Part shown: positions 1 to 64,000 of the stretch, piece by piece
Layout of the letters: the number at the start of each line of letters is the position of its first letter
How positions within the stretch are numbered: position 1 is the first letter of the stretch
DNA from: Candidatus Baltobacteraceae bacterium
GTDB lineage: Bacteria; Vulcanimicrobiota; Vulcanimicrobiia; Vulcanimicrobiales; Vulcanimicrobiaceae
Direction: 5' to 3'
Assembly: GCA_036488875.1 (NCBI GenBank)
Contig: DASXGW010000001.1
Location: forward strand, 372,001-436,000
Length of the DNA: 64,000 nucleotides
The notes under the pieces: generated by a model
The model's input: only the letters and a program-made list of their open reading frames with translations
Databases searched by the model: none
Told to the model about the DNA's origin: nothing
Made by a program: the position numbers and the translations under genes

Positions 1-1
1 G

Positions 2-715
2 CTGATCGCGCCGCCGCACGTCGATCCCGGGCGCAAATATCCGATGGTGATGATCGTCCACGGCGGACCCTCGTCGGAGTCGTTGCCTTCGTATGACTCC
101 CCCTTTGTCGTCGCGCTTACGAGCAGCGGCTATTACGTCTTCGAGCCCAATCCGCGTGGCAGCTACGGTCAGGGCGAAGCCTACACGCAAGCCAATATCA
201 AGGACTTCGGCTACGGCGATTGGCGCGACGATCTCTCAGGTATCGATGCGGCGATTGCCGCCGCGCCGATCGACGGGAATCGGCTGGGACTGTTCGGCTG
301 GAGTTACGGCGGCTACATGGCGATGTGGGCGGAAACGCAGACGCAGCGCTTCAAGGCGATCGTCGCCGGTGCGGGTGTCGTCAACTGGCAATCGTATTAC
401 GGTCAGAACGACATCGATCAGTGGATGATTCCGTTTTTCGGCGCGTCGGTGTACGACGATCCGGCCGTGTACGCCAAGAGCTCGCCGATCACGTTCATCA
501 AGAACTCGCACACACCGGTTTTGATCTTGCAAGGCGAGCGCGACGAAGAAGTACCGGCACCACAGTCGTTCGAGTTCTACCACGCGATGAAGACGCTGGG
601 CGTGCCGTCGGAACTGGTCGTCTATGCCGACGAAGGCCACTCCTCACAGAAGCCCAAAGATCGCATCGACACGTTTACGCGAACCGTCGAGTGGTTCGAT
701 CGCTACTTGAAGTAG
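2..715 (+). CDS. S9 family prolyl oligopeptidase, C-terminal catalytic part (5' end outside window)
   Basis: The frame is open from the window edge, so the N-terminal propeller of the enzyme lies upstream. The visible part is a complete alpha/beta-hydrolase peptidase domain of the prolyl-oligopeptidase/acylaminoacyl-peptidase type. It has the oxyanion HGGP motif, the nucleophile Ser in GWSYGGYM (codon 302-304), the acid Asp in GERDEEVP and the His in DEGHSS near the C-terminus, so the triad is intact. The family cleaves short peptides or acyl-peptides. Whether this one is exported cannot be told because the signal region is missing. A 65-bp gap separates it from the next gene on the same strand. 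Confidence 0.9.
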   Translation: MIAPPHVDPGRKYPMVMIVHGGPSSESLPSYDSPFVVALTSSGYYVFEPNPRGSYGQGEAYTQANIKDFGYGDWRDDLSGIDAAIAAAPIDGNRLGLFGWSYGGYMAMWAETQTQRFKAIVAGAGVVNWQSYYGQNDIDQWMIPFFGASVYDDPAVYAKSSPITFIKNSHTPVLILQGERDEEVPAPQSFEFYHAMKTLGVPSELVVYADEGHSSQKPKDRIDTFTRTVEWFDRYLK

Positions 716-780
716 GGCGGGAAGCGCCCGCCTGGCGCCGAAGCGTTGGAGAGTTGCTTTTTTTGAAGGGCGGGCGAACG

Positions 781-2016
781 ATGCCGTTATCAGTCCGGTG
801 TAATGCAATTCTCCTATTCGCTGCGATGGCGTTCGCGAGTTGCGCGCCGAGCGGCAGCGGCTCGAGCTTCGGCGTCACGCCTAATGGACCGGCCGAGAGA
901 CTACCAAGCAAAGCTGCGGCGCCGGTCATCTACGTCGCTAATAAAGCCGGAGAGCCCAACGGCGGGACCGTCACCGTGTACACGACAACCGGAACGTGGC
1001 TGCGAACGATGCATAAGGGCATTACGGCGCCCACGATGCTCGCTTTCGACAAACTGCACAACGTCTACGTGCTCAACGCGCCGAGCAAAGGCGGCGGATC
1101 GGTGGCGATCTTCAGCCGAGGCGGGAAGAAATTCTTAGGACGCATCGCCAGCAAAGCCATCAAGTCACCCACCGGCCTCGCGCTCGATTCAAAGAACAAC
1201 ATCTACGTGCTCAACGCGGCGTCGAAGTCGACCGGAAAAGGCAACGTCCTTGAGTTTGCGGCCGGGACCTCGAACTTAGTCGCAACGATCGTTAAAGGTA
1301 TAGCGAAGCCGACGCAGATCGCCAGCGACTGCCACGGGAACGTGTACGTCCTCAACAGCGGTTCGAAAACCGTGACGGCCTACGGCCAGAAACACAAACT
1401 CAATCTGACGATCCCTGGGATGAGCGCGGCGACGGGGCTAATGGTTACGTGCCCGGGCAACGTGTACGTTTCGCAAAGTTTGGTGACCGCGCCCGAGATT
1501 CGCGGACGCGTTCCATTAAGTGCGACGCCGACGCCGTCGCCGACCCCCTCGTCGGGGCCGCCGACGGGGACGGTGACCGAGTTCGCCGCCGGCAGCACGA
1601 CGGCATCGCTAACGATTCCGCTCACCGAAGGCATCCCGTGCGACATGGCGCCTAACGCGAGCGATACGACGGTGTTTGTGATGGCCTGCCCGGCCTTCTC
1701 GAGCGGCGACGGCATGACGATGCTCAGCTATCCGATGGACATGTCGACTTCGCAACTGACGATCAACGTCGGCGTGACGTTCGATATTTTTGCGGCGTTC
1801 GCACCCACCCCGGGCAACTTCCAGCAGGAAACGCTCGCGCTTCCGCGCACCGCGACACCGCCGCCGGACGCGCTCGGAACGCACGGCGGTTCGTACAACA
1901 ATATGCAACTCGAGATCGTCAGTATCACTTACAGCAGCAGCAGCAGCGGTGCCTATAACGTCGTTGGCGTGGACGAGCCGACGATGGGCGATCCCGTGGC
2001 CATCATATCGGACTAA
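781..2016 (+). CDS. Predicted lipoprotein with NHL/SMP-30-like beta-propeller repeats
   Basis: The frame is open far upstream, but ATG 781 is the start that gives a signal peptide: a hydrophobic run to a lipobox-like FASC, with Cys21 as the candidate lipidation site. The mature protein has repeated blades carrying the phrase N-(I/V)-YV-LN (several between codons 1055 and 1350), typical of NHL/YncE-like propellers. A Pro/Thr-rich linker follows near 1525-1560 and then a divergent C-terminal half. It is about 411 residues. The family binds or displays ligands at the cell surface; no catalytic residues are recognised. A similar lipoprotein sits at 38534-39505, so this is a recurrent secreted type here. 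Confidence 0.7.
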   Translation: MPLSVRCNAILLFAAMAFASCAPSGSGSSFGVTPNGPAERLPSKAAAPVIYVANKAGEPNGGTVTVYTTTGTWLRTMHKGITAPTMLAFDKLHNVYVLNAPSKGGGSVAIFSRGGKKFLGRIASKAIKSPTGLALDSKNNIYVLNAASKSTGKGNVLEFAAGTSNLVATIVKGIAKPTQIASDCHGNVYVLNSGSKTVTAYGQKHKLNLTIPGMSAATGLMVTCPGNVYVSQSLVTAPEIRGRVPLSATPTPSPTPSSGPPTGTVTEFAAGSTTASLTIPLTEGIPCDMAPNASDTTVFVMACPAFSSGDGMTMLSYPMDMSTSQLTINVGVTFDIFAAFAPTPGNFQQETLALPRTATPPPDALGTHGGSYNNMQLEIVSITYSSSSSGAYNVVGVDEPTMGDPVAIISD

Positions 2017-2026
2017 CGTCTCGCCG

Positions 2027-2569
2027 CTAGCGCGTATAGCGGATGGTGAGGTTCGTTTCCCACGTCTTGCCGTTGTCGGCCGAAAACGCCTGATCGAAAT
2101 TGAACGTATGCGCCGACGTGTTCGAGAAGATCTGACGCACGGTCACCATGCGGCCGCCTTGGACTTCACGATCGTAGAGCACCCCGCGCCCGTTTTCGAA
2201 ATGGCCGACGCTCGGCACGCCGAGCGTGCCGGTAATAGCGTTGGCGAACCACACCGACCATTGGCGCGTGTCGGGATTGTAGAGGTGGAGCGCGCCGCCG
2301 ACGATGTTCGATTTGCCGTTGCTGACGACCAGCTCGCTCATGTTGCCCTGGCCGCTCCAGAGCTTGTGCGTCAGGAGCGTGCCGTGGAAATCGATCCAGT
2401 CGTGCGCGCCGGCGAGACGGTGTCCCAGCAGCCGTAAGTGTGCGGTCCACGTGGGGCCGAACTCGAAATCGAAATCGTGAACGTGAGGATCGGTCGCCGG
2501 CGTCTTCGCCGCGGCCGGAACGGCCGTAACCAGAAGCGTTAAGCACGCGAGCAGGGCAAAGCGTTTCAT
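2027..2569 (-). CDS. Secreted DUF1579-like protein
   Basis: ATG at 2569 is preceded by a good ribosome site GGGAGG seven bases upstream; an earlier in-frame ATG (2584) overlaps that site and is rejected. The protein has a clear Sec signal peptide (Lys-Arg, hydrophobic core, AAA cleavage region). The mature part holds the pattern FDFEFG-W, an LYNPDTRQW strand and an ETNLTIRY tail, resembling small beta-barrel proteins of the DUF1579 kind. The gene at 46194-46649 shares the same order of motifs (FDFWVGNW, Y-A-RKQW, WKTRFDGWF), so the two are probably paralogues. The function is unknown. It is divergent from the gene pair beginning at 2647. Confidence 0.65.
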   Translation of the reverse strand: MKRFALLACLTLLVTAVPAAAKTPATDPHVHDFDFEFGPTWTAHLRLLGHRLAGAHDWIDFHGTLLTHKLWSGQGNMSELVVSNGKSNIVGGALHLYNPDTRQWSVWFANAITGTLGVPSVGHFENGRGVLYDREVQGGRMVTVRQIFSNTSAHTFNFDQAFSADNGKTWETNLTIRYTR

Positions 2570-2624
2570 TGCGGGGCCTCCCATGTCGCCGTGACAACGC
2601 CCGACACGGACGATTTGTGACCGA

Positions 2625-2633
2625 TGCTATAAT
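2625..2633 (+). promoter_or_regulatory. Extended -10 promoter element for the 2647-3473 gene pair
   Basis: TGCTATAAT is a perfect extended -10 hexamer. No clear -35 is seen at the matching distance, which is tolerated with a TGn extension. The expected transcription start near 2640 leaves a leader of only a few bases before ATG 2647. Confidence 0.5.
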
Positions 2634-2646
2634 GCCTGTGAGGAGC

Positions 2647-2961
2647 ATGCCGAGCAAACGTAACCGAACTGCCGACGCGATCCGAGAGAACGAGTTTCAC
2701 GCTTTCCCCGGCGGTGATCTCGTGGCTCGGGGCATCCAGGATCTTCGGCAGGGCGTCGTCTCGGTAACGGCCCTGTTGGTCTCAATCGGTGCGCCGCGGC
2801 TGCGACGCTGCGGTATCGTGGTTTCCCATCCGCTCGAAGCTCCGGAACACAGGCTCTATGAGCTGCTGCAGCGCGAACATGGCGACGCCGCCCACTCCCA
2901 ATATAATGCGTTGATTCAGCGACTCGTCAGTTTCGAAAGGAGCGTCGAATCCGTCAGCTAG
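2647..2961 (+). CDS. Small conserved-looking protein, candidate antitoxin partner of the nucleotidyltransferase
   Basis: This 104-residue soluble protein begins MPSKRNRTAD at ATG 2647, just after GAGGAG (very close spacing, so initiation may be leader-poor). It contains FHAFPGGDLVARGIQDL and, near the C-terminus, SQYNALIQRLVSFERSVE, a helical amphipathic stretch. I do not recognise a named domain with certainty. Its end overlaps the likely start of the nucleotidyltransferase gene at 2949, so the two are translationally coupled. The arrangement (about 100 residues followed by an overlapping nucleotidyltransferase) is that of a toxin-antitoxin-like pair. That role is inferred from layout, not from a motif. 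Confidence 0.6.
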   Translation: MPSKRNRTADAIRENEFHAFPGGDLVARGIQDLRQGVVSVTALLVSIGAPRLRRCGIVVSHPLEAPEHRLYELLQREHGDAAHSQYNALIQRLVSFERSVESVS

Positions 2962-3473
2962 CAGACCGTGACCGGATCGATGCGTTCCTACGATCCTTGG
3001 GGAAGCGAGTACAGGAGAGCACCAAAGCGTACATTTGCGGGGGAGCGACGGCCGTTCTCTACGGCTTCCGAGGAAGCACGCTCGACGTAGACGTCGTTTT
3101 TAGACCGGATAGCGACCAAATCTTACGCGAGATTCCGGCGCTCAAGAACGAGCTATCCATTAACGTCGAGCTTGCATCGCCGGCTGATTTCGTTCCGGTT
3201 AGCGGCGACTGGGAATCGCGCAGCACGTTTATCGATCGATTCGATCGCTTGAGCGTTTATCACTTTGATCTCTACGCGCAAGCGCTTTCCAAGATCGAGC
3301 GCGGACACCAACAAGATCTTGCCGATGTGAAAGCCCTGGTCGATCGAGGACTTATCGAGAAGAAGACGCTGCGAGAATATTTTGAGAGCGTGCGAACGCA
3401 GCTCCATCGGTATCCATCAATCGACCCCGAATCTCTTGAGCGCGCCGTTGAAGGCTTCGTCAACGGCGACTAG
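2949..3473 (+). CDS. DUF6036/AbiEii-like nucleotidyltransferase, possible AUC start
   Basis: The protein has the nucleotidyltransferase signature: a GG motif (YICGGATAVLYG) followed by DVDVVF with two acidic metal-binding positions, then a helical C-terminal region. The only canonical start in frame is TTG at 2997. The coding-like sequence continues upstream as QLADRDRIDAFLRSLG, and the best ribosome site, AAAGGAG at 2936-2942, lies six bases before an ATC codon at 2949. No ATG, GTG or TTG occurs between the upstream stop at 2904 and 2997. I therefore place the start at 2949 as a near-cognate AUC. If it is not used, TTG 2997 gives a shorter protein. Probable role: toxin-like nucleotidyl transfer. 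Confidence 0.7.
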   Translation: MRQLADRDRIDAFLRSLGKRVQESTKAYICGGATAVLYGFRGSTLDVDVVFRPDSDQILREIPALKNELSINVELASPADFVPVSGDWESRSTFIDRFDRLSVYHFDLYAQALSKIERGHQQDLADVKALVDRGLIEKKTLREYFESVRTQLHRYPSIDPESLERAVEGFVNGD

Positions 3474-3494
3474 CGAAATGTTTTAACGCTGCCG

Positions 3495-3674
3495 GTGCTG
3501 CCGTCGGGAATGCCGTCGGACGTGCTCAACGTCGTCAAGAGCGCCGTGCAGGCCGGCGTGAAGGTCGAGCTCGTCAACGTGATGGCGACGCTAGGTGCCT
3601 TGCTCGGGGATCGTTCAAACGCCGGGCGCGTTCTCAAAGATCTTCGCAGCGTATTAGAGAAGCGACGATCATGA
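3495..3674 (+). CDS. Small hypothetical protein (about 59 residues)
   Basis: A short frame opens after the stop of the preceding gene. GTG 3495 or ATG 3510 could start it. It encodes a regular amphipathic helix-rich sequence (SDVLNVVKSAVQAGVKVEL, then a basic tail VLEKRRS). Its stop overlaps the next start in an ATGA junction at 3671-3674, which argues that it is really translated. No strong ribosome site is visible and no family is recognised. It might be the remaining C-terminal part of a longer protein. Confidence 0.4.
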   Translation: MLPSGMPSDVLNVVKSAVQAGVKVELVNVMATLGALLGDRSNAGRVLKDLRSVLEKRRS

Positions 3675-3823
3675 ATGGTCCCAAGCTCGGCGTTTTTATC
3701 GCCCTCGGTGCCGCCGTCGGAGTCGCCCTCGGCGCCACCTCGCATCACATCGCCGTAGGCTTGGCCTTAGGCGTTGCCTTCGGCGTCGCTATCGGCGCGG
3801 TTGCCGACCGGCGCTCCCGCTAG
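3671..3823 (+). CDS. 50-residue glycine-zipper membrane peptide
   Basis: The sequence begins MNGPKLGVFIALGAAVGVAL and continues with a second Gly/Ala/Val-rich hydrophobic stretch, ending in the basic tail DRRSR. It forms two short predicted membrane helices with a G-xxx-G pattern and a His-His turn between them. The start overlaps the previous stop (ATGA) and its stop lies one base before the next ATG at 3825, so it sits in a tight operon of small genes leading into the GNAT. The function is unknown. Confidence 0.6.
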   Translation: MNGPKLGVFIALGAAVGVALGATSHHIAVGLALGVAFGVAIGAVADRRSR

Positions 3824-3824
3824 C

Positions 3825-4310
3825 ATGGACGAGATAACGATTCGCCAGGCGAGCGTACGCGATCTCCCGATCGCGGCGGACTACTGGAACGCGATCGTCA
3901 AAGAAGCGTGGAACGAAGATTGGGATGAGACGTTTCCCAACTGGCGTGCCATGTTCTTGGCAGTGGTCGAGAAGCGAATGACGCAAGGACTGCAGCGCTA
4001 CTATGTTGCCGAAGCTGCGGGCGAAATCGCCGGCGTCGCGGGCGCGCAAGTGGGCGAAGCGTTTTTTGGGGCGGTTCGCGGGTACATCGAGGGCGTGTAC
4101 GTCCTGCCGGCGTTTCGACGCAAAGGCGTTGCGTCGCGCTTGATGCGCGAGTGCATCGAGTGGCTGCGATCGATGGAATGCGATGCGGTACGGTTGCAGT
4201 CGACGGTTGGAGGCCGGCCGCTATATGAGTCGTTGGGCTTCGGTCCGACCGATGAGTTGGAGCTGAAGCTTAATTCGCAGAAGAAGGCGTTCGCGGAACT
4301 ACACCACTAA
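3825..4310 (+). CDS. GNAT family N-acetyltransferase
   Basis: This 161-residue single-domain acetyltransferase transfers an acetyl group from acetyl-CoA to an amine; the substrate is unknown. Motif A is visible as GVYVLPAFRRKGVASRLM, containing the R/Q-x-x-G-x-G/A pyrophosphate loop (here RRKGVA). It is followed by the C-terminal strand pair RLQSTVGGRPLYESLGF typical of aminoglycoside- and RimI-like members. The frame extends further upstream, but ATG 3825 sits one base after the preceding stop, and the fold begins right there (DEITIRQASVRDL). The last 12 bases overlap the convergent TetR gene. Confidence 0.85.
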   Translation: MDEITIRQASVRDLPIAADYWNAIVKEAWNEDWDETFPNWRAMFLAVVEKRMTQGLQRYYVAEAAGEIAGVAGAQVGEAFFGAVRGYIEGVYVLPAFRRKGVASRLMRECIEWLRSMECDAVRLQSTVGGRPLYESLGFGPTDELELKLNSQKKAFAELHH

Positions 4311-4916
4311 GCCGGCGGCGAGCGATGCGAGCATCGATTGTAGGAGCTCTTCGGCGGAGGCTTGCGGGTGGCCGTGACACGTAATCTTGAGGCTCACGAT
4401 GCCGTGCACCGCGGCCCAAATCGTTTCGGCGAGCACTAAAGAATCCGCGCTCGATTTCAGACGTTTTTGCGCGCGCAGCTCGTCGAAGATGCCGACGAGA
4501 ATGCCCAGCGCCTGATGTCCTGGTGAATCGTCGGCTTCGGCTTGCTCTTGAAAGCCGGCCGACGTGTACTTCGGATCTTCCATGAAGATCAAGCGATACG
4601 TCTCGGGGTTCTCCAAACCGAAGTCGATGTAGCGGCGCCCGAGTTCCGCGAACCGCTCGAGGGGATCGGCTTTGGCCGCGGCGGGCGCGAGCGCGGCGTA
4701 AAACTGCTCGAAGCCGGCGCGGCAGAGCTCGAACGCGATCGCGTCGCGGCTCTCAAAATACAGATAGATCGTTCCGGGCGCGTATTCGATCGCGTCGGCG
4801 ATCTTGCGCATCGTCAGCCCGTCGAAGCCCTCTTCGAGGACGATCTTGCGAGCCGCGGCGAGCACGTCTTCGCGAAACTCCGCGCGCTCGCGTTCGCGCC
4901 TATCGACTTTTGCCAC
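4299..4916 (-). CDS. TetR family transcriptional regulator
   Basis: The N-terminal helix-turn-helix reads LTMRKIADAIEYAPGTIYLYF, the classic TetR DNA-binding segment; a ligand-binding C-terminal half follows. GTG 4916 is chosen because the protein then starts AKVDRRERERAEF, normal for the family. On the minus strand a -10 (TATACT, 4929-4924) lies so close that the message would start at or near the GTG, so it is probably leaderless. It is divergent from the MFS exporter at 5006 across about 90 bp that contain overlapping inverted repeats. By TetR convention it should repress the exporter, and itself, until the exported drug binds. Confidence 0.88.
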   Translation of the reverse strand: MAKVDRRERERAEFREDVLAAARKIVLEEGFDGLTMRKIADAIEYAPGTIYLYFESRDAIAFELCRAGFEQFYAALAPAAAKADPLERFAELGRRYIDFGLENPETYRLIFMEDPKYTSAGFQEQAEADDSPGHQALGILVGIFDELRAQKRLKSSADSLVLAETIWAAVHGIVSLKITCHGHPQASAEELLQSMLASLAAGLVV

Positions 4917-4938
4917 CCACCTAGTATAGCCGAAAAGC

Positions 4939-4984
4939 TTGACAAAATGAACGACAGATGTAAAATGAACGATGTTCACTGAAC
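4939..4984 (+). promoter_or_regulatory. Promoter of the MFS exporter with overlapping TetR-type operators
   Basis: The -35 TTGACA (4939-4944) and -10 TAAAAT (4961-4966) are separated by 16 bp. Two perfect inverted repeats overlap just downstream: TGAACGATGTTCA (4966-4978) and GTTCACTGAAC (4974-4984). The octamer ATGAACGA also recurs at 4947-4954 and 4965-4972, with a close copy at 4979-4986. A dimeric TetR bound here would cover the -10 and the transcription start. Confidence 0.75.
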
Positions 4985-5005
4985 GACGGTCAGGAGGCCG
5001 CTCGC

Positions 5006-6529
5006 ATGGAGTACTCGGCAACCGGGCCCGCGGAGGGCCGCCCCGTCGTCGAATACGGCGGTCGACGGTTGATCATCGTCGTCGCGGTGATGTTGGCCTC
5101 GCTGCTCGAGACGCTGGACTCGACCATCGTGAACGTCTCGCTGCCCACGATCGAAGGCAACATCGGCGCGTCGATCGACGAAGGCATCTGGATCGTCACC
5201 GGTTACATCATTTCCAACGTCGTGGCGATTCCGCTCAACCCGTTTTTGACGCGGATGTTCGGCCGTCGCGCGTATTTCGCCGGCTGTATCGCCGGTTTTA
5301 CGATCGCGTCGTTTCTGTGCAGCACCGCCGGGGCGCTCGGACCGCTGGTGGCGTTTCGCGTGATGCAAGGCGCGTTCGGCGGTGGTTTGATCGCGACGTC
5401 GCAAGTCGTGATGCGCGAAACGTTTCCGCCGGAATCGCTTGGGATCAGCTCGGCACTGTTCGCGATCGCGTTGATTCTCGGGCCGGCGTTCGGTCCGCTC
5501 GCCGGCGGCTACTTGACCGACAACTTCTCGTGGCAGTGGATCTTCGACGTCAATCTCGTTCCCGGCACGTTCGCCGCAATCGTGATTCTCGCGATGCTGC
5601 GCAATCCCGCGCCGCCGCAACGGCTGAAGGTCGACTGGGCCGGCGTCGGATTGCTCGCGCTAGGCCTGGGTTCGATGCAGGTACTGCTCGATAACGGCGA
5701 ACGCAACGATTGGTTTGCCGATCCGACCATGCAGCTGGCCGCGGGTCTCGCCGTCCTGGCGCTGGCGGTCTTTGCGTGGTGGCAGTGGTCGGGAACGAAA
5801 AATCCCGCCGTCGACCTGCACGTGCTGCGCTTTCGCAGCGTGTGGACCGGCGCGCTGCTCGCACTTGCGTTCGGGGCGCTCATCTTTGCCCCGGCGATCA
5901 TTACGCCGCTCTACTCGTCGTTGATCCTCGGCTATCCGGCCTTCGACAGCGGCCTGCTGCTCGTGACGCGCGCGCTGCCCGTGGTCGTGCTGACGCCGGT
6001 CTTCGCAACGATAGCCGAGCGGGGCGCGCCGGTGCGCTACATGCTCGGCGCCGGATTCGTTTTGTCGGCCGTATCGCTGTATTGGCTGTCGACGCAGATG
6101 ACGTCGAATAGCGAGTTTGGCTCGCTGGGCGTGGCGCTCTTTGTCTCGGGCATCGGGCAGTCGCTGATCCTCGTGCCGCTCATCGTGGGGATTCTCAGCA
6201 CGACGCCGGCCGCGCTCAACGGAAAAATTTCGCCGATCATCACCTTGTGCGTGCAGCTGGGCGGCTCGATCGCAAGCGCCGTCAGCATTGCGATTTTCGA
6301 TCGCCGTACATCGTTTCACGCCGACGCGATCGGCGGCGCGATCACATTGCAGCACGTGACGCTTGCGGGGGTGTCGCAGACGCAGGCGGCGCTTTCGCGC
6401 CTTTCCGATCTCGTGGCGCAACAGGCCAGTACGTTGGGATTTGCCGACACGATCTTCTTGGTAGCGGTGCTGGCGGGGATCGTCGTTCCGCTGGCGCTGG
6501 CTTTTCCGCGCGGGAGGGCTACGACGTGA
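5006..6529 (+). CDS. MFS drug exporter, DHA2 (EmrB/QacA) family
   Basis: This 507-residue integral membrane protein shows about 14 hydrophobic segments, the length and count of 14-TM proton-driven multidrug exporters. Typical DHA2 signatures are LETLDSTIVNVSLPTI in the first helix and FRVMQGAFGGGLI in helix 4; the loop after helix 2 reads FGRRAYF. It begins with ATG 5006, eight bases after a perfect AGGAGG (4992-4997). No HlyD/EmrA-like adaptor or TolC is beside it, so it may pump only to the periplasm. It is probably repressed by the divergent TetR protein. The stop overlaps the next gene by four bases. Confidence 0.92.
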   Translation: MEYSATGPAEGRPVVEYGGRRLIIVVAVMLASLLETLDSTIVNVSLPTIEGNIGASIDEGIWIVTGYIISNVVAIPLNPFLTRMFGRRAYFAGCIAGFTIASFLCSTAGALGPLVAFRVMQGAFGGGLIATSQVVMRETFPPESLGISSALFAIALILGPAFGPLAGGYLTDNFSWQWIFDVNLVPGTFAAIVILAMLRNPAPPQRLKVDWAGVGLLALGLGSMQVLLDNGERNDWFADPTMQLAAGLAVLALAVFAWWQWSGTKNPAVDLHVLRFRSVWTGALLALAFGALIFAPAIITPLYSSLILGYPAFDSGLLLVTRALPVVVLTPVFATIAERGAPVRYMLGAGFVLSAVSLYWLSTQMTSNSEFGSLGVALFVSGIGQSLILVPLIVGILSTTPAALNGKISPIITLCVQLGGSIASAVSIAIFDRRTSFHADAIGGAITLQHVTLAGVSQTQAALSRLSDLVAQQASTLGFADTIFLVAVLAGIVVPLALAFPRGRATT

Positions 6530-6831
6530 ACGACACCATCGAACATTTCGCCGGCGATTTGCGCGCCTGCGGGATCGACGAACCCGACGTGTTACACACG
6601 GCGCGTCTCTACGATCGCGCACTTGCTCGGGGCTCGGAATCGGCCTGGCGGCGCTTCTATCTGGCGACCTACGTTGCGGTGAGCCGGGGCGCGGAGCGCA
6701 CGCTGCCGCGATCGCTGGCTGCCGTCGAGTCGCTGCTGCGCTTACTTCGTGACGATTTCGGTGCCGCGCTCTTCGATGCCGATCTCGTCGCGCTGTTGAG
6801 TTCTCGGCTTAGTGCGTCCACGCGTGGATGA
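6526..6831 (+). CDS. Small hypothetical protein coupled to the exporter
   Basis: This is a 101-residue soluble protein starting at GTG 6526 in a GTGA overlap with the exporter stop, with GGGAGGG about eight bases upstream. It is helix-rich (EHFAGDLRACGI, RALARGSESAWRRFYLATYVAV) and has no motif I recognise. Tight coupling implies co-expression with the efflux gene under TetR control. The 3' end overlaps the convergent gene at 6809. Confidence 0.65.
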   Translation: MNDTIEHFAGDLRACGIDEPDVLHTARLYDRALARGSESAWRRFYLATYVAVSRGAERTLPRSLAAVESLLRLLRDDFGAALFDADLVALLSSRLSASTRG

Positions 6832-7063
6832 CGCGTAACACCGGCATCGGAACGTCGGGACAGCGCGGGCAATAGCCGTTGCGTCTGGCGACCATGCCGA
6901 CGAGCGTCATCATGCACGCGACCATCAAGATAATTAAAAACGCGTCTTGAACATCGCGAGCGAACAAGCAGCGCTTACACGACCACATTCCGCGGTAATG
7001 TTCGGTACCCGCACGACTACGGCAGTAATAGCAGATCCCGGGGCGGATGACTTGGGGCAGCAT
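6809..7063 (-). CDS. Small zinc-ribbon membrane protein
   Basis: The 84-residue protein has CYYC and CKRC pairs spaced like a four-cysteine zinc ribbon, then one hydrophobic helix (FLIILMVACMMTLVGMVA) and a further CPRC after it. The cysteine pairs on both sides of the membrane segment are unusual for so short a protein. Its start overlaps the stop of the gene at 7063-7419 by one base (TGATG), so the two form a small operon. No specific function is known. Confidence 0.6.
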   Translation of the reverse strand: MLPQVIRPGICYYCRSRAGTEHYRGMWSCKRCLFARDVQDAFLIILMVACMMTLVGMVARRNGYCPRCPDVPMPVLRVIHAWTH

Positions 7064-7419
7064 CAGGCGTCGGGACCTCGCAACTGGGCCGTTGCGCCGG
7101 CGTTTTGCAGTGCGGCGACGATACGTTCGCCGACGTCGTGCGTAACGCGCGCGATCGCGCTTCCCGGGCGGTCCGCAAAAGACTTCGCTTCGGTCAAACC
7201 CGCGCCGCTCAGTTCGCGCAAGGCTTTGATGACACGGATCTTATACGGGCCGACAGCGACCAGGACGACGCTATAATCGCCTAGAGTTCCTGGCGACCCG
7301 TGAAGGCCGTCGAGCAATCTCGGCGCCGGGGCAATGGGCGGCGCTGCCACGCCGCGGCGCAGCAGCATCAGCGCAACGACGGCGAGGACGATAGCGATGA
7401 GGAGCGTCGTAACCGGCAC
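7063..7419 (-). CDS. Membrane-anchored ribosomal L7/L12 C-terminal-domain protein
   Basis: An N-terminal membrane helix (LLIAIVLAVVALMLL) and a short Pro-rich linker precede a domain of about 70 residues: YSVVLVAVGPYKIRVIKAL then LSGAGLTEAKSF and IVAALQNAGATAQLR. This follows the L7/L12 C-terminal fold closely: the KIxVIK helix, the G-LxEAK helix and the AGA-xxxL final strand. It lacks the N-terminal dimerisation domain that binds L10, so it is not the ribosomal stalk protein. Such membrane-tethered homologues have no agreed role. It lies upstream of, and is coupled to, the zinc-ribbon protein. Confidence 0.72.
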   Translation of the reverse strand: MPVTTLLIAIVLAVVALMLLRRGVAAPPIAPAPRLLDGLHGSPGTLGDYSVVLVAVGPYKIRVIKALRELSGAGLTEAKSFADRPGSAIARVTHDVGERIVAALQNAGATAQLRGPDA

Positions 7420-7452
7420 GTTTGGTGATTTCGACGCGTGGCACCGGTTTTG

Positions 7453-7617
7453 CTAGGGGAGGTCCTCCGGCTCGCCGTGATGCTCGTCGAACTGGTCGTC
7501 GCGATTGGGGCTTTGGCTGTCGTCGCCGTACTTGTCCCGCTCCCGGCGGACCACTTCGGCCGGGTCCAGGGGCGTTGGGTCGCCGTCGGCGACGTCGGGG
7601 GCGATGTCCTCATTCAT
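7453..7617 (-). CDS. Very acidic 54-residue protein
   Basis: ATG 7617 opens a frame that begins MNEDIAPDVADGDPTPLDPA and ends EHHGEPEDLP, rich in Asp, Glu and Pro. It has no hydrophobic segment, so it is probably disordered and cytoplasmic. It ends 34 bases before the ATG of the L7/L12-like gene and could be the first gene of that operon. The ribosome site is weak. The support is its regular composition and position rather than homology. Confidence 0.45.
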   Translation of the reverse strand: MNEDIAPDVADGDPTPLDPAEVVRRERDKYGDDSQSPNRDDQFDEHHGEPEDLP

Positions 7618-7657
7618 GGGCCGCTTGTACCCGCCCGGGGCGGCGAGGGGGCGGTGG

Positions 7658-7687
7658 TTGACAGGCTTAGAGGGTGCTTGGTATACT
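7658..7687 (+). promoter_or_regulatory. Consensus sigma-70-type promoter of the phasin-like gene
   Basis: TTGACA (7658-7663), an 18-bp spacer and TATACT (7682-7687) form a near-perfect housekeeping promoter. It lies 37 bp before the start codon at 7725, with AAAGGA in the leader. It is the strongest-looking promoter in the window and implies high expression. Confidence 0.8.
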
Positions 7688-7724
7688 TAGCACACGCCAA
7701 AGCACCGAAAGGAACCGCCACAAC

Positions 7725-8054
7725 ATGTCCGTCAACGTCGTTGAGTACTTCAACAAGCTTCAGGAAGAGGGCCTCAAGACCCTCAAACAGAGCCAGGATG
7801 CGAGCCTCGCGGCTTTCAACGAGTTCCGTTCGTTCTCGAAGGAACTCTCGGAGAAGCCCGGCACCGTCCCGACCATTGAGAACCTGCCGACGCCGACGCA
7901 GCTCGTCGAGCTGTCGTTCAACTTCGCGACCCAAGTTCTCGAGCTCCGCAAGGCCTACACGCTGAGGATCGCCGAGATGCTCGTCGAGACCCAGAAGCAG
8001 GCCGAGGCGACCGTTAAGGCCGCCGCGCAGCCGGTCGTCAAGCCCGTTAAGTAA
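7725..8054 (+). CDS. Phasin-like protein
   Basis: The 109-residue protein is helical and lacks a signal peptide. It starts MSVNVVEYFNKLQEEGLKTL and includes FNFATQVLELRKAYTLRIAEML, ending in an Ala/Lys/Pro-Val tail (AAAQPVVKPVK) of the kind seen in phasins and phasin-like granule proteins. Phasins coat polyhydroxyalkanoate granules, but no PHA synthase is visible in this window, so a general helical structural role is also possible. It is monocistronic, with its own strong promoter upstream and a hairpin terminator downstream. Confidence 0.65.
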   Translation: MSVNVVEYFNKLQEEGLKTLKQSQDASLAAFNEFRSFSKELSEKPGTVPTIENLPTPTQLVELSFNFATQVLELRKAYTLRIAEMLVETQKQAEATVKAAAQPVVKPVK

Positions 8055-8081
8055 GACCAAACTTCATACACGAAGCGCATA

Positions 8082-8115
8082 ACCGCTCGGCTTAGGCCGG
8101 GCGGTTTTCGTTTTG
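8082..8115 (+). terminator. Intrinsic terminator after the phasin-like gene
   Basis: ACCGCTCGGC (8082-8091) pairs with GCCGGGCGGT (8096-8105) through a TTAG loop: a ten-pair stem with one G-U. It is followed by a T-rich run. It lies 28 bp after the stop codon. Confidence 0.85.
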
Positions 8116-8135
8116 GCGCGCAGAAAGATGGCACC

Positions 8136-9497
8136 ATGGATCGTCGCCGGTTCTTGGTCACCTCTTCCTCCGCGTTGACGCTCGCCGCGTGCTCGTCGCC
8201 GGAAAGTCCGCTCGGTCCGCACGTCGCCGCGCCGTTTGCCGCAACCGCGCCGGTCAAACGTTTGGAGATTGCGGAGTTCAGTCGTGACGCCGCAATGGTG
8301 CGCGCCTTCCGCACCGGTATCGCGGCGATGAAAAAACTCACGAACGCTCAGAACGTCGCCGCCTACAACTACTGGCACTACAGCCATTGGATGCCGCACG
8401 GCTCGCCGCCGCGGAACATGGAAACGGTGTGGAACCAGTGCCGGCACAAGGTGTCCTATTTCTTTGGATGGCATCGCGGCTTTCTCGTGTATTTCGAACG
8501 CGCGGTGCGCAAAGCGTCGGGCAATCCGGCGTTTGCGCTGCCGTACTGGGACTATTACAAGAATCCCAAGCTGCCGGCGATCTTTACCGCACCCAAGCTC
8601 GCCGACGGTTCGCCCAATCCGCTCTATTGGCGCGATCGCCGCGGGACGATCGTCGAAGGCTTGAGTTACGCCCCGTTTGCTGCTACGGTCGCGACGTTTC
8701 CGTTTGGTCCGGGCGAATCGTACGAGGATCTGGTGGAACGCAATCCGCACGGCCGCGTTCACGATCAAGTCGGCGGTTCGATGGGGCGCGTTCCGACCGC
8801 ACCCGCCGATCCGATTTTTTGGATCCATCACTGCAACATCGACCGGCTGTGGTCGGCGTGGCTTGCCGCGGGCGGCAAACGCGCGATGCCCGATCCGGCG
8901 CAGCTCTGGTGGGATCAAACGTTCTTCTATAACCTGAATCGGACGTGGCGCGCCGGGATGCGCGAGATGAACGATACCAAGCACCTCGGCTACGCGTACG
9001 AGGATCTGTCGCTGCCGGCAGCGCCGGCCGGCGCGACGCTGCCGGTGCGTCCGGCGGTCGTCGCGACCGGCGCGTCGGGCGGGTCCGGACCGATCGCATT
9101 GCGCCTCGAGCCGGTGACCGTCGAGATTCCGCTCGATCCGAATCTGTTGCGGTCGCCGTCACTTTCGCTGACGATCGGCAACGCCAAGCTAACCGACGCG
9201 GGGAATGCGGGCGGCTATTCGTTCGGCGTGTACGTCAATCTGCCGCAAACGCGCGAGGCGCTCTCGCACGAGTCGGCGTTTGAAGTCGGCGAACTGGGAC
9301 CGTTCGAGCTGTCGATGCCCGGTATGGAAGGCATGGCGCGCTTTGACGTCGCGCAATCGCTTCGGCGGCAACACGCGTTGCATTATGCGGCTTCCCCGTC
9401 GTCGGTGTTCGTCTCCTTCGTGCCGTTCGGGACGCCTAACGGCGTTGCGCGTAACGCCGACCTCATTCGTATTTCGCACCTGTCCGTAACGGCTTAG
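8136..9497 (+). CDS. Tyrosinase-family type-3 copper oxidase, exported
   Basis: This 453-residue protein belongs to the tyrosinase/polyphenol oxidase family, which hydroxylates phenols and oxidises catechols at a dinuclear copper centre. CuA histidines are seen in NYWHYSHW and in FFGWHRGFLVYFERAV; CuB histidines are in NPHGRVHDQVGG and DPIFWIHHCNIDRLW. An N-terminal RRRFL with a hydrophobic run and an LAAC box indicates Tat export followed by lipidation, sensible for an enzyme that would be folded with copper before export. The last third is a separate beta domain, as in plant polyphenol oxidases. It follows the phasin terminator directly. Confidence 0.9.
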   Translation: MDRRRFLVTSSSALTLAACSSPESPLGPHVAAPFAATAPVKRLEIAEFSRDAAMVRAFRTGIAAMKKLTNAQNVAAYNYWHYSHWMPHGSPPRNMETVWNQCRHKVSYFFGWHRGFLVYFERAVRKASGNPAFALPYWDYYKNPKLPAIFTAPKLADGSPNPLYWRDRRGTIVEGLSYAPFAATVATFPFGPGESYEDLVERNPHGRVHDQVGGSMGRVPTAPADPIFWIHHCNIDRLWSAWLAAGGKRAMPDPAQLWWDQTFFYNLNRTWRAGMREMNDTKHLGYAYEDLSLPAAPAGATLPVRPAVVATGASGGSGPIALRLEPVTVEIPLDPNLLRSPSLSLTIGNAKLTDAGNAGGYSFGVYVNLPQTREALSHESAFEVGELGPFELSMPGMEGMARFDVAQSLRRQHALHYAASPSSVFVSFVPFGTPNGVARNADLIRISHLSVTA

Positions 9498-9510
9498 ACG
9501 CTCGTCACTC

Positions 9511-10725
9511 GTGGTTTTTGCGATTGCGGGCGTCGCGATGGCGCTCGTTGCCGTGCGGCCGTGGCGTCTGCCGGCGTGGACTTGGCCGGCGTTAGGCGCG
9601 GCGATTGTGATCGCGCTCGGCCACGAGCGCCTTGCCGAAGCCGTCGTCGCGGTCGCGCAGCAGTGGAACGTGCTGCTGTTTATCCTCGGCTTGATGGGGC
9701 TCGCGGCGGCCGCCGAAGAGAGTGGCGCGTTCGCGTGGATTACGGCGGTGCTGCTGGAACGTGCCGGCGGTTCGCGACGGCGGCTCTTCGTGTTGCTGTT
9801 CGTCACCGGTGCCGCGCTCACGCTGGTGCTCTCGAACGACGCAACGGCGATCGGGCTCACGCCGATCGTGTATCGCGCGCTGGTGTCCGCGAGCGCCGAC
9901 GACGCGATGCCGTTTCTTTTCGGCTGCACGTTCGTGGCCGATACGGCGTCGTTTGGGTTGCCGTTTGCCAATCCGGCCAACGTGCTGATTCTGCCACACG
10001 CGCGATTGTGGCCGTACATCGCGCACTTAGGGCCGCCGCAGGTTTTGGCGATTGCATTGAATCTCGTGATTTTCCTGGCGATTTTCCGCTCGCGACTGCG
10101 CGGACGGTATGAGGTGCAGCCGGCAATGCCGCCCAGTGCGCCGGCAGTGCGAACGATCGTCGTTGCGGCGGTGGTCGCAGTTGCCTACATCGTCGCGATG
10201 GAGTTGCGGTTTCCGCTCGGCCCCGTAGCGGCGCTCGGCGCGCTCGCCGCGATTGTGGTTGGGCGCGTGGCGCCCAAGCCGGCGTTACGGCACGTGAGCT
10301 GGAGCACGTTTGCGCTCCTGGCCGGCGTGTTCGTGCTGCTCGATGCGATCGCGCGAGCAGGGTTCGTCGATTGGGCGTTACGCGAGCTCGAAGGCGCGGC
10401 GCGGCACGGCGCCCTCGCTGCCGACGCGTGGGCGGCGTTCGGTTCGGCGATTGTGTCGAACGCGCTTAATAATTTACCCGTTGCGGTCGCGTCGTCGTAC
10501 GTCGTCGCGCACGCGCCCAGCGAACACCTGGCTTACGCGCTCATTGCCGGCGTCGATTTGGGGCCGAATCTGACGACGGCGGGGTCGTTGGCGACGATTT
10601 TGTGGATGGGGTCGCTACGCAAGCGCGGAGTGCACGTCGACGCGCTCGAATACATACGCTTGGGCGCGATCGTGGTTCCGGCGACGATCCTCGTCACGGT
10701 TTTATGGCTATGGCTGGTGAGGTAG
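9511..10725 (+). CDS. arsB: ArsB/NhaD-type anion permease
   Basis: This 404-residue membrane protein has about 10-12 hydrophobic segments. The ion-transporter superfamily hallmarks are present: LVLSNDATAIGLTPIV in the first half and NALNNLPVAVASS with DLGPNLTTAGSLATILW in the second, the pattern of ArsB arsenite/antimonite exporters. GTG 9511 is the start. There is no ArsR or ArsC nearby, so the substrate could be another oxyanion. It is spaced 13 bp from the tyrosinase and 7 bp from the next lipoprotein, suggesting one transcript. Confidence 0.8.
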   Translation: MVFAIAGVAMALVAVRPWRLPAWTWPALGAAIVIALGHERLAEAVVAVAQQWNVLLFILGLMGLAAAAEESGAFAWITAVLLERAGGSRRRLFVLLFVTGAALTLVLSNDATAIGLTPIVYRALVSASADDAMPFLFGCTFVADTASFGLPFANPANVLILPHARLWPYIAHLGPPQVLAIALNLVIFLAIFRSRLRGRYEVQPAMPPSAPAVRTIVVAAVVAVAYIVAMELRFPLGPVAALGALAAIVVGRVAPKPALRHVSWSTFALLAGVFVLLDAIARAGFVDWALRELEGAARHGALAADAWAAFGSAIVSNALNNLPVAVASSYVVAHAPSEHLAYALIAGVDLGPNLTTAGSLATILWMGSLRKRGVHVDALEYIRLGAIVVPATILVTVLWLWLVR

Positions 10726-10732
10726 GGAGACG

Positions 10733-11110
10733 ATGAAGAAGGGACTGTTGATAGGGGTAGCCTTGCTGGCGACGGGGTGCAATCGGTTCGGGTCGCCCAT
10801 GGCTGTCAGCAATTGCACGATCCACTCCGCTCATCCGGGACGCTCCGTTTTTACGGCCGACGTGCAGAACCAGAAAGATGCGCCGGCCGTTGCGTTCAGC
10901 ATTATGGCGGCGCGTTCCGGTCGTATCGTCATCGCCAACGGCGACAATATCGTCACGTACGATTTCACGCGCCGGCTCGCGTCGGGCGAGTCGGCACACG
11001 TAGAGTTAGAGAACGTTTACCGCCGGATGCGAACGGTGACCGACTGCACCGTCGCGCATATCGACTTCGCGGACGGAAGCCATTGGTCGATGCCCACGCC
11101 CGAGTTTTGA
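10733..11110 (+). CDS. Small predicted lipoprotein
   Basis: The 125-residue product has a signal ending LLATGC (lipobox). The mature domain carries a Cys in SNCTIHS, another in VTDCTVAHIDFADGSHW, and a short C-terminus. The order Cys ... Cys-xVxxIxFADGxxW also occurs in the gene at 49397-49774 (SARCVVTKVIYADGTAW), so both belong to one small immunoglobulin-like secreted family with a likely disulfide. The function is unknown. It follows the permease by seven bases. Confidence 0.6.
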   Translation: MKKGLLIGVALLATGCNRFGSPMAVSNCTIHSAHPGRSVFTADVQNQKDAPAVAFSIMAARSGRIVIANGDNIVTYDFTRRLASGESAHVELENVYRRMRTVTDCTVAHIDFADGSHWSMPTPEF

Positions 11111-11112
11111 TG

Positions 11113-11185
11113 CGCCTGCCCTTCGACTTCGCGCCCTTCGGGCGCTACGCTCAGGATGACAGAGGCGGCGACGCTCAGGATGACA
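11113..11185 (+). repeat. Dispersed palindromic repeat, copy 1, with duplicated tail
   Basis: The core runs from CGCCTGCCCTTCGACTTCGC to CGCTACGCTCAGGATGACA. Its centre is a perfect hairpin, GCGCCC-TTC-GGGCGC (11131-11145). A second partial tail (GACGCTCAGGATGACA) follows at 11170-11185. It is intergenic, between the lipoprotein and sixA. Confidence 0.85.
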
Positions 11186-11214
11186 AGGGGCGTAAGGTAG
11201 CGTAGAGCAGGTGG

Positions 11215-11694
11215 ATGATCGTCTATTTCGTGCGGCATGGCATTGCTGAAGAGGCCGATGCGTGGCAGGGCTCCGATGCCGAGCGGCCGCTCACCGCGAA
11301 AGGCCGTACCAAAATGGCCGACGCCGGAAAGCGTCTGGCCGAGCTGGAGATCGAGCCGGACGCGATTGTGACCAGCCCGCTGGTGCGCGCCCGGCAGACA
11401 GCCGAGATCGTCGCAAAGGCGCTGCACGCGAACGGCACTCTTAGCGAAGACGAACGGTTGGCCGGGGGCTTCAACCGGCATGGACTGGCCGGGATCCTTA
11501 AAGACCATGCGAGCGCCAAGAGCGTGATGCTGGTTGGGCATGAGCCCGCCATGAGCGCCGTCATCGGTCACGCGATCGGCGACGGCCGCGTTGAGATGAA
11601 GAAGGGCGCGGTTGCGTGCGTCGAGTTTCCCGACCCCGCGTCGCCGCGAGGCGAACTGCTATGGCTGGCGCCGCCAAAGATCCTTATTGGCTGA
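11215..11694 (+). CDS. sixA: SixA-like phosphohistidine phosphatase
   Basis: This 159-residue histidine-phosphatase-superfamily protein has the catalytic RHG at the N-terminus (VYFVRHGIAEEA), ERPLTAKGR, TSPLVRARQTAEI and the second His in LVGHEPAMSAVIG. Short, single-domain members of this shape dephosphorylate phosphohistidine on proteins such as HPt domains; the hybrid kinase at 19460 has such a domain, although there is no direct link. The 3' end overlaps the start of the acylase gene at 11661 by 34 bp. Confidence 0.85.
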   Translation: MIVYFVRHGIAEEADAWQGSDAERPLTAKGRTKMADAGKRLAELEIEPDAIVTSPLVRARQTAEIVAKALHANGTLSEDERLAGGFNRHGLAGILKDHASAKSVMLVGHEPAMSAVIGHAIGDGRVEMKKGAVACVEFPDPASPRGELLWLAPPKILIG

Positions 11695-13947
11695 ATCGCG
11701 ATCGCGAGCGCAGCGCGGTCGACCTTTTTCGTCACGTCTCGACGTTTGACGCGGTTCTGATTCGTCTGTTGCGGCAGACGGCGGCGCTTTCGGGTGTCGT
11801 CGTCGCGCTGGGGTTTGCGTACGGCACGTACGTCGCGGCGGGATTCTGGGGCGCGACGCACGATGCCGGAACGATCGCCGTTCCGTCGCTCGATGCGCCG
11901 GTAACGATTGCGCGCGACGCGCGCGACGTTCCGCACATCACCGCATCGTCGGAACGCGACCTGTTTTTCGCGCAGGGCTTTGCCGAAGCCACCGACCGGC
12001 TGTTTCAGATGGAGCTGACGCGGCGCTACGCGCTCGGGACGCTGACCGAGGTGCTCGGTGCGAAAGCTCTGGCGATCGACGAGGAGCAGCGCGCTTACGG
12101 CGTGCGCGAGATCGCGGCGGCGCAGTGGCGTCGCATGGATGCACGCGATCGCGCCGATCTGCAGGCATTTGCGAACGGCGTCAATGCGGCCATGGAACGG
12201 CAGCCGCTTCCCGTCGAGTTCCGCCTGCTGCTTTATCGGCCGCGCCCTTGGACCGTTACGGATTCGCTCTCGGTCGCGCTCGCCGTATCGATCGCGCTGG
12301 GCGATTCCTATCACGACGTGCTCGAACGCAACGACGCGTGGCGTCACTACGGCCCCGCGGTGTTCGCACAGCGGTATCCGTTGAGCGATCCACGATACGA
12401 TGTGTCGCTCGCGGGAACGCTGGATGCGCCTGCCCTTCGCCCTTCGACTTCGCTCGCTGACGCTCGCTACGCTCAGGATGACAAAATTGGAAGCTCCGCA
12501 TTTCGTCAAAGACCGCGGATCGGGAGTAATGCGTGGGCGGTGGGGGCGGCGCGTGCTGCCGGCGGTCGCGCGCTGCTGGCCAACGATCCATTTGGAGCTG
12601 ACGATTCCGGGGTTATGGTACGTCGTCGATTTGCGCGCGCCGGGGATTCACGTTGCCGGTGCGGCGATTCCCGGCGCGCCCGGCGTCGCGCTGGGCCATA
12701 ACGAGCGCCTGGCGTGGGGCGCGACCAACGCCGACGTGGCAAGCACCAGCGTTTACGCGGCGGGCAAACTGCCGCGAAACGGATGGCATACCGAGCGATT
12801 TGCCGTGCGATTCGGTTCGCCCCTGACGCGGGCGTTTTATCGCAACGGCGAGTTTTTCGGTTCAGCAGATTCGTACGACGGTAACCGGCTCGTGCTTGTG
12901 CGTTGCGCGCACCTCTATGGAACCAATCCGATCGCGACGTTTTTAGCCCTCGACCGGGCGCGCGGCGCCGTCAATGCCGAACGGGTGTTGGCGCGCTACA
13001 CCGGACCGGCGGAGAACTTCGTGCTCGCCGATACGAGCGGCGCGGTCGCGTACCACCTCGCCGGTACGGTCGTCGACGATCCCGCCTGGGGGCGCTACGT
13101 CCACGCGGCGCGCGATCGCGCCACACCGCTCGCACCGATCGCATTCGCCCGATTGCCGTCGCTCGTGCCGCGCCGCGACGCGGCGATCGTCACGGCCAAC
13201 AATAAAATGTACGGGACCGGCTATCCGTACCGGCTCGCACCGTTCTTCGATCCGCCGTATCGAGCGTATCGCATCGCCGCGCTGCTGCACGCGCGCAGCA
13301 TCTATGACGTCGCGTATTTTGAGAGGATGCAGCTCGACGAGGTTTCGCCGATCGACCGCGAGTTCGCGCGGCGCCTTAGTGAGTTCGCCGCCGCGACCGG
13401 TAACCGCGAGTTAGTAAACGCGTTGCGCGCGTGGAACGGATCGTTTTCGTCGGGCTCGCGTTTGGCGACGGTCGTGCACTCGGTGCGAATCGGAGCGCAG
13501 GAGACCGCGCCGTCGTTGTACGCCGCGCTGGAGACCTTGCGCAGCGGCGACGCGAACTCGAATCTCGGTGCCGATCTTGCCGGCGAGCTCTTTGACGCGG
13601 GCAGCGTCAAGGAGTCGTGGGGACGCGCGGGCGCGGTCAACGTCGAGCATCCGCTGGCACCCTTGCATTTCGGATTTCTCAACGGATCGACGTTTCCGGG
13701 CGCAGGCGACGAGTACACGATCCGCTTGCAGGAGCCCGGTTTCGCGCAGAGTTTCCGTGCCGTGTGGGATGTGGGTGACTGGGATGCGGGGGGCATCGCG
13801 ATTCCCAGCGGTGAGTCGGGCAGACCGGGCTCGGCGCACTATCTGGACGAGTCGGGCGCCTGGGTCGCGGGCGCAATGGAGCCGCTTCCGTTTAGCGCTC
13901 CTGCCGTTGCGGCGACAACGCGCTCGACATTGACGTTACGACCGTAG
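11661..13947 (+). pseudogene. Penicillin acylase family (S45) gene broken by one frameshift
   Basis: The frame from ATG 11661 encodes a membrane anchor, the alpha chain (VTIARDARDVPHITASSERD, FAQGFAEATDRLFQMEL) and the autocleavage site Gly-Ser in RIGSNAWAVGAARAAGG; the nucleophile Ser codon is 12525-12527. At 12588-12590 the expected NDP-HLEL loses two bases and the frame shifts. The second frame then continues HLELTIPGLWYVVDL, GHNERLAWGATN and on to 13947 with good family character. Everything else is intact, so this is a recent mutation or an assembly error. Intact relatives self-cleave into two chains and hydrolyse amide side chains, including acyl-homoserine lactones. A repeat is inserted in frame just before the cleavage site. 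Confidence 0.8.
12425..12483 (+). repeat. Dispersed repeat, copy 2, inside the acylase gene
   Basis: The ends match copy 1 and the centre is variant (CGCTCGCTGACGCTCGCTACG). It is read in frame as about 20 residues (PALRPSTSLADARYAQDDK) placed 15 codons before the Gly-Ser autocleavage site, that is, in the linker peptide that this family removes during maturation. Confidence 0.85.
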
Positions 13948-13957
13948 CGCGATCGTA

Positions 13958-13993
13958 CGACTTCGCGCCTTCGGCGCTACGCTCGGGATGACA
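13958..13993 (+). repeat. Dispersed repeat, copy 3 (short)
   Basis: It lies between convergent genes. The core CGACTTCGCGCCTTCGGCGC ends GCTACGCTCGGGATGACA. The central hairpin GCGCC-TTC-GGCGC is one pair shorter than in copy 1 on both arms, so pairing is kept. Confidence 0.8.
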
Positions 13994-13998
13994 CAAGC

Positions 13999-16524
13999 TT
14001 ACGATGACGGCGATGGGTTTATGCCGGCTATGGCGCTCGCCACGTGCGAGGCAGCTTGTTTGCGGCCGTGGGCGAGCTCGTGATCGATGAGGCGCGCGCC
14101 GATGGCGTGCATTGCCTCGACCAGCCGGTTGCGGTATGGCACGAACCACTCCCACGGCGCCCATTGCGACGTTAAGCCGGCCACGAGCGCTGCTAAGGTG
14201 TCGGCGAGGTGCGAGCTCAGCGCGTCATTGAGCGGGTCGCTCGTGGCGGCCAACTCGAGGATCTCCGCGTAGTTCGACGTTATGCCTTGGCCAAGGGCGA
14301 TGACGCTTTGCGAGACGACGATGGCACCGGCATCGTGAAGCTGCATGCGCGCGCGGTGCACGCACACCTTCAATGCGTTGATCGCGCGATCGCCGTCTAA
14401 ATCGGGCCACAACCGGTCGATGACCGCATCGCGACGAACCGGGCCGATGAGCGCGAGCAGTACGAGGAGCTGGCGCGTGCCTTCGGAGACCCGCACGAAA
14501 TTGCCGTTTCGGCGCACGTCGCCGCGAGCCACGTCGATCGTGAGTTTGGCTCCCTTCGACCAGAGAATGCGTTCCTCGTTGGTAACGACGGGCGTACGCT
14601 CGACGAACGGCCGCAGCATGCCCACTTCGCGCCCGCCGGCGAGATAGGCCAACATCGCGGTACGAATCGCGGGCGAATCCGACGCCGCCGACATTTCCGC
14701 AGCCTCTTTGAGGATTGCCGATCCATTCGGTACGCCGCGCTCGTAAGCAAAGACGCGTGAGAGAATGCGCAGCGCGTAATCGCCGCTTCCGTCGGCGGCG
14801 ACGATCGCGCGCCGGGCGTAATCGAGGACGTGCTGCGGGTCCTGCGTTTCGGCCGCGAGCACGATAGCGGAACGGGAATCGAGCACGAGTGACGGCTTGC
14901 CATTGGAGAAGTCGCGACCCCACATTGCGCCGAGCAACGGCCAGAGCGCAGGCACCGCATAGAGATGCGCCAGATGCGCAAACTCGCGGCGATGGCGAGT
15001 GAACGCCTCGCGATCCTTGGCGAGCCACGCAACGAAGGTCGCCATCATCGCGCCGTACGCGGCGTACCCTTGGTAGGCACCCAAGTGCGCTAAGGTGTTG
15101 AACATGTCGTGAATCTCTTGAACGCCGGGCATCGTTCCCAACCGGATTTGCGCGTTGAGCGCGGCGCGCAAATGCAGCGCGTACCACGACGGCACGGCAT
15201 TGAGAAAGCGCGAGGCCGACAGCCAGCGGTTCTGCACTTCCCGATAGCGGCCGTAGGCCGAGGCCAGGTACATATGCGCGAGATCGCGCAGCGCGGCATC
15301 TTCAGCCGGTGACGCGTCGATTTCGTTGAGCGGCGGGGCGTACATCTCCGCCGCCGGCACGTCGCCGGCTTCGACAAAAAGCATCGCCGTGACCGAAGCG
15401 ATCCATCGCCAGGTTCGTTCGGGCAGATGATCGTGACGCTCCAGGATACGCGCGCCTTCACGTGCCAGGCGCAGCGACGGAACGACGAAAAAGCGGGCCG
15501 GGATGAGCTGCAGCCACAGTAACGGGTATCGCTCGTATTCCGGGACGGAGCCCGAGAAGTGTTCGAGCTCCATGCCGGGGTACGCAAAGCCACTGAGATT
15601 CTGGGTTTCGTCAAAGGGCATCTCGTCGAGAACGCGCGCCGCCGCGGCTAAATCGCCGGCAACGATCAGCGCGCGCGCCGCGCGCAAGGGTTCGCCCTGG
15701 CCCATGAACCGCTCTACAGCCTCGCGTGTATAATGCTCGAGCTCAGGGCGATAGCGCGTCGTGACGAGTAACGCGAGCAGCCGTCGCACGCGGATCTCAC
15801 CGGCGATACCGAGGACGGACTGCTGAGCGATACGACGATCGAAATCTTTCGGCGTCATATCGCGCGCGGCGACAGCGCGAAAGACGGCGTCGCGGATCTC
15901 CGGCGACAGCGTTTCGATGACGTGCGACTCGAGCCAGTTGAAGAGATCGGTAAGGGCGGGATCCTTGACCGAGAACGACTCGCTGAAGAGTCCGCGTTCG
16001 ATGAGCTTCAACATCGCCAGCGAGGGAACGGGCCAGCCGCGGGTGAGGTAGTAAATGGCGACGAGCGCGGCGTTGCCGCTTTGCGCGTTGGAAGGCGCCC
16101 ACGCGAGCAGCTCGTCGAAGGTGAGCTCGAGTTCGGAGGTTCGCAAGACGATGAGATTGTGCGGCGCAACGACGTCGATGAACGAAAATTGCAGCGGCTC
16201 GCGCCGGGTACAGATGACGATGGCGCCGCCTTCCTCGCGAGTCTCCAGCAGCAGCTCGATGACCTCTTTCCACACGTCGTCGTCGAGTTGTTCGGCCGAC
16301 TCGAGCACGACGCAATCGGCGGGCTCCGGAAGATCCGCCAGGAGTTCCGCGGCGCCGATGTCTTTGCGCCCGTGCAATACGACCGGTCGATCGAAGCGCC
16401 GCGCGAACGCGCGCGCGAGCTCCGACTTCCCGAAGCCCGCGGGAGCAACGAGCGCTATGACGGGCGTCTGGCTTTTGAGGAGATCTTCCAGAACGCGCGG
16501 CTTGAATCGCGGGGCATCGTACAT
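13999..16524 (-). CDS. STAND-type ATPase regulator with C-terminal OmpR/SARP-like winged helix
   Basis: This 841-residue protein opens with a P-loop (LVAPAGFGKSELA) and a Walker-B-like CVVLESAEQLDDD, as in MalT/LuxR-type signal ATPases. A long helical middle of TPR character follows. Residues about 655-735 hold a DNA-binding domain of the OmpR/SARP type: LTIDVARGDVRRNG, TRQLLVLLALIGPVRRDAVIDRLWPDLDGDRAINALKV. The usual bacterial transcriptional activator (BTAD) domain after it is only partly recognisable. In SARPs the DNA-binding domain is N-terminal; here the order is inverted, as in some AfsR/MalT hybrids. It should act as an ATP-dependent transcription activator; the inducer is unknown. 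Confidence 0.8.
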   Translation of the reverse strand: MYDAPRFKPRVLEDLLKSQTPVIALVAPAGFGKSELARAFARRFDRPVVLHGRKDIGAAELLADLPEPADCVVLESAEQLDDDVWKEVIELLLETREEGGAIVICTRREPLQFSFIDVVAPHNLIVLRTSELELTFDELLAWAPSNAQSGNAALVAIYYLTRGWPVPSLAMLKLIERGLFSESFSVKDPALTDLFNWLESHVIETLSPEIRDAVFRAVAARDMTPKDFDRRIAQQSVLGIAGEIRVRRLLALLVTTRYRPELEHYTREAVERFMGQGEPLRAARALIVAGDLAAAARVLDEMPFDETQNLSGFAYPGMELEHFSGSVPEYERYPLLWLQLIPARFFVVPSLRLAREGARILERHDHLPERTWRWIASVTAMLFVEAGDVPAAEMYAPPLNEIDASPAEDAALRDLAHMYLASAYGRYREVQNRWLSASRFLNAVPSWYALHLRAALNAQIRLGTMPGVQEIHDMFNTLAHLGAYQGYAAYGAMMATFVAWLAKDREAFTRHRREFAHLAHLYAVPALWPLLGAMWGRDFSNGKPSLVLDSRSAIVLAAETQDPQHVLDYARRAIVAADGSGDYALRILSRVFAYERGVPNGSAILKEAAEMSAASDSPAIRTAMLAYLAGGREVGMLRPFVERTPVVTNEERILWSKGAKLTIDVARGDVRRNGNFVRVSEGTRQLLVLLALIGPVRRDAVIDRLWPDLDGDRAINALKVCVHRARMQLHDAGAIVVSQSVIALGQGITSNYAEILELAATSDPLNDALSSHLADTLAALVAGLTSQWAPWEWFVPYRNRLVEAMHAIGARLIDHELAHGRKQAASHVASAIAGINPSPSS

Positions 16525-16573
16525 GAATCACAACGATGCCATAGGGTCCCAACCGCGTCTGTAAAGTAGCGAT

Positions 16574-17131
16574 TCACATCCGTTCGATCACGTTAAACCA
16601 GGCGACCACGCCGTCGCCGACGTTGGCCAGCCGATGCGGGCGGTCGCCGGCGTAGGTGCACGAGTCGCCGGCGTCTATGACGGCGGTTTCAGAGCCAACG
16701 GTTAACTCGAGCGAACCGTGCACGACGTACGTGCGCTCGATCGACCCGGCGCCATGCGACGAGATGAGATCGGACTCGGCACCGTGCTGCATCTCGCCGT
16801 AGACGAACGTCACTTTGCTTGCCTCGACGTGCGGAGCAAGATATTTGGCTTCAGCACCCTGGCCAATGCTAATGCGCCGATGATCGATTCCGCGCATGAC
16901 GGTGATGGCTTTCGGCGGCGAATCGGCTTGGACCAAGCGCGCCATCGAGACGCCCAGTGCCGCGGCGACGGCCGAGAGTAACGTGATGGTCGGCGACTTG
17001 GCGCCGCGCTCCACCTCGGAGATCATCGCCGCGGAGACGCCGGAGCGCCGCGCCAAATCGCGCAAGGTGAGCCGGGCGCTCTGCCGGAGCTGACGGACGC
17101 GGCGACCGATTGTTTGTTCGATTTCGTTCAC
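16574..17131 (-). CDS. XRE-family regulator with cupin sensor domain
   Basis: The 185-residue protein has an N-terminal helix-turn-helix (LTLRDLARRSGVSAAMISEVERG) and a C-terminal cupin barrel (RTYVVHGSLELTVGSETAVIDAGDSCTY then RPHRLANVGDG). This is the common HTH-cupin architecture (PuuR/SutR-like) in which the cupin binds a small effector. The start is GTG 17131, lying inside the palindrome CACTATAGTG. It is divergent from the HTH gene at 17185 over 53 bp. Neighbours give no clear target beyond that divergent gene, so autoregulation is likely. Confidence 0.88.
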   Translation of the reverse strand: MNEIEQTIGRRVRQLRQSARLTLRDLARRSGVSAAMISEVERGAKSPTITLLSAVAAALGVSMARLVQADSPPKAITVMRGIDHRRISIGQGAEAKYLAPHVEASKVTFVYGEMQHGAESDLISSHGAGSIERTYVVHGSLELTVGSETAVIDAGDSCTYAGDRPHRLANVGDGVVAWFNVIERM

Positions 17132-17184
17132 TATAGTGCACAGAAGTTTGACGATAGTGTACTTTGTACGCTATAGTATACAAT
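17129..17184. promoter_or_regulatory. Shared divergent promoter and operator region of two HTH genes
   Basis: The plus-strand promoter is TTGACG (17148-17153), 18 bp, TATAGT (17172-17177), placing transcription start at about the ATG 17185 (leaderless). Related motifs recur: the palindrome CACTATAGTG (17129-17138), GATAGTGTAC, GTACTTTGTAC (17159-17169) and CTATAGTATAC. These AT-rich near-repeats, spaced roughly one to two helical turns apart, look like multiple sites for one of the two regulators. Confidence 0.65.
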
Positions 17185-17517
17185 ATGTTCACTAGGTCCG
17201 AAAGCCTTCCCGAGCGGAGGAAGCCGGGCGACCTAGCCGGCTTCCTACGAAGTCGTCGAAAGCAGATCCCCGCAGAAACGACCCACCTCGGTCGCACCCG
17301 CCGACTGCCGGCCCGCATCGGGCGGCCGGTCACGCAAGAAGAACTTGCCGAGGCCATTGGCGTGAGCCGCACCTGGTACGCAAGACTCGAAAATCCGGGC
17401 GCGCCGAGGACGTCCTTGCGCCTTTTACTGCGCATTGCCGATGCGTTGACGCTCGATCGACGAGCTCGCGCGCGGCTCTTTACCTTCGCGTTCGATGAAA
17501 TCGAAGAGTCGGCGTAG
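17185..17517 (+). CDS. Small helix-turn-helix regulator
   Basis: The 110-residue protein has one XRE-type HTH: VTQEELAEAIGVSRTWYARLEN, then SLRLLLRIADALTLDRRARARLF. This is the N-terminal half of the MmyB-like regulator layout, without the larger ligand-binding C-terminal domain of that family. ATG 17185 is chosen over an in-frame TTG at 17164, which lies inside the promoter. With the -10 ending at 17177 the transcript is expected to be leaderless. Confidence 0.8.
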   Translation: MFTRSESLPERRKPGDLAGFLRSRRKQIPAETTHLGRTRRLPARIGRPVTQEELAEAIGVSRTWYARLENPGAPRTSLRLLLRIADALTLDRRARARLFTFAFDEIEESA

Positions 17518-17541
17518 TTTCATAACGCGCGCTTAAAATCG

Positions 17542-17702
17542 CGTATCCGAATTGTATCCGCGCATTGCTTAGACTGGCGTCGGCGCCTCAGGCACCATGC
17601 GCGTAGCGCCGGGAAACGATGGGGGTCACGGGGTTCTAAGAGCCGTCGGTCTTCGCTTCCGAGCGGAGCCCGTGGCCCCCTGAGGCCTGGAGTACTCCCA
17701 TC
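17542..17702 (+). other. Candidate structured RNA or leader upstream of a peptide gene
   Basis: This stretch of about 300 bp has no gene but strong pairing. GGGGGTCACGGG (17621-17632) pairs with CCCGTGGCCCCC (17669-17680), 12 pairs with one G-U. GCCTCA (17585-17590) pairs with TGAGGC (17681-17686) to close it. An inner hairpin CTTCGCT/AGCGGAG (17651-17668) has a TCCG loop. Competing pairings exist: GGCGC (17582-17586) with GCGCC (17606-17610), and GATGGG (17618-17623) with CCCATC (17697-17702). Direct repeats GTATCCG at 17542-17548 and 17554-17560 precede it. It matches no riboswitch or 6S RNA that I can recall. Confidence 0.5.
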
Positions 17703-17820
17703 AAACCAGACTTATGTACCGGTAGTCAACTCTAACTATATGGCGAACCACCCGGGCAGGGCCAAGGGCCTAGATGCCGGCCACTTCGCGCCGGCCTCGT
17801 CTGATGAAGGAGATTCTCGC

Positions 17821-17955
17821 ATGTCCCTCTCGATTTTAGCCTTGCTTTTCGCGCTTTTCGGCCCCCATCCGGCATCTCACCAGGGCGCGGTCCACGTGAA
17901 GGCGCCCGTCATGCACCCAATGGACGGGGGCGGCGTGCTCCCCGCTAGTAGCTAG
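17821..17955 (+). CDS. 44-residue secreted peptide precursor (candidate signal peptide gene)
   Basis: ATG 17821 has AAGGAG eight bases upstream, preceded by a GCCGGC hairpin (17777-17796). The peptide has a short hydrophobic leader (SLSILALLFALFG) and then a small mature part rich in His, Pro and Gly that ends MDGGGVLPASS. The frame runs further upstream to 17740, but that part covers the hairpin and ribosome site, so the short start is preferred. Its place directly before a LuxR-type regulator gene and after a structured RNA suggests a signalling or regulatory peptide. That role is inferred from position only. Confidence 0.6.
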   Translation: MSLSILALLFALFGPHPASHQGAVHVKAPVMHPMDGGGVLPASS

Positions 17956-17981
17956 TTAACTAGGGACGAACCCGCTCGAGC

Positions 17982-19457
17982 GTGAACGGTCTATGCATGG
18001 AGGATAACGCGGCTACGGTAGACGTCGCCGAGCTTCTTCGTGCCGGAAGGTTCGCCGAGGCGCGGACGGCGCTGGCCGAGGTCACGACGCCCAGCGCACT
18101 GCTCGAGCGGGTTCGCGTTCACTTTCACTTCAGCGAGTACGTCGATGCCGAACGCGCGGCACGCGCGGCCGCGGCGGCCACCGACGACCCTGCGGTGCGA
18201 TCGCTCGCGCATACGATGGTAAAGGCGGCGCAAGCGGGCCAAGGATTACCCGATGAGTCGCCGCTGGATATTGAAGATCTGCAAGGGCGCGAACTGTCGG
18301 CATCGCTCTACTACGTAGCGGTGGCGGCGTATTGGCGCCATGACTTCCGCGCAGTCGACGCGTGGCTGAGCACGCACGCTCCCAAAGATCCGGTGCTGCG
18401 TGCGCGCTATCTCATTCTACGCGGATTTGCCGCCGCGGGAGCGGGTGACGTCGCCAAACATCTGGAGTTTTCCGACGCTGCGGCGCGCATACTCCGCGCC
18501 GAAGCGCCTGAGGAAGTGTACTTACTGGCTTCGGTGGCGTTTGTCATGGCGTTACTTCTGCGCGAGCTGCCGTGGCAAGGACACGAATACATCGAGGAGC
18601 TCGAGCAACAGTTGCCGTGGCCGCCGGACCTCGAGATGTGGCGTTTTCACATTCTGCGGGGGATCGGGTGGAAACGCGCGCTCAGCGGTGCGTATCTCGA
18701 CGCGATGCGCTATCTTTTGGAGGCGACGCTCCACACCGGCGACGGCATTCGGCGGGCATATGCGCTGCTCGATCGCGCGTCGATCGCGATTTTTGCTAAC
18801 GAACGCGTGACGGCGTCGTCGGAGTTTACGGTCGCCGTCGGCATTCTGGATAGCATCGATTGGAAGACGGTCAAGGACGAAACGCTGCTGGTGCTTCCGT
18901 ACGCGGCGCAGGTGGCCGCCGAGCTCAACGATAGCTTACATGCGCGGCGCTTTTTCGAACTGGCAGCTCGCTTGCGGGGCGGGATCGACCCGCGATGGGC
19001 GTTCGCGCACGGCGAGCGATTCGACGCGTTTTTGAGCGAAGCGGCGGCATTCACGTTCTACGACAGCAAACGCAAGCGCGCGATCCGCGAAGCCGAACGC
19101 GCCTATGAGATCTTCGCGCGTATCGGCTACGCCTGGCGCGCGGGACGTCTGGCAGTACTGCTGTATTCTGCAACGCACGACGTCGACTGGCACGCGCGCG
19201 CCGAAGAGTGGTTGGGTTACTATCCCAACAGCCCGCTGCAACGACTGCTTCCCGGCAAATCCGCCCGCCGCAAGACCGTCCGGCCGCTCTCACCGCGGCA
19301 ACGCGAAGTCTTTCGCTTGATGCGTCAAGGTAAAACGGGTACGGAAATTGCCGCCGAGCTCGGCATTTCTACGCTGACCGTTCGCAATCACGAGCAGGCG
19401 GTCATGCGGTATTATAAAGTTCATCGACGCTACGACCTGCGACAGATGGCCGAATAA
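17982..19457 (+). CDS. LuxR-family regulator with helical (TPR-like) sensor
   Basis: Of the 491 residues, the first 400 are Ala/Leu/Arg-rich helical hairpins in TPR style. The last 60 form a LuxR-type HTH: LSPRQREVFRLMRQGKTGTEIAAELGISTLTVRNH. There is no P-loop or REC domain, so this is the effector half of MalT-like proteins; TPR superhelices of this kind often bind peptides or proteins. GTG 17982 or ATG 17997 may start it; neither has a strong ribosome site. It ends two bases before the hybrid kinase start, so it probably heads the phosphorelay operon. Confidence 0.8.
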   Translation: MNGLCMEDNAATVDVAELLRAGRFAEARTALAEVTTPSALLERVRVHFHFSEYVDAERAARAAAAATDDPAVRSLAHTMVKAAQAGQGLPDESPLDIEDLQGRELSASLYYVAVAAYWRHDFRAVDAWLSTHAPKDPVLRARYLILRGFAAAGAGDVAKHLEFSDAAARILRAEAPEEVYLLASVAFVMALLLRELPWQGHEYIEELEQQLPWPPDLEMWRFHILRGIGWKRALSGAYLDAMRYLLEATLHTGDGIRRAYALLDRASIAIFANERVTASSEFTVAVGILDSIDWKTVKDETLLVLPYAAQVAAELNDSLHARRFFELAARLRGGIDPRWAFAHGERFDAFLSEAAAFTFYDSKRKRAIREAERAYEIFARIGYAWRAGRLAVLLYSATHDVDWHARAEEWLGYYPNSPLQRLLPGKSARRKTVRPLSPRQREVFRLMRQGKTGTEIAAELGISTLTVRNHEQAVMRYYKVHRRYDLRQMAE

Positions 19458-19459
19458 CC

Positions 19460-22400
19460 ATGTCGATACGGTTCTCGCTCTTGGGGCTGAGCGTGATACC
19501 ACTGGCCTTCCTTCTCATAGTGGTAGCTTTGCTCGGCGTTTTGCTGTCCGATACGCGTGCGGCCGACGCGTGGGCCCAGCATTCCGACGACGTTCTCGAC
19601 CAGCTTCATCTGCTGCAGAACGACATCGCGCAAGATCAGACTTACGTGCGCCAATTCATTTTTACGGGCAGTCCCGCGTCGAGGCAAGGGTACGAGACGC
19701 TCAATCCCAAGCTCGTCCCCGACGCGCGCAAACTGCAAGGACTGGTACGCGACAATCCCGAGCAGTCGAAGATCGCGGCCGGTTTCGCGACATTTGCCCA
19801 ACAAGATGCCGACGCCGTGCGCACGCTCATGGTCAAGCTGGAGCACGGCGACCGCGACGCCGTCTACAAGCAGCAAGTGGCCGGCGCGATCGCCCATCCA
19901 AAAACGGAAGGCGTCGTCGATGCGTTTCAAGCGGCCGTCCGAAACTTTGAGGTGCGTGAAAACGCGCTTCGCGCCCAACGCCGGTCGAGCGCGAAAGCTT
20001 TGTGGCTGGCCCTCGACGTCGCGCTGCTCGCTGTGGCACTCGGCGGCGTCGTCGTTACGATCGTTTTGGTGCTAACGTTCGGCCGGCGGATTTCACTGCG
20101 GCTCCAGCATCTCATAGCGCAAGCCAAGGCGTTCGGCGAACGAGGGGACGTCAGCGAGGAAATCGCCGGAGGCGACGAGATCGCAAACGTTTCGCACACG
20201 CTGCACGATATGGCGGCGCAAGTGAAGGAGCGCAATGACGCGCTCGTACGCTACCGCCTCCTCGCGGAGCAGGCGCGCGACGCCATGGCTTTCATTCGCC
20301 GAAGCGACGCCTGCATTCTGGAAGCTAATCGCGCCGCGGCAGAGATGTACGGGTACCCGCTCGACGAGCTGGTCGGAATGAACGCTCGCGACCTGCGTAC
20401 GGCTGAAGCGGCCACTCGGATCGAAGAAGATATTCCGCGGGACGGCCCTTTCAATGCGCTCATCGAAACCGAGCACCGCCGCAAAGACGGTACGCCGTTT
20501 CCAGTCGAGATCGCAATGCAGAGCGCGATCCTCAACGGCGAGCACGTGGTGGTGAGCGTCGTCCGAGACATCACGCAGCGGCGGCAATCGGAACGCACCG
20601 TCCGGGAGGCGCTCGCGCAGGCGGTCGAGGCATCGCGCCTCAAGAGCGAGTTCGTTGCCACGATGAGCCACGAGATTCGCACGCCGATGAACGGCATCAT
20701 CGGCATGACCGAGCTGCTTCTCGACACGCCGCTCAACAAAGAGCAGCGCGAGTGCGCGACGACAGCGAGCGAATCGGCGCACGCGCTGCTGGGCATCATC
20801 AACGACATTCTGGATTTTTCGAAGATCGAGGCGGGCAAGATCGAACTCGAAATGGTTGAGATCGATCTTTTGCGCAAGATCGAAACCGTCGGCAATCTGC
20901 TGAGCATGCAGGCTAGCGCCAAAGGCATCTCGCTGATGACGTACGTAGACCCGGCGATTCCGTCGCGGCTGCTCGGCGACCCGGTGCGGCTGCGGCAAAT
21001 CCTGGTCAACCTCGCCGGTAACGCCATCAAGTTCACCCAAGAAGGCGGTGTCGTTCTCTCGGCCGATCTGATTTCACGCGAAGGCTCGACGGCGCGCGTT
21101 CGGCTCGCGGTCACGGATACGGGTATCGGCATCGATCCCGAAACGGTGCCGCACCTGTTCACGCCGTTTACGCAGGCCGACGGAGCGACGACGCGCCGTT
21201 TCGGCGGCACCGGCTTGGGACTGACCATAACGAAGCACCTCGTTGAAGCGATGGGCGGCACGATCGGGGTCGACACGGCGCGGGGTAAAGGCTCGACGTT
21301 CAGCTTTTCCTTGAACTTCCGCATTGCGCGCGAGGCTAGCAGCGGGCCGCGCGAAGAGCTCCACGGCTTACGCGCGCTGGTCGTCGACGACGACATCATC
21401 GCGCGCGACGTTCTCGGACGCTATGTGACGTCGTGGGGCCTTCACGCCACAACGGTGGAAACCGGTCCGGAAGCGCTCTACTCGCTGCGGTCGGCGATCC
21501 GGCGCAAGGCACCGTTCGACGTTGCGCTCGTCGACCTGCGTCTGGCTGAAAGCGACGGTATCGAACTCGGCAAGGTGATCCTCGCCGATCCCGAGCTGCG
21601 CGCAACGAAGCTCATTCTCGTCACGGCATTCCAGGCGTCGTCGACGGGGAAAGAGGCGATTGCCGCCGGATTCAGCGCGTTTCTCACCAAGCCGATTCGC
21701 CAATCGCAGCTCTACGACAGCATCGCCAATGCCGTGCTCGGTAAGGCTGCGGCGAGCCCCGAGTCCGTACTGCAGCACGCGCCGATGGCTTCGAGCCACG
21801 AGCGCATTTTGTTAGCCGAAGACAACGCCGTCAACCAACAGGTCGCGCTGCGCCAGCTCGAGCGGCTGGGATTCGATGCCGAGGTCGTGCCCGACGGCGC
21901 CGCGGCGGTCGAGCGCGCGACGACCGAACGTTTCGATTTGATCTTCATGGACTGCCAAATGCCTGTGCTCGACGGATTCGAAGCAACGCGACAGATACGC
22001 CGGTACGAAACGCAAACCGGGCGGCACGTTCCCATCATCGCGATGACCGCAAACGCGCTCACCACCGATCGCGAAAACTGCGTCGCCGCCGGTATGGACG
22101 ACTACGTTGCAAAACCCGTCGGCATCGAGAGCTTACGCGCCGTGTTGGAGCGGTGGTTGCGCAGGGCCGGCAAGCCCGTGTTCGACGACGAGCGCCTCGC
22201 GGGACTTTTCGACGGCGATCCGGGCGGAGAGCGCGATTTTCTCGCGTTGACGATGTCCACGCTGCAATCGCTCTGCGAGCGCATTGCCAAAACGGTGGAG
22301 GAGCACCGGCTGATCGAACTCGCGCACGAGCTTAAAGGCGCCGCCGGAAACGCCGGCGCCGTGGAGCTGGCACAAATCGCCGAAGCGCTCGAGCGCGCCC

Positions 22401-22516
22401 TCAAAAGCAACGCCGGCCAGCCCACGATCCGAGCGACGATCGACGGTCTCGGCGCGGCCTGCGACCGGCTGCGGCTGACCCTCGATCGGCAGATCAACAA
22501 GGAGGTTCCGTCTTAG
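19460..22516 (+). CDS. Hybrid sensor histidine kinase (HAMP-PAS-HisKA-HATPase-REC-REC-HPt)
   Basis: The 1018-residue inner-membrane kinase has TM1 at about 8-30, a helical periplasmic sensor (31-178), TM2 at about 181-207 and HAMP. PAS follows at about 262-375 and HisKA with phospho-His404 in SHEIRTPMNGIIG. The ATPase N-box and G-boxes are seen as GDPVRLRQILVNLAGNAIKF, VTDTGIGID and FGGTGLGLTI. The first REC has Asp in ALVDLRLAE; the second has DLIFMDCQMPVLDGFEA. A C-terminal HPt carries His in LAHELKGAAGNAG. The whole BarA-like relay is in one chain. It is two bases after the LuxR gene, and a response regulator follows at once. Confidence 0.93.
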   Translation: MSIRFSLLGLSVIPLAFLLIVVALLGVLLSDTRAADAWAQHSDDVLDQLHLLQNDIAQDQTYVRQFIFTGSPASRQGYETLNPKLVPDARKLQGLVRDNPEQSKIAAGFATFAQQDADAVRTLMVKLEHGDRDAVYKQQVAGAIAHPKTEGVVDAFQAAVRNFEVRENALRAQRRSSAKALWLALDVALLAVALGGVVVTIVLVLTFGRRISLRLQHLIAQAKAFGERGDVSEEIAGGDEIANVSHTLHDMAAQVKERNDALVRYRLLAEQARDAMAFIRRSDACILEANRAAAEMYGYPLDELVGMNARDLRTAEAATRIEEDIPRDGPFNALIETEHRRKDGTPFPVEIAMQSAILNGEHVVVSVVRDITQRRQSERTVREALAQAVEASRLKSEFVATMSHEIRTPMNGIIGMTELLLDTPLNKEQRECATTASESAHALLGIINDILDFSKIEAGKIELEMVEIDLLRKIETVGNLLSMQASAKGISLMTYVDPAIPSRLLGDPVRLRQILVNLAGNAIKFTQEGGVVLSADLISREGSTARVRLAVTDTGIGIDPETVPHLFTPFTQADGATTRRFGGTGLGLTITKHLVEAMGGTIGVDTARGKGSTFSFSLNFRIAREASSGPREELHGLRALVVDDDIIARDVLGRYVTSWGLHATTVETGPEALYSLRSAIRRKAPFDVALVDLRLAESDGIELGKVILADPELRATKLILVTAFQASSTGKEAIAAGFSAFLTKPIRQSQLYDSIANAVLGKAAASPESVLQHAPMASSHERILLAEDNAVNQQVALRQLERLGFDAEVVPDGAAAVERATTERFDLIFMDCQMPVLDGFEATRQIRRYETQTGRHVPIIAMTANALTTDRENCVAAGMDDYVAKPVGIESLRAVLERWLRRAGKPVFDDERLAGLFDGDPGGERDFLALTMSTLQSLCERIAKTVEEHRLIELAHELKGAAGNAGAVELAQIAEALERALKSNAGQPTIRATIDGLGAACDRLRLTLDRQINKEVPS

Positions 22517-22517
22517 C

Positions 22518-23585
22518 ATGCTCGTTCTCGCCGTTGACGATTCCGATCTCAACCTTTCCGTCTATAAGAGCGTCCTCGGTCACATCAAGGGCGTCACCGT
22601 CGCGCCTTTCACCGATCCACAACAGGCCCTGGAGTGGACGCGCGATCACGTCCCCGACTTGACCATCGTCGATTATCACATGCCCGGCTTCGACGGAATG
22701 GAGTTTCTCGAACGCTTTCGGCAGCATCCCCACACGTGCGAGGCGCTGGTCGTGATGGTTACGGCCGACGCCGAGCGCGAAGTACGACATCGCGCCTTGT
22801 CGAACGGGGTCAACGACTTTCTCAACAAGCCGATCGATCCGGTCGAGTTTCAGGCGCGCGTCCACAACCTCTTGGAACTCGCAAGCAGCCGCAAGAAAAT
22901 GGCGGATCGTGCGGAGTGGCTGCGAGCGGAAGTCGAGCGCGCGACCGAAGCGATCGCGTCGCGCGAGATCGAAACCATTTTACGCCTCACCCGCGCCGCC
23001 GAGTTCCGTGACGATATCACCGGAATGCACGTCATCCGCGTCGGACATATCTGCGCCACGCTCGCGCGCGGCATGGGCATGCCCGAAGAGACCAGCCGGA
23101 GGTATCTCTTGGCCGCACCGATGCACGACATCGGCAAGGTTGCGACGCCGGACGGCATTCTGCTCAAACCCGGACCGCTGACGCCCGACGAGTTCGAGAT
23201 CATGAAACTGCATACGATTGCCGGCTATGAGATTCTCAAAGAGAGTGCGTCGGAGATGCTGCAGCTCGCGGCGGAGATTGCACTCACGCATCACGAGCGG
23301 TTCGACGGGAACGGCTACCCGCGTGGAATGAAGGGATCGGAAATTCCGCTCAGCGGAAGACTGTGCAGTTTGGCCGACGTGTTCGACGCCTTGACGTCGG
23401 CGCGTCCGTACAAAGAAGCGTGGACGATCGAGGCCGCCGTGGAAAACATCGACTCGGGTCGCGGAAAGCAGTTCGATCCCGAACTCATAGAGCTGTTCCA
23501 TCGCTGCTTCGACGAGATCGTCGCCATCAAACAGCGCTTCGGCGCGAGCCACTCGGGAACGCTAGCGAGCATCCGCAGTGCCTGA
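22518..23585 (+). CDS. REC-HD-GYP response regulator (RpfG-like c-di-GMP phosphodiesterase)
   Basis: Residues 1-120 are a receiver domain with the phospho-Asp in LTIVDYHMPGFDG and Lys in FLNKPID. The rest is an HD-GYP hydrolase with HDIGK, IALTHHERFDGNGYPRGM (the HHExxDGxGYP motif) and LADVFDALTSARPYKEAW. All metal ligands are present, so it should degrade cyclic di-GMP, with activity set by phosphorylation. AAGGAGG lies 12 bases before ATG 22518, inside the end of the kinase gene. The likely phosphodonor is the upstream hybrid kinase. Confidence 0.92.
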   Translation: MLVLAVDDSDLNLSVYKSVLGHIKGVTVAPFTDPQQALEWTRDHVPDLTIVDYHMPGFDGMEFLERFRQHPHTCEALVVMVTADAEREVRHRALSNGVNDFLNKPIDPVEFQARVHNLLELASSRKKMADRAEWLRAEVERATEAIASREIETILRLTRAAEFRDDITGMHVIRVGHICATLARGMGMPEETSRRYLLAAPMHDIGKVATPDGILLKPGPLTPDEFEIMKLHTIAGYEILKESASEMLQLAAEIALTHHERFDGNGYPRGMKGSEIPLSGRLCSLADVFDALTSARPYKEAWTIEAAVENIDSGRGKQFDPELIELFHRCFDEIVAIKQRFGASHSGTLASIRSA

Positions 23586-23979
23586 GTCTGGTCCGAAGAA
23601 GCAAATTCTCGTCGTCGACGACAATGCGGCGGCGACGGTCCTCTACGAACGAGTGATCGCGAAGATTTACAATTGCGTCGCCGTTTGTTACACCGATCCG
23701 CAGGCGGCGCTCGACTGGGCGCGGACCAACGCTCCCAGTTTTGCGGTGGTGGATTATCGCATGCCCGACATCGACGGCCTCGACTTCATCCGCCGATTCC
23801 GGCTGCTCCCGGGACATAGCGCGATTCCGTGTCTCATCCTGACCGCGGCGAAAGATCCAGCGATCCGGCAGCAGGCCCTGGAGCTGGGCGTCGTGGATTT
23901 TCTCACCAAACCGGTCAATCCCGATCGCCTGGTCGAGCATATAAAGCGCGCGCTCAAAGCACAGGGAGGGTTTCCCTAG
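23578..23979 (+). CDS. Single-domain response regulator (CheY-like)
   Basis: The 133-residue REC domain alone has the acidic pair VVDDN, the phospho-Asp in FAVVDYRMPDIDG, Thr in LILTAAKD and Lys in FLTKPVN. It starts with GTG 23578, overlapping the HD-GYP stop by eight bases. It is closely similar in style to the REC domain of the previous gene (TDPQAALDWAR versus TDPQQALEWTR), so it may have arisen by duplication and could act as a phosphate sink or shuttle in the same relay. Confidence 0.9.
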   Translation: MPESGPKKQILVVDDNAAATVLYERVIAKIYNCVAVCYTDPQAALDWARTNAPSFAVVDYRMPDIDGLDFIRRFRLLPGHSAIPCLILTAAKDPAIRQQALELGVVDFLTKPVNPDRLVEHIKRALKAQGGFP

Positions 23980-24000
23980 AGGCTAGCCGATTACCGAAGC

Positions 24001-25011
24001 ATGCAGCTCGGAATGATCGGATTAGGGCGCATGGGCGCCAACATGGTGCGCCGCTTGATGCGCGCCGGACATACCTGCGTCGTGTACGACCGCGATGCGA
24101 GCGCCGTGAAAGCGCTAGCCGAGGAAGGCGCGACGGGCGCGAGCTCGACCGCCGACTTCGTTTCGAAGCTGACGCAGCCGCGGGCCACGTGGCTAATGGT
24201 GCCGGCGGGTGTGGTCGACAGCGCGATCGCCGAACTGTCGCCGCTATTGACAAAAGGCGACGCGCTCATCGACGGCGGCAACTCGTATTACATCGACGAT
24301 ATCCGTCGCGCGCAGACCCTCCTTCCGAATGGCATCGATTATCTCGACGTCGGTACGAGCGGCGGCGTGTGGGGACTCGACCGCGGTTACTGCATGATGA
24401 TCGGTGGTCCGGACGCGGCGGTCAAACGGCTCGATCCGATCTTTTCGACGCTGGCTCCCGGACGCGGGTCGATCGATCGCACGCCCGGACGCGACAAACT
24501 CGGCGGCACGGCCGAGATGGGATATCTGCACTGCGGCCCGAGCGGTGCCGGTCACTTCGTGAAGATGGTGCACAACGGCATCGAGTACGGCATCATGGCA
24601 GCTTACGCCGAAGGACTTGGCGTCCTGAAATCGGCCAACATCGGGAAGCAGAAGCAAGAGTATAACGCGGAGACGACGCCGCTGCGCGATCCCGAGCACT
24701 ATCAATACGATCTGAATCTTACCGACGTCACCGAAGTTTGGCGGCGCGGGAGCGTCGTCGCATCGTGGCTTTTGGATTTGACGGCGACTGCATTGACGGA
24801 AGATCCGCAGCTGGCCAAGTTCGAGGGGCGCGTTTCGGATTCGGGCGAGGGCCGCTGGACGATCAAAGCGGCGATCGACGAGGCTGTTCCCGTTCCGGTG
24901 CTCAGCTCGGCACTCTTCGCGCGATTCAGCTCGCGTGGTGAAGCGGAGTTTCAGAACAAGCTCTTGTCGGCGATGCGCTATGAGTTCGGCGGACACTTAG
25001 AGCAGAAGTGA
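24001..25011 (+). CDS. gnd: 6-phosphogluconate dehydrogenase, short (NAD-type) form
   Basis: This 336-residue cytoplasmic enzyme oxidatively decarboxylates 6-phosphogluconate to ribulose 5-phosphate in the pentose phosphate pathway. The N-terminal Rossmann fingerprint is MIGLGRMGANMVRRL, with Asp in VVYDRDA at the end of the second strand, favouring NAD over NADP. IDGGNSYYID, DVGTSGGVWGLDRGYCMMIGG and GPSGAGHFVKMVHNGIEYG hold the catalytic Lys/His and substrate loops. It is about 330 residues, as in the GndA/YqeC subfamily, against about 470 for the classical enzyme. It lies 21 bp after the REC gene. Confidence 0.93.
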   Translation: MQLGMIGLGRMGANMVRRLMRAGHTCVVYDRDASAVKALAEEGATGASSTADFVSKLTQPRATWLMVPAGVVDSAIAELSPLLTKGDALIDGGNSYYIDDIRRAQTLLPNGIDYLDVGTSGGVWGLDRGYCMMIGGPDAAVKRLDPIFSTLAPGRGSIDRTPGRDKLGGTAEMGYLHCGPSGAGHFVKMVHNGIEYGIMAAYAEGLGVLKSANIGKQKQEYNAETTPLRDPEHYQYDLNLTDVTEVWRRGSVVASWLLDLTATALTEDPQLAKFEGRVSDSGEGRWTIKAAIDEAVPVPVLSSALFARFSSRGEAEFQNKLLSAMRYEFGGHLEQK

Positions 25012-25012
25012 C

Positions 25013-25891
25013 GTGCCCGACGCTCCGGAAGTTCGCGAGCTGCACGAAGCAGCGACCGCAGCGTCAATCGCCGCTGATTATTTAGCGCTCGCAGATCTCG
25101 CGCGTCAAATGATCCAACTGAGCGAGCGCACGCAGGACGCGCGCGGCGTGGCTTGGGGGCGTTACTTCTCCGGCGTCGCTTTCTATCAGCGCAGCGACGG
25201 TCCGGCGGCGCAGCGCGAGTTTCGGACCTCGCGCGACCTCTTCGAAAAGATCGGCGATCGCGAAGGCGTGGCGCGAGGCATGCTCGGACTTGCGGTCGTC
25301 GCGCTCGACATCGACGCCGACGTTGACCAAGCGCGTCATCTGTACGATTTAGCCGCACCGATTTTGCGCGCTGTGGGCGACAGTCGCGGGCTGGGCAACG
25401 TTCTCGGTAACCTCGGCGAAATTTGCCGGCTCGAGGGCAGTCCCGGCAAAGCCGAAGGATACGCGGCCGAAGCGCTGGAGCTTTTTCGCGAATCGGACAA
25501 CCACGCGCTAGCCGGATGGCAGCTCACCAACATCGCGCATTTTCGCTTGCTGCTTCGCGACGAAGTCGGCGCGATCGACTGCATGCACGAAGCCTACGAA
25601 GAGCTCTCGCAAGACCCCGTTCCGCGTTGGATCGCGTGGTACTTCGATACGTGGTTCATCATCGCGGCGACCCTGGGCCACTGGGAAAAAGCCGCACAGA
25701 TCTATGCATTCTCCAATCGCTACCGCGACGAGCACAGCGCGCCGCGCTATCAGGGAATCCTTCCGTGGTTTTCGGGGCCCGTCGAGCAGCTCTCGCAGAA
25801 CATCGGCGACGACGAGCTGCCCAAACTGTTCGACGCGGGCGAAGTGTTAACGGTCGACACCGCGATAGCGCTCGTTTTTGAAATTGTTTGA
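25013..25891 (+). CDS. TPR protein resembling the C-terminal part of AfsR/LuxR-type regulators
   Basis: The 292-residue, all-helical protein has TPR-like units (GVAWGRYFSGVAFYQ, RGLGNVLGNLGEICRLEG, AEGYAAEALELFRES). It ends VDTAIALVFEIV, similar to the tail after the TPRs in large STAND regulators. It has no DNA-binding or ATPase domain, so it probably acts as a protein-protein adaptor. It starts with GTG 25013, one base after the gnd stop, implying co-transcription with gnd. Confidence 0.65.
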   Translation: MPDAPEVRELHEAATAASIAADYLALADLARQMIQLSERTQDARGVAWGRYFSGVAFYQRSDGPAAQREFRTSRDLFEKIGDREGVARGMLGLAVVALDIDADVDQARHLYDLAAPILRAVGDSRGLGNVLGNLGEICRLEGSPGKAEGYAAEALELFRESDNHALAGWQLTNIAHFRLLLRDEVGAIDCMHEAYEELSQDPVPRWIAWYFDTWFIIAATLGHWEKAAQIYAFSNRYRDEHSAPRYQGILPWFSGPVEQLSQNIGDDELPKLFDAGEVLTVDTAIALVFEIV

Positions 25892-25928
25892 TAAAGGTCT
25901 CTAACCCCGCAAAGAAAACATCGGTGGA

Positions 25929-26399
25929 ATGGAGACCTCATCGACTGCGCGTTCAGGCACTCTCGCAATAGTTACCGGCGGCCTCATCGTCGGTTGCTTA
26001 GACTTAGCGTACGCGATCGTGGTCTACAGCCCAAAAGCGCCGATTCTGATCCCGCAAACGATTGCGAGCGGTATCCTGGGAGCGGCTTCGTACGCCGGTG
26101 GAGCGTCATCGGCCGTGCTGGGCGTCGTCTGCCATTTCTTCATCGCGTTTTGCGTCGCCACCGTGTACTATTTGGCGAGTCGCAAGCTGCCATTTCTGGT
26201 AACGAGCGCCGTGCCGTGGGGAATGGCGTACGGATTGATGGTGTATTGCGTGATGCACGGACTCGTGTTGCCGCTTTCCAACGCCGCGCACCGGCCGATT
26301 CCGCCGGTGTACGTCATTACCGAGTTCATCGAGCACGCCTTTTTCGTCGGGCTTCCGGTGGCGCTAACGACGCGCTATTTTACGGGACGCGCGCGATAG
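25929..26399 (+). CDS. Small membrane protein (YagU/DUF1440-like)
   Basis: The 156-residue protein has four hydrophobic segments (GTLAIVTGGLIVGCLDLAYA, an AVLGVVCHFFIAFCVATVYY stretch, a VPWGMAYGLMVYCVMHG stretch, and a C-terminal one). The conserved-looking CHFFIAFCVA and YGLMVYCVMH phrases resemble small YagU-type inner membrane proteins. No function is established. It overlaps the convergent hydrolase gene by 20 bp. Confidence 0.6.
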   Translation: METSSTARSGTLAIVTGGLIVGCLDLAYAIVVYSPKAPILIPQTIASGILGAASYAGGASSAVLGVVCHFFIAFCVATVYYLASRKLPFLVTSAVPWGMAYGLMVYCVMHGLVLPLSNAAHRPIPPVYVITEFIEHAFFVGLPVALTTRYFTGRAR

Positions 26400-27255
26400 C
26401 GCTCTCGAGTGCAGCCTCGAACTCGCGCGGGCGATCGATCATGACGAAGTGCCGCGACGGCTGGATCAAGATCACCTTGCCGCGTTTAGTGTGCGCTACC
26501 CAGGCCTGATAGGCGTGAAGTTTCGCGGCAGGCGTTTTGAAGGTGCCGTAGGGGTCGATGACCGGGTCGAACGGGATAATGGCGGTGAAGGGCGCGTCGA
26601 TTTTATATAGCTGCGGCGTGAGATCGAGTAAGAGCGCCGCGCGCATCCACGCCACGATGGCTTGAGGATCGCTGCGGCCGGCGAGCGCCGTCATCGCCGC
26701 AACGTCCGCTTTTCGGGTGATGGTGTATTGCAGCATGTTGTCGTGAAGAGCAGACGCAAGCTGGGCTTGCGAACTCTTTTCGTATGGTGCGACCGACCGG
26801 GCGACGGCAGCATCGCGCTGCTTCTGCGTCGGTGCTTCGGGATAACCGCCTTCGACGGTGACGATGTTGGCTGCGTCGCTTCGGTACGTCTCGGCGAACA
26901 TCACGGTGATCGTGCCGCCCAGGCTGTGGCCGATGACTGTCACGTTCGTCAGCCGGCGAGACGTGATGAGCGTGTGAATCGACTCGACGGCTCGCCGCAT
27001 CAGATCCTCGCCCCGGACCATCGGCCGGCCGTCGAAGCCGGGAAGCGCCAGGGTGAATACATCGTACTTTGGAGCGAGTGCGGCGATTTGCCGGTCCCAG
27101 ATCCAGGGTCCGCACGACAAGCACGGCACGAAGATCAACGGACGCGCGTGCGGCTTACCATATTCGGCGACGTGAGTGATACCCACATCAAATGTCGCGC
27201 GCGGCGCCGGCGTTGCAACGCCGGCGAAGAGCAGGGCAGCGACAGCGAGCATCAC
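26380..27255 (-). CDS. Exported alpha/beta-hydrolase
   Basis: This 291-residue protein has a short signal peptide (MLAVAALLFAGVATPAPRA). The hydrolase core shows the nucleophile elbow VIGHSLGGTITV, an Asp in IPFDPVID as the likely acid, and a C-terminal His in PSRHFVMIDRP. The substrate class (ester, lactone or peptide) cannot be assigned. It starts at GTG 27255 or the adjacent ATG 27252, nine bases after the stop of the Spy-like gene, so both are likely one transcript. Confidence 0.8.
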   Translation of the reverse strand: MMLAVAALLFAGVATPAPRATFDVGITHVAEYGKPHARPLIFVPCLSCGPWIWDRQIAALAPKYDVFTLALPGFDGRPMVRGEDLMRRAVESIHTLITSRRLTNVTVIGHSLGGTITVMFAETYRSDAANIVTVEGGYPEAPTQKQRDAAVARSVAPYEKSSQAQLASALHDNMLQYTITRKADVAAMTALAGRSDPQAIVAWMRAALLLDLTPQLYKIDAPFTAIIPFDPVIDPYGTFKTPAAKLHAYQAWVAHTKRGKVILIQPSRHFVMIDRPREFEAALESAIARVP

Positions 27256-27264
27256 AGTGGGCGC

Positions 27265-27648
27265 TTAGGGACAGCGTTGATGCTGCGGCGCCTCGCTGCG
27301 TTGCTGTTGACGTTCTTGGCGGTACGCCTCGACCTGCTGCGGCGTCAGGACTGCCAAGATGCTTTGGCGCAGCTGGCGGTTGGCTTCCATATCGAGCGGC
27401 GAACCGGCGGGATGCGCTTGCGAGTACTGTCCGATCAGCGCCTGAATCTGGCTCTGCTGCTGCGGCGTCAAACCCAGCGACGCGAAACGGCGCATCAAGC
27501 GACTATAGAGCTGCTGCTCCGAGGGCGTCACGCGCGGATGGTTCTGCCCGCACTGCGGGGCGCCTTGAGGCGGTGTCTGCGCGAACGCATTGCCCGCGCT
27601 GCTCAACGCCAGAATTGAAAAAATAAGGCCGGTGAGTAAAGTCTTCAT
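27265..27648 (-). CDS. Small periplasmic Spy/CpxP-like protein
   Basis: ATG 27648 has AGGAG just upstream and opens a signal peptide ending AFAQ. The 127-residue product then has two LTPQQ motifs (LGLTPQQQSQIQALI and VLTPQQVEAYRQ), the hallmark of Spy/CpxP-type periplasmic chaperones, and is Gln-rich and helical. It also contains two cysteines (QCGQ and RCP at the end). Spy proteins guard against envelope protein misfolding or metal stress. The frame extends 49 codons upstream but without a signal there. Confidence 0.7.
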   Translation of the reverse strand: MKTLLTGLIFSILALSSAGNAFAQTPPQGAPQCGQNHPRVTPSEQQLYSRLMRRFASLGLTPQQQSQIQALIGQYSQAHPAGSPLDMEANRQLRQSILAVLTPQQVEAYRQERQQQRSEAPQHQRCP

Positions 27649-27760
27649 ACGCTCCTGTTCAGTACCCTCGCTTACCCGCCTGTGGCCTCGCATTAGAGGT
27701 CGATGTGAATAAGGGTGCCGAAATTCCCGCGCTGTCTTTTTGCCCAGAATAGGAGCGCCT

Positions 27761-30700
27761 GTGGTCGTAGTTCGTGCGCTATTGACGTGCAGCATCTTTC
27801 TCGCTGCCGCTGCGTTTTTTCCGCATCCGGCGGCGGCAGCGCCGCTGCTGCTCCAGAGCCCGACCGTCAGCCGCTCGCAGATCGCATTCGTCTACGCCGG
27901 CGACATCTGGGTGGTGGGGCGCGAGGGCGGACAAGCGCGCCGTTTGATCACCGGCTACAATCTCGCCAGCGCACCATACTTTTCGCCCGACGGTTCAAAA
28001 ATCGCGTTCAGCGCGAACTACGACGGGCGCGTCAGCGTCTACGTCGTGCCGGCCGGCGGCGGACAGCCCAAGCGCCTCACGTACCATCCGTTGGCCGACG
28101 TCACGGTCGGTTGGACGCAAGACGGCTCGCGCGTGCTGTTCCGTTCGGGGCGCAACAGCGCGACCGACGCGCGCCAACTCTACACGATCCCCGCGACCGG
28201 CGGCCTTGCGACGATGCTGCCGCTCAACGACGCGCAAGTCGGTTCGTATTCACCCGACGGCACGCACTTCGCCTACGTTCCCAACGGGCAATGGGAACCG
28301 TACTGGCGCGACTATCGCGGTGGACAGCACACGCCCATTTGGGTTGCCAATCTTGCCGACTCATCGGTCAAGCGCGTTCTCAACGACAACGTCAACTATG
28401 ACGATCCGATGTGGATCGGCGATTCGATCTACTACCTCTCCGACCGCGACGGCTCGTTCTCGCTGTACGCCTACGACACGCGAACCGGGAACTCGTCGAG
28501 GCTCGTCGACAACCGCAACGGGTTCGACATCGTTTCCGCATCGGCCAACGACGGCGAGATCGTGTATTCCCAGTTCGACTCGATCCATCTTTACGATCCC
28601 GCCTCGCGTAGCGATCGTCACGTGCCGATTACGATCGCCGACGAACTGCCCAACGTGCGGCCGCACTGGATAAAAGTGGCAAAAGAGATCGACAACGCGC
28701 AGATCTCGCCGACGGGCGTGCGTGCCGTCTTTGAAGCGCACGGCGAGATCCTGACGGTACCGACCGAGCACGGCGACATCCGCAATCTCACGCAAACGCC
28801 CGGCGCCGCGGAACGCGATCCGGCGTGGTCGCCCAACGGCAAGTACATCGCGTACTTTTCCGACGCAACCGGCGAGTACACGTTGCGCATCAAGGATCAA
28901 AAAGGTCAAAAGCCGGCGAGAACGATCCAACTGGAACCGCGACCGTCGTACTATTACACGCCGACGTGGTCGCCGGACAGCAAGAAGATCGCGTATCTCG
29001 ACAAGCATCTCGGCATGTACTACATCGACGTGTCGGCAGAGCATCCCGTACCGGTGAAGTTTGACGCGCAGCGCCTCGAGAATTTCGGCGCCAGCTTCGA
29101 TGCGGTCTGGTCGCCCGATAGCCGTTATATCGCCTATACGATCGGGCAACCCAACTTCTTGAATGCGGTGTACGTCTACGATACCAAGGCGGCGCGTGCG
29201 TACGAGATTACCGACGGGATGAGCGATTCGACGCATCCGGCCTTCGACGCATCGGGGAAATACCTGTACTTCCTTGCGAGTACGAACACCGGCTTCAACA
29301 CGGCCGGATTGGACATGGAATCGGACGAGCGTCCGACCACGAGCAGCGTGTACGCCGTCGTTTTGCAAAAGTCGCAGCAATCACCGGTCGCGCCCGAAAG
29401 CGACGAGGAGACCGCAGGCAGCTCCGATGAGCCCGAAGATTCCGACACTCCGGCGCCTTCGGCGAAAGCATCAGCGAAGGCTTCGCCGAAGCCCAAACCG
29501 TCGCCGGAGATCGATTTCAACGATATCGGGCAGCGCATCGTATCGCTGCCGATACCGCAGGCGAACTACGTCTCGCTTCAGGCGGCGGGCAAGGGTCGCA
29601 TTCTTCTGGGTCAAGCACCGGTAACGAGCGTATTGCCGACGCCTCCGCTGATCTCCGTCATTGCGTTCGACACGTCGTCGCGCAAGACGCAGACGCTCGC
29701 GACGAAGGTCGAAGGGTTCATCGTTTCGTCCAACGGCAAGAAGATGCTGCTCCAGGCCCCCGGCGACGACGACGCCGACAAGTGGTCGATCGTTTCGACC
29801 GAAGAGGCGGCCAAGGACGACGACGGATCGCTCGACCTCAGCGACCTCGAGGTGTACTCCGTTCCGCACGAGGAGTGGGCCCAGATGTATCGCGAGACGT
29901 GGCGGATCGAGCGCGACTTTTTCTACGATCCGCACTATCACGGGCTCGACATCGCAGCCGCGCAACGGCGTTTTTCGGTGTTTCTTCCGGGCCTTGCCTC
30001 GCGCGACGACTTCACCTATTTGACGCAACGGATGATCGGCTATTTGGAAGTCGGGCATCTGTGGGTGAACGGGCCCGAGCCGACCGTCGATAAGGTGTCG
30101 GTCGGGATGCTCGGCGCGGATTATACCGTCGCCAACGGGCGTTTCCGCTTCGCCAAGATCTACAGCGGCGAAAACTGGAACCCGCAAATGCGCGCGCCGC
30201 TCACGCAGCCGGGCCTCGACGTCAACGTCGGCGACTATTTACTGGCGGTTAACGGAAAGCCCGTGCGCGCGGATCGCGAAGTCTACGCGGCGTTCGAAGA
30301 GACCGCCGGCAAGCAAACGACCATCACGGTCGGACCGAATCCCAACGGAACGGGCGCGCACGACGTGACCGTGATACCGCTCGCGAGCGAGCGCGCGTTG
30401 CGCTATCGCGATTGGATCGACCAAAACCGGCGCACCGTGGATCGTTTGAGCGGCGGCCGCATCGGCTACGTCCACTTGCCCGACACGGAGTATGGCGGGT
30501 TCACCAACTTCAACCGCTACTACTTCGCGCAAGTCGGCAAAGAAGGCATCATCCTCGACGAGCGCTACAATCACGGTGGCCAACTCGCCGACTACATCAT
30601 CGACGTCCTCAGCCGCAAAACGCGGGCGGTCATCAAGTCGCGCGACGGGAAAAGTTATACCGATCCGCCGCTTGCAATTACCGGACCAAAGATCATGCTC

Positions 30701-31075
30701 ATCAATCAGTACGCGGGATCGGGCGGCGACGCTATGCCGTGGCTATTCCGTCAGGCGGAGATCGGTCCGCTCGTCGGCGTGCGCACCTGGGGCGGACTCG
30801 TCGGCATAGGCGGCTATCCGACCTTGATGGATGGCGGCGCCGTGATGGCACCGCGCATTGCGATCGGCGGACTACACGGCCAGTGGGAAGTCGAAGGACA
30901 CGGCGTCGCACCCGACCTCGAGGTGCAAGAAGATCCGGCGCACTACCGCCGCGGCGATGACAATCAGCTCGAAGCCGCGGTGAATCTGGGGCTGAAGATG
31001 CTGCGCGAACATCCGATTCCGCAGTATCCGATTCCGCCGTATCCCAACCACAATCCGGAGTTGCCGCCGCAATGA
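27761..31075 (+). CDS. Tricorn-type protease (propellers, PDZ, S41 peptidase), exported
   Basis: GTG 27761 is five bases after AGGAG and gives a clean signal peptide ending AAAAP; upstream TTG 27740 has no such site. The roughly 1104-residue protein has WD/PD40-type blades over its first 550 residues (SPDGSKIAFS, SPNGKYIAYF, SPDSKKIAYL). An acidic Pro/Ser/Ala/Lys low-complexity linker lies near 29395-29510. A PDZ domain (GLDVNVGDYLLAVNGKPV) and the S41 core follow. The nucleophile Ser lies in INQYAGSGGDAMPW and the tail is Pro/Tyr-rich. Archaeal tricorn degrades peptides released by the proteasome; this exported bacterial form probably cleaves peptides outside the cytoplasm. Confidence 0.88.
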   Translation: MVVVRALLTCSIFLAAAAFFPHPAAAAPLLLQSPTVSRSQIAFVYAGDIWVVGREGGQARRLITGYNLASAPYFSPDGSKIAFSANYDGRVSVYVVPAGGGQPKRLTYHPLADVTVGWTQDGSRVLFRSGRNSATDARQLYTIPATGGLATMLPLNDAQVGSYSPDGTHFAYVPNGQWEPYWRDYRGGQHTPIWVANLADSSVKRVLNDNVNYDDPMWIGDSIYYLSDRDGSFSLYAYDTRTGNSSRLVDNRNGFDIVSASANDGEIVYSQFDSIHLYDPASRSDRHVPITIADELPNVRPHWIKVAKEIDNAQISPTGVRAVFEAHGEILTVPTEHGDIRNLTQTPGAAERDPAWSPNGKYIAYFSDATGEYTLRIKDQKGQKPARTIQLEPRPSYYYTPTWSPDSKKIAYLDKHLGMYYIDVSAEHPVPVKFDAQRLENFGASFDAVWSPDSRYIAYTIGQPNFLNAVYVYDTKAARAYEITDGMSDSTHPAFDASGKYLYFLASTNTGFNTAGLDMESDERPTTSSVYAVVLQKSQQSPVAPESDEETAGSSDEPEDSDTPAPSAKASAKASPKPKPSPEIDFNDIGQRIVSLPIPQANYVSLQAAGKGRILLGQAPVTSVLPTPPLISVIAFDTSSRKTQTLATKVEGFIVSSNGKKMLLQAPGDDDADKWSIVSTEEAAKDDDGSLDLSDLEVYSVPHEEWAQMYRETWRIERDFFYDPHYHGLDIAAAQRRFSVFLPGLASRDDFTYLTQRMIGYLEVGHLWVNGPEPTVDKVSVGMLGADYTVANGRFRFAKIYSGENWNPQMRAPLTQPGLDVNVGDYLLAVNGKPVRADREVYAAFEETAGKQTTITVGPNPNGTGAHDVTVIPLASERALRYRDWIDQNRRTVDRLSGGRIGYVHLPDTEYGGFTNFNRYYFAQVGKEGIILDERYNHGGQLADYIIDVLSRKTRAVIKSRDGKSYTDPPLAITGPKIMLINQYAGSGGDAMPWLFRQAEIGPLVGVRTWGGLVGIGGYPTLMDGGAVMAPRIAIGGLHGQWEVEGHGVAPDLEVQEDPAHYRRGDDNQLEAAVNLGLKMLREHPIPQYPIPPYPNHNPELPPQ

Positions 31076-31099
31076 AAGTTCGCCGCCGAGTGGCAGCCG

Positions 31100-31168
31100 C
31101 GCCTGCCCTTCGACTTCGCTCGCTGCGCTCGCTACGCTCAGGATGACAATGCTTGGCTCAAGATGACA
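31100..31168 (+). repeat. Dispersed repeat, copy 4, with second tail; encodes the Lhr C-terminus
   Basis: The core (31100-31148) has the variant centre CGCTCGCTGCGCTCGCTACG and ends CTCAGGATGACA. A diverged tail GGCTCAAGATGACA lies at 31155-31168. The opposite strand reads the last Lhr codons (VILSQALSS) and its stop inside this repeat. Confidence 0.85.
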
Positions 31169-34100
31169 TTGTCAGTTGAGGGCAGGTAGGCGTTGACGAT
31201 TGTGAGGGGATCGTAGGCGGAGATTTCGGGGAGCGCATCGGCGGCGTTTTCACGGCGTACTGCGCGCAGCGCGTCGACGGCGTCGGGTAACGCATACTGT
31301 TCGCCGACGATCGACGCGATAAACCGGCCGCCGCGAATTTCGCCTCGCGCTTCTAAGCGACGCAACGCGTGCAGCACCTCGCGCCACGGTGCTGCGATCG
31401 ATTCGCGCGCGGCGACGTCGCGGAAAACGACGCCCCAGCGCGCGAGCAGCCGGCGCGCGAACGATTCGGCGTCGACGGCGTCGGTCACGCCAACCAGGCG
31501 CGTCCAGCGGCCGCCCGACGAACGCGGACGCGCGCGCAGACCTTTTTCCCCCAAGCGGCGTTTGGCGTCGATGAGCGAGCGCAGCGCGTCGAAACCGTCG
31601 GCGGTCACGAGTCCGGCCGCGACGAGCTGCCACAACGCTTCCTCGACTTCAGCCGCAAGCCGTTTTGCGCCGCGCACGATCTCCGCGAAGAACGGGGCGC
31701 CCCGCCGATCGATTTCGGCGAGCACGTCGATCGCGGCGTGCGAAAGGCCTTCCGGTTCGCTCGGACGCCGCACGACGAGCTCGTCGGAGTCGACGCGCGT
31801 GAACAGCGAGATCGGCGCGAGTTTGGTCGGGCGAACTCGGCGTTTGCGGTCTTCGTCGACGGGCGTGAGCGCCGGATGCGGCGTGAGGCGTCCCCACATC
31901 ACTTCACCCGAATAGCAGAGCCGGTCGAGAAACTCGCTCTTATAGCCCGCGACGCGCTTGGGTAGAATCTGTGCCTCCCACGCGGCGGCGGGGATTTCGT
32001 AGCCTTCGAGCTGGCGAATGACTTGCAGCGTTCCGTCGATGCCGTGCAGACGAGACACGGGCGCGACGTGCTGCCAGCGATAGAGGAAGCGCGCGTAGAT
32101 GTCGGTCGTTACCGGTTCGATCTCGCGCCGGAGCTGTCCGATGGTCAGGCGATGGATGCGCGCGAGCACGCGGCGATTGCACCACTCCTCGTCGCCGTCT
32201 TTGCTGCGGAAGCGACCGCGCAGAACCTGGCCTTCGGTTTCGAGTTTGATCATCGACGCCGTCACGGCTTCGTCGTCGACGCCGAGCGTCGTTGCGAGCT
32301 CGGACACCGTTACCGGACCGCTGCACTCCAGCCAGCCGCGCACGATTTCCGTGAGCGCCTCCTGCGGATGTTCCGGAACGCTCATGCCGGGAACGGCTGC
32401 GATTTCGGGCGTTAGCTGGATGTCGCCGTAAGCCTTGCGCACGAGGTCAAGACGCTCCGCGCAGACCCAATATTCGCCTGCCCTTCGACTTCGCGCCCCT
32501 TGGGCGCTACGCTCAGGATGACAAAGCAGAGCAGCACGCCTTTGCTCTGTTAGCGTGTGAAACCACTCTTGCCAGGCTGGGATTGGTGGCACCACGACCA
32601 GTGTTGCCAAGGCGTCGTGGAGTTCTTCGGCGTCGCGAACGACCGGCCACGATTCTTGCGCGACTTCGGCGATGGCGGCGGGATCCAAGATGCCGGCGCC
32701 GTCGAAATCGGTGCGCGTCATGCGACGCAGCTGGACGGCGCGGGTACGGCGTTCTTCAAGCGGCGCGTCGTCGAGATACGCAAACGGATTGGCGTTGAGG
32801 ATCTCGTGGCTGAACTGCGACGGCTCGGGGGTGTCGACGGCGACCGTGCGAATCGTTCCCCGCTCGATCCCGCCCAGAATCGCGGTGAGACCGTCGAGAT
32901 CCATGGCTTCGTGCAGACAGTTCTCGATCGTCTCGCGGACGAGCACGTGATCGGGAATGCGAATCGGGCCGGTGAGATTCTCGGGACACGCGACTTGATC
33001 GGGGAAGACCGACGCGAGCAGATCGTCGGCGCGCATGCGCAGCAACTGCGGGGCGACTTTGCGTCCGCCGCGCTGCCGTAAGATCGCCAGCGATCGCATG
33101 GCGTTCCAGCGCCAGCGCGCCTCGAACATCGGCGCGGGCAGCAGCGCTTGCGTGAGCACCTTTTCGACGCTGGCGGACTTGATGTATTCGAACACAGCGT
33201 CGAGCGGAAACGCGTGCTGCTCGGCGAGCGAAATGCAGATGCCGTTATCGGTGGCCGCGGCTTGCAGCTCGAAGTTGAAGCCGACGCAGAAGCGCTTGCG
33301 CAGCGCGAGTCCCCACGCGCGGTTGATGCGCGCGCCGAACGGTGCGTGAATGATGAGCTGCATCCCGCCGCCTTCATCGAAGAAGCGTTCGGCGACGATG
33401 GTGTCGCAAGTGGGAACCACGCCCAGCGACGCTTTTCCGACGCGCACGTAGTTGACGATCTGTTCGGCACCCGCGCGGTCGACGCCGCACTCGTTTTCCA
33501 GTAACGCGAGCGCTTTGTCGTCGGAAAGCTCGTCGATGGCCCGGCGCAAGCCGGAGACTTCTTCGGAGAGCTCGATCGTACGGCCCAAGCCTTCGCCGTT
33601 CCAGAACGGCACGGTCGGCGGCGCGCCGTGGGCGTCTTCCACGCGCACCGTGCCGGCCTCGACGCGGCGAATCTTCCACGAGGTGGTGCCGAGCAAGAAG
33701 ATGTCGCCGGCCAGGCTTTCGATGGCGAAGTCTTCGTCCAGCGTGCCGACGAGGTGGCCGTCGGGCTCGGCGATCACGCGATAGTTCGCGACTTCGGGAA
33801 TCGCGCCGCCGCACGTAATCGCGGCAAGGCGCGCGCCGCGTCGCGCGCGCAGCACGCAGTTGACGCGATCGTAGTGCAAGAACGTGCCGCTTCGTCCGCG
33901 CGAAGTGGCGATGCCGTCGGCGAGCATCGAGACGACCTCGTCGAAATCTTTGCGCGGAAGCTCGCGGTAGGGATACGCGGTGCGCACGAGCGCGAAGAGC
34001 TCGTCGTCTTTCCAGTCGCGCGTCGCGCACGCGGCGACGATCTGCTGCGCGAGAATGTCGAGCGGGGCGTTGGGGATGCAGAGCTTGTCCATTTCGCCGC

Positions 34101-35274
34101 CGCGCATCGCGCGCACGAGAGCGGCACATTCGAGCAACTCGTCGCGAGTGGTAGCGTAGATCGTGCCTTGCGGTTTGGCGCCGACCCAGTGCCCGGAGCG
34201 GCCGATACGTTGCAGCGCCGTCGCGATCGCGCGCGGGCTGCCGAGCTGCACGACGCGATCGACGGTGCCGATGTCGATGCCCAGCTCGAGCGACGCGGTG
34301 GCGACGACCGCGCGCAGCTCGCCGTTCTTCAAGCGATTCTCGGCTTCAAAGCGCGCCTCGCGGGCAAGGCTGCCGTGATGCGGCATCACGAGCCCGGCGC
34401 CAAGGCGTTCGGTCAGCGCGAAGGCGACGCGCTCGCTCATGCGCCGCGTCGGCACGAAGACCAGCGTGGTGCGATGCGCGAGCACCGTTTCGGCGAGCCG
34501 GTCGTAAATCTCGGCCCACATTTCGCCGCTGGCGACCGCGCCGAGCTCGTCGCCGGGGACCGCAACGTTGAGTTCCATCGCGCGGCGGCTGCCGACGTCA
34601 ACGACCGTGGCGTTCGGACTCAAGAACTCGGCGACCGGCTGCAGCGGACGGACCGTCGCAGAGAGGCCGATGCGTTGCGGTTTCTTCCCACCGTTACCGG
34701 CGACGAGCGCGTCGAGCTGTGCGAGCGTGAGGGACAGATGCGAGCCGCGTTTGCTGTTGGCCATCGCGTGAATTTCATCGACGACGACCGTATGGACGGT
34801 GGTGAAGAGCGCGCGCGAGCGTTCGGCGGTGAGTAAGATGTAGAGCGACTCGGGCGTGGTGACGAGCACGTGCGGAGGCTTGCGCAACATTTGCTGGCGC
34901 GCTGCGGGCGTCGTGTCGCCCGTGCGCACGGCCGTGCGAATCGTCTGCAGCGGCGTGAACGTTTCGACCGAGCGTGCGACCAGCTCGGCCAGCGGCAGCT
35001 CGAGATTTTTGCGGACGTCGTTGGTCAGCGCCTTGAGCGGGGAGACGTAGACGACTAGGGTCGCGTCGGGCAGAAGCCCGTCAGCGGCGCGGGTCACCAG
35101 GTCGTCCAGACATATAAGGAACGCGGCCAGCGTCTTGCCGGAGCCGGTCGGGGCCGAGACCAGCACGTCGCGGCCTTCTCTAATGAGAGGCCACGCTTCG
35201 ATCTGGGGCTCGGTGGGCTTGGAAAACCGCTCGGCAAACCAAGCACCAACTAAGGGGTGGAACGTTTCCCGCAT
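31138..35274 (-). CDS. lhr: Lhr family DEAD/DEAH-box helicase
   Basis: The 1378-residue ATP-dependent 3'-5' helicase is of the Lhr family (DNA repair). It has the Q-motif (KPTEPQIEAWPLI), Walker A SAPTGSGKT at about 40-48, TTPESLYILL, DEIHAM as motif II, SAT as motif III, and VATASLELGIDIG with QRIGRSGH in domain 2. The long C-terminal extension is that of full-length Lhr, not Lhr-core alone. Residues about 918-933 (CHPERSAQGARSRRA) are encoded by an in-frame copy of the dispersed repeat. The final residues come from another copy. It is monocistronic, with no visible promoter. Confidence 0.93.
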   Translation of the reverse strand: MRETFHPLVGAWFAERFSKPTEPQIEAWPLIREGRDVLVSAPTGSGKTLAAFLICLDDLVTRAADGLLPDATLVVYVSPLKALTNDVRKNLELPLAELVARSVETFTPLQTIRTAVRTGDTTPAARQQMLRKPPHVLVTTPESLYILLTAERSRALFTTVHTVVVDEIHAMANSKRGSHLSLTLAQLDALVAGNGGKKPQRIGLSATVRPLQPVAEFLSPNATVVDVGSRRAMELNVAVPGDELGAVASGEMWAEIYDRLAETVLAHRTTLVFVPTRRMSERVAFALTERLGAGLVMPHHGSLAREARFEAENRLKNGELRAVVATASLELGIDIGTVDRVVQLGSPRAIATALQRIGRSGHWVGAKPQGTIYATTRDELLECAALVRAMRGGEMDKLCIPNAPLDILAQQIVAACATRDWKDDELFALVRTAYPYRELPRKDFDEVVSMLADGIATSRGRSGTFLHYDRVNCVLRARRGARLAAITCGGAIPEVANYRVIAEPDGHLVGTLDEDFAIESLAGDIFLLGTTSWKIRRVEAGTVRVEDAHGAPPTVPFWNGEGLGRTIELSEEVSGLRRAIDELSDDKALALLENECGVDRAGAEQIVNYVRVGKASLGVVPTCDTIVAERFFDEGGGMQLIIHAPFGARINRAWGLALRKRFCVGFNFELQAAATDNGICISLAEQHAFPLDAVFEYIKSASVEKVLTQALLPAPMFEARWRWNAMRSLAILRQRGGRKVAPQLLRMRADDLLASVFPDQVACPENLTGPIRIPDHVLVRETIENCLHEAMDLDGLTAILGGIERGTIRTVAVDTPEPSQFSHEILNANPFAYLDDAPLEERRTRAVQLRRMTRTDFDGAGILDPAAIAEVAQESWPVVRDAEELHDALATLVVVPPIPAWQEWFHTLTEQRRAALLCHPERSAQGARSRRAGEYWVCAERLDLVRKAYGDIQLTPEIAAVPGMSVPEHPQEALTEIVRGWLECSGPVTVSELATTLGVDDEAVTASMIKLETEGQVLRGRFRSKDGDEEWCNRRVLARIHRLTIGQLRREIEPVTTDIYARFLYRWQHVAPVSRLHGIDGTLQVIRQLEGYEIPAAAWEAQILPKRVAGYKSEFLDRLCYSGEVMWGRLTPHPALTPVDEDRKRRVRPTKLAPISLFTRVDSDELVVRRPSEPEGLSHAAIDVLAEIDRRGAPFFAEIVRGAKRLAAEVEEALWQLVAAGLVTADGFDALRSLIDAKRRLGEKGLRARPRSSGGRWTRLVGVTDAVDAESFARRLLARWGVVFRDVAARESIAAPWREVLHALRRLEARGEIRGGRFIASIVGEQYALPDAVDALRAVRRENAADALPEISAYDPLTIVNAYLPSTDNVILSQALSS
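32475..32523 (+). repeat. Dispersed repeat, copy 5, inside lhr
   Basis: The ends are identical to copy 1. The centre GCGCCC-CTT-GGGCGC keeps the six-pair hairpin although its bases differ. It sits antisense to lhr and leaves the reading frame open, adding about 16 residues. Confidence 0.88.
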
Positions 35275-35363
35275 TGCCTGCTACAACAGCACCAGCCGAA
35301 CGGCAGATGCGGTCTCGAGCTCCGAGCGTTTTCGGGCACGAGCGGAACGGGTAGGCTCGTCCC

Positions 35364-35564
35364 ATGGAAGGCTCTGCCTACAATTGCCGCGGTGACGGCT
35401 GCAAGTGTCAGGTTGGCAGTGAAGGCGACTATTGCGGTGACAAGTGTAAGTCGTCAAACGACTATGGGCACTGTCACTGCGGTCACGCGGCTTGCGCCAC
35501 AAGTTCTGACGATGAACGAGATGCCGCCCGTATTGCCACTGAAGGCGACGAAAAGGTCTCGTAA
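35364..35564 (+). CDS. Bacterial metallothionein-like protein
   Basis: The 66-residue protein starts at ATG 35364. Cysteines and histidines cluster as C-x4-CKC-x9-C-x3-C, then HCHCGHAAC. The segment DGCKCQVGSEGDYCGDKC followed by CHCGHAAC matches the order seen in cyanobacterial SmtA-type metallothioneins (CxC ... YC-xx-C ... CGH-xx-C), which bind Zn, Cd or Cu through thiolates and imidazoles. An acidic C-terminal tail follows. GGTAGG precedes the start. It lies between lhr and a gene remnant, alone on its strand. Confidence 0.75.
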   Translation: MEGSAYNCRGDGCKCQVGSEGDYCGDKCKSSNDYGHCHCGHAACATSSDDERDAARIATEGDEKVS

Positions 35565-35570
35565 GACCCC

Positions 35571-35705
35571 GTCATAGCCCGCATCTGGCACGGGTGGACG
35601 CATGCCGGCGAGGACGCCGACGCATACGAAGCGCTGCTGAAACCCGAGTTGCTGCCGGGACTCAATAGTGTTCCCGGATTTCGGGGGAGCTATTGTCGTG
35701 TGCTC
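35571..35705 (+). pseudogene. Truncated antibiotic-biosynthesis-monooxygenase-like fragment
   Basis: The frame from 35571 reads VIARIWHGWTHAGEDADAYE, then LPGLNSVPGFRGSY. This resembles the first half of small ABM-domain proteins, which start (M)IARxWHGxT and carry PG-RG in the middle. There is no start codon at the expected place (GTC instead of ATG), and homology stops near 35700, where a gene on the other strand ends. It is best seen as a 5' remnant left after replacement of its distal half. Confidence 0.5.
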
Positions 35706-35711
35706 GATTGT

Positions 35712-35873
35712 TTAAGCTTGACGCGCCACAACGGCATTTGCTTCACGGATTGCGCGGCCTTCGTCACCGTCTCGCTCGAGAGATTCGTTTGCGACCTTCG
35801 TCCAAAGTTCTTTTAACTCGGGCGTACTCGCCTTGTGCGTGTGCCTCTCGGCATCGTCTGAAGTCCATGGCAT
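35712..35873 (-). CDS. 53-residue ChaB-like hypothetical protein
   Basis: ATG 35873 has AGGA six bases upstream. The product begins MPWTSDDAERHTHKASTPEL and continues with LWTKVANESL and EGRAIREANAVVARQ, a short charged helical protein. Small proteins beginning MPWT-DDA-RHTHKA and ending with EG-AIR-AN are, from memory, widespread in GC-rich bacteria and often annotated as hypothetical or ChaB-like. The function is unknown. Confidence 0.7.
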   Translation of the reverse strand: MPWTSDDAERHTHKASTPELKELWTKVANESLERDGDEGRAIREANAVVARQA

Positions 35874-35910
35874 GCTCCATCCTACCCGATAAGGAGGTTT
35901 TGCTCCCTAG

Positions 35911-36303
35911 CTAGGGTCGATGTGAGAAAGCAGAAGAGGGAGCGTCTGGATCGGCCTCATCGCCGAGGTCCATGGCTGCGATAAGCCCGTCTCGCATGGC
36001 AAACATGTGAACAACCTCGCTATCCGAAAGAACACTCCCTTGAAGGCTCTTGACGAGCTGGTGCACTCTGACGCGAACCTTCCCTGCGTCTTCCTCAGTC
36101 ATTGCCAGCGGCTCAACGTGGGGATCGAACTCATCCCATTGTCGAGTCCAATACGCACGGATCTCTTCTTTCCCAGCAACTTTGCCGCCCTCCGACGCCT
36201 TTGGCCAACTGACGTCATGCGTCATCAGCGCCAACGCCGAATCAATGTCTCGCTCGTTGAACGCGGAGTACGCCTGCTTAATTGTGGTCTTATGGTCTGC
36301 CAT
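35911..36303 (-). CDS. SnoaL-like (NTF2-fold) protein
   Basis: ATG 36303 gives 130 residues starting MADHKTTIKQAYSAFNERDI. That phrase, then LALMTHDVSWPKASEGGKVAGKEEIRAYW and a C-terminal strand VVHMFAMRDGLI, is the SnoaL/NTF2-like layout (cone-shaped alpha+beta barrel). Members are polyketide cyclases, isomerases or ligand-binding proteins; no catalytic residue set can be assigned. Fourteen bases overlap the end of the upstream phosphoesterase gene, so they are co-translated. Confidence 0.8.
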   Translation of the reverse strand: MADHKTTIKQAYSAFNERDIDSALALMTHDVSWPKASEGGKVAGKEEIRAYWTRQWDEFDPHVEPLAMTEEDAGKVRVRVHQLVKSLQGSVLSDSEVVHMFAMRDGLIAAMDLGDEADPDAPSSAFSHRP

Positions 36304-38479
36304 TTGACTCGCCTTGATTGTGCGCGATGATGTCGTTAAGGATGCCGGGCCGTGTCGCATCCGGGCGTGAGAAGTCGAGTTTCGCACTGAGCGCGGCGCC
36401 GTAGGCCAACTTGCCGTTTACGGCGTGGACGTTAATCTCGGGTGCGATTGCGGCATACGGCGCGAGATTCGGGGTGGCAGTGAACGCCGCGTAGAGCGGC
36501 ATCGCCATCGCGTCGTAGGTCGACAACGGCGCAATGCCGAGCATCATCTCCATCGTCCGCAGAATGCTGACGGTCGAGTAGTGTGCGCGCTGGACGCCGC
36601 CGCGGGAATAGGGTGAAATCACGAACATGGTCGTGCGCTGATCGCTGACGTGGTCGGGGCCGTCTTGCGAGTCGTCCTCGATGATGAAGATTGCCGACGA
36701 TTTCCAGATCGGCGAGTGCGAGATGGTGTCGACGACCTGACCGACCGCGTAATCGTTTTGCGCGATCATTGCAGCGGGCGTGAGATAACCGGGACTGCTT
36801 CCGGCGGTATGATCGCTTGGAAGCCAAATGTACTCCAGCTGGGGCAACGTTCCAGCGGCCAGGAAGGTGCCGAACTCGCGGCGCCACTCTTTGACCCGAT
36901 CGACGTCGCTATATTTCAAGTTCCAGCTGACGAAGTGCTTGTCGTAATGGCCGTTCAGGCTGGCGACGGCGACCTCGGGCGTATTGGTCATCTCACCGTA
37001 ATCGCGAAACGAAACGTGGGAGGCGAATGCCGCCTGCCAGATATACCCGTTACGCGGAACGGTGGCATACACGCCGGGAATCGAAGCGTCGTCGTTTCCG
37101 CGAGACGCGTAGGTCGCCGGCCAGTTCCGCTGCACGTAGTCGGTGACGAAGGCAGCGTCGGTCCAATCGTGGCCGGCTTCGCTCACCTCACCGGTGGTGT
37201 AGGCATTATCGAATAGTCCGAAGCGCTCGGCGATTGCGTGCTCGTTGGGAGTTACGCGTTTGCCGAACCAGGCCAGTTTTGCGTCGCCGTTTCCCTGGGG
37301 CATGTCGCCGAGTATCTGATCGTACGTGCGGTTTTCTTTGAGGATGAAGAAGACGTGCCGTATCGGCCCGTTTTTGCGGACGACTGGGTCGTCGTGCGGC
37401 GTGCTCCACCCGAGCGAACCTTGCGGGCTCCCTGCGTACGTCGTTGCCGGAAGATTGTAGGCACGAATCGAGCCGTATTCGATCGTCCCGATGTAGCCGT
37501 AGTCACTTTTAGTGTTCTGCGATTTGAAATACGGATTGGGAGAGGTTCCCTCGCCTTTACCGTCGATGACGAAGAGGTGCGTGCCGACCGGCACGACGTC
37601 GGTCGGATACCAGCCGGCCGGCATACGGCCTGCGACGCGACCGTTTTGCAGCACGGCAATCGAGTTTGCGGCGCCGAGACTGACGAAAACCGTATTGCCC
37701 CGGGCAGCGAGCGCGTTTGGGGACCCGCCCGCCAAGCGAGTAGAGCCCGCCGAGTCACCGACGAAAACGTCGTTACGCTTGCGCAAGGTCGACGCGTCGT
37801 AGACGCCGACCGTGTCCGCATCGGTTTGCGCGACGTAGATCGTGTTGCCGGTGACGAGGATATCGGAAGGATGCAGCCCGGTAGCAACCCGTACGGTATG
37901 CAGCGTGCGCGTGTCGATCGCATCAACGGAACGCGCCGACCAGTTCGAGGCGAAAACGGTTTTGCCGCCGGCGGAGAAGGCCAGGCCGCCGATATGTCCG
38001 CCTATTTTGACCGGCTTGGCGCTTGCGATCTCGTCCAAGGTGCCGATGCGCACCGAGAAATCTTTGTCGGTTGCAACGGCGAACATCTTTCCGCTGCGGG
38101 TAATCTCGGTTGGATACGTTCCTTTGCCAAGCACGATCGAGCGAACGGTTTGCGCGGCGGTGTCGACGACCAATATGGCGTCGGCGCCTGCTCCGGCAAC
38201 AGCGACGTGCGCGCCGTCGATCCAAACGGGTCGCCCGAAGGCGCCTTCGAGCGGAACCGATTCCGTCTGTTCGAGATCCGACGTGCGGTAAAGCCGCAAG
38301 GTCGGATGGTTATATCCCGCACAGAGCACCGCGAGCGTCTTGCGATCGGGCGATGCAGCGGCGCCCTGCGGCATCGTGTCGGTTCCCGTCGTCAACGGGG
38401 GTGCCGGCGCAAGCACCCAGTTGTCCGGCAGCAGTGCCAAGAGTACGGCACATGCGAGCGTTGCGAACGACGTCACGCT
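36290..38479 (-). CDS. Secreted YncE-propeller/phosphoesterase fusion (AcpA/phospholipase C-like)
   Basis: GTG 38479 (AGGA seven bases upstream) starts a signal peptide MTSFATLACAVLLALLP; an ATG at 38503 also exists but lacks a ribosome site. The first 330 residues are a YncE-like seven-bladed propeller (GLHPSDILVTGNTIYVAQTD, GWYPTDVVPVGTHLFV). Then comes a phosphoesterase domain (IRHVFFILKENRTYDQILGD with the metal/nucleophile loop NRTYD, AGHDWTDAAFVTDY, FIIEDDSQDGPDHVSDQRTT). Such fusions hydrolyse phosphate esters or phospholipids outside the cell. Confidence 0.85.
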   Translation of the reverse strand, partial: SVTSFATLACAVLLALLPDNWVLAPAPPLTTGTDTMPQGAAASPDRKTLAVLCAGYNHPTLRLYRTSDLEQTESVPLEGAFGRPVWIDGAHVAVAGAGADAILVVDTAAQTVRSIVLGKGTYPTEITRSGKMFAVATDKDFSVRIGTLDEIASAKPVKIGGHIGGLAFSAGGKTVFASNWSARSVDAIDTRTLHTVRVATGLHPSDILVTGNTIYVAQTDADTVGVYDASTLRKRNDVFVGDSAGSTRLAGGSPNALAARGNTVFVSLGAANSIAVLQNGRVAGRMPAGWYPTDVVPVGTHLFVIDGKGEGTSPNPYFKSQNTKSDYGYIGTIEYGSIRAYNLPATTYAGSPQGSLGWSTPHDDPVVRKNGPIRHVFFILKENRTYDQILGDMPQGNGDAKLAWFGKRVTPNEHAIAERFGLFDNAYTTGEVSEAGHDWTDAAFVTDYVQRNWPATYASRGNDDASIPGVYATVPRNGYIWQAAFASHVSFRDYGEMTNTPEVAVASLNGHYDKHFVSWNLKYSDVDRVKEWRREFGTFLAAGTLPQLEYIWLPSDHTAGSSPGYLTPAAMIAQNDYAVGQVVDTISHSPIWKSSAIFIIEDDSQDGPDHVSDQRTTMFVISPYSRGGVQRAHYSTVSILRTMEMMLGIAPLSTYDAMAMPLYAAFTATPNLAPYAAIAPEINVHAVNGKLAYGAALSAKLDFSRPDATRPGILNDIIAHNQGESNGRP

Positions 38480-38533
38480 ACCATCCTGCCAGGCAGCGTT
38501 CATCGAGTCAATGAAAAAACCGTCAAACTGGAT

Positions 38534-39505
38534 TCAACGTTGGGGAACGGCGATGACGTCGAGGTGCCTGAAACCCTTGTAGGTGGCGATGACCGGCGGC
38601 TGACCGCCAAACCAGCTCGTGGGGCGTGAGAACACGTATACGAGATCGTTGTGCTGATCGGCGGCATAGAGAAGATTGCCCGATGCGTTCATCGCGACGC
38701 TCATAACGCTCGCCGTCGTCGCGTTGGGGGTTGAAAAATACTTCTGTTTGTTCGGCTCAGAAACAACCAAAGTTCCGGCGTTGGGATCGGTCGGCGTCAC
38801 CGTGACGCCGAGATTGTCGGACGCGGTGCCGAGAAGGCTGATCGTCGGAAAGCTAAAGCATGCGCCCGCGACCCACTTACCGGAGGGTTCGCGCCGATAG
38901 ATACTCGCACTGCCGAAGCTGCAGCCGCCGATGACGACGCGTGTTCCGTCGGGTACAGCGTTCACCGGGCCGGCGTATTTCAAGTTGCGGACAATCACCA
39001 TGGGCACGGTCGAGGACGTTGCTCCGGCGGGATAATAATAGACCGCTTCTTGTCCGTAATCGCTCACGTACACTCCACCGGTTTCGTCGACCGAAACATT
39101 GTTCAACGCTGCGTGTCCCGGGGCGCCCGATAGCTTTGGAGCAACGAGCGCGTTCTCGAACCGGCCTTGCGGCGTAAAGACCTCGACGCAGGTACCGCAA
39201 CGCTTGCCCTTAGTGATTGCCGTGTAGACGAGCCCGTTTGCATCGATGGCGAGGCCCTGGGCCGTACCGTTCTCGGGACGAAAGCGAGCGTAGATCGACG
39301 CGACGTTATTTGCAATGTGATAGACCGAGATCGATCCGTTCGAATAATTGAGGCTCCCCAGTTCTGCCGGTGGTTTCGGCAGCTTGCTTTCGCTTCTCAT
39401 CGACGGCAACGGCAGCGACGGCGAAGGCTGTCCCGGAGCGATACCCTCTGACGAGCATGCTTCCAACGCAAGGGCCGCGACGATAATGAGAGCGCGTTTA
39501 ATCAT
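38534..39505 (-). CDS. Propeller lipoprotein
   Basis: ATG 39505 opens a lipoprotein signal (MIKRALIIVAALALEAC, lipidated Cys17). The 323-residue protein has propeller-like blades (GLAIDANGLVYTAITKG, NVSVDETGGVYVSDYGQEAV, SVAMNASGNLLYAADQHNDL). It is the same type as the lipoprotein at 781-2016. It begins 69 bp from the divergent S33 hydrolase and ends 55 bp before the phosphoesterase start, so it may lead that operon. Confidence 0.75.
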   Translation of the reverse strand: MIKRALIIVAALALEACSSEGIAPGQPSPSLPLPSMRSESKLPKPPAELGSLNYSNGSISVYHIANNVASIYARFRPENGTAQGLAIDANGLVYTAITKGKRCGTCVEVFTPQGRFENALVAPKLSGAPGHAALNNVSVDETGGVYVSDYGQEAVYYYPAGATSSTVPMVIVRNLKYAGPVNAVPDGTRVVIGGCSFGSASIYRREPSGKWVAGACFSFPTISLLGTASDNLGVTVTPTDPNAGTLVVSEPNKQKYFSTPNATTASVMSVAMNASGNLLYAADQHNDLVYVFSRPTSWFGGQPPVIATYKGFRHLDVIAVPQR

Positions 39506-39573
39506 GGCATTGCGGGATTTGCGCGAGCGCGGAGGTCGTTCCTGGCCTCGCGTCATAGACGTTGATTAGAAGT

Positions 39574-41043
39574 ATGCGTGCAGTTTTAACGTTTCTCTGC
39601 GTCGTCGTGCTGCTGACCGGGGTGCCGGCGCGAGCTCAGAGCTCCGCGCTGGGATTACATCTCAAGCCGTGTGGCGTCGGCAAGGCGAAGGTCCGCGCCG
39701 AATGTGGGACGTTCGGCGTGTACGAGAACCGCACCACTCAAAGCGGGCGCGTCATCGCGCTCCACCTGATCGTCATACCGGCAGCGCAGCAAACGCTTCA
39801 CGCGATCACCGAAATCGCCGGTGGTCCCGGCGAAGCCGCGACGGACTTCGCTCCGGCCATCCCCGACGGCGACTTTGGAAAATCCCGCGTTACCCTACGC
39901 GAAACGTACGACTATCTGTTCGTGGACTCGCGCGGCATGGGAACGTCACACCAATTTCGATGCAACTTTGCGCCGTCCAACGATCCGGCCGCCTATTTTC
40001 GCTATCTATATCCGCCGGCGCTCGTCGCGGCATGTCGCGCTCAGAACGCGACGACGCACGATATGACCCAATACAATCACGACATCGCGGTCGACGACTT
40101 AGATGAAGTTCGCGCGGCACTGGGCTACGAAAAGCTCGTGCTCGACGGCGGCTCCGACGGTACGCTCTTCGCGCTCGACTACATGCGGCGTCACCCCGAA
40201 CGCGTGGAAAGCGCCATCCTTGACGGCGTTGCACCGCCGGGATTCCAACCGGTGCCGGGCGAGCCGATGGGCGCCCAGAGGGCACTCGACGATTTGTTCG
40301 TCAAGTGCCGCACCAACGCGGCGTGTAAGGCGCGTTTTCCGCATTTCGCTCAACATTTTGCTGCCGTTCTGAAGCGATTCGACGCCGGGTCGATCCCGGT
40401 TCCCGCGAAGAACGTTGCGACGAAGAAGACGCAAACCGTGGCGCTCTCTAAGGAAGTCTTCGTCGATTCGCTGCGACACATCATGTACGACCCCTTCGGC
40501 GCGTCGTTCGTTCCGTACGTCATCGAACGTGCCTACGTCAAGGACTATGCTCCGCTGGGACGCATGATGCAATCGGTGATCGTGGGATTCTCAACCGATC
40601 TCAATATGGGCGCGTTTCTCACCTATTCTTGCGCCGACTGGATGCCGTTCATTTCCAAGAAGCAGATCGATGCCGCCAAAGCCCATTCGTTTGCCGGCGA
40701 TTTGCGCTTTCGCGCGCAGCAGCGAGCTTGCAGTACCTGGAAGGTGCCGGTTGTGGCGAGCAGCTTTGCCCATCCCGTACACAGCGATGTGCCGGTGCTC
40801 ATGATTCTCGGATCCGACGATCCGGCAACGCCGGCCCGCTATGGCCTAGAGGCGCTCAAGTATCTGCCCAACGGCAAGGCCGTCCTCGTGAAAGGCGGCG
40901 GCCATGGCGCGGATACGCCGTGCACCGATAAGCTCGTGCTCGCGTTCGTCAAGGCGAAGTCGGCAAAAGGACTCAAGACCAACGCTTGCAGCGCGACGTT
41001 CAGGTTACCCCCGTTCGCTACGTCGATGAAATCGTGGCCCTAA
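39574..41043 (+). CDS. Secreted alpha/beta-hydrolase, S33 aminopeptidase-like
   Basis: ATG 39574 gives a signal peptide ending ARAQ (an in-frame TTG at 39562 is less likely). The 489-residue protein resembles tripeptidyl/prolyl aminopeptidases of Streptomyces: EIAGGPGEAATDF as the oxyanion region, DYLFVDSRGMGTSHQF, the nucleophile in LDGGSDGTLFALDY (GGSDG, where GGSYG is usual), the acid in ILGSDDPATPA, and His in KGGGHGADTPC. Paired cysteines suggest disulfides. It ends six bases before the beta-lactamase start, so both are likely co-expressed. Confidence 0.82.
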   Translation: MRAVLTFLCVVVLLTGVPARAQSSALGLHLKPCGVGKAKVRAECGTFGVYENRTTQSGRVIALHLIVIPAAQQTLHAITEIAGGPGEAATDFAPAIPDGDFGKSRVTLRETYDYLFVDSRGMGTSHQFRCNFAPSNDPAAYFRYLYPPALVAACRAQNATTHDMTQYNHDIAVDDLDEVRAALGYEKLVLDGGSDGTLFALDYMRRHPERVESAILDGVAPPGFQPVPGEPMGAQRALDDLFVKCRTNAACKARFPHFAQHFAAVLKRFDAGSIPVPAKNVATKKTQTVALSKEVFVDSLRHIMYDPFGASFVPYVIERAYVKDYAPLGRMMQSVIVGFSTDLNMGAFLTYSCADWMPFISKKQIDAAKAHSFAGDLRFRAQQRACSTWKVPVVASSFAHPVHSDVPVLMILGSDDPATPARYGLEALKYLPNGKAVLVKGGGHGADTPCTDKLVLAFVKAKSAKGLKTNACSATFRLPPFATSMKSWP

Positions 41044-41048
41044 AGGCC

Positions 41049-41936
41049 GTGAAGCGATCGGTTTTTGTGGGCGGTGTCGCCGCGTTGCCCGGTCTCATGA
41101 TTCCCGGCATCGTGCTTGCGACGGAAAGTTTCGAGCCGAGCATGCGACGGCTCGAAACGGCGACGCACGGTCGCCTAGGGGTCGCGGTACTCGACACCGG
41201 GAGCGGCGCGGTGACGGCATATAACGGCGACGACCGATTTCCGATGTGCAGCACGTTCAAGCTGCTCGCCGTTGCGGCCGTGCTGCAACGCGTCGACGCC
41301 GGAACGGAGTCGCTGGATCGCCACATCGCGTACGGGAACAAAGATTTGCTCGACTACGCGCCGGTCACGAGCAAACACGTCGCCGAAGGGTTCATGACGC
41401 TGGGAGCGCTGTGCGAAGCGGCGATCGAGCTCAGCGACAACACTGCGGCGAACGTGATCTTGAGTACGCTGGGCGGACCGCCCGCCGTCACGCGCTACGC
41501 GCGCAGCTTGGGCGATTCGGTGACGCGGCTCGATCGCAACGAGCCGACGCTCAATACGGGGATTCCCGGCGACGAGCGCGACACGACGTCGCCGCTTTCG
41601 ATGGCGCGCGACGCGCAGGCCGTGCTGCTGGGGAAGGAGCTTTTGCAGGCGTCGCGCGATCGGCTGGCTGCGTGGCTCGTCGGATCGACAACCGGGTTGA
41701 ATCTTGTGCGTGCGGGCATTCCGCCGACGTGGCGGGCGGGCGACAAGACCGGACTCGGCGGACAAAGAAACGCCGTGGGCGACAGCGATACGCGCAACGA
41801 TATCGCAATAATCTGGCCGCCGAATCGCGCGCCGATCATCGTCACAGCCTATCTCACCGGCTGCCAGCTTCCGGGCAAACAGCGCGACGCGACCCTCGCG
41901 GCGATCGGTAAGATCGTAGCGGCGGCGCGGAGTTAG
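41049..41936 (+). CDS. bla: Class A beta-lactamase
   Basis: This exported serine beta-lactamase has 295 residues from GTG 41049, with a signal MKRSVFVGGVAALPG. All catalytic motifs are present: S70xxK in MCSTFKLL, SDN in IELSDNTAAN, the omega-loop Glu166 in RNEPTLN, and KTG in AGDKTGLGG. RYARSLGDSVTRLDRNEPTLN and PGDERDTTSP are typical of chromosomal class A enzymes. Cys precedes the active Ser (position 69), as in carbapenem-hydrolysing types, but the partner Cys238 after KTG is absent. No AmpR-like gene is beside it. Confidence 0.93.
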   Translation: MKRSVFVGGVAALPGLMIPGIVLATESFEPSMRRLETATHGRLGVAVLDTGSGAVTAYNGDDRFPMCSTFKLLAVAAVLQRVDAGTESLDRHIAYGNKDLLDYAPVTSKHVAEGFMTLGALCEAAIELSDNTAANVILSTLGGPPAVTRYARSLGDSVTRLDRNEPTLNTGIPGDERDTTSPLSMARDAQAVLLGKELLQASRDRLAAWLVGSTTGLNLVRAGIPPTWRAGDKTGLGGQRNAVGDSDTRNDIAIIWPPNRAPIIVTAYLTGCQLPGKQRDATLAAIGKIVAAARS

Positions 41937-42388
41937 CAGTTCGACGAGGGGACTTTGCTGTACGACTCGTGCAGCAGTTCCGAAGCCCAGCGGCCGCCCT
42001 TCCAAATGAGGACGTCGGTTTGGCACTCCAGAACGTCGTAGGGCTTGTTATGCGAGATGCCGCTCACGTGCGCGCGCTCGGTGACCAGCGCGGTCGTGCC
42101 GTAAAGCCGCACGCGCGGTAGCGAGGTCACGACCGAGGTGTGCGTCCAGATTCCCGCTCGGATCGCTTGCAGAATGTCGTCCCGGCCGTTCCAGCCGCCC
42201 TTCGCGCTGACGACGATCCAGTCGCTCGCGAGAAGGCGACCCAGCGCCGTCGTGTCGTTTGCCTGCAGCGCGCGTGAGATGTTGTCGTCAAACGCAAGCG
42301 CGCTCTGCGCCGTCGGGCCCGTCGTGCCGGCCATGGCCACGCCGGCCATAATTACGGCGGCGATCATAAACACCAGAATCAGTTTCAT
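41933..42388 (-). CDS. Exported DUF4440/SnoaL-like protein
   Basis: The 151-residue protein has a signal peptide (MKLILVFMIAAVIMAGVAMA) and an NTF2-like domain: AFDDNISRALQANDTTALGRLL, SDWIVVSAKGGWNGRDDIL, then VTERAHVSGI and DVLIWKGGRW. This is the DUF4440 pattern (small ligand-binding cone). No catalytic role is assigned. It is convergent with the beta-lactamase, overlapping by four bases. Confidence 0.78.
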   Translation of the reverse strand: MKLILVFMIAAVIMAGVAMAGTTGPTAQSALAFDDNISRALQANDTTALGRLLASDWIVVSAKGGWNGRDDILQAIRAGIWTHTSVVTSLPRVRLYGTTALVTERAHVSGISHNKPYDVLECQTDVLIWKGGRWASELLHESYSKVPSSNC

Positions 42389-42490
42389 GAAGGTATCATA
42401 ACGCAGCCGGCCGCGCTGCGCGATCAGCGATGTCTCAAAACTCCGCCAGGGGGAACGAATCTCGTTAACCTTGCGTTGACGGGTTAATGG

Positions 42491-42519
42491 TTCAAAAAGA
42501 CTTCGCGTCGTGCTATAAC
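42491..42519 (+). promoter_or_regulatory. Promoter of the glycosidase gene
   Basis: TTCAAA (42491-42496), 17 bp, TATAAC (42514-42519). The predicted start of transcription lies just before ATG 42529, giving a very short leader. This argues against the upstream in-frame ATG at 42487. Confidence 0.6.
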
Positions 42520-42528
42520 GGCGAAGTG

Positions 42529-44040
42529 ATGCGCTCGAGGCTTGTTCCGGTTTTATTGTTAATTCTGGCGGGATGCCGCGGCGGCTCGGCGCCGAACGAT
42601 TTTGCGCCGCAGACGGCTGCGCCGAGTACAGTGCGGCCTGCAGCGTCGCCCTTGATTACGGTGAATCCCAAGAAGCGGGGCGCGAGGGTTTTCGGTCTCG
42701 TCCTTGGCGCGAACGAGGCGACGTGGAACGATATTACGCTGTCGACGATTGCGCCGGCGTTTCGCGCGGCCGGTCTGCGCGCAACGCGCTGGCCGGGCGG
42801 TTCGGAATCGGACAACTATCATTGGAAGACCAACAGTTTGGGCGCGGGTGCGTGCAGCGGCGGCTACGTCGCCGCGCCTTCGACGCTGAGTAATTTCGTC
42901 AACGACGTGGTGCGGCCGGCGAAACTCGATTTGGCGATCACCGTGAACTACGGTTCCAATCCGCAATGCACCGACGGCGCGAGCCCGTCGGAAGCTTCCG
43001 GCTGGGTGAGTTACGCAAACAACACGATGGGTTACGGCGTGAAGTGGTGGTCGATCGGCAACGAAGAGTTCGGCGCGTCGTGGGAGACCGACATGCATCA
43101 GCCGTCGTCGACGCGGCACGATCCCGCGACGTACGCCAACTTGGTGGCGACGCAGTTCTATCCGCAGATGAAGGCCGCGTCGAAGACGCCGATCGACGTG
43201 TGCGTCGACGTCGAACCCGGGTGGTACACGGGGTGGGATCCGATCGTCCTCAAGAGAGCGAAGTACGATTGCGTCGAGCTGCATTATTATCCGCAGACGC
43301 CGGGCCAGGAAAGCGACAGCTTTATCATCGACAAGGGTGCGGCGGAACTGACGTCGACCATCGACGCGCTCAAGGCCGAACTCAAGACCGCCGGGCACTC
43401 GAACGCGCTGATCTACGTGGGCGAAATCGGGTCGGTGTATTCGACCCCCGGCAAACAGTCGATGTCGATCACGCAGGCGCTCTACGCCGGACAGGCGATC
43501 GGCGAAATGCTCGAGGACGGGGTCGCGCGGTCGACTTGGTGGTTCGGCTACGGGAACTGCGAAACCGACGGCAATATGTCGAGCGCGCTCTACGGCTGGC
43601 AAAACTTCGGCGGCTACGAAATGTTCGAAGCCGGACCGAGCAACTACGGCTGCAACGGCACGAACGTGCCGGGTAACGGAACGCTGACGCCGACCGGGCG
43701 CGCGTTTGAGGTGGCTTCGCATTTCGTGCGCGACGGCGAACGCGTCGTCGGCAGCAAGGTCGCCGGATTGCCGAACGTACGCGCGTACGCGTCGACCTAC
43801 GGCAGCGGTTACGCGGTGATGCTCTTCAACCTCGACGAGAACGGCGCCGTGACCGTGCCGGTGAAGATCGAGGGAGTGGCGTCGGGCAAGGGCGGCCTGA
43901 CGTGGACCTATGACAAGAGCATTTACGATTTGACGAAGAACAACGTCTGGAAGGGTCCGCGTTCGGGCAAGTTGGACGCGTGGAAGGGACACTTCACGAT
44001 CGTGCTGCCGCCCTGGAGCATGGTGGTGCTGCGTACCTGA
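42529..44040 (+). CDS. Lipoprotein glycoside hydrolase, alpha-L-arabinofuranosidase-like (clan GH-A)
   Basis: The 503-residue product starts with a lipoprotein signal (SRLVPVLLLILAGC). The (beta/alpha)8 core shows RATRWPGGSESDNYHW, then the acid/base Glu in WWSIGNEEFG and the nucleophile Glu in IYVGEIGSVYS, the spacing seen in GH51-like arabinofuranosidases. A C-terminal beta-sandwich follows (YAVMLFNLDENGAVTVPVKI). The exact family (GH51, GH39 or GH79) cannot be fixed by eye. It would release arabinose or related side groups from plant or microbial polysaccharide at the cell surface. Confidence 0.75.
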   Translation: MRSRLVPVLLLILAGCRGGSAPNDFAPQTAAPSTVRPAASPLITVNPKKRGARVFGLVLGANEATWNDITLSTIAPAFRAAGLRATRWPGGSESDNYHWKTNSLGAGACSGGYVAAPSTLSNFVNDVVRPAKLDLAITVNYGSNPQCTDGASPSEASGWVSYANNTMGYGVKWWSIGNEEFGASWETDMHQPSSTRHDPATYANLVATQFYPQMKAASKTPIDVCVDVEPGWYTGWDPIVLKRAKYDCVELHYYPQTPGQESDSFIIDKGAAELTSTIDALKAELKTAGHSNALIYVGEIGSVYSTPGKQSMSITQALYAGQAIGEMLEDGVARSTWWFGYGNCETDGNMSSALYGWQNFGGYEMFEAGPSNYGCNGTNVPGNGTLTPTGRAFEVASHFVRDGERVVGSKVAGLPNVRAYASTYGSGYAVMLFNLDENGAVTVPVKIEGVASGKGGLTWTYDKSIYDLTKNNVWKGPRSGKLDAWKGHFTIVLPPWSMVVLRT

Positions 44041-44057
44041 CGGCTCCTCCGTCTAGC

Positions 44058-44765
44058 CTAACGCAGCGCTCTATGAGGTTCTGGATCGATGGTTCGGATC
44101 GTCGTTTTCGAACCGCTGCGACTGTAGGAGAAGGCTTTGGCGCCCCGGCGCTGCGAAAGCACGCGATAGAGCTTCCCCTTTCGAAAATGCAGAGCGATGT
44201 CGTCGTCAGCAGCGTATCCGTCGGCGATCTTCCCTTCTCTCAGCAGCTTTCGGATCGCGCTCTGACGCTGCGGTTCCGAATCGTAGTGCGGGCAGAAACT
44301 TCCCGGCAACCAGCCGAGACAGTCTAGCTCGCGATACACGTTCGGATACGAATCGGTGACGCCGTTCTCAAACCAGCACAGTCCGCCCGCACTCGTTCCG
44401 CCGATCACCGCTCCTCGCTCCCAGGCCTCGCGAATCGCAGTATCGATTCCCCAAGCTTTCCAAAGTAAAAGCATGTTACGCGTGTTTCCGCCGCCGACGA
44501 AGATGACGTCTTGCGCGCGCAGGTGAGCGTGCATGTCGACGACGTCGGTGCGAAACAGCGACAGCACGCTCGGCTTGCACTGGATCCTCGCGGCGGTGCG
44601 AAAGAACTGGTCGATGTTCTCCTGCGGATCGCCCGAAGCGGTAGGGAGATAGCATATGCGGGGTCGGCGCTTGTCGGCAAGGCCGACCAGGTAGCGAAAA
44701 TTCGGCGTGACGGTTCCGCGTCTGCGCGTGCTTCCGCCAATGGCGACGGCGTCGTAGTTTGACAT
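44058..44765 (-). CDS. Peptidase S51 (dipeptidase E/cyanophycinase family)
   Basis: ATG 44765 starts a 235-residue cytoplasmic protein (MSNYDAVAIGGS). Markers are ICYLPTASGD, FVGGGNTRNMLLLW and the nucleophile Ser in VIGGTSAGGLCWFE, then a His in FCPHYDSEPQRQ. This fits the PepE branch, which cleaves Asp-X dipeptides; cyanophycinases are longer. An upstream ATG at 44822 adds a non-conserved basic segment and is rejected. Confidence 0.85.
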   Translation of the reverse strand: MSNYDAVAIGGSTRRRGTVTPNFRYLVGLADKRRPRICYLPTASGDPQENIDQFFRTAARIQCKPSVLSLFRTDVVDMHAHLRAQDVIFVGGGNTRNMLLLWKAWGIDTAIREAWERGAVIGGTSAGGLCWFENGVTDSYPNVYRELDCLGWLPGSFCPHYDSEPQRQSAIRKLLREGKIADGYAADDDIALHFRKGKLYRVLSQRRGAKAFSYSRSGSKTTIRTIDPEPHRALR

Positions 44766-44828
44766 AGAGCGCACCGGTTCGACGCTCGGTACGGTCTTCT
44801 TGGTCTGATGCGGCCGGCGCAACTCCCG

Positions 44829-44858
44829 CTTGCTGCGCTCGCTACGCTCAGGATGACA
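44829..44858 (+). repeat. Dispersed repeat, copy 6 (3' half)
   Basis: The stretch ends CTGCGCTCGCTACGCTCAGGATGACA, identical to copy 4 over this part. The 5' half with GCCTGCCCTTCGAC is missing. It is intergenic, upstream of the HAF-repeat gene. Confidence 0.75.
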
Positions 44859-44950
44859 GTGGCAACGAGAGATCGTGTTTAAAATCGGCGGAATGTGGGC
44901 GACGGGTCCTTGCGTTGCGATCTAGCATAGACGCAACGGGAGGTGACCTC

Positions 44951-46192
44951 ATGAATCGTCGTGCGGCGTTGGGAATCTGTGCTGTTCTTGCGTTCGGAGC
45001 CTGTGCGGCGGCCGGCAATCGAGCGCTGCCTCCCGGCCAAGTTTCGGCCGCGAGCAGCCGGCACGGGTACACGATTCGCATTCTAGGGTCGCTAGGCGGC
45101 ACCAACAGTGCGGCCAACAGCATCAACCGCCTCGGCTGGGCGATGGGCGTTTCGTTCCTTAGCGGTAACAACGTCATGCACGCAGCGATTTGGAAAGGAC
45201 ACGCCGCGATCGATCTCAAGACGCTCGGCGGTCCGAACAGCGCCATCGAGTGGCCGGTATCGAACGATAGCGGATACGCTTCGGGAATCTCGGAGACGTC
45301 CACGCCGGATCCGCTCAAAGAGAGCAAAAGTTGGGGCTGTCATGCGTTTCTTCCGGACGGCGGTAGTTCGGGCGATACGTGCGTCGGCTTCGTTTGGCAC
45401 GACGGAACGATGACGGCGTTGCCGACGGCCGGCGGCAATAACGGCTACGCCGCCGGAATGAATCAAAGCGGTACCATCGCAGGGTGGGCGGAGACGAGTC
45501 AGACGGACTCGACGTGCGTGGCGCCGCAGCAGCTGCAGTTCGTTCCCGTGACGTGGAACGCGTCGACGTTGCAACTGCAGCAGCTTCCGACCCTAACGGT
45601 TAAAGGAAAGCCCGACCCCGACGGCGCCGCGACGGCGGTCAATGCCGGCGGCGAGGTCGTCGGCATCTCAGGCATCTGCGATCAGGCAGTCGGACGTTAC
45701 ACTGCGCGACACGCAGTCGCGTGGATACATGGCGCCGTTACGGAGCTCAAGACGATCGGCGGCCGTTCGTGGAACACGCCGACGGCGATCAACGATCGCG
45801 GACAAATCGTCGGATTCCTCAATAAGCCCGGAAAGGCCGATCGTGAGGGGAGTCCAAACTTCATCTCGGCGATGTGGAAGGATGCATCTCAGGCTCCGAT
45901 TCAAATCGGAACGCTCCCCGGCGACGCGGTGAGCGAGCCGACGAGCATCAACGATCGCGGGGTCGTGCTCGGCGTATCGTTCCCCAGCTCCCACGTGTAT
46001 CTATGGAAGAACCGAAAGATGACTGACTTGACCAAACTGGTCGCTGCGGCGTATCCGAAGTGGGCGCTCGTGAGCGTCGGCGGCATCAACGACGCCGGCC
46101 AAATCGCCGGGCAAGCCTGCAAGCTCGTGAAAGGGGCGTGTCCGGCGTCGAACGCTACGCTCGCAACGTTCCTCGCCACCCCGCGCCGCTGA
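44951..46192 (+). CDS. HAF-repeat lipoprotein
   Basis: ATG 44951 lies after GGGAGGTGACCTC. The signal MNRRAALGICAVLAFGAC ends in a lipobox. The mature protein is built from repeats of the HAF type (ANSINRLGWAMGVSF, NGYAAGMNQSGTIAGWAE, PTAINDRGQIVGFL, PTSINDRGVVLGVSF, VGGINDAGQIAGQA): short beta units with IND-GQI-G consensus. These make extracellular propeller-like folds of unknown function. It is followed at one base by the DUF1579-like gene. Confidence 0.82.
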   Translation: MNRRAALGICAVLAFGACAAAGNRALPPGQVSAASSRHGYTIRILGSLGGTNSAANSINRLGWAMGVSFLSGNNVMHAAIWKGHAAIDLKTLGGPNSAIEWPVSNDSGYASGISETSTPDPLKESKSWGCHAFLPDGGSSGDTCVGFVWHDGTMTALPTAGGNNGYAAGMNQSGTIAGWAETSQTDSTCVAPQQLQFVPVTWNASTLQLQQLPTLTVKGKPDPDGAATAVNAGGEVVGISGICDQAVGRYTARHAVAWIHGAVTELKTIGGRSWNTPTAINDRGQIVGFLNKPGKADREGSPNFISAMWKDASQAPIQIGTLPGDAVSEPTSINDRGVVLGVSFPSSHVYLWKNRKMTDLTKLVAAAYPKWALVSVGGINDAGQIAGQACKLVKGACPASNATLATFLATPRR

Positions 46193-46193
46193 C

Positions 46194-46649
46194 GTGCACC
46201 TCGTACTGACGTTCCTCATCGCGGCGTGCCTAGGCCCCGTCTACCATCAGTTCGACTTTTGGGTCGGTAACTGGCGCGTGACCAACGCGCACGGAAAGCT
46301 GTTAGGGCACGACTATCTCATCAAACGCTTGAAGAATTGCACGATCTACGAAGAGTACCACGACGCCGGCGATCCAAGTGTCGGCGAAGGCTTTTCCGCG
46401 TACGATGCCGGCCGTAAGCAGTGGCATCAGTCGTTCGTCGACGATACGGGCTTCGTGCTCAATCTCGACGGCGGACTCCAAAATGGCGCCATGATGCTCG
46501 AGGGAACCGATTACGTCAACGGCAAGCCGCGGCTCAATCGTGGAACGTGGAGCAAGCGAGGCGACGCGGTCGAGGAGCTGTGGCAAACCTCCATGGACGG
46601 CGGCCGTATGTGGAAGACGCGCTTCGACGGTTGGTTTCATCGGATGTAA
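46194..46649 (+). CDS. Small secreted DUF1579-like protein
   Basis: GTG 46194 begins one base after the HAF gene stop and encodes a short signal (LVLTFLIAACLG). The 151-residue mature barrel has FDFWVGNWRVTNAHGK, EGFSAYDAGRKQWHQSFVDD, LEGTDYV and WKTRFDGWFHRM. It is a likely paralogue of the protein at 2027-2569. Proteins of this kind are often annotated as DUF1579 with unknown ligand. It is co-transcribed with the HAF lipoprotein and probably the AraC gene after it. Confidence 0.7.
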   Translation: MHLVLTFLIAACLGPVYHQFDFWVGNWRVTNAHGKLLGHDYLIKRLKNCTIYEEYHDAGDPSVGEGFSAYDAGRKQWHQSFVDDTGFVLNLDGGLQNGAMMLEGTDYVNGKPRLNRGTWSKRGDAVEELWQTSMDGGRMWKTRFDGWFHRM

Positions 46650-46652
46650 AAA

Positions 46653-47570
46653 ATGAGCGTCACACCGCTCTGCCGGCGCGTGTTTATACGTTCGATGGAG
46701 GGATCGTACGTCGACAAGCGCTGGCTCGAGCGTCCGTTGGACGAGCTCTCGCGAGTCAGTTCCGAGCAACGCGGCTGGAACGGCTTTCGCGCTGCGCTGG
46801 TCGAGGTGGCCGGCGGCAAGAGCGAGCCGGTCGCGCTCGCGCGCCATAACGTGACGATGCTCGTCAGCCCGCCGCTGACGACGACCGTGATCTGCGACGA
46901 CAACGCCGCCACGCGCCTGCAGCAGCCGGGGAACTTCGACATTCTGCCGGCGTACAGCTCGGTTGAGTGGACGGACGACGGCTACAGTATTTTTCTGGCG
47001 GTCGGACTGGAACATTCGTTCGTACGCGAGACGGCCGACGACATGGGAGCAGATCCGGATCGACTGGCGATCGCGCATCGTCTGACCTGCCGCGATCCGA
47101 AGATCGAGTATTTGCTGTGGGCGCTCAAAGCAGAACTCGAACAAGAGCAGCCGTTTGGGCGCATCTACGCCGACAGTTTGGGCGTCGCTTTGGCGTCGCA
47201 GCTCGTGCGGCGCTGGATCGAAGCCGACCCCAAGCCGGTAAGGGGCGGACTCCCGGAACGCACGCTCAAGCGCACCTGCGCGTACATTGAGGAGCGGCTC
47301 GCGTGCGACCTGACCCTGCACGATATCGCAGGTCAAGCGGGTTTGGGCGCATCGCGCTTCGGCGAACTCTTTAAACGCTCGACCGGAGTATCGGTGCATC
47401 GCTACGTCATTCGCCGGCGCGTGGAGCGCGCGGCAGAGCTCATCACGCGCACGCGCCTACCGCTGTGCGAGGTAGCGCTTCAGGCCGGTTTTGCCAATCA
47501 AAGTCATATGGCGCTGGCCATACGTCGATCGCTCGGCGTAACGCCCAAACGTCTACGCGACGCCTGTTGA
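46653..47570 (+). CDS. AraC family transcriptional regulator
   Basis: The C-terminal 100 residues are an AraC/XylS double HTH: LTLHDIAGQAGLGASRFGELFKR and LPLCEVALQAGFANQSHMALAIRRSLGVTPKRLR. The N-terminal 200 residues are a cupin-like effector domain without clear assignment. The start may be ATG 46653 or 46695. It is three bases after the DUF1579-like gene. The target may be this small operon or the amidohydrolase that follows. Confidence 0.88.
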   Translation: MSVTPLCRRVFIRSMEGSYVDKRWLERPLDELSRVSSEQRGWNGFRAALVEVAGGKSEPVALARHNVTMLVSPPLTTTVICDDNAATRLQQPGNFDILPAYSSVEWTDDGYSIFLAVGLEHSFVRETADDMGADPDRLAIAHRLTCRDPKIEYLLWALKAELEQEQPFGRIYADSLGVALASQLVRRWIEADPKPVRGGLPERTLKRTCAYIEERLACDLTLHDIAGQAGLGASRFGELFKRSTGVSVHRYVIRRRVERAAELITRTRLPLCEVALQAGFANQSHMALAIRRSLGVTPKRLRDAC

Positions 47571-47590
47571 GGCGGCTCAGAATGACAGTG
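47571..47590 (+). repeat. Degenerate tail of the dispersed repeat
   Basis: GGCGGCTCAGAATGACAGTG keeps only the CTCAG(G/A)ATGACA end of the family, directly after the AraC stop codon. Confidence 0.4.
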
Positions 47591-47616
47591 AAGGTGCCGC
47601 CTCGTACTACAGGCGG

Positions 47617-49395
47617 ATGCATGCTTGCTGCGACCGCCTGACTCGTTCAAGGTTTCTCGGCGGCCTGGGCGCGGCGTTTACCCTCGCCGGCTGTTCGAGC
47701 GGATCCAACGCCGTCATGCCGTTGGTGCCCTCGAGCGAAGTCACGGTATTGACCAACGGCAATATTATCACGCTCGGAACACCGATGCGCGCGGGCGCCG
47801 TAGCGATACGCGGCGGACGCATCTTGGCGACCGCGGCCAGCGCGGGAACGCTCGAGAAGAAGTATCCCGGCGCGCATCTTTACGACTTGGGCGGCGCGAC
47901 GCTGGCCCCGGGGTTTATCGAGGCCCACGCGCACATCTCGCAAACGTTACTGGACTTGGTTTCAGCCAATCTGTCGGACGTTCGTACGCTCGACGAGCTG
48001 CACGCCCGCTTGACCAACCTGGTCGCGTCGCCGAACGGACGGCACGGTTGGGTGTACGCCCAGGGCGTGGACGAGTCGCTGCTTCATCCCCATTTCCGTC
48101 CGCCGACCCTCGGCTTTCTCGATAGCATCTCGACGACGAACCCCATTTTCATTGAAGACAGCACGGGCCATCTCTACTACGTCAATACCGCCGCGCTCGA
48201 CTTCGTCAGGCGGCACACGCACGGTGCGGTGGGTCCCGGAACGACGTTCCCCGGCGGCGGACTCATCGGCGACGACGGCAACGGTGTCAAAGGGATCATC
48301 TACGAGTTTGCCACCGGTCCGTATTTGAAATACGTCAAGGACCCGACGCAGCAGGAACTCCAAAACACCATTTACGCGCTGTTAAAAAAGGCGCAGCGCA
48401 ACGGCATCACGACCTGGCACGATCCGGCGGCGGGACTCTTCAGCGGGCACGTTGCCGACGACCTCAACGGGATCTACGAGCCGCTGGCTGCCAACCCGCA
48501 GACGCCGGTGCGCGTGATGAGTTCGCTCATTCTCACCGATACGGCGCAAAACAGCCCGCAACTGTTTTCCCATTCGCGGTCGCACCCGGGCGACGGTTTT
48601 TTCTACGGCAGCAGCGGCGCGCTCTGGGTGCCCGCGCTCAAGATCTGGGTCGACGGTACGCCGCAAGGCGAAACCGCGAACGTGACCGAGCCGTACCTCA
48701 GTCATCCGCCGACGACGGGGTTCTCCAACGGCCGGCTCGATTGGCGGCAACACGAGCTGGAGCACTGGCTGAAGCTGGCGCACGGCCACGGTTGGAGCGT
48801 GCTCATGCACACCAACGGCGATGCGGCGATCGACGTCGCGCTCGAGGCCGTCAAGCACGCGTACGGGCCGAAGGTGCCCGACGGATTCCGCGTGCGCTTC
48901 GAGCACTTGACCATTTCGCGCAGCGATCAGCTCGACACCATGAGGTCGATGGGGATTACGCCGACGTTTCTCAACAATCACACGTATATTTGGGGCGACG
49001 CGTTCGCGCAGCGCATCATCGGTCCGGCGCGGGCGGCTCGCTTGGATGCGGCGGGTGACTGCGTGCGCCGCAACATGATGTTCTCGTTCCACTGCGATTA
49101 CGGCGTGTCGCAGCCCGAACCGCTGCGCTACATGCAGACGGCGGTCACGCGGAAAACGCGCAGCGGCACGACGATCGGTTACGATCAGAGGATCTCGCCG
49201 CTGGAAGCGCTGAAAGGATGCACGATCTATCCGGCAACGCAGCTCGGCTTTGCGGATCGCATCGGTTCCATCGAAGCCGGGAAAGACGCCGACTTCGTCG
49301 AGCTGGCGCACGACCCGCTGACGACCGCGCCCGAAAGCATCGCCGGCATCCCGGTGCTCGCCACGTGGCGGCAAGGAGCGCGCATCTCTGCTTAA
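47617..49395 (+). CDS. Exported YtcJ-like amidohydrolase (amidohydrolase family 3)
   Basis: The 592-residue protein starts with a lipoprotein/Tat-like signal (TRSRFLGGLGAAFTLAGC). It has the metal-dependent hydrolase layout: LAPGFIEAHAHISQT with the two N-terminal His ligands, ALKIWVDGTPQGETA, SVLMHTNGDAAIDVAL, VRFEHLTISRSDQL and a C-terminal PLEALKGCTIYPATQLGFADRIGSIEAGKDADFV typical of the composite beta-sandwich. Family members hydrolyse N-substituted amides or formamides; the substrate is not predictable. The Lys/His pattern is complete, so it should be active. Confidence 0.85.
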   Translation: MHACCDRLTRSRFLGGLGAAFTLAGCSSGSNAVMPLVPSSEVTVLTNGNIITLGTPMRAGAVAIRGGRILATAASAGTLEKKYPGAHLYDLGGATLAPGFIEAHAHISQTLLDLVSANLSDVRTLDELHARLTNLVASPNGRHGWVYAQGVDESLLHPHFRPPTLGFLDSISTTNPIFIEDSTGHLYYVNTAALDFVRRHTHGAVGPGTTFPGGGLIGDDGNGVKGIIYEFATGPYLKYVKDPTQQELQNTIYALLKKAQRNGITTWHDPAAGLFSGHVADDLNGIYEPLAANPQTPVRVMSSLILTDTAQNSPQLFSHSRSHPGDGFFYGSSGALWVPALKIWVDGTPQGETANVTEPYLSHPPTTGFSNGRLDWRQHELEHWLKLAHGHGWSVLMHTNGDAAIDVALEAVKHAYGPKVPDGFRVRFEHLTISRSDQLDTMRSMGITPTFLNNHTYIWGDAFAQRIIGPARAARLDAAGDCVRRNMMFSFHCDYGVSQPEPLRYMQTAVTRKTRSGTTIGYDQRISPLEALKGCTIYPATQLGFADRIGSIEAGKDADFVELAHDPLTTAPESIAGIPVLATWRQGARISA

Positions 49396-49396
49396 G

Positions 49397-49774
49397 GTGG
49401 TTTTCGCACAAGTGCTGCTTGCGGTATGGCCGTTCGCCTCGGCCGCTCCGCCGACGCCGCCGCCGGTGCAAACGCCCGGTTCGAACGTCACGATTAGCAC
49501 GTGTCACGCGCAACTCGATCCGCCACCGCTGCGCATCGCGTACGTGAACACGGCAAAGGCCGCGGCGACCGAGGTCGATTTCGAGGTTGACACGACCGCG
49601 GGGCCGATTCAATCCGTATCGGATCGCGGGTCGTTCGAGAGCGGAAAGCCGATCAATCACGTCTTCGCGCTTCCGGCCGGCGTGTCGCCGCTGGGGCTGA
49701 GCTCGGCTCGCTGCGTCGTTACCAAAGTGATTTACGCGGACGGTACCGCTTGGAAGAACCCCGGGCCGCCATAA
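49397..49774 (+). CDS. Small secreted protein, paralogue of 10733-11110
   Basis: GTG 49397 starts one base after the amidohydrolase stop. The 125-residue product has a signal (VLLAVWPFASAAPP), then a Pro-rich spacer and a beta-rich domain with Cys in ISTCHAQL and in SARCVVTKVIYADGTAW. The same Cys/ADG-W pattern occurs at 10733-11110. The function is unknown; the two cysteines probably form a disulfide. Confidence 0.6.
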   Translation: MVFAQVLLAVWPFASAAPPTPPPVQTPGSNVTISTCHAQLDPPPLRIAYVNTAKAAATEVDFEVDTTAGPIQSVSDRGSFESGKPINHVFALPAGVSPLGLSSARCVVTKVIYADGTAWKNPGPP

Positions 49775-49810
49775 GCGGAACGCGAGGCGCTTAGTTCGAA
49801 GGTCCCGTCA

Positions 49811-52800
49811 ATGGGGCGTGGCGCCTGGAAGAACGGTTGGACTTCCAATGCGACGCTGACGATTCTGCTGTCAATCGTCGGCGCCGTAACAATTGCCGCG
49901 ATGGTGACGGTCTACGTGCCGCACGCAACGTACGGCATGCAATTAGCCTGGCGCAACAACGGGTTCGGCGAACGAAATCTGGCGGTGACGTCGGTCCAGC
50001 GCGGCTCCGCGGCGGCGCGCGCGGGCTTGCAGCCCGGTGACGAGATTTTCGCCTTCGCCTCTCCCGCGGATCGCCTCGCCCTGGCGCTGCAGTCAAACCT
50101 AGGTACCGGCTGGTACCTCGCCGTCGGGCAACCCGCGTCGTTCTCAGTCGAGAACGCGTCGGGGCAGCGTCAGGTTGAGCTGCGCGCCGCGGCCGTCGAC
50201 ACGCATCGGCCGAAATGGTTCATGGAGGTCCGGCTGATCACGTACCTCTTGAGCGTGATCGTCGCCGGTCTGCTCGTGCTCTTTCGCCCCAGCGTCATCA
50301 CCTGGGGCTTTGCATTGTTCGTGATCCTCGCGGAGCAGCCGAACATTTTGCCGCTCGAGTTTTTCGGCCAACGCGGGTCGCCGCTGCTCTTTGCAGCAGC
50401 GCTGTTCGGGTTCGTCCCGTGCGTCGTTGCCGCGGGATTTCTCGGTTTGATTGCTTTTGCGGCGCGGTTCCCGAGCAATCGTCCGCAACCGGGCTTCGCC
50501 GTAATCGAGCGCGCCGCGTGGGCGTACATGGGCGCCGTCGTGCTGGCGTTCGTCGAACACTACGTCGCGGAATGTTACGGCTGGCCGTCGTTGTCGTTCG
50601 CGGCGCTGGTGAACTGGCTCTACTACGTGCCGGCGCTGCTCGCGATCGCCCTGCTGCTCCGCACGCTGCTACGATCGCGCGGCGACGCGCGCCACCGGCT
50701 CGTTTGGGCGATCGCAGGACCGTCGTTGGGCAGCCTGTTCACGGTGGCCAACGTGATCCTCGTCGCGATGCACGTGCCGTACGCCTACGCGGCCGCGTTT
50801 GGATTCTTATCGTCGCTCTCACCGCTTGCGATGGTGTACGCGATCGTTCGGCATCGCGTCATCGAGCTCGGCGAAGGCCTCGACGAACGGTTCGCGCATG
50901 CGATTCCGCACTCGGCGCCGTCGCAGCGCAAGCCGGGCCGGCGCGAACTGGTTCGGCGCGTCGCGCTCCTGTTTTCCGCCAAGGTGCCGCTGCACGGCGT
51001 CTATGCGCAACTCGCCGGCTTGCTCGCGCACTTCGTCGACGCCAGCAGCGTGCTGATCGCGGTCGGCAATAAAGACACCGCGCGCTTAGACTACAACTAC
51101 GAAGACGGCTCGGGTGCGCGGCCCGATAACGTCATCGTGCCGCCCGACAGCATCGTGGCGCAGGTGCTGCGAACGGGTCAGCCGGTGCTCTTTTGCCGCG
51201 AAGAAGATTGGCCCAGCAGCAAGCTGGTAAGCGTCGGCGGGCGCGAGACGCAAAATTCGGTTTCGGGCATCTTCGTGCCGGTTACTTTCGGCGGAACGAT
51301 CATCGGCGCGCTCAGCGTGCAATCTTTGACGCCGGACGCCTACGATCAAGACGACGTCTCGATGATGGAGACCTGCGCGCTCTATTTGAGCGCGCGTATG
51401 TACGACGAGGAACGCGCCGCGCACCGCCGCACGGGGCTCGTCGATCGCATCGCGTTCGATCGGGCGATCGCCGAACAATGGAAGCTCTCGGGGCGCACGG
51501 AGAAACCGCTGAGCGTCGTGCTGATCGACGTCGATTTGTTTGCTTCGTTCAACGACGCCTACGGCCACGTTGCCGGCGACACGTGTCTGCGGCAAATCGG
51601 CGGTATCGTCGAAGCGAGTGCAAAACACGAAGGCGACCTTGCCGCGCGATACGGGGAAGAAGAGTTCGCGGTGCTGCTTCCCGGCTGCGACGCCCCCGAC
51701 GCGATCGAGATCGCCGAGCAGATCCGCACGGCAGTGCGGGCGCTGGAAATCGAACACCAAGGATCGACGTTGGGAGCGGCCAGCGTGAGTGCCGGTGTCG
51801 CCACGTACGTTCCCGATGCGGCGCATCCGCCCGAGATCGTTATGGCCGCGGCAAACGCGCAGCTGCAGCGCGCCAAGGGCGAAGGACGCAATCGCGTCGC
51901 GGCCGACGGCTATGGCTCGAAGGCGCAAGAAGCGCGACGCCGCTCGACGGCGGAGCATCACGTCGCCCACGACGCAGGCTCGTTTGTTGGACGGCGATCG
52001 GATCTGGCGCGGTTAGAGCAACTGCTCGCAGAGAGCGCCGTGGTAACGGTGTTGGGGCAAGAGGGCGCGGGCAAGACGCGCACCGCACTTGCGCTCGTGC
52101 AGCGGTGCGGAGCCCGGTATCCCGACGGCGTGCGATTCGTCGATCTGCGCGCCGTCACGACGGCCGACGCCGTAGCCGGTACCGTTGCGTCGACGCTTTT
52201 TCCCGGACTCGAGCTCGAAGGCGCCGATGCCGCGCAGCTCGCCGAGCTGTTGCGCGGAAAAGAGCTGCTGCTGGTGCTCGATAACTCGACGCTCGTCGCC
52301 GATGCTTGCGCGTCGCTGACGAAGAGTCTGATCGCGCGCGCGCCGGGCACGCGCGTGTTGTGCACGACGAGCCGCCCGCTGCGGCTGGCCGAGGAGAAGA
52401 CCTACGAAATCGGCGAGCTCAGCGCTGACGAAGCGCGCGAACTGTTCGCCGACCGCGCGGGAGATAAGATAGACGGTGCATTCGAGCGCGCCGGCGGCAT
52501 GCCGCTCGTCGTGGAGCTCGCGGCGGCCGCGCCCGAACGACTGCCGGAGGCGCCCGAGGACGTGCAAGCGATGGTCGAGTGGAGCTGCGACCGTCTTTCC
52601 GCGCCGTATAAAGCAGTCGCGTATCGCCTCGGCATCTTCCCCGGCGATTTTGGCGAGGCGGCGGCCGCGTCGGTGTGTGCGGGCGGCGACGTCTCGAGCG
52701 ACGATGCCGGCGCGGCACTCGACGCGCTGGTCCGTCGGGCATTGGCAATTTGCACCGAACGCGACGGCGAGCGACGCTACTCGCTGCCGCCGGCGGTGCG

Positions 52801-53977
52801 TCAGCACGCGCGCGCGGCGTTGGCGGCGTCGGGCGAGATGCCCGCGGTCAAGAAGCGCTTCGTGGAGTATTTCGGCGCGTTCGCCGGACGTGCAACGTCG
52901 CGCAAGACGGAGCTTCCCTACGAAGCGTGGCTGCGCGCGCAACGCCGTGAGTTCGACAACTATCGCGCCGCGCTGCGCTTGGCGATCGACGAGGTGGACG
53001 ATCCCACGGCCGCCTCGTACGTATTACGGTCGCTCGCGGGATTGATTCTCGATCTCTCGCCCGGCAGCGAGTTCGCCAACGAGCTGCGGCGCGTAGTGCG
53101 TCCCGGCGATCTGCCGGCGACGGTCGAAGCCGGATTGCAGATGGCCTTGTCGGAGCTGCGGCGTTTCCGCGCGCCGGCCGAATCGCTGCGCTCGGCGCGT
53201 CGGGCGCTCGAATTGTACGCGAGCTCGGGTGACGAACTCGGCGCCGCATACGCACTGTGGCTGTCGGCGGCGGCGCAACTGCGCGAGCGCGGCGGCATCG
53301 ACGCCGCTTTCGAGCGCGCGCTGATCGACGGCGTGCAGGCCGCGAAACGCGCGCGCGATTGGCATCTTGCGGTCGGGCTGATGCGCAACCTGGCGTACGT
53401 GCAGTCCGATGCCGGACGCCACGAAGAGGCGCGCAAAACGTTGCGCGAAGCCGCGCTGGTGGCCGATCCCACCGACGTCGTGATGCTCGCCGCACTCTAC
53501 GGCAACACGGCGCTGGAAGAGTTTCGCGACGGCAAGATCGATACGGCGATCGCGATGTGGCGCCAGGCGGCCGCGCTGGTCGAAGTGGTGCGCCCGGCGT
53601 ACGCTGCGCTTTGTTTTGTGAACGCGGGCTTGGGCGAGCTCAAACGCGGCGACTTGATGGCCGCGCGCATCGCGCTGCGCAAAGGTTTAGCGACGTTGCG
53701 CGCTACGGGTCATGCGTTCGGCATCGCGCTGAGTTTCGATCACTTCGCGCGCCTGGCGAAGGCGGGCGCGTCATACGAGCGCGCGGCTCGTCTGGCCGGT
53801 TTCGCGCAAGCGTCGTTCGAACGCGGCGTCTCGCGGCCGGTCACGGAACAAGGCTTGTTCTACGAATTGACCGACGAACTGCGCCGGGAACTGGGTAATG
53901 CCGCGTACGAGCGGGAATGGAATCGCGGCCAGTGGATGACCTTAGACGAGGCAGTTTCGGAAGCGCACGCGGTGTAG
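49811..53977 (+). CDS. Giant signalling fusion: PDZ, membrane helices, GAF, GGDEF-like, STAND ATPase, TPR
   Basis: The single 1388-residue frame runs as follows. TM1 (15-37) is followed by a PDZ-like segment (VTSVQRGSAAARAGLQPGDEI, 55-110) and about seven TM helices (140-350). A GAF domain lies at about 395-540. A diguanylate-cyclase fold (545-705) has VVLIDVDLFASFNDAYGHVAGD and the signature at 615-619 as GEEEF, lacking the second Gly. A STAND NTPase has P-loop GQEGAGKTR (about 749-757) and LLLVLDNS as Walker B. TPR-like helices run to the C-terminus. No DNA-binding domain is seen. It probably senses envelope signals and couples a nucleotide-second-messenger module to an ATPase scaffold. Confidence 0.85.
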   Translation: MGRGAWKNGWTSNATLTILLSIVGAVTIAAMVTVYVPHATYGMQLAWRNNGFGERNLAVTSVQRGSAAARAGLQPGDEIFAFASPADRLALALQSNLGTGWYLAVGQPASFSVENASGQRQVELRAAAVDTHRPKWFMEVRLITYLLSVIVAGLLVLFRPSVITWGFALFVILAEQPNILPLEFFGQRGSPLLFAAALFGFVPCVVAAGFLGLIAFAARFPSNRPQPGFAVIERAAWAYMGAVVLAFVEHYVAECYGWPSLSFAALVNWLYYVPALLAIALLLRTLLRSRGDARHRLVWAIAGPSLGSLFTVANVILVAMHVPYAYAAAFGFLSSLSPLAMVYAIVRHRVIELGEGLDERFAHAIPHSAPSQRKPGRRELVRRVALLFSAKVPLHGVYAQLAGLLAHFVDASSVLIAVGNKDTARLDYNYEDGSGARPDNVIVPPDSIVAQVLRTGQPVLFCREEDWPSSKLVSVGGRETQNSVSGIFVPVTFGGTIIGALSVQSLTPDAYDQDDVSMMETCALYLSARMYDEERAAHRRTGLVDRIAFDRAIAEQWKLSGRTEKPLSVVLIDVDLFASFNDAYGHVAGDTCLRQIGGIVEASAKHEGDLAARYGEEEFAVLLPGCDAPDAIEIAEQIRTAVRALEIEHQGSTLGAASVSAGVATYVPDAAHPPEIVMAAANAQLQRAKGEGRNRVAADGYGSKAQEARRRSTAEHHVAHDAGSFVGRRSDLARLEQLLAESAVVTVLGQEGAGKTRTALALVQRCGARYPDGVRFVDLRAVTTADAVAGTVASTLFPGLELEGADAAQLAELLRGKELLLVLDNSTLVADACASLTKSLIARAPGTRVLCTTSRPLRLAEEKTYEIGELSADEARELFADRAGDKIDGAFERAGGMPLVVELAAAAPERLPEAPEDVQAMVEWSCDRLSAPYKAVAYRLGIFPGDFGEAAAASVCAGGDVSSDDAGAALDALVRRALAICTERDGERRYSLPPAVRQHARAALAASGEMPAVKKRFVEYFGAFAGRATSRKTELPYEAWLRAQRREFDNYRAALRLAIDEVDDPTAASYVLRSLAGLILDLSPGSEFANELRRVVRPGDLPATVEAGLQMALSELRRFRAPAESLRSARRALELYASSGDELGAAYALWLSAAAQLRERGGIDAAFERALIDGVQAAKRARDWHLAVGLMRNLAYVQSDAGRHEEARKTLREAALVADPTDVVMLAALYGNTALEEFRDGKIDTAIAMWRQAAALVEVVRPAYAALCFVNAGLGELKRGDLMAARIALRKGLATLRATGHAFGIALSFDHFARLAKAGASYERAARLAGFAQASFERGVSRPVTEQGLFYELTDELRRELGNAAYEREWNRGQWMTLDEAVSEAHAV

Positions 53978-53991
53978 CCGCGGATGCGTGG

Positions 53992-54657
53992 ATGCTCTTT
54001 CTCGACGAACTCGACGGCCGCGCACTGCGCGAACGATGTCTACCGTGGCTCGCTTCCGACGAAGTAGCGCGGTATCGCGCCCTGTCGACCGATCGATTGC
54101 AATTGCGCTATCTTGCGAGCATCGCGCTGTGCCGCCGGTCGCTGTCGCAGTATGCGCCGGTCGATCCGCCGGCATGGCGGTTCAGGCGAAGTGTGTCCGG
54201 CAAACCGGCGATCGCAGCGCCGCTGCAACGCCCGTCGCTACGGTTTAGTCTGTCGAGAACCGACGGACTTGCGGTCTGTCTCGTTACATCGGCGGGGGCG
54301 GCAGGTGTGGATGTGGAGAGCACGTCGCGAACCGTCGACACGGCCGCCGTCGCGCGAGACTTCCTTTCCGCAGCGCAACGTCAGCAACTCGAGACGTTGC
54401 CGCCGGTCGAACAAACGCGAAGCCTCTTTAAGCTTTGGGTGCTGCACGAGGCGTATGTGAAAGGCACGGGGAGAGGGCTAGGCGCAACGCCCGAGCGGGT
54501 ACGCGTCGGGTTCGGCGCCGGCGGCGCTCCGCTGCCGATGGGAAACTGGCGGCTGTTCTTTTACGAGCCCAGCGCAACGCACGTCGCAGCGGCGGCCATA
54601 CGGCCGCGCGACGGCGCCGACGTTACCGTTACCTGGCTACGAGCGAGCTTATTCTAA
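53992..54657 (+). CDS. Sfp-type 4'-phosphopantetheinyl transferase
   Basis: The 221-residue enzyme transfers phosphopantetheine from CoA to a carrier-protein Ser. Motifs are VSGKPAI, LRFSLSRTDGLAVCLVT, GVDVES (Mg-binding Asp) and FKLWVLHEAYVKGTGRGL. In the last, the usual KEAY is HEAY; the Glu and following Lys are kept. ATG 53992 is used; the frame is open upstream inside the previous gene, so translation may be coupled. It is the natural activator of the A-PCP protein encoded at 58061-59842. It is convergent, overlapping by nine bases, with the first acyltransferase gene. Confidence 0.88.
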   Translation: MLFLDELDGRALRERCLPWLASDEVARYRALSTDRLQLRYLASIALCRRSLSQYAPVDPPAWRFRRSVSGKPAIAAPLQRPSLRFSLSRTDGLAVCLVTSAGAAGVDVESTSRTVDTAAVARDFLSAAQRQQLETLPPVEQTRSLFKLWVLHEAYVKGTGRGLGATPERVRVGFGAGGAPLPMGNWRLFFYEPSATHVAAAAIRPRDGADVTVTWLRASLF

Positions 54658-55782
54658 ACTCGCGTCGCCGTCAAAGACCGACGGGTCCCAAGCGGACTCA
54701 CGCTTTAGCTCGGTCGCGAGGCGCTCGTCGCCCGCGCGATAGAAGAACGGCCAGTTGTCCAGCGTTCGGACGTAAGGCGCGCATCGGTCTAAGCCGCACA
54801 TCTTAGGAACGTCTCGCCCGGGATTCTCGAAGACGCCGACATCGTCGCGCGCGCTCATCTCAAGCGCGGCGTGAAGCAGATCGGGTAAGAGATCGACGTC
54901 CTCGCCGAGGGTTTGGTAATCGACCAGACGCATTGCTCGCAGCGGCGAGCGCGGTTGGCGTTTGCAAATGCAGTACGCGAGCATGCGACCGTTACGAGAA
55001 GCGGTCAAGATCCACAGTCGCCCGTCGCGAAGCGGGCGTGAGAAGTGCCACGACAGCGTCGCGGCGTCGCGCACTGCCAATAACGTTTCCGGCCGGCGGC
55101 GGCAAAGTTCGCCCCAAAATGCGTCGAACCGCGCGTCGAAACCGTCGAGCGCTTCGACCGTAACGTTAGCATTGCGGGTAGGAAGCGGTTTTCGACTGAG
55201 GGCATCGGTTAGGCGCAACGCCGCTCCGGCGGGGATGGCGAGCGCGCCGGCAAACGGGAGCTTCCGCCGCACCAGTGCCTGCTTTGCGACGACGCGATGC
55301 GCGGCAATCCAGTACGAAACCTTGTTCCATTGACCGACGGGAATGCGGCCGGCACAGTGTTCGAGTAGTCCAAACGCCAACGGCCCGGCGGTGGTGCTGA
55401 TGCAGACGTCGGCCGACGCCTGGTTGAAGTATTCGTCTAAGAGCAATAACGCGAGTCCGCGATACGGTGGGGCGACGACCCATCCGCGGCTGTTGGCAGC
55501 GATCAGACGCTCTCCGCGAAACGCGTACGATGACGGCACGTTCGAAAAGGAGCCGACGATCTCGCCGCCGCCGGCTTCGAGCACCCATCCGATCGGCCAA
55601 CCGTTGCCAAGCCGCTCCCACAACGGGTTGTGTATCCAAAGATCGCGCCAGTCGTCGAGCGACACGACCGCAAACGAATAAGCCTCGCCCAAGCGCATGA
55701 TGCCTTCGTAGTCCGAAAACCGCGCTTCACGAAGCTGCGGAGCAGCCGGAGGCGCCGCGCTACTCGAAGCTGACGTCTCCAT
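54649..55782 (-). CDS. GNAT-like acyltransferase, paralogue A
   Basis: ATG 55782 has AGGA four bases upstream. The 377-residue protein starts with a GNAT-style domain (LREARFSDYEGIMRLGEAYSF, IGWVLEAGGGEIVGSFSNVP, GWVVAPPYRGLALLLLDEYF). It ends in a second half carrying LAYCICKRQ and VDYQTLGEDVDLLPDLLHAAL and a C-terminal NWPFFYRAGDERL. The layout matches the next gene throughout, so the two are tandem paralogues. Two-domain GNAT proteins of this size move acyl or aminoacyl groups to amines. It overlaps paralogue B by 23 bp. Confidence 0.7.
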   Translation of the reverse strand: METSASSSAAPPAAPQLREARFSDYEGIMRLGEAYSFAVVSLDDWRDLWIHNPLWERLGNGWPIGWVLEAGGGEIVGSFSNVPSSYAFRGERLIAANSRGWVVAPPYRGLALLLLDEYFNQASADVCISTTAGPLAFGLLEHCAGRIPVGQWNKVSYWIAAHRVVAKQALVRRKLPFAGALAIPAGAALRLTDALSRKPLPTRNANVTVEALDGFDARFDAFWGELCRRRPETLLAVRDAATLSWHFSRPLRDGRLWILTASRNGRMLAYCICKRQPRSPLRAMRLVDYQTLGEDVDLLPDLLHAALEMSARDDVGVFENPGRDVPKMCGLDRCAPYVRTLDNWPFFYRAGDERLATELKRESAWDPSVFDGDASLE

Positions 55783-56818
55783 CGTATCCTGAGGGATCCC
55801 AGCGCTCCGGCCGGCGCAGCTCGCCGTCGAGCGCCGCATCGGCCGCACGGTAATAGAACTTCCAGTTCTCCAACTCTTCGCAATGCGGAGCGCATTCGTC
55901 GACGACGCGCATCTTCGGTACGCCGCGCCCGAGCATCTCGAGAATATCGAGATCCTCGCTTCGGCAACGCTCGAGCGCGGCGCGAAGGAAATCGGGCAAG
56001 AAGTCGATCTCCGGTTCGATGCTCTGATAGTCGACGAGGCGCATGCCGGGAAGCTGCGTATCGCCGTAAGGCAACGCCGGTAGCCGAAAGGCGTGATCTT
56101 GACGGGTCAACGTGCAATACGCGCGAAGATTGCCGCCGCGCGACGCCGTAAACGTCCAAAGACGTCCCTTGCGCATCGGAGCGGCGAAATGCCAACTCAA
56201 AACGTCGGCGCTGCGATCGGCCAAAAGCACGTCGGGGTTTTGCCGGCGAAGCTCTTTCCAGAACGTATCGAACCGCGAATCGAAGCGATCGACGGCTTCA
56301 ATCGTCGGAGAACTCGTGCTGCGCGGGAGCTCTTTGGCAAGCGTTGGGTGTCGCGTTACCCAATACGAGATTCTGTCCCAACGTCCCAGCGGAACGGGAC
56401 TGCAAAACTGCGCAAACGCGTCGTGGGCGGGGGCGCTGACGGCATTGTTGAGCACGAGGTCGACGCCTGGCTGATTGAGGTATGCGTCCATGAGCTCGAG
56501 CGCCATCGGCCGATACGACGGGTAAACGAACCACGCGCGGGCTACGGCCGCAGTCAGATCTTGGCCGCGAAACGTGTACGGCGCGTGCACGGTGCCCATG
56601 CATCCGACCATCTCGCCGCGCTCGGTTTCCAACACCCACCCGATCGGATAATCTTTTCCCCGTCGAGTCCGCACCGGATTGTCGCGCCACAAACCGCTCC
56701 AATCTTCGAACACGGGAACGTCGAGTCCATGGGCGCGCGCCAACCCCGCAATGCGCTCGTAGTCGCGCAACGCGGCCGGGCGCAAGCGCGTCGGTGCCAT
56801 CGATTCGGCGACCTTCAC
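55760..56818 (-). CDS. GNAT-like acyltransferase, paralogue B
   Basis: GTG 56818 overlaps the P450 stop as GTGA, fixing the start despite a longer open frame. The 352-residue product shows the same blocks as paralogue A (LRPAALRDYERIAGLARAHG, IGWVLETERGEMVGCMGTVH, AWFVYPSYRPMALELMDAYL, VDYQSIEPEIDFLPDFLRAAL, NWKFYYRAADAAL, and a DGDVSFE end matching DGDASLE). There is no signal peptide. By position it acts on the product of the A-PCP/P450 pair. I cannot assign donor or acceptor from sequence alone. Confidence 0.7.
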   Translation of the reverse strand: MKVAESMAPTRLRPAALRDYERIAGLARAHGLDVPVFEDWSGLWRDNPVRTRRGKDYPIGWVLETERGEMVGCMGTVHAPYTFRGQDLTAAVARAWFVYPSYRPMALELMDAYLNQPGVDLVLNNAVSAPAHDAFAQFCSPVPLGRWDRISYWVTRHPTLAKELPRSTSSPTIEAVDRFDSRFDTFWKELRRQNPDVLLADRSADVLSWHFAAPMRKGRLWTFTASRGGNLRAYCTLTRQDHAFRLPALPYGDTQLPGMRLVDYQSIEPEIDFLPDFLRAALERCRSEDLDILEMLGRGVPKMRVVDECAPHCEELENWKFYYRAADAALDGELRRPERWDPSGYDGDVSFE

Positions 56819-58053
56819 GATCCGGTTTCGTAGGAAATCGGCAGGGTGGTCAAACCGCGCAGCCCGAGGTTTTGGCGCCACACGGGCTTCTCGCACGTCG
56901 ACGTCAAGGTGGAGAACCGGCGCAGCAGCGTTTCGAATGCGATCTGCCCTTCCAGACGCGCCAGCGGTGCTCCGAAGCAAAAGTGCGCGGCCCACCCGAA
57001 TGCCAGATGCCGATTATCCGTTCGATCGAAATCGACGCGATCGGGTTCGGGGAATCGCTCGGGATCGCGGTTTCCGGCTGCCATGACGGCAATCACCGCG
57101 TCGCGTTTGCGCATCTGCTTGCCGCCCAGGGTCACGTCGCGCGGAGCGAGACGCGCCGTGAGCTGGCTCGGGCTTTCGTATCGCAGCAGCTCTTCGACGG
57201 CTGCCTTCACGAGCTGCGGTTCCCGGCGCAGACGCTCGAGTTGCTCGGGGTTACGCAAAAGCGTCAGCAGGCCGTTGCCGATCAAATTCGTGGTCGTCTC
57301 TTGTCCGCCGACCATCGTGACGATGCAGTTCGCGACGATCTCGTCGTCGCTCAAACGATCTCCGTCGACTTCGCTCGATAAAAGAGAATGAACCAGTCCG
57401 GGCCGCGGGCGCTTTCGCTGCTCTCGAACGGCGTTATGAAAGTAAGTGGTAAGGTTTTCGACGGCTTCCAAAACGCCGCCGAGCAGGTCGGGATTGTGTT
57501 GGAAGTTTCCGAGCATTCCGGCAAAGGCAGCCGACCAATCCTTGAGCCGAGGGTGGTCTTCGACCGGAACGCCGAGCATTTCGGCGGTCACGATCGCCGG
57601 CAACGGCTCGGCGAAGTCGGCGAGCGCGTCCATCGTGCCGGTGCCTCGCGCTACGATCTCGTCGACGAGCCGGTTTGCTATCTGTTCGATATGATCGCGC
57701 AGCAAACGCACGCGCGCCGGCATAAAAGCGGGTGCGGCGAGCGTTCGCAATCGGGTGTGAGCCGGCGGATCCATGAACAGCATCTGTTTGACCATCACCT
57801 TGGCGACCGGACTCACCTCGGGGACGCCTAAGGTCTCGAAGTACTCGGGCGGGGGCGTGCGATCCGCCGAAAAACGCGTCAAGACGGTTATCACGTCCTG
57901 GTAGCGAGTGACGACCCACGCGTGGAGATAGGGATCCCAATGCACCGGGTCTTCGCTGCGAAGCCGCCGATAGAGCGGATAGGGATCGGCCAGCACGTCC
58001 GGATCCAGCAGGTAATGGAGGCTCAGGTCTTGCTCGGCTACCTTACCGTACAC
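56815..58053 (-). CDS. Cytochrome P450 (bacterial class I type)
   Basis: The 412-residue soluble P450 has the I-helix oxygen-binding motif VGGQETTTNLIG, the K-helix ExxR in EELLRYESP, and the heme loop FGWAAHFCFGAPLARLE with Cys ligand; the second Gly of the usual FGxGxHxCxG is Ala. The length and motifs resemble CYP107/109-like enzymes. It starts with GTG 58053, seven bases after the A-PCP gene stop, and overlaps the next gene by four bases. P450s next to a stand-alone A-PCP commonly hydroxylate the aminoacyl-PCP at the beta carbon (NovI/NovH, NikQ/NikP1). No ferredoxin gene is present. Confidence 0.92.
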   Translation of the reverse strand: MYGKVAEQDLSLHYLLDPDVLADPYPLYRRLRSEDPVHWDPYLHAWVVTRYQDVITVLTRFSADRTPPPEYFETLGVPEVSPVAKVMVKQMLFMDPPAHTRLRTLAAPAFMPARVRLLRDHIEQIANRLVDEIVARGTGTMDALADFAEPLPAIVTAEMLGVPVEDHPRLKDWSAAFAGMLGNFQHNPDLLGGVLEAVENLTTYFHNAVREQRKRPRPGLVHSLLSSEVDGDRLSDDEIVANCIVTMVGGQETTTNLIGNGLLTLLRNPEQLERLRREPQLVKAAVEELLRYESPSQLTARLAPRDVTLGGKQMRKRDAVIAVMAAGNRDPERFPEPDRVDFDRTDNRHLAFGWAAHFCFGAPLARLEGQIAFETLLRRFSTLTSTCEKPVWRQNLGLRGLTTLPISYETGS

Positions 58054-58060
58054 GACATAC

Positions 58061-59842
58061 CTAGGCGTACGTCCCGGTTTTCAAGCGCGTCACTTCGGTG
58101 GACAACGCCGCGACGGTCGGCGCGGTAAAGACCTGGCGAAGCGTGAGCTTTACACCGAACGCGTCGTGGATTCGCGCCACAAGTTGCACGGCAAGCATGG
58201 AGTGGCCGCCGATCAAGAAGAAGTTGGCTTGCGGGTCGATGGACGATTGCTCCAGCAGGGATCCGACCATGGTTGCGATATCCCGCTGCACGCCTTCGTC
58301 GGGCGGCGCCGCCGTCGCAGAATCGCCCGAATCGTTCGGCAGGCGATTCGCTTCGCACGGAAGCGGAAGCCCGGATCGATCGAGCTTGCCGTTTGCGGTT
58401 TGCGGGAGTGACGGCAGCGATACGAACGATGAGGGAATCATATACTCGGGCAGCTTGGCTGTAAGTGCCGTACGCAAACCGGTCGCCGTGAGACGCGCTC
58501 CATCGGCGGCGACGACGTAAGCGACGAGCGCCGGATCGGCCGGCGACGCGGTGCGTGCGACGACCGCGCTGCACGCCACGCCGGTACATTCGTTGAGGCG
58601 CGCCACGATTTCGCCCGGCTCTACGCGATGTCCGCGAATCTGCACTTGGTCGTCGAGGCGCCCGAGAAACTCGATTTCGCCGTTTTCGAGCAGTCGCGCG
58701 CGGTCGCCGGTGCGATAGATGCGCTGCAACGATCCGCCGGCGCCGGTATATTCTACAAACGCCTTTGCGGTGGCGTCGGGCAGATGCCGATACCCACGGG
58801 TGACGAGCGCGCCGGCCAAACACAACTCCCCGGCGTGACCCGACGGCACGGCGTTGAGTTCTTCGTCGAGAATCAGCGCCGTTGCGTTGGTAATCGGACG
58901 CCCGATCGAGGGGCGTTCGTTCGTGTCTTCGGGGGACACGACGCCGGACGTCGCGACGACCGTACACTCCGTCGGCCCGTAGTTGTTGACCAGAGCGAAA
59001 GGCAGCTCGCGATTGGGCCGGCGGCGCAGTACGTCTCCACCGGTCAGTAGGTAGCGCAGACGCGTGTTTTCCGGCCACGACATGGCGATCATCGGTTCCG
59101 CGAGGATCGTCGGAACGAAACCGATCGTAATGCGTTGCTCGACAAGCCACTGCTGCAGTTGATCGGCCGATCGCCGTACCTCTTCGCCCGCGACGACGAT
59201 CGCTGCTCCGGCCGCAAGATATGGCCAGATCTCCCACACGGCGGCATCGAAGCCAAGGCCGGCGACCAAGCTGGCACAGTCAGCCGAGGTGACGTCAAAC
59301 GCTCGCCGATGCCAATCGATCAAGTTGGCGAGGTTTGCGTGGGTGACTTCCACGCCTTTGGGTTGCCCCGACGAGCCGGACGTATAAATAATGTAGGCGA
59401 CGCTTTCCGGGTCGGGTTGCGCAACCGTGAAGCGCGAAGTGTCAAGCGCAGGCAGGTCGTCGACGTCCACCGTCAGCCACGAGCCCTGCGGTAAACGATC
59501 CATTCGGTTCGGCTGCGTGACCAGCGCGGTCGCGCCCGCGTTTTCGAGAATGAATGCCGCTCGATCGACCGGCGTCGAAGGGTCGAGCGGCACGTAAGCC
59601 GCGCCGGCTTTTACGATGCCCAGCGCAGCGACCACGAAGCGAGCGGATCGCTCGACGAGCACGCCGGCGCAGCGCCCCGGACCCACCCCCGCTTCGCGCA
59701 GGCGCATCGCAAGCCGGGTCGATTTTTCGTCGAGCCCGGCATACGTCAAGCGCTCGCACGCATCGGCTACCGCGACGCTCTCGGCCGCAGAGTCGTCCCG
59801 TCTCGAACGGATGATGTCCACGATCTCATAGTAGGTCTGCAA
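58061..59842 (-). CDS. Stand-alone NRPS adenylation-PCP didomain (predicted leucine-activating)
   Basis: The 593-residue protein has an A domain with YIIYTSGSSGQPKGVEVTH (A3), NNYGPTE (A5), YRTGDRARL (A7), GRLDDQVQIRGHRVEPGEI (A8) and NGKLDR (A10). A carrier domain follows with FFLIGGHSML; the Ser takes phosphopantetheine. There is no condensation or thioesterase domain. Aligning by eye with GrsA PheA gives the ten specificity residues DAWFLGNVVK, which I recall as the Leu(1) signature. It starts with TTG 59842 after GAGG. Downstream in the operon are the P450 and two GNAT genes. Confidence 0.92.
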   Translation of the reverse strand: MQTYYEIVDIIRSRRDDSAAESVAVADACERLTYAGLDEKSTRLAMRLREAGVGPGRCAGVLVERSARFVVAALGIVKAGAAYVPLDPSTPVDRAAFILENAGATALVTQPNRMDRLPQGSWLTVDVDDLPALDTSRFTVAQPDPESVAYIIYTSGSSGQPKGVEVTHANLANLIDWHRRAFDVTSADCASLVAGLGFDAAVWEIWPYLAAGAAIVVAGEEVRRSADQLQQWLVEQRITIGFVPTILAEPMIAMSWPENTRLRYLLTGGDVLRRRPNRELPFALVNNYGPTECTVVATSGVVSPEDTNERPSIGRPITNATALILDEELNAVPSGHAGELCLAGALVTRGYRHLPDATAKAFVEYTGAGGSLQRIYRTGDRARLLENGEIEFLGRLDDQVQIRGHRVEPGEIVARLNECTGVACSAVVARTASPADPALVAYVVAADGARLTATGLRTALTAKLPEYMIPSSFVSLPSLPQTANGKLDRSGLPLPCEANRLPNDSGDSATAAPPDEGVQRDIATMVGSLLEQSSIDPQANFFLIGGHSMLAVQLVARIHDAFGVKLTLRQVFTAPTVAALSTEVTRLKTGTYA

Positions 59843-59876
59843 GCGACGCCTCGTTAGGGGAGAACGTCCCCTATAG

Positions 59877-61169
59877 TCAAGTTCCTAAGGGTAACCGGAG
59901 TAGGTTTCCAACGAGGTTCCGGTACGGTATCACGTCGTTTCTGGTCGCCAGGAAGAGCCGGCTCGGAGCGATTCCGGTTCGACGGACAAAATACGCAGCA
60001 GCGAGCGCGAGCGATATCACGTACGATATCGACGTCGCGATCGCACCGCCGGCGATGCCGAAGATCGGCAGCATCGCCACCGTCGCCACGGCGCAAATCA
60101 CGAGTGAGACCACCCGAAAGGCGAGCACGAGCCGCGGCTCACCGACTTGCTGCAAGAAGAAGGACGTGAGCGCACCGATCGTGCTGTAGGCCACGACTCC
60201 CGGCAAGAGCAGCCACGTTACCAGCACCGCCCCCTCGAAGGCTCGTCCGTAGAGAAGCGGGACGAGGAACGGGGCGGCGACGGCAATGCATCCCGCGCCG
60301 GCGATCGATAATGCGAAGCAGTGGCGCATGCACGTCGCCGTCGCCTGTGCGGCCTGCGCTTCGCTTCCGCGCGCAATGCGCCCGAAGCATGCGGTATTGA
60401 TGGCGCGGCTGATCTCCCACAGGAGTTCCCCGATCGCGATCCCGATCGAATAGATGCCAAGCTGGGCATTTCCGAGCATCGCCATGATAATGAATACGTC
60501 GATCTTGAAGTTGAGAAAGGCGGCCGCGTTCGTCAGGCTGCTTTGAAACGCGTACCGGAGCTGTTCGAGCAGCAACGGTCCGCGATCCTCACCGGTCGTC
60601 CCCGACGAGTACCGGCCCAAGCGCAGCAGCGAGTAGCACGAGGCCGCTACGAAGCCTGCAACCCAGATCGCAAGCAGCACTCCTAGCGGCGCCCGATCGA
60701 AAACGAGTAAGGGAATGTAGAGCAGCACCGCGCCGACTCCCGGAAACAGTTGCGCCACGACAACGGTTCGAACGTCTCCGTCGGCGAGGAAAAAGCCGGT
60801 CGACGTTTGCGCAAAGAGCGCAAACGGCACGGCCGCAGCGACCCAGAACAGAACGCCTTGCCCCGGTACGAACCACGCGATTGCGGCCAGGACCGCAATG
60901 GCGGCAAGACACGTGCCGGCCCAGATCGCGAGCATCGCGCGCGTAACGGCCGCCGGCGAGCGATGGCGTTTGGTGTATTGCCACGCTACCGCCGCACTTT
61001 GACCGTTCATCACGAGCACGAGCATCAACGCCGCGTTCGCATAGGTAAAAAGTCCCTTACCGGACGCTCCTAACGTGCGCGCGATGACGATCGAACCGAC
61101 CACGGCAACCGCTCGGATAGCGGTTCTGGTTATAAAAGTCTCGAGACTTCGTTTTCCGACGTCGCTCAC
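59877..61169 (-). CDS. Oligosaccharide flippase (Wzx/MATE-like)
   Basis: GTG 61169 gives about 430 residues starting SDVGKRSLETFITRTAIRAV; the longer frame to 61211 adds a non-hydrophobic extension. About 12-14 hydrophobic segments occur, with ARTLGASGKGLFTYANAALM near the N-terminus and ISRAINTACFGRIARG in the centre, the typical pattern of Wzx/RfbX polysaccharide exporters of the MOP superfamily. It moves undecaprenyl-linked glycans across the membrane. It lies 34 bp before the A-PCP gene on the same strand and is divergent from the GINT-like gene. Confidence 0.85.
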   Translation of the reverse strand: MSDVGKRSLETFITRTAIRAVAVVGSIVIARTLGASGKGLFTYANAALMLVLVMNGQSAAVAWQYTKRHRSPAAVTRAMLAIWAGTCLAAIAVLAAIAWFVPGQGVLFWVAAAVPFALFAQTSTGFFLADGDVRTVVVAQLFPGVGAVLLYIPLLVFDRAPLGVLLAIWVAGFVAASCYSLLRLGRYSSGTTGEDRGPLLLEQLRYAFQSSLTNAAAFLNFKIDVFIIMAMLGNAQLGIYSIGIAIGELLWEISRAINTACFGRIARGSEAQAAQATATCMRHCFALSIAGAGCIAVAAPFLVPLLYGRAFEGAVLVTWLLLPGVVAYSTIGALTSFFLQQVGEPRLVLAFRVVSLVICAVATVAMLPIFGIAGGAIATSISYVISLALAAAYFVRRTGIAPSRLFLATRNDVIPYRNLVGNLLRLPLGT

Positions 61170-61291
61170 GGTAGGGTTTAGCTGTACCCTATAACGATGA
61201 CCGGGACGCAACTGCCATTGGTCCCGCCCCCTAAGGTCCTAGTCGCGCTTCCACATCAGCCCGGCGTTTCCGAAGGGTCATCGGTGCCATT

Positions 61292-62956
61292 ATGGCGGTG
61301 ATTATGCTGCAGTACGGTGTCGTTGCCGGCGGCCGGCTCAAAGCGTGGGAGCTCGAGTGCGTCCGCAACATCGAAATGCGCCGTTTGGCGCGCTTGCGCT
61401 GCGCGATTGCCTGCGCAGCGCCCGCGCCGCCGGCGGCGGCTCCTTACGAACGATTGTGCGCCGCGACCGTCGCGTCGTCCCAACGCGTCGTCGCGCCCGA
61501 CGAACTGGCGCGGCGGAGCGATGAATTTATTACCTTGGACTCCGACGATTCGGGCGCAGAGTGGCAGCGGCATCTGCGCGATCTCGCACTCGATTTCATT
61601 TTGGTTTTCGGCGACGTCGAACTCGGCGACGCCGCACAAAGCGCTCGCTACGGCGTGTGGCGCTTCGTTTACGGCGATCCCGCGCGTTTTCGCGCGGCCG
61701 TGCCGGGGTTTTGGGAGATGTACGCGGGCCACGACGTCACGTCGGCGGCTCTCGTCAGGACGAGCGCCGGCGCGGAGACCGTGCTGAAGTGCGGGCATCT
61801 CGGCACGGTGAAGGCTTCGTTCTCGCGTAACGTAGACGCCATTTGCAAGGCGATGGCGGCGTGGCCGTCGATGGTCTGCGCGAACGGAGTCGAGGATACG
61901 GCGGCGGAGGCCGCCGGTTCGGCGGCGGTGCAGCCGCGCGTCCGGTACGGTTGGCCTACCGCGCTCGAAACGGCGCTGCTTAGTTCGAGCGAGGCCGGCG
62001 CGCGAACGTTCGAGTACCTCCGCAGCCGGCTTTTTTCCGTCGACTGGAATGTGGGGATCGTGCGGGAATCGCCGAGCGATTTCATCGGACGTAACGCGCG
62101 ACCGAAACCGCGATACCTCTTTCCCGCCAAAACGCACACGTATCTTGCGGACCCGTGCGTGGTACGTTTAGGCGCGCGTACGATGCTATTTTGCGAGCAG
62201 TTCGATCACCGGCACAACCGCGGCATCTTGGTGTCGAGCGAATTCGCGTGCAATCGCGCGGCGGAACCCACCGTCGCGATCGAAGAGCCGCACCACTTGT
62301 CGTATCCTCACGTGTTCGAGCTGAATGGGGCGTTGTATTGCATCCCGGAGTCGGGTCACGCGAACAAAATCTGTCTCTACCGCGCGAACGAATCGGTCGA
62401 CCGATGGCATTACGTGCGCACGCTGGTCGACAACTTCGCGGGAGTCGACAGCACCGTCGTGCGGCACGACGGAAAATGGTGGCTATTCTGCACGAGCGCA
62501 GAAGCGGTAGAGCGCGGCTTCAACTCACACCTCTACGTGTGGTACTCCGACGACCTTTTTGGAACGTGGAAGCCGCACGCACTCAATCCCGTAAAGATCG
62601 ACGCTCGCTCCGCACGTTGCGCTGGCGCGTTCTTCACGCACGAGGGTGCTCTCTACCGCCCAGTCCAGGATTGCGCCGCGTCGTACGGAGCCATGATCCA
62701 CATCGAGCGCATCGAGAAGTTGACGGAGCGGGAGTTCGAGGAAACGACCGTCGGAACGATACGACCGCCGGGAGGCCGGTATCGCAGCGGAATTCATACC
62801 ATTTCCGCCGCGGGAGACGTTTGCGTCGTCGATGCAAAGCGCTACGTGTTCAGTCCGTGGCGCATCGGTTTTGCGCTGCGCCGCCTAGGACGCCGAACCG
62901 CCCGCGCCGTCACCGGAATAGCCCTGTCGGGCGAGGAGTTCGGTCCGCTGCGGTAG
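61292..62956 (+). CDS. GINT1-like glycan enzyme with N-terminal formyltransferase-like domain
   Basis: Of 554 residues, the first 200 resemble formyltransferase-like N-domains (GGRLKAWELECVRNIE, ARYGVWRFVYGDPARF, PGFWEMYAGHDVTSAALV). The rest is a five-bladed-propeller-like domain as in the glucosamine inositol-phosphorylceramide transferase N-region and GH43-like folds: YLADPCVVRLGARTMLFCEQF, YPHVFELNGALYCIPESG, TVVRHDGKWWLFCTSAEA, YVWYSDDLFGTWKPH. This pair is seen in polysaccharide gene clusters. ATG 61292 is used, without a strong ribosome site. The chemistry is unknown; it probably modifies or makes the glycan moved by the flippase. Confidence 0.65.
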   Translation: MAVIMLQYGVVAGGRLKAWELECVRNIEMRRLARLRCAIACAAPAPPAAAPYERLCAATVASSQRVVAPDELARRSDEFITLDSDDSGAEWQRHLRDLALDFILVFGDVELGDAAQSARYGVWRFVYGDPARFRAAVPGFWEMYAGHDVTSAALVRTSAGAETVLKCGHLGTVKASFSRNVDAICKAMAAWPSMVCANGVEDTAAEAAGSAAVQPRVRYGWPTALETALLSSSEAGARTFEYLRSRLFSVDWNVGIVRESPSDFIGRNARPKPRYLFPAKTHTYLADPCVVRLGARTMLFCEQFDHRHNRGILVSSEFACNRAAEPTVAIEEPHHLSYPHVFELNGALYCIPESGHANKICLYRANESVDRWHYVRTLVDNFAGVDSTVVRHDGKWWLFCTSAEAVERGFNSHLYVWYSDDLFGTWKPHALNPVKIDARSARCAGAFFTHEGALYRPVQDCAASYGAMIHIERIEKLTEREFEETTVGTIRPPGGRYRSGIHTISAAGDVCVVDAKRYVFSPWRIGFALRRLGRRTARAVTGIALSGEEFGPLR

Positions 62957-63045
62957 GGGGCCGGGGATTTTGGCGTAGACGTCATCGAACAGTGCGTCAT
63001 GGAATTCGACCGCGGCCGGCCGACGTTTGCGGTGGTGGAACTGCG

Positions 63046-64000
63046 ATGAGCGGCCGCTGGAAGGTTGCGATTCTTTCCTTATGCGCGGGTAGCGCGCTGC
63101 TTTTACTGGCGTCACAGCTCTTCGGCCTCCTCGGCTACGGCGGAATGCCGCGCGTCGGTCTCTGGGGGATGCAGGTCGTTCCGGACAAGCCGTTCACGTT
63201 TGTCGTGACGTCGCTCGATCCGGGCCAAGGTGCGGACCGAGCCGGAATCCGTCCCGGCGACGTCATCGACATGCGCGCTCAGCCTCTCACCGTTCGGTTT
63301 TGGCTGCTCGACGAGCCGATTGCCGGCCGTCCGGCTACGCTGCAGCTCGTGCGCGGCGGCCGCGCGCTGACGGCTACCGTCATGCCTACCGGGATAAGCG
63401 TGCGCCGGCGCCCGGACATCATTGTTTTCGCGGTCGCCATCCTATGGATGATCGCGTTTGCCGCATTACTGGTATGGCGCAAGCCGGAGTCGTACGACGT
63501 CCGGCTGCTCTCGCTGACGCTGATCTGCACTGCGGCGAGCCGGGCGATCGTGAATTTTTCAAGCTCGTCGGCCGCGTTCTACGTCGTAGACTTCCTTTCG
63601 ATTTACGTGCTCTATGGCGCAGCGGTCATATTGTGGGCCATGTATTGCGGCACGTTCGACCGGCCGCTTTCGCCGCTGCGACGCATCGTAGGTTACGTCT
63701 GCGTCGCGCTCGCCGTGGTTTCGATCGCGATCGGCGTAGCGGCAGTCATTGGCGAAATGACGCTGTGGTTTAGCGCCGACGCCTATCTGCACTTTTACGG
63801 AGGGCGCAGCGAACAGTGGCACTTACCCTACGACTTCGCGGTGGTAGCCGGCATCGTCGCCGGCGCCCTGGCGATCGGCGCGTCGCGGGGTGAAGAGCGC
63901 CAGCGCGCGGTATGGGCGCTCGTTCCGCTCGGGCTGCTATTCGGCTTCAACGTCATCGGAGGATACTTTGAAGGATCGCAAACGGGTTACAGTGCGCTGG
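63046..64000 (+). CDS. PDZ and multi-helix membrane sensor protein (3' end outside window)
   Basis: ATG 63046 follows a Gly-rich ribosome site (GGTGGTGG). The frame is open to the window end (over 318 codons). It encodes a first TM helix (VAILSLCAGSALLLLASQL), a PDZ-like segment (VTSLDPGQGADRAGIRPGDVIDM) and then several membrane helices (IIVFAVAILWMIAFAALLVW and later ones). This order is the same as the N-terminal 350 residues of the fusion at 49811-53977, so a cytoplasmic signalling domain is expected beyond the window. Confidence 0.75.
   Translation, partial: MSGRWKVAILSLCAGSALLLLASQLFGLLGYGGMPRVGLWGMQVVPDKPFTFVVTSLDPGQGADRAGIRPGDVIDMRAQPLTVRFWLLDEPIAGRPATLQLVRGGRALTATVMPTGISVRRRPDIIVFAVAILWMIAFAALLVWRKPESYDVRLLSLTLICTAASRAIVNFSSSSAAFYVVDFLSIYVLYGAAVILWAMYCGTFDRPLSPLRRIVGYVCVALAVVSIAIGVAAVIGEMTLWFSADAYLHFYGGRSEQWHLPYDFAVVAGIVAGALAIGASRGEERQRAVWALVPLGLLFGFNVIGGYFEGSQTGYSAL

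Follow-up and report, generated by a model that had tools for sequence, protein, structure and literature searches.

Proteins in which a nucleotide cyclase is followed by a STAND domain are an established kind, known from soluble adenylyl cyclase (PMC12802110). STAND proteins act through multimerisation (PMC6468293), and GGDEF domains must homodimerise, while degenerate GGDEF proteins are known to contact other proteins (PMC5635695). A protein of Clostridium thermocellum combines a kinase, TPRs and a GGDEF domain (PMC1262709). Here we describe a gene located in a 64,000-nucleotide stretch of DNA (the window) from an uncultured bacterium of the phylum Eremiobacterota. Its product of 1388 amino acids, hereafter the window protein, is encoded on the forward strand between positions 49811 and 53977 and has the order TM-PDZ-7TM-GAF-GGDEF(degenerate)-STAND-TPR.

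The class III cyclase-STAND-TPR proteins of the soluble adenylyl cyclase type (ADCY10 and the bacterial cyclase/NB-ARC proteins) are the closest working analogue. They share with the window protein a cyclase-type domain at the N-terminus and a STAND P-loop domain behind it, with a TPR tail in the bacterial ones, whereas the window protein carries a degenerate GGDEF domain of the c-di-GMP type behind a GAF domain, as well as a PDZ-7TM sensor, and gave no Guanylate_cyc match in Pfam. Such class III proteins occur in the same phylum (L154, L157), one of them in the same genome. Proteins of the order Pkinase-AAA_16-(TPR)-GAF-GGDEF, found in Frankia (L047) and Marinobacterium (L084), also unite GGDEF, GAF and a STAND-type ATPase in one chain, with TPRs in L084, but in the reverse order, with a C-terminal GGDEF, a kinase head and no PDZ-7TM part; the Ser/Thr kinase head and the STAND-first order are both absent from the window protein. 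An earlier sequence-only reading had held that no described protein joins a diguanylate-cyclase-type domain directly to a STAND/TPR scaffold behind a PDZ-7TM sensor. In view of these proteins and of soluble adenylyl cyclase, a general claim that GGDEF is never joined to a STAND ATPase is too strong, although we found no description in the literature consulted of the direct GAF-GGDEF-STAND-TPR order.

Results

The fusion is genuine

The sequence-only reading had proposed a continuous frame of 1388 codons without a fusion artefact, had given two artificially joined genes as the case that would speak against it, and had suggested structure prediction as a check. The frame is open and the GC content by codon position is even throughout, which leaves an odd composition or a frame break unsupported. 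A full-length homologue encoded in another genus (G010, L024) aligns over residues 9-1382 of the query with 41% identity (E 1.6e-294), and because it carries the same fusion, a chance or assembly-made joining of two genes is excluded. A phage or plasmid origin was also considered and dropped, as no record reached 80% query coverage, and so was a defence system, since the one PADLOC match, to mad8, was weak and confined to the P-loop. The claimed succession of membrane PDZ/7TM part, GAF, GGDEF fold, STAND and TPR was borne out by Pfam and by AlphaFold2 models, with the qualification that the GGDEF/GGEEF signature itself is absent from the window protein.

A PDZ-7TM sensor precedes the cytoplasmic part

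AlphaFold2 models residues 1-371 as a single transmembrane helix, a PDZ-type sandwich and seven more transmembrane helices (pLDDT 83.7, pTM 0.81). The N-terminal anchor spans residues 5-33 (positions 49823-49909), as indicated by hydropathy and a predicted helix over the same residues. It is followed by the PDZ domain, predicted to be periplasmic (residues 38-129, positions 49922-50197), which Pfam PDZ_6 matches at residues 59-81 just above threshold (27.4 bits, cut-off 27), and which resembles DegP/DegS/HtrA in Foldseek (best E 3.9e-3, prob 1.00). Hydropathy and the predicted helices between residues 135 and 347 define the seven-TM module (positions 50213-50851), for which a structure search gave no outstanding match. 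Matches to the PDZ-7TM module were present in 71 of the 149 Eremiobacterota genomes.

The cyclase head has lost its catalytic signature

The GAF domain (residues 395-527, positions 50993-51391) is supported by Pfam (GAF 9e-8, GAF_2 1.1e-9) and by the AlphaFold2 model with a VIA match to GAF. Behind it lies the GGDEF-fold domain (residues 541-695, positions 51431-51895; Pfam E 1.7e-36), whose model superimposes on the WspR GGDEF domain with an rmsd of 1.0-1.4 Å for the best matches. While the fold is that of a diguanylate cyclase, the domain is degenerate. The A-site reads RYGEEEF (residues 613-619, positions 51647-51667) where relatives have RYGGEEF, so that the second Gly of GG[DE]EF has become Glu; the lysine of DxDxFK is replaced by Ala (FA for FK); and the NR of the wide-turn motif is DR. 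At the GAF-GGDEF hinge (residues 540/541, positions 51428-51433), an 11-residue deletion has removed the end of the connecting helix together with the D-x-L of DxLTGxxNR, a loss seen in the window protein alone among 21 aligned sequences. Finally, the I-site RxxD is replaced by HEGD at residues 606-609. Both metal-binding Asp residues (D573 and D575), ND, YGHxxGD and the K of the C-terminal AK motif are retained. The membrane-bound window protein is probably catalytically dead, though with the metal Asp residues and the fold kept, it may retain some GTP binding or activity. That it nonetheless works as a diguanylate cyclase, or as a cyclase of altered specificity, is unlikely: the well-predicted fold and the retained residues would agree with such an enzyme, but the changes in GG[DE]EF and DxDxFK and the hinge deletion speak against it, as does the fact that its GGDEF domain is the most divergent of the 21 family members.

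Relatives in Eremiobacterota are mostly soluble and intact

The GAF-GGDEF-STAND(-TPR) family comprises 53 distinct proteins, encoded in 36 of the 149 Eremiobacterota genomes and covering 18 genera. Nearly all are soluble and about 1000-1100 residues long, which makes the window protein the odd one. GG[DE]EF is kept in 50 of the 53 and RxxD in most, and the genome that encodes the window protein also encodes three intact paralogues. Outside the phylum, no spanning match was found among 937 genomes drawn from four other phyla, Chloroflexota and further STAND-rich phyla not among them; as only the top candidates of each genome were scored, under strict thresholds and without a positive control inside the sample, fusions that have diverged strongly may have escaped. 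Within the genomes sampled, the GAF-GGDEF-STAND-TPR order is a recurrent, lineage-specific architecture. A contig scan with conserved peptides returned mostly unfused GGDEF proteins, because the chosen peptides fall within the GGDEF domain, and is no measure of the distribution of the family.

The only full-length sister, that of G010, has GGEEF and FK but lacks RxxD (HDEG), so within the membrane subgroup the catalytic signature is known to be lost in a single sequence. These I-site changes bear on whether the degenerate domain could be a c-di-GMP receptor feeding the messenger level into the STAND hub. Escherichia coli CdgI, which likewise has a GGDEF fold without catalytic signature but not the STAND hub of the window protein, has an intact I-site, binds c-di-GMP and exerts its effect by contacting further GGDEF proteins (PMC5635695), and an extensive c-di-GMP network is encoded in the genome (30 GGDEF, 12 EAL and 11 PilZ matches above cut-off). 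However, the window protein lacks the I-site RxxD, which nearly all relatives other than its sister keep, and we consider a receptor very improbable. The suggestion of the sequence-only reading that the protein may link second-messenger state to an oligomer accordingly finds no support for this copy, whose catalytic-signature and I-site residues are lost, while such a link is plausible for the intact relatives.

Across the 21 members, the window GGDEF domain shows the lowest identity to the family, whereas its GAF and TPR parts lie at or above the median. In a tree of the GGDEF-NOD core the window protein could not be placed and sits on a long branch (1.51); in the WH-TPR tree it is the sister of the G010 homologue (SH-aLRT 100) and its branch is not flagged as long. 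The long core branch could mean that ongoing decay leaves the gene, or at the very least its GGDEF part, without a specific role, and a genome of the same genus (G001) has no full-length copy among its matches. We regard decay as improbable, given 1388 open codons with codon-position GC kept throughout, intact NOD motifs, GAF and TPR parts at or above the median identity to the family, and the WH-TPR branch.

The STAND motifs are intact and no DNA-binding domain was found

For residues 372-1388 the AlphaFold2 model (pLDDT 84.6) shows GAF, GGDEF and NOD, then a winged helix and an extended tail of helical repeats, with the relative placement of the domains uncertain (pTM 0.57). The STAND nucleotide-binding domain (residues 723-905, positions 51977-52525) is supported by weak Pfam AAA/STAND matches at residues 724-881, by the family alignment and by Foldseek matches to PH0952 (6mfv) and Apaf-1. 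Its Walker A, GQEGAGKT (residues 749-756, positions 52055-52078), is intact, as are Walker B (LLLVLDN) and GGMPL (GxP), and a TSR motif is present. The winged-helix part of the NOD follows (residues 906-1020, positions 52526-52870; family alignment, AlphaFold2 and the 6mfv match), and then a TPR-type tail of helical hairpins (residues 1021-1388, positions 52871-53974). TPR matches by sequence are sub-threshold in Pfam, TPR_12 being found in 14 of the 21 family members, while VIA matches the tail to the Rap/NprR/LGN TPRs (Z 21-27). The model matches the STAND-TPR protein PH0952 (E 8.6e-13, 691 columns, TMt 0.61). Such a STAND module may multimerise in a nucleotide-dependent manner. PH0952 and MalT share the NOD, winged helix and TPR fold, but are cytosolic and have a DNA-binding effector domain in place of GAF-GGDEF; in the window protein Pfam matched no HTH and so gave no DNA-binding domain of the SARP/BTAD or LuxR type, and no other output domain is present.

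This last result bears on the neighbourhood. A 4'-phosphopantetheinyl transferase (PPTase) gene lies directly downstream on the same strand (positions 53992-54657; Pfam ACPS 3.2e-10), its likely ATG about 15 nt past the stop codon, and is a possible operon partner. With an A-PCP didomain and a P450 encoded 3-6 kb away, and an AfsR-like STAND-TPR part, the protein could be the pathway regulator of an NRPS-like cluster in the AfsR/LAL manner. We find this quite unlikely, as no DNA-binding domain was found in it, the A-PCP didomain and the P450 are encoded on the other strand, and the G010 homologue does not share the neighbourhood, no PPTase having been found beside it.

Discussion

The conservation of the enzyme signature in nearly all relatives suggests that messenger production is controlled by an ATP-powered assembly. 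In the intact proteins, an inducer bound to the TPR tail, together with ADP-to-ATP exchange, would open the NOD; head-to-tail multimerisation would then bring the GGDEF heads together and switch on c-di-GMP synthesis, since a GGDEF domain is active only as a dimer. They would thus be the c-di-GMP counterpart of the cyclase-STAND-TPR proteins. In the window protein, the cyclase head would neither make nor sense c-di-GMP and would serve as a structural or contact domain, while, at the membrane, a periplasmic cue received through the PDZ-7TM part would act together with the GAF ligand to set the state of the STAND hub. Its output would most likely be protein contact, in hetero-oligomers with the three intact paralogues or with another partner. 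We give about even credence to this whole explanation, in which the intact relatives are STAND-gated cyclases and the window protein is a membrane pseudo-cyclase hub. A further formulation, which we advance only tentatively, is that of an Eremiobacterota family of STAND-gated diguanylate cyclases with NLR-like ATP-driven oligomerisation, in which the window protein is a dead, membrane-tethered subunit that passes periplasmic signals into hetero-oligomers with active paralogues.

If this holds, the intact relatives would tie c-di-GMP synthesis directly to an NLR-like oligomeric switch. The effect of a STAND module on an attached cyclase, a question raised by soluble adenylyl cyclase, would become testable in a simple bacterial protein, for which the window copy would provide a natural dead-enzyme control.

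Results

The gene at 49811-53977 (+) reads through 1388 codons without a stop. Pfam found GAF and GGDEF domains in its product with confidence and a PDZ domain barely over the cut-off, returned only weak AAA/nSTAND matches for the P-loop ATPase and left the TPR below threshold by sequence, so we filled these gaps by structure prediction. Residues 1-371 were predicted to form a single TM helix, a PDZ-type sandwich with structural likeness to DegS/DegP/HtrA and seven TM helices (pLDDT 83.7, pTM 0.81), and residues 372-1388 a GAF domain, a GGDEF domain, a winged-helix NOD and a superhelix of TPR type (pLDDT 84.6, pTM 0.57). The top broad structural match of the second model was the STAND-TPR protein PH0952 (6mfv, 691 columns, E 8.6e-13), and its GGDEF domain superposed on WspR at 1.0-1.4 A. 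Pfam (GAF, GGDEF, PDZ) and predicted structure (NOD, winged helix, TPR) therefore agree with the PDZ-7TM-GAF-GGDEF-STAND-TPR anatomy proposed by the sequence-only reading. Its further claim, that the frame is continuous without a visible fusion artefact, was borne out when a search of 60 related genomes recovered a 1448-aa homologue from another genus (G010), which covers query residues 9-1382 at 41% identity and shares its sensor, GAF, GGDEF and NOD domains as well as the winged helix and TPR. The two are sisters in a tree built from the winged-helix-TPR region (SH-aLRT 100), and on these sequence comparisons the fusion is genuine.

Searching 149 genomes of Eremiobacterota, the phylum of the source genome, with a profile of the GGDEF-NOD region, we gathered 53 distinct proteins with spanning matches from 36 genomes and 18 genera, 52 of them from the window's taxonomic family and one from another family in the same class. 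Members are typically soluble proteins of about 1000-1100 aa that start with a GAF domain; in one genome (G017:C35, L035) two GAF-GGDEF-STAND-TPR genes adjoin in tandem. No spanning match was found among the best candidates per genome, scored at strict thresholds, in 246 genomes of Frankia's phylum, 194 of Nostoc's, 299 of Massilia's and 198 of a deltaproteobacterial phylum, searches that had no in-sample positive control and that strongly diverged fusions could escape. This distribution of matches places the window protein in a lineage-specific family.

The PDZ-7TM module has matches in 71 of the 149 genomes. Most copies read end in a GAF-like domain, at about 600 aa overall, and have no recognised output; L185-L202 form an expanded Eremiobacterota family of this PDZ-7TM-GAF-like kind (about 570-620 aa, no recognised catalytic output). 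Others, of about 1260-1320 aa, carry a C-terminal BTAD regulator domain (L203:206-3982, L204:1417-5331 and L205:1518-5480, with Trans_reg_C also matched in L203 and L204) and are apparently membrane-bound SARP-type regulators. The STAND-TPR chassis occurs in the phylum under class III cyclase heads (L154, L157), TM-GAF heads (L151, L155) and a TIR head (L156:492-3245, G083), the last an NLR-like TIR-STAND-TPR architecture. Both halves of the window protein are shuffled modules, each common locally, joined around a GGDEF head. A LAL-type regulator that ends in GAF-GGDEF (L040:441-4286, G010:C61; AAA_16-TPR-LuxR HTH-GAF-GGDEF) joins a STAND-type ATPase to GGDEF in a second way.

The A-site reads GG[DE]EF in 50 of the 53 members, the exceptions being the window protein (GEEEF, codons GGG GAA GAA GAG), L169 (GGKEF) and L178 (GEDQF). 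The window protein also has DVDLFA where its relatives have DxDxFK, and HEGD in place of RxxD. The alignment shows that 11 residues between GAF and GGDEF are gone, including the D-x-L of DxLTGxxNR, a deletion seen in none of the 20 other aligned members. Ranked by mean identity to the family, its GGDEF comes last among these 21 proteins, and its GAF and TPR parts stand at or above the median; the NOD motifs GQEGAGKT, LLLVLDN, TSR and GGMPL are intact. Because of the changed residues, we predict that catalysis and c-di-GMP binding are lost. L178:1430-4531 (G013), a soluble member, is another with a degenerate cyclase site (RSGEDQF, RPSS), so the site seems to have been lost on more than one occasion.

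Downstream, on the same strand, a 4'-phosphopantetheinyl transferase gene runs from 53992, its start probably ~15 nt past the stop of the window gene. The opposite strand encodes a tandem pair of similar proteins with no Pfam match (54649-55848 and 55760-56995, both -) and, 3-6 kb beyond the window gene, a P450 (56815-58053, -) and then an AMP-binding-PCP (A-PCP) didomain (58061-59842, -). By its gene content, 53992-59842 is a small NRPS-like biosynthetic cluster adjoining the sensor gene. Regulation of this cluster by the window gene is possible, but the link is weak because the G010 homologue lacks the transferase, didomain and P450 neighbourhood. An ORF at 61292-62956 matches GINT1_N (glucosamine inositolphosphorylceramide transferase 1, N-terminal; E 1.7e-39), to our knowledge an unexpected domain in a bacterium.

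Discussion

To say that no known protein joins GGDEF to a STAND ATPase would be too strong. Frankia and Marinobacterium proteins combine the two in reverse order (Pkinase-AAA_16-(TPR)-GAF-GGDEF), with the STAND-type ATPase before GAF-GGDEF rather than after it, whereas for the GAF-GGDEF-STAND-TPR order we found no description in the literature searched, whose coverage was incomplete. Clostridium thermocellum has a kinase-TPR-GGDEF protein, described in 2005 (PMC1262709). In full-length soluble adenylyl cyclase a STAND domain is predicted to follow the cyclase domains, and no regulator has been found to act specifically through it (PMC12802110). In other NTPase-linked conflict systems, a GGDEF takes the cyclase's place in rare instances (PMC7159879).

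TPR-sensor STAND proteins rest as ADP-bound monomers and, with inducer and ATP, form head-to-tail multimers (PMC6468293), and c-di-GMP synthesis needs GGDEF homodimerisation (PMC5635695). The simplest inference is that in the intact relatives STAND multimerisation would bring GGDEF heads together and so switch on c-di-GMP synthesis; the source genome also encodes the remaining pathway, with 30 GGDEF, 12 EAL and 11 PilZ matches over cut-off. The window protein would be a STAND hub at the membrane, under its PDZ-7TM sensor, carrying a dead head. Contacts between degenerate GGDEF domains and other GGDEF proteins are known (PMC5635695), and the same genome has three intact paralogues; our preferred but tentative reading is that the output of the window protein would be hetero-oligomers with these three.

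Follow-up and report, generated by a model that had tools for sequence, protein, structure and literature searches.

A leucine-coded free-standing A-PCP protein paired with a cytochrome P450 and followed by tandem-GNAT acyltransferases in a Vulcanimicrobiota genome

Introduction

Free-standing A-PCP proteins that work with a P450 to provide beta-hydroxy amino acids are known from the NovH/NovI and OxyD systems, which handle aromatic residues and belong to actinomycete clusters. The biotin-biosynthesis P450 (3ejb) acts on carrier-bound acyl chains. GNATs normally use acyl-CoA thioesters, and LuxI and HlyC are GNAT-like enzymes with carrier-protein donors. For leucine, the ten-residue pocket code DAWFLGNVVK heads the most frequent codes that the available portion of PMC12283262 lists for Leu, Ile and Val domains, and Leu domains have the most conserved code profiles according to the same source. 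In the available portion of PMC7524897, four predicted Leu-activating domains of the scytocyclamide cluster carry this code, one of them possibly with a gap, and 3-OH-Leu is found in the compounds that this cluster makes. No description of a Leu A-PCP/P450, GNAT or glycan cassette was recognised in the literature covered by our search, outside which most subscription papers fell, and the cassette is unmentioned in the accessible part of a Ktedonobacteria paper (PMC6497799).

The window analysed here is the whole stretch of 64,000 nucleotides from contig DASXGW010000001.1 of a Candidatus Baltobacteraceae bacterium. It contains an A-PCP gene, a P450 gene and two acyltransferase genes in one direction, and their coordinates and those of their neighbours are given in Table 1. 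We propose, at roughly even chances, that the cassette serves as a leucine-specific station for loading and oxidation whose product goes to an acyltransferase, and not to a peptide assembly line.

Table 1. Coordinates of the cassette and neighbouring features in the window
Feature	Position	Strand	Basis and remarks
Sfp/HetI-like PPTase, convergent on cassette	53917..54657	+	Pfam PF01648, 40.5 bits
Tandem-GNAT acyltransferase 2	54649..55782	-	Likely ATG at 55782; paralogue, same family profile
Tandem-GNAT acyltransferase 1	55760..56800	-	Likely ATG at 56800; AlphaFold2, VIA-align
Cytochrome P450	56815..58053	-	Pfam PF00067; starts 7 bp after A-PCP stop
Free-standing A-PCP protein, whole	58061..59842	-	593 aa, TTG start
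Peptidyl carrier domain, residues 522-582	58097..58279	-	Pfam PF00550, 56.1 bits
Adenylation domain, residues 20-486	58385..59785	-	Pfam PF00501 + PF13193, pocket mapping
MOP-superfamily flippase-like membrane protein	59877..61211	-	34 bp upstream of A-PCP, same direction
GINT1_N glycosyltransferase-like gene, divergent	61292..62956	+	Pfam PF24793, 136 bits

Results

The A-PCP protein and its pocket code

Pfam placed AMP-binding (249.5 bits), AMP-binding_C and PP-binding in the A-PCP protein, each above its cut-off, and found no C or TE domain in it. The TIGR01733 model scored the protein at 389.4 bits against a cut-off of 317.4, and in a PDB sequence search the top match was linear gramicidin synthase LgrA, with GrsA (1amu) also matched. 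The core motifs, which we take to be those labelled A3, A5, A7, A8 and A10, were all located in the A domain. The lysine equivalent to PheA K517 is residue 486, and the PCP serine is residue 548 in GGHSM (DNA 58199-58201). Assignment as a DltA D-alanine ligase was rejected, the score being 234.4 bits against a curated cut-off of 559.85.

The original prediction had read a leucine code in this protein by hand alignment. MAFFT alignment onto GrsA PheA (1amu) reproduced exactly the ten pocket residues D-A-W-F-L-G-N-V-V-K, presumably the code known as Leu(1), and all of the motif segments quoted for the pocket were found in the sequence. As a guard against misalignment of the pocket, the PheA reference used for this mapping was checked: it was identical to the 1amu PDB chain over residues 272-527, and each of its ten pocket letters sat at the residue number expected for it. 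The same ten letters occur as a Leu code in the available portions of PMC12283262 and PMC7524897, and this exact match to a published Leu-domain code supports leucine as the predicted substrate. The code thus argues strongly that the A domain would adenylate L-leucine and load it onto the PCP, and loading of leucine on the carrier is the well-supported part of our proposal.

The P450 partner and conservation of the pocket

Related loci were found by a P450 alignment scan of genome contigs, and the best 80 of 106 confirmed loci were compared; since the search started from the P450, it missed A-PCP-only loci. L021 and L084 come from the same contig and have an identical P450, and L112 is the same as L025. 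In 72 of the 80 loci the P450 was immediately preceded by an A-PCP, adjacency here meaning a same-strand A-PCP match ending no more than 600 bp before the P450. The other eight comprised two loci without an A-PCP match (L076 and L092) and six with the best A-PCP match elsewhere (L027, L039, L050, L082, L083 and L090). Furthermore, four P450 proteins chosen for their long frames were fusions, to C-A-T-TE by Pfam in L026:7884-13376 and L070:7908-13328, and to A-T-TE with no Pfam condensation domain in L030:7977-11966 and L049:7980-11801. The P450 is therefore dedicated to the A-PCP either by adjacency or, in the four long-frame proteins scanned, by fusion. Its top PDB sequence match was 3ejb, the biotin-biosynthesis enzyme. 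Because of the close pairing with the A-PCP and the gene fusions, the P450 may act on leucyl-S-PCP and would probably oxidise the PCP-bound leucine to a hydroxyleucine. As the stand-alone A-PCP is paired with a P450, the unit finally transferred is probably an oxidised leucine.

The pocket was much better conserved among relatives than its surroundings. The eight pocket columns after D235 matched the window at a mean of 97% in 73 related rows, i.e., those with nine pocket positions readable, a few of which do not adjoin a P450; the same rows matched at 48% over the A domain and at 58% over PheA 236-331. Random 8-column sets from PheA 236-331 equalled the pocket in 5 of 20000 draws, a figure that disregards the kinship of the rows, and the high conservation of the pocket is not due to chance. 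Since the pocket columns are conserved so far above their surroundings (97% versus 58%), the leucine preference itself, beyond the fold, seems to be kept in the relatives. DAWFLGNVVK was present in 58 of the 68 P450-adjacent A-PCPs with a readable pocket, the pocket being incomplete in the other four of the 72. The remaining codes were DAWFLGNVLK (five), DALFLGNVLK (two), and DGWFLGNVVK, DAWFLGNVAK and DAWYLGNVVK (one each). In addition, among the matches listed for 40 related genomes, A-PCPs with more than 40% identity were found in G036 (56%) and G017 (45%). These carry the codes DAWFLGNVVK and DAWYLGNVVK, respectively, and a P450 adjoins the A-PCP in both.

Taxonomic spread

The A-PCP/P450 pair was found in records of nine phyla, namely Acidobacteriota, Chloroflexota, Verrucomicrobiota, Rokuibacteriota, Pseudomonadota (Sphingomonas, Rhodospirillales), Planctomycetota, Actinomycetota, Dormiibacterota and Vulcanimicrobiota. 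By title, 71 of the 80 loci are metagenome-assembled, and the other nine include Sphingomonas, Dictyobacter, Acidicapsa, KBS 96 and F-183. Within the phylum of the window, the P450 profile matched 5 of 149 genomes at E 1e-90, one of these matches (G137, the fifth) being weak, and gave no match in the congener G001 in the same scan; the cassette is therefore sporadic in the phylum. The GNAT profile matched 4 of the 149 genomes at 1e-10, with a weak match in G008.

Exit enzymes after the P450

With G036 and G017 added, 82 loci were available for comparison of the gene that follows the P450. A condensation-domain match stood right after the P450 in 51 of them, and a GNAT gene occupied that place, as in the window, in eight, the two classes being defined by tblastn matches within 700 bp and 400 bp after the P450, respectively. 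The other 23 loci, L027 among them, had neither or came from stretches that end too soon: several break off shortly after the P450, and in some a TE match or a more distant C match is present. In the eight GNAT-type loci, the sequence available between 3.5 kb upstream and 6 kb downstream of the P450 contained no condensation match; in four of them it runs on for less than 2.2 kb. Four downstream proteins scanned with Pfam (L098, L059, L046 and L072) had the architecture C-A-T-TE. The second-module codes vary and include DILQLGMIWK, DAFWLGGTFK and DVWHVSLIDK, the first of which is given for Gly in the available portion of PMC12283262. The leucine half is constant, and the second half is exchanged among loci.

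A lone C domain was found in L027:6122-7597, before the P450, and in L093:3370-4800, and a GNAT gene lies farther off in both. The stand-alone condensation domain of these two loci is a third exit type. In L059 (6219-7939 and 13297-14478), C-A-T-TE and a GNAT gene occur together, and the A-PCP reads as two open frames. Because the GNAT gene coexists with C-A-T-TE in L059 and with a lone C domain in L027 and L093, the GNAT is not a strict substitute.

The P450 tree was built without L081 and L082 because of stops in their translated matches. The GNAT-type arrangement, which occurs in eight loci and the window across three phyla, was clustered on it; three changes are required to account for its nine rows, with 22 rows unlabelled, and the arrangement may have one origin. 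The window grouped with G036, L025 (Eremiobacterota), L024 (Isosphaeraceae) and L074 (Bryobacterales). In another GNAT-type locus, ATP-grasp and carbamoyltransferase genes (L089:2202-5273) lie upstream of the cassette.

The condensation match in 51 of the 82 loci and the sporadic occurrence in the phylum would suit a cassette that has lost its second NRPS module (C-A-T-TE) and whose present product is free hydroxyleucine or nothing of use, with the GNATs as unrelated neighbours. However, the motifs of both the A domain and the PCP are intact, as is the code, and the genes lie 7 and 14 bp apart or overlap. The recurrence and clustering of the GNAT-type arrangement also speak against such a remnant, which we regard as improbable.

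Tandem-GNAT acyltransferases

The gene for acyltransferase 1 starts 14 bp after the P450 stop, and that for acyltransferase 2, whose product is 47% identical to acyltransferase 1, overlaps it by 23 bp. Pfam gave nothing above cut-off for the two proteins, with Acetyltransf_6/9 below threshold, and a fold model was needed for their assignment because the sequence matches were sub-threshold. In the AlphaFold2 model (12 sequences; pLDDT 86.7, pTM 0.86), two GNAT lobes cover the full chain of acyltransferase 1. The top VIA-align match was the tandem GNAT MAB_4324 (7q3a), with a Z of 20.3 and an rmsd of 3.5 for 290 residues, and it spans residues 1-320. Foldseek matched the model to N-myristoyltransferase and Eis, and several structure entry titles among the fold matches name a CoA ligand. 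In G066, a second GNAT gene lies with a Bac_transf sugar transferase gene on a 4.7 kb contig (L111), where no A-PCP or P450 match was found.

The GNATs might also act in the reverse sense, transferring an acyl group from acyl-CoA to the amine of the PCP-bound (oxidised) leucine. The resulting N-acyl amino acid would be freed by hydrolysis or by an unlinked enzyme and exported by the flippase-like protein. This reading is consistent with the best fold matches, which are CoA-dependent N-acyltransferases (N-myristoyltransferase, Eis and MAB_4324), and with the retention of C-A-T-TE alongside the GNAT gene in L059. However, release of the N-acyl product is left unexplained because the eight window proteins scanned include neither a thioesterase nor a condensation domain, and the genome gave no condensation match. 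We consider the reverse role rather unlikely. In our proposal, by contrast, the GNATs would receive the aminoacyl-PCP as donor, as the gene context suggests. A transfer role is suggested by their fold and by their position, which in many relatives is taken by a condensation-domain gene.

The rest of the genome and the flanking genes

No match to the Condensation model PF00668 was found in the genome of the window (3.7 Mb, 97.6% complete); as a control, the same search matched in 4 of 14 genomes. MbtH had no match in the genome either. A full NRPS elongation system was rejected, with no condensation domain in the A-PCP protein or the genome. A module elsewhere acting in trans would make the cassette the first half of a dispersed NRPS, and the order in relatives fits this, since the A-PCP/P450 precedes a condensation-domain protein in the 51 loci and C-A-T-TE is found in four separate proteins scanned. 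The absence of a PF00668 match from a genome of this completeness nevertheless makes a dispersed NRPS highly improbable.

The genome has a second A-domain protein with a carrier domain (L002; G000:C15:40290-41648), in a 1247-aa frame and with the code DQDEIGAVCK. Two PPTase matches were found in the genome, one of them the local PPTase, which the HetI model matches below its cut-off. The gene beside the cassette at 49811-53977 (plus strand) encodes a 1388-aa protein in which Pfam found PDZ, GAF and GGDEF domains, with AAA matched below threshold.

Glycan context

The flippase-like protein matched PF01943 (Polysacc_synt) with an E of 0.0019, at 18.1 bits against a cut-off of 28.2, and a PDB sequence search returned four matches at E 0.38-0.73 and nothing useful. 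The Foldseek top match of its low-confidence model (pLDDT 53), built from a divergent alignment, was WzxE, and MATE exporters and MurJ match as well. The first ~280 residues of the divergent GINT1_N gene product have no Pfam family, and the membership of this gene in the system is uncertain. These two genes are the only glycan context in the window itself.

In five of the eight GNAT-type loci (L024, L038, L057, L073 and L074), a GT4-cluster gene lies directly before the A-PCP. Pfam confirmed a glycosyltransferase in L024, and a Wzy_C protein is additionally encoded in L073. Counted glycan-cluster genes were present in 17 of the 50 condensation-type loci and 8 of the 23 other loci (L021 left out), a count that includes c22 and clusters c4, c6 and c33, unconfirmed by Pfam for the representatives tried. 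None was found in the GNAT-type loci L020, L025 and L089 within the stretch examined or in the other 33 condensation-type loci. A larger glycan locus beyond the window was sought, and no glycosyltransferase was found in nine further ORFs, to ~13.5 kb past the window end, out of 17 (the 921-aa ORF L113:16390-19155 was among those left out). Because three GNAT-type loci, 33 of the 50 condensation-type loci and these nine ORFs are devoid of such genes, the glycan link of the GNAT-type cassette is suggestive only.

Discussion

In the proposed loading and oxidation station, the local Sfp/HetI-like PPTase would arm the PCP, and the A domain, judged by its code, would adenylate L-leucine and load it. 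The P450 would then oxidise leucyl-S-PCP, most likely to hydroxyleucine, and the tandem GNATs would transfer the aminoacyl group from the thioester to an amine acceptor. The acceptor could be an amino sugar within a lipid-linked surface glycan exported by the flippase-like protein, a speculative choice guessed from the context. In its full form, the scheme is a carrier-dependent aminoacylation of surface glycans, in which leucine on the A-PCP would be oxidised by the P450 and passed by the GNAT to a lipid-linked sugar before flipping, with a portable starter leading to C-A-T-TE, C or GNAT exits. We put this full form forward tentatively, as possible but doubtful.

A leucine call by itself is routine. 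The significance lies in one pocket being kept in a P450-paired free-standing A-PCP across nine phyla while the exit enzyme varies. The Leu-A-PCP/P450 pair would be a portable starter with exchangeable exits, and the GNAT exit of the window is the unusual part. If the GNAT accepts an aminoacyl-carrier, oxidised amino acids could be placed onto other molecules without a condensation domain or a tRNA. Given the leucine code, the first step lends itself to a direct test.

Several known systems share parts of this arrangement. The Leu modules of scytocyclamide/laxaphycin have the same ten-residue pocket, and 3-OH-Leu occurs in the products of their cluster, as far as the available portion of PMC7524897 goes, but they are modules of large NRPSs, whereas the A-PCP of the window stands free and lacks C and TE. 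The two-lobed fold of the window GNAT is common to MAB_4324 (7q3a) and the N-myristoyltransferases (Z of 18.4-20.3) and, by Foldseek, to Eis. However, its identity to MAB_4324 and N-myristoyltransferase is about 8-12% in the VIA rows, and, unlike all three, it adjoins an A-PCP. DltA/DltC also consist of an A domain and a carrier that activate an amino acid for the cell surface, as proposed here, but the window operon has a leucine code, a P450 and a GNAT, and its A-PCP scores below the DltA cut-off. As in the NovH/NovI and OxyD systems, a separate A-PCP in the window would load one amino acid for a dedicated P450; compared with them, the window pair is leucine-coded, occurs in nine phyla and continues into a GNAT.
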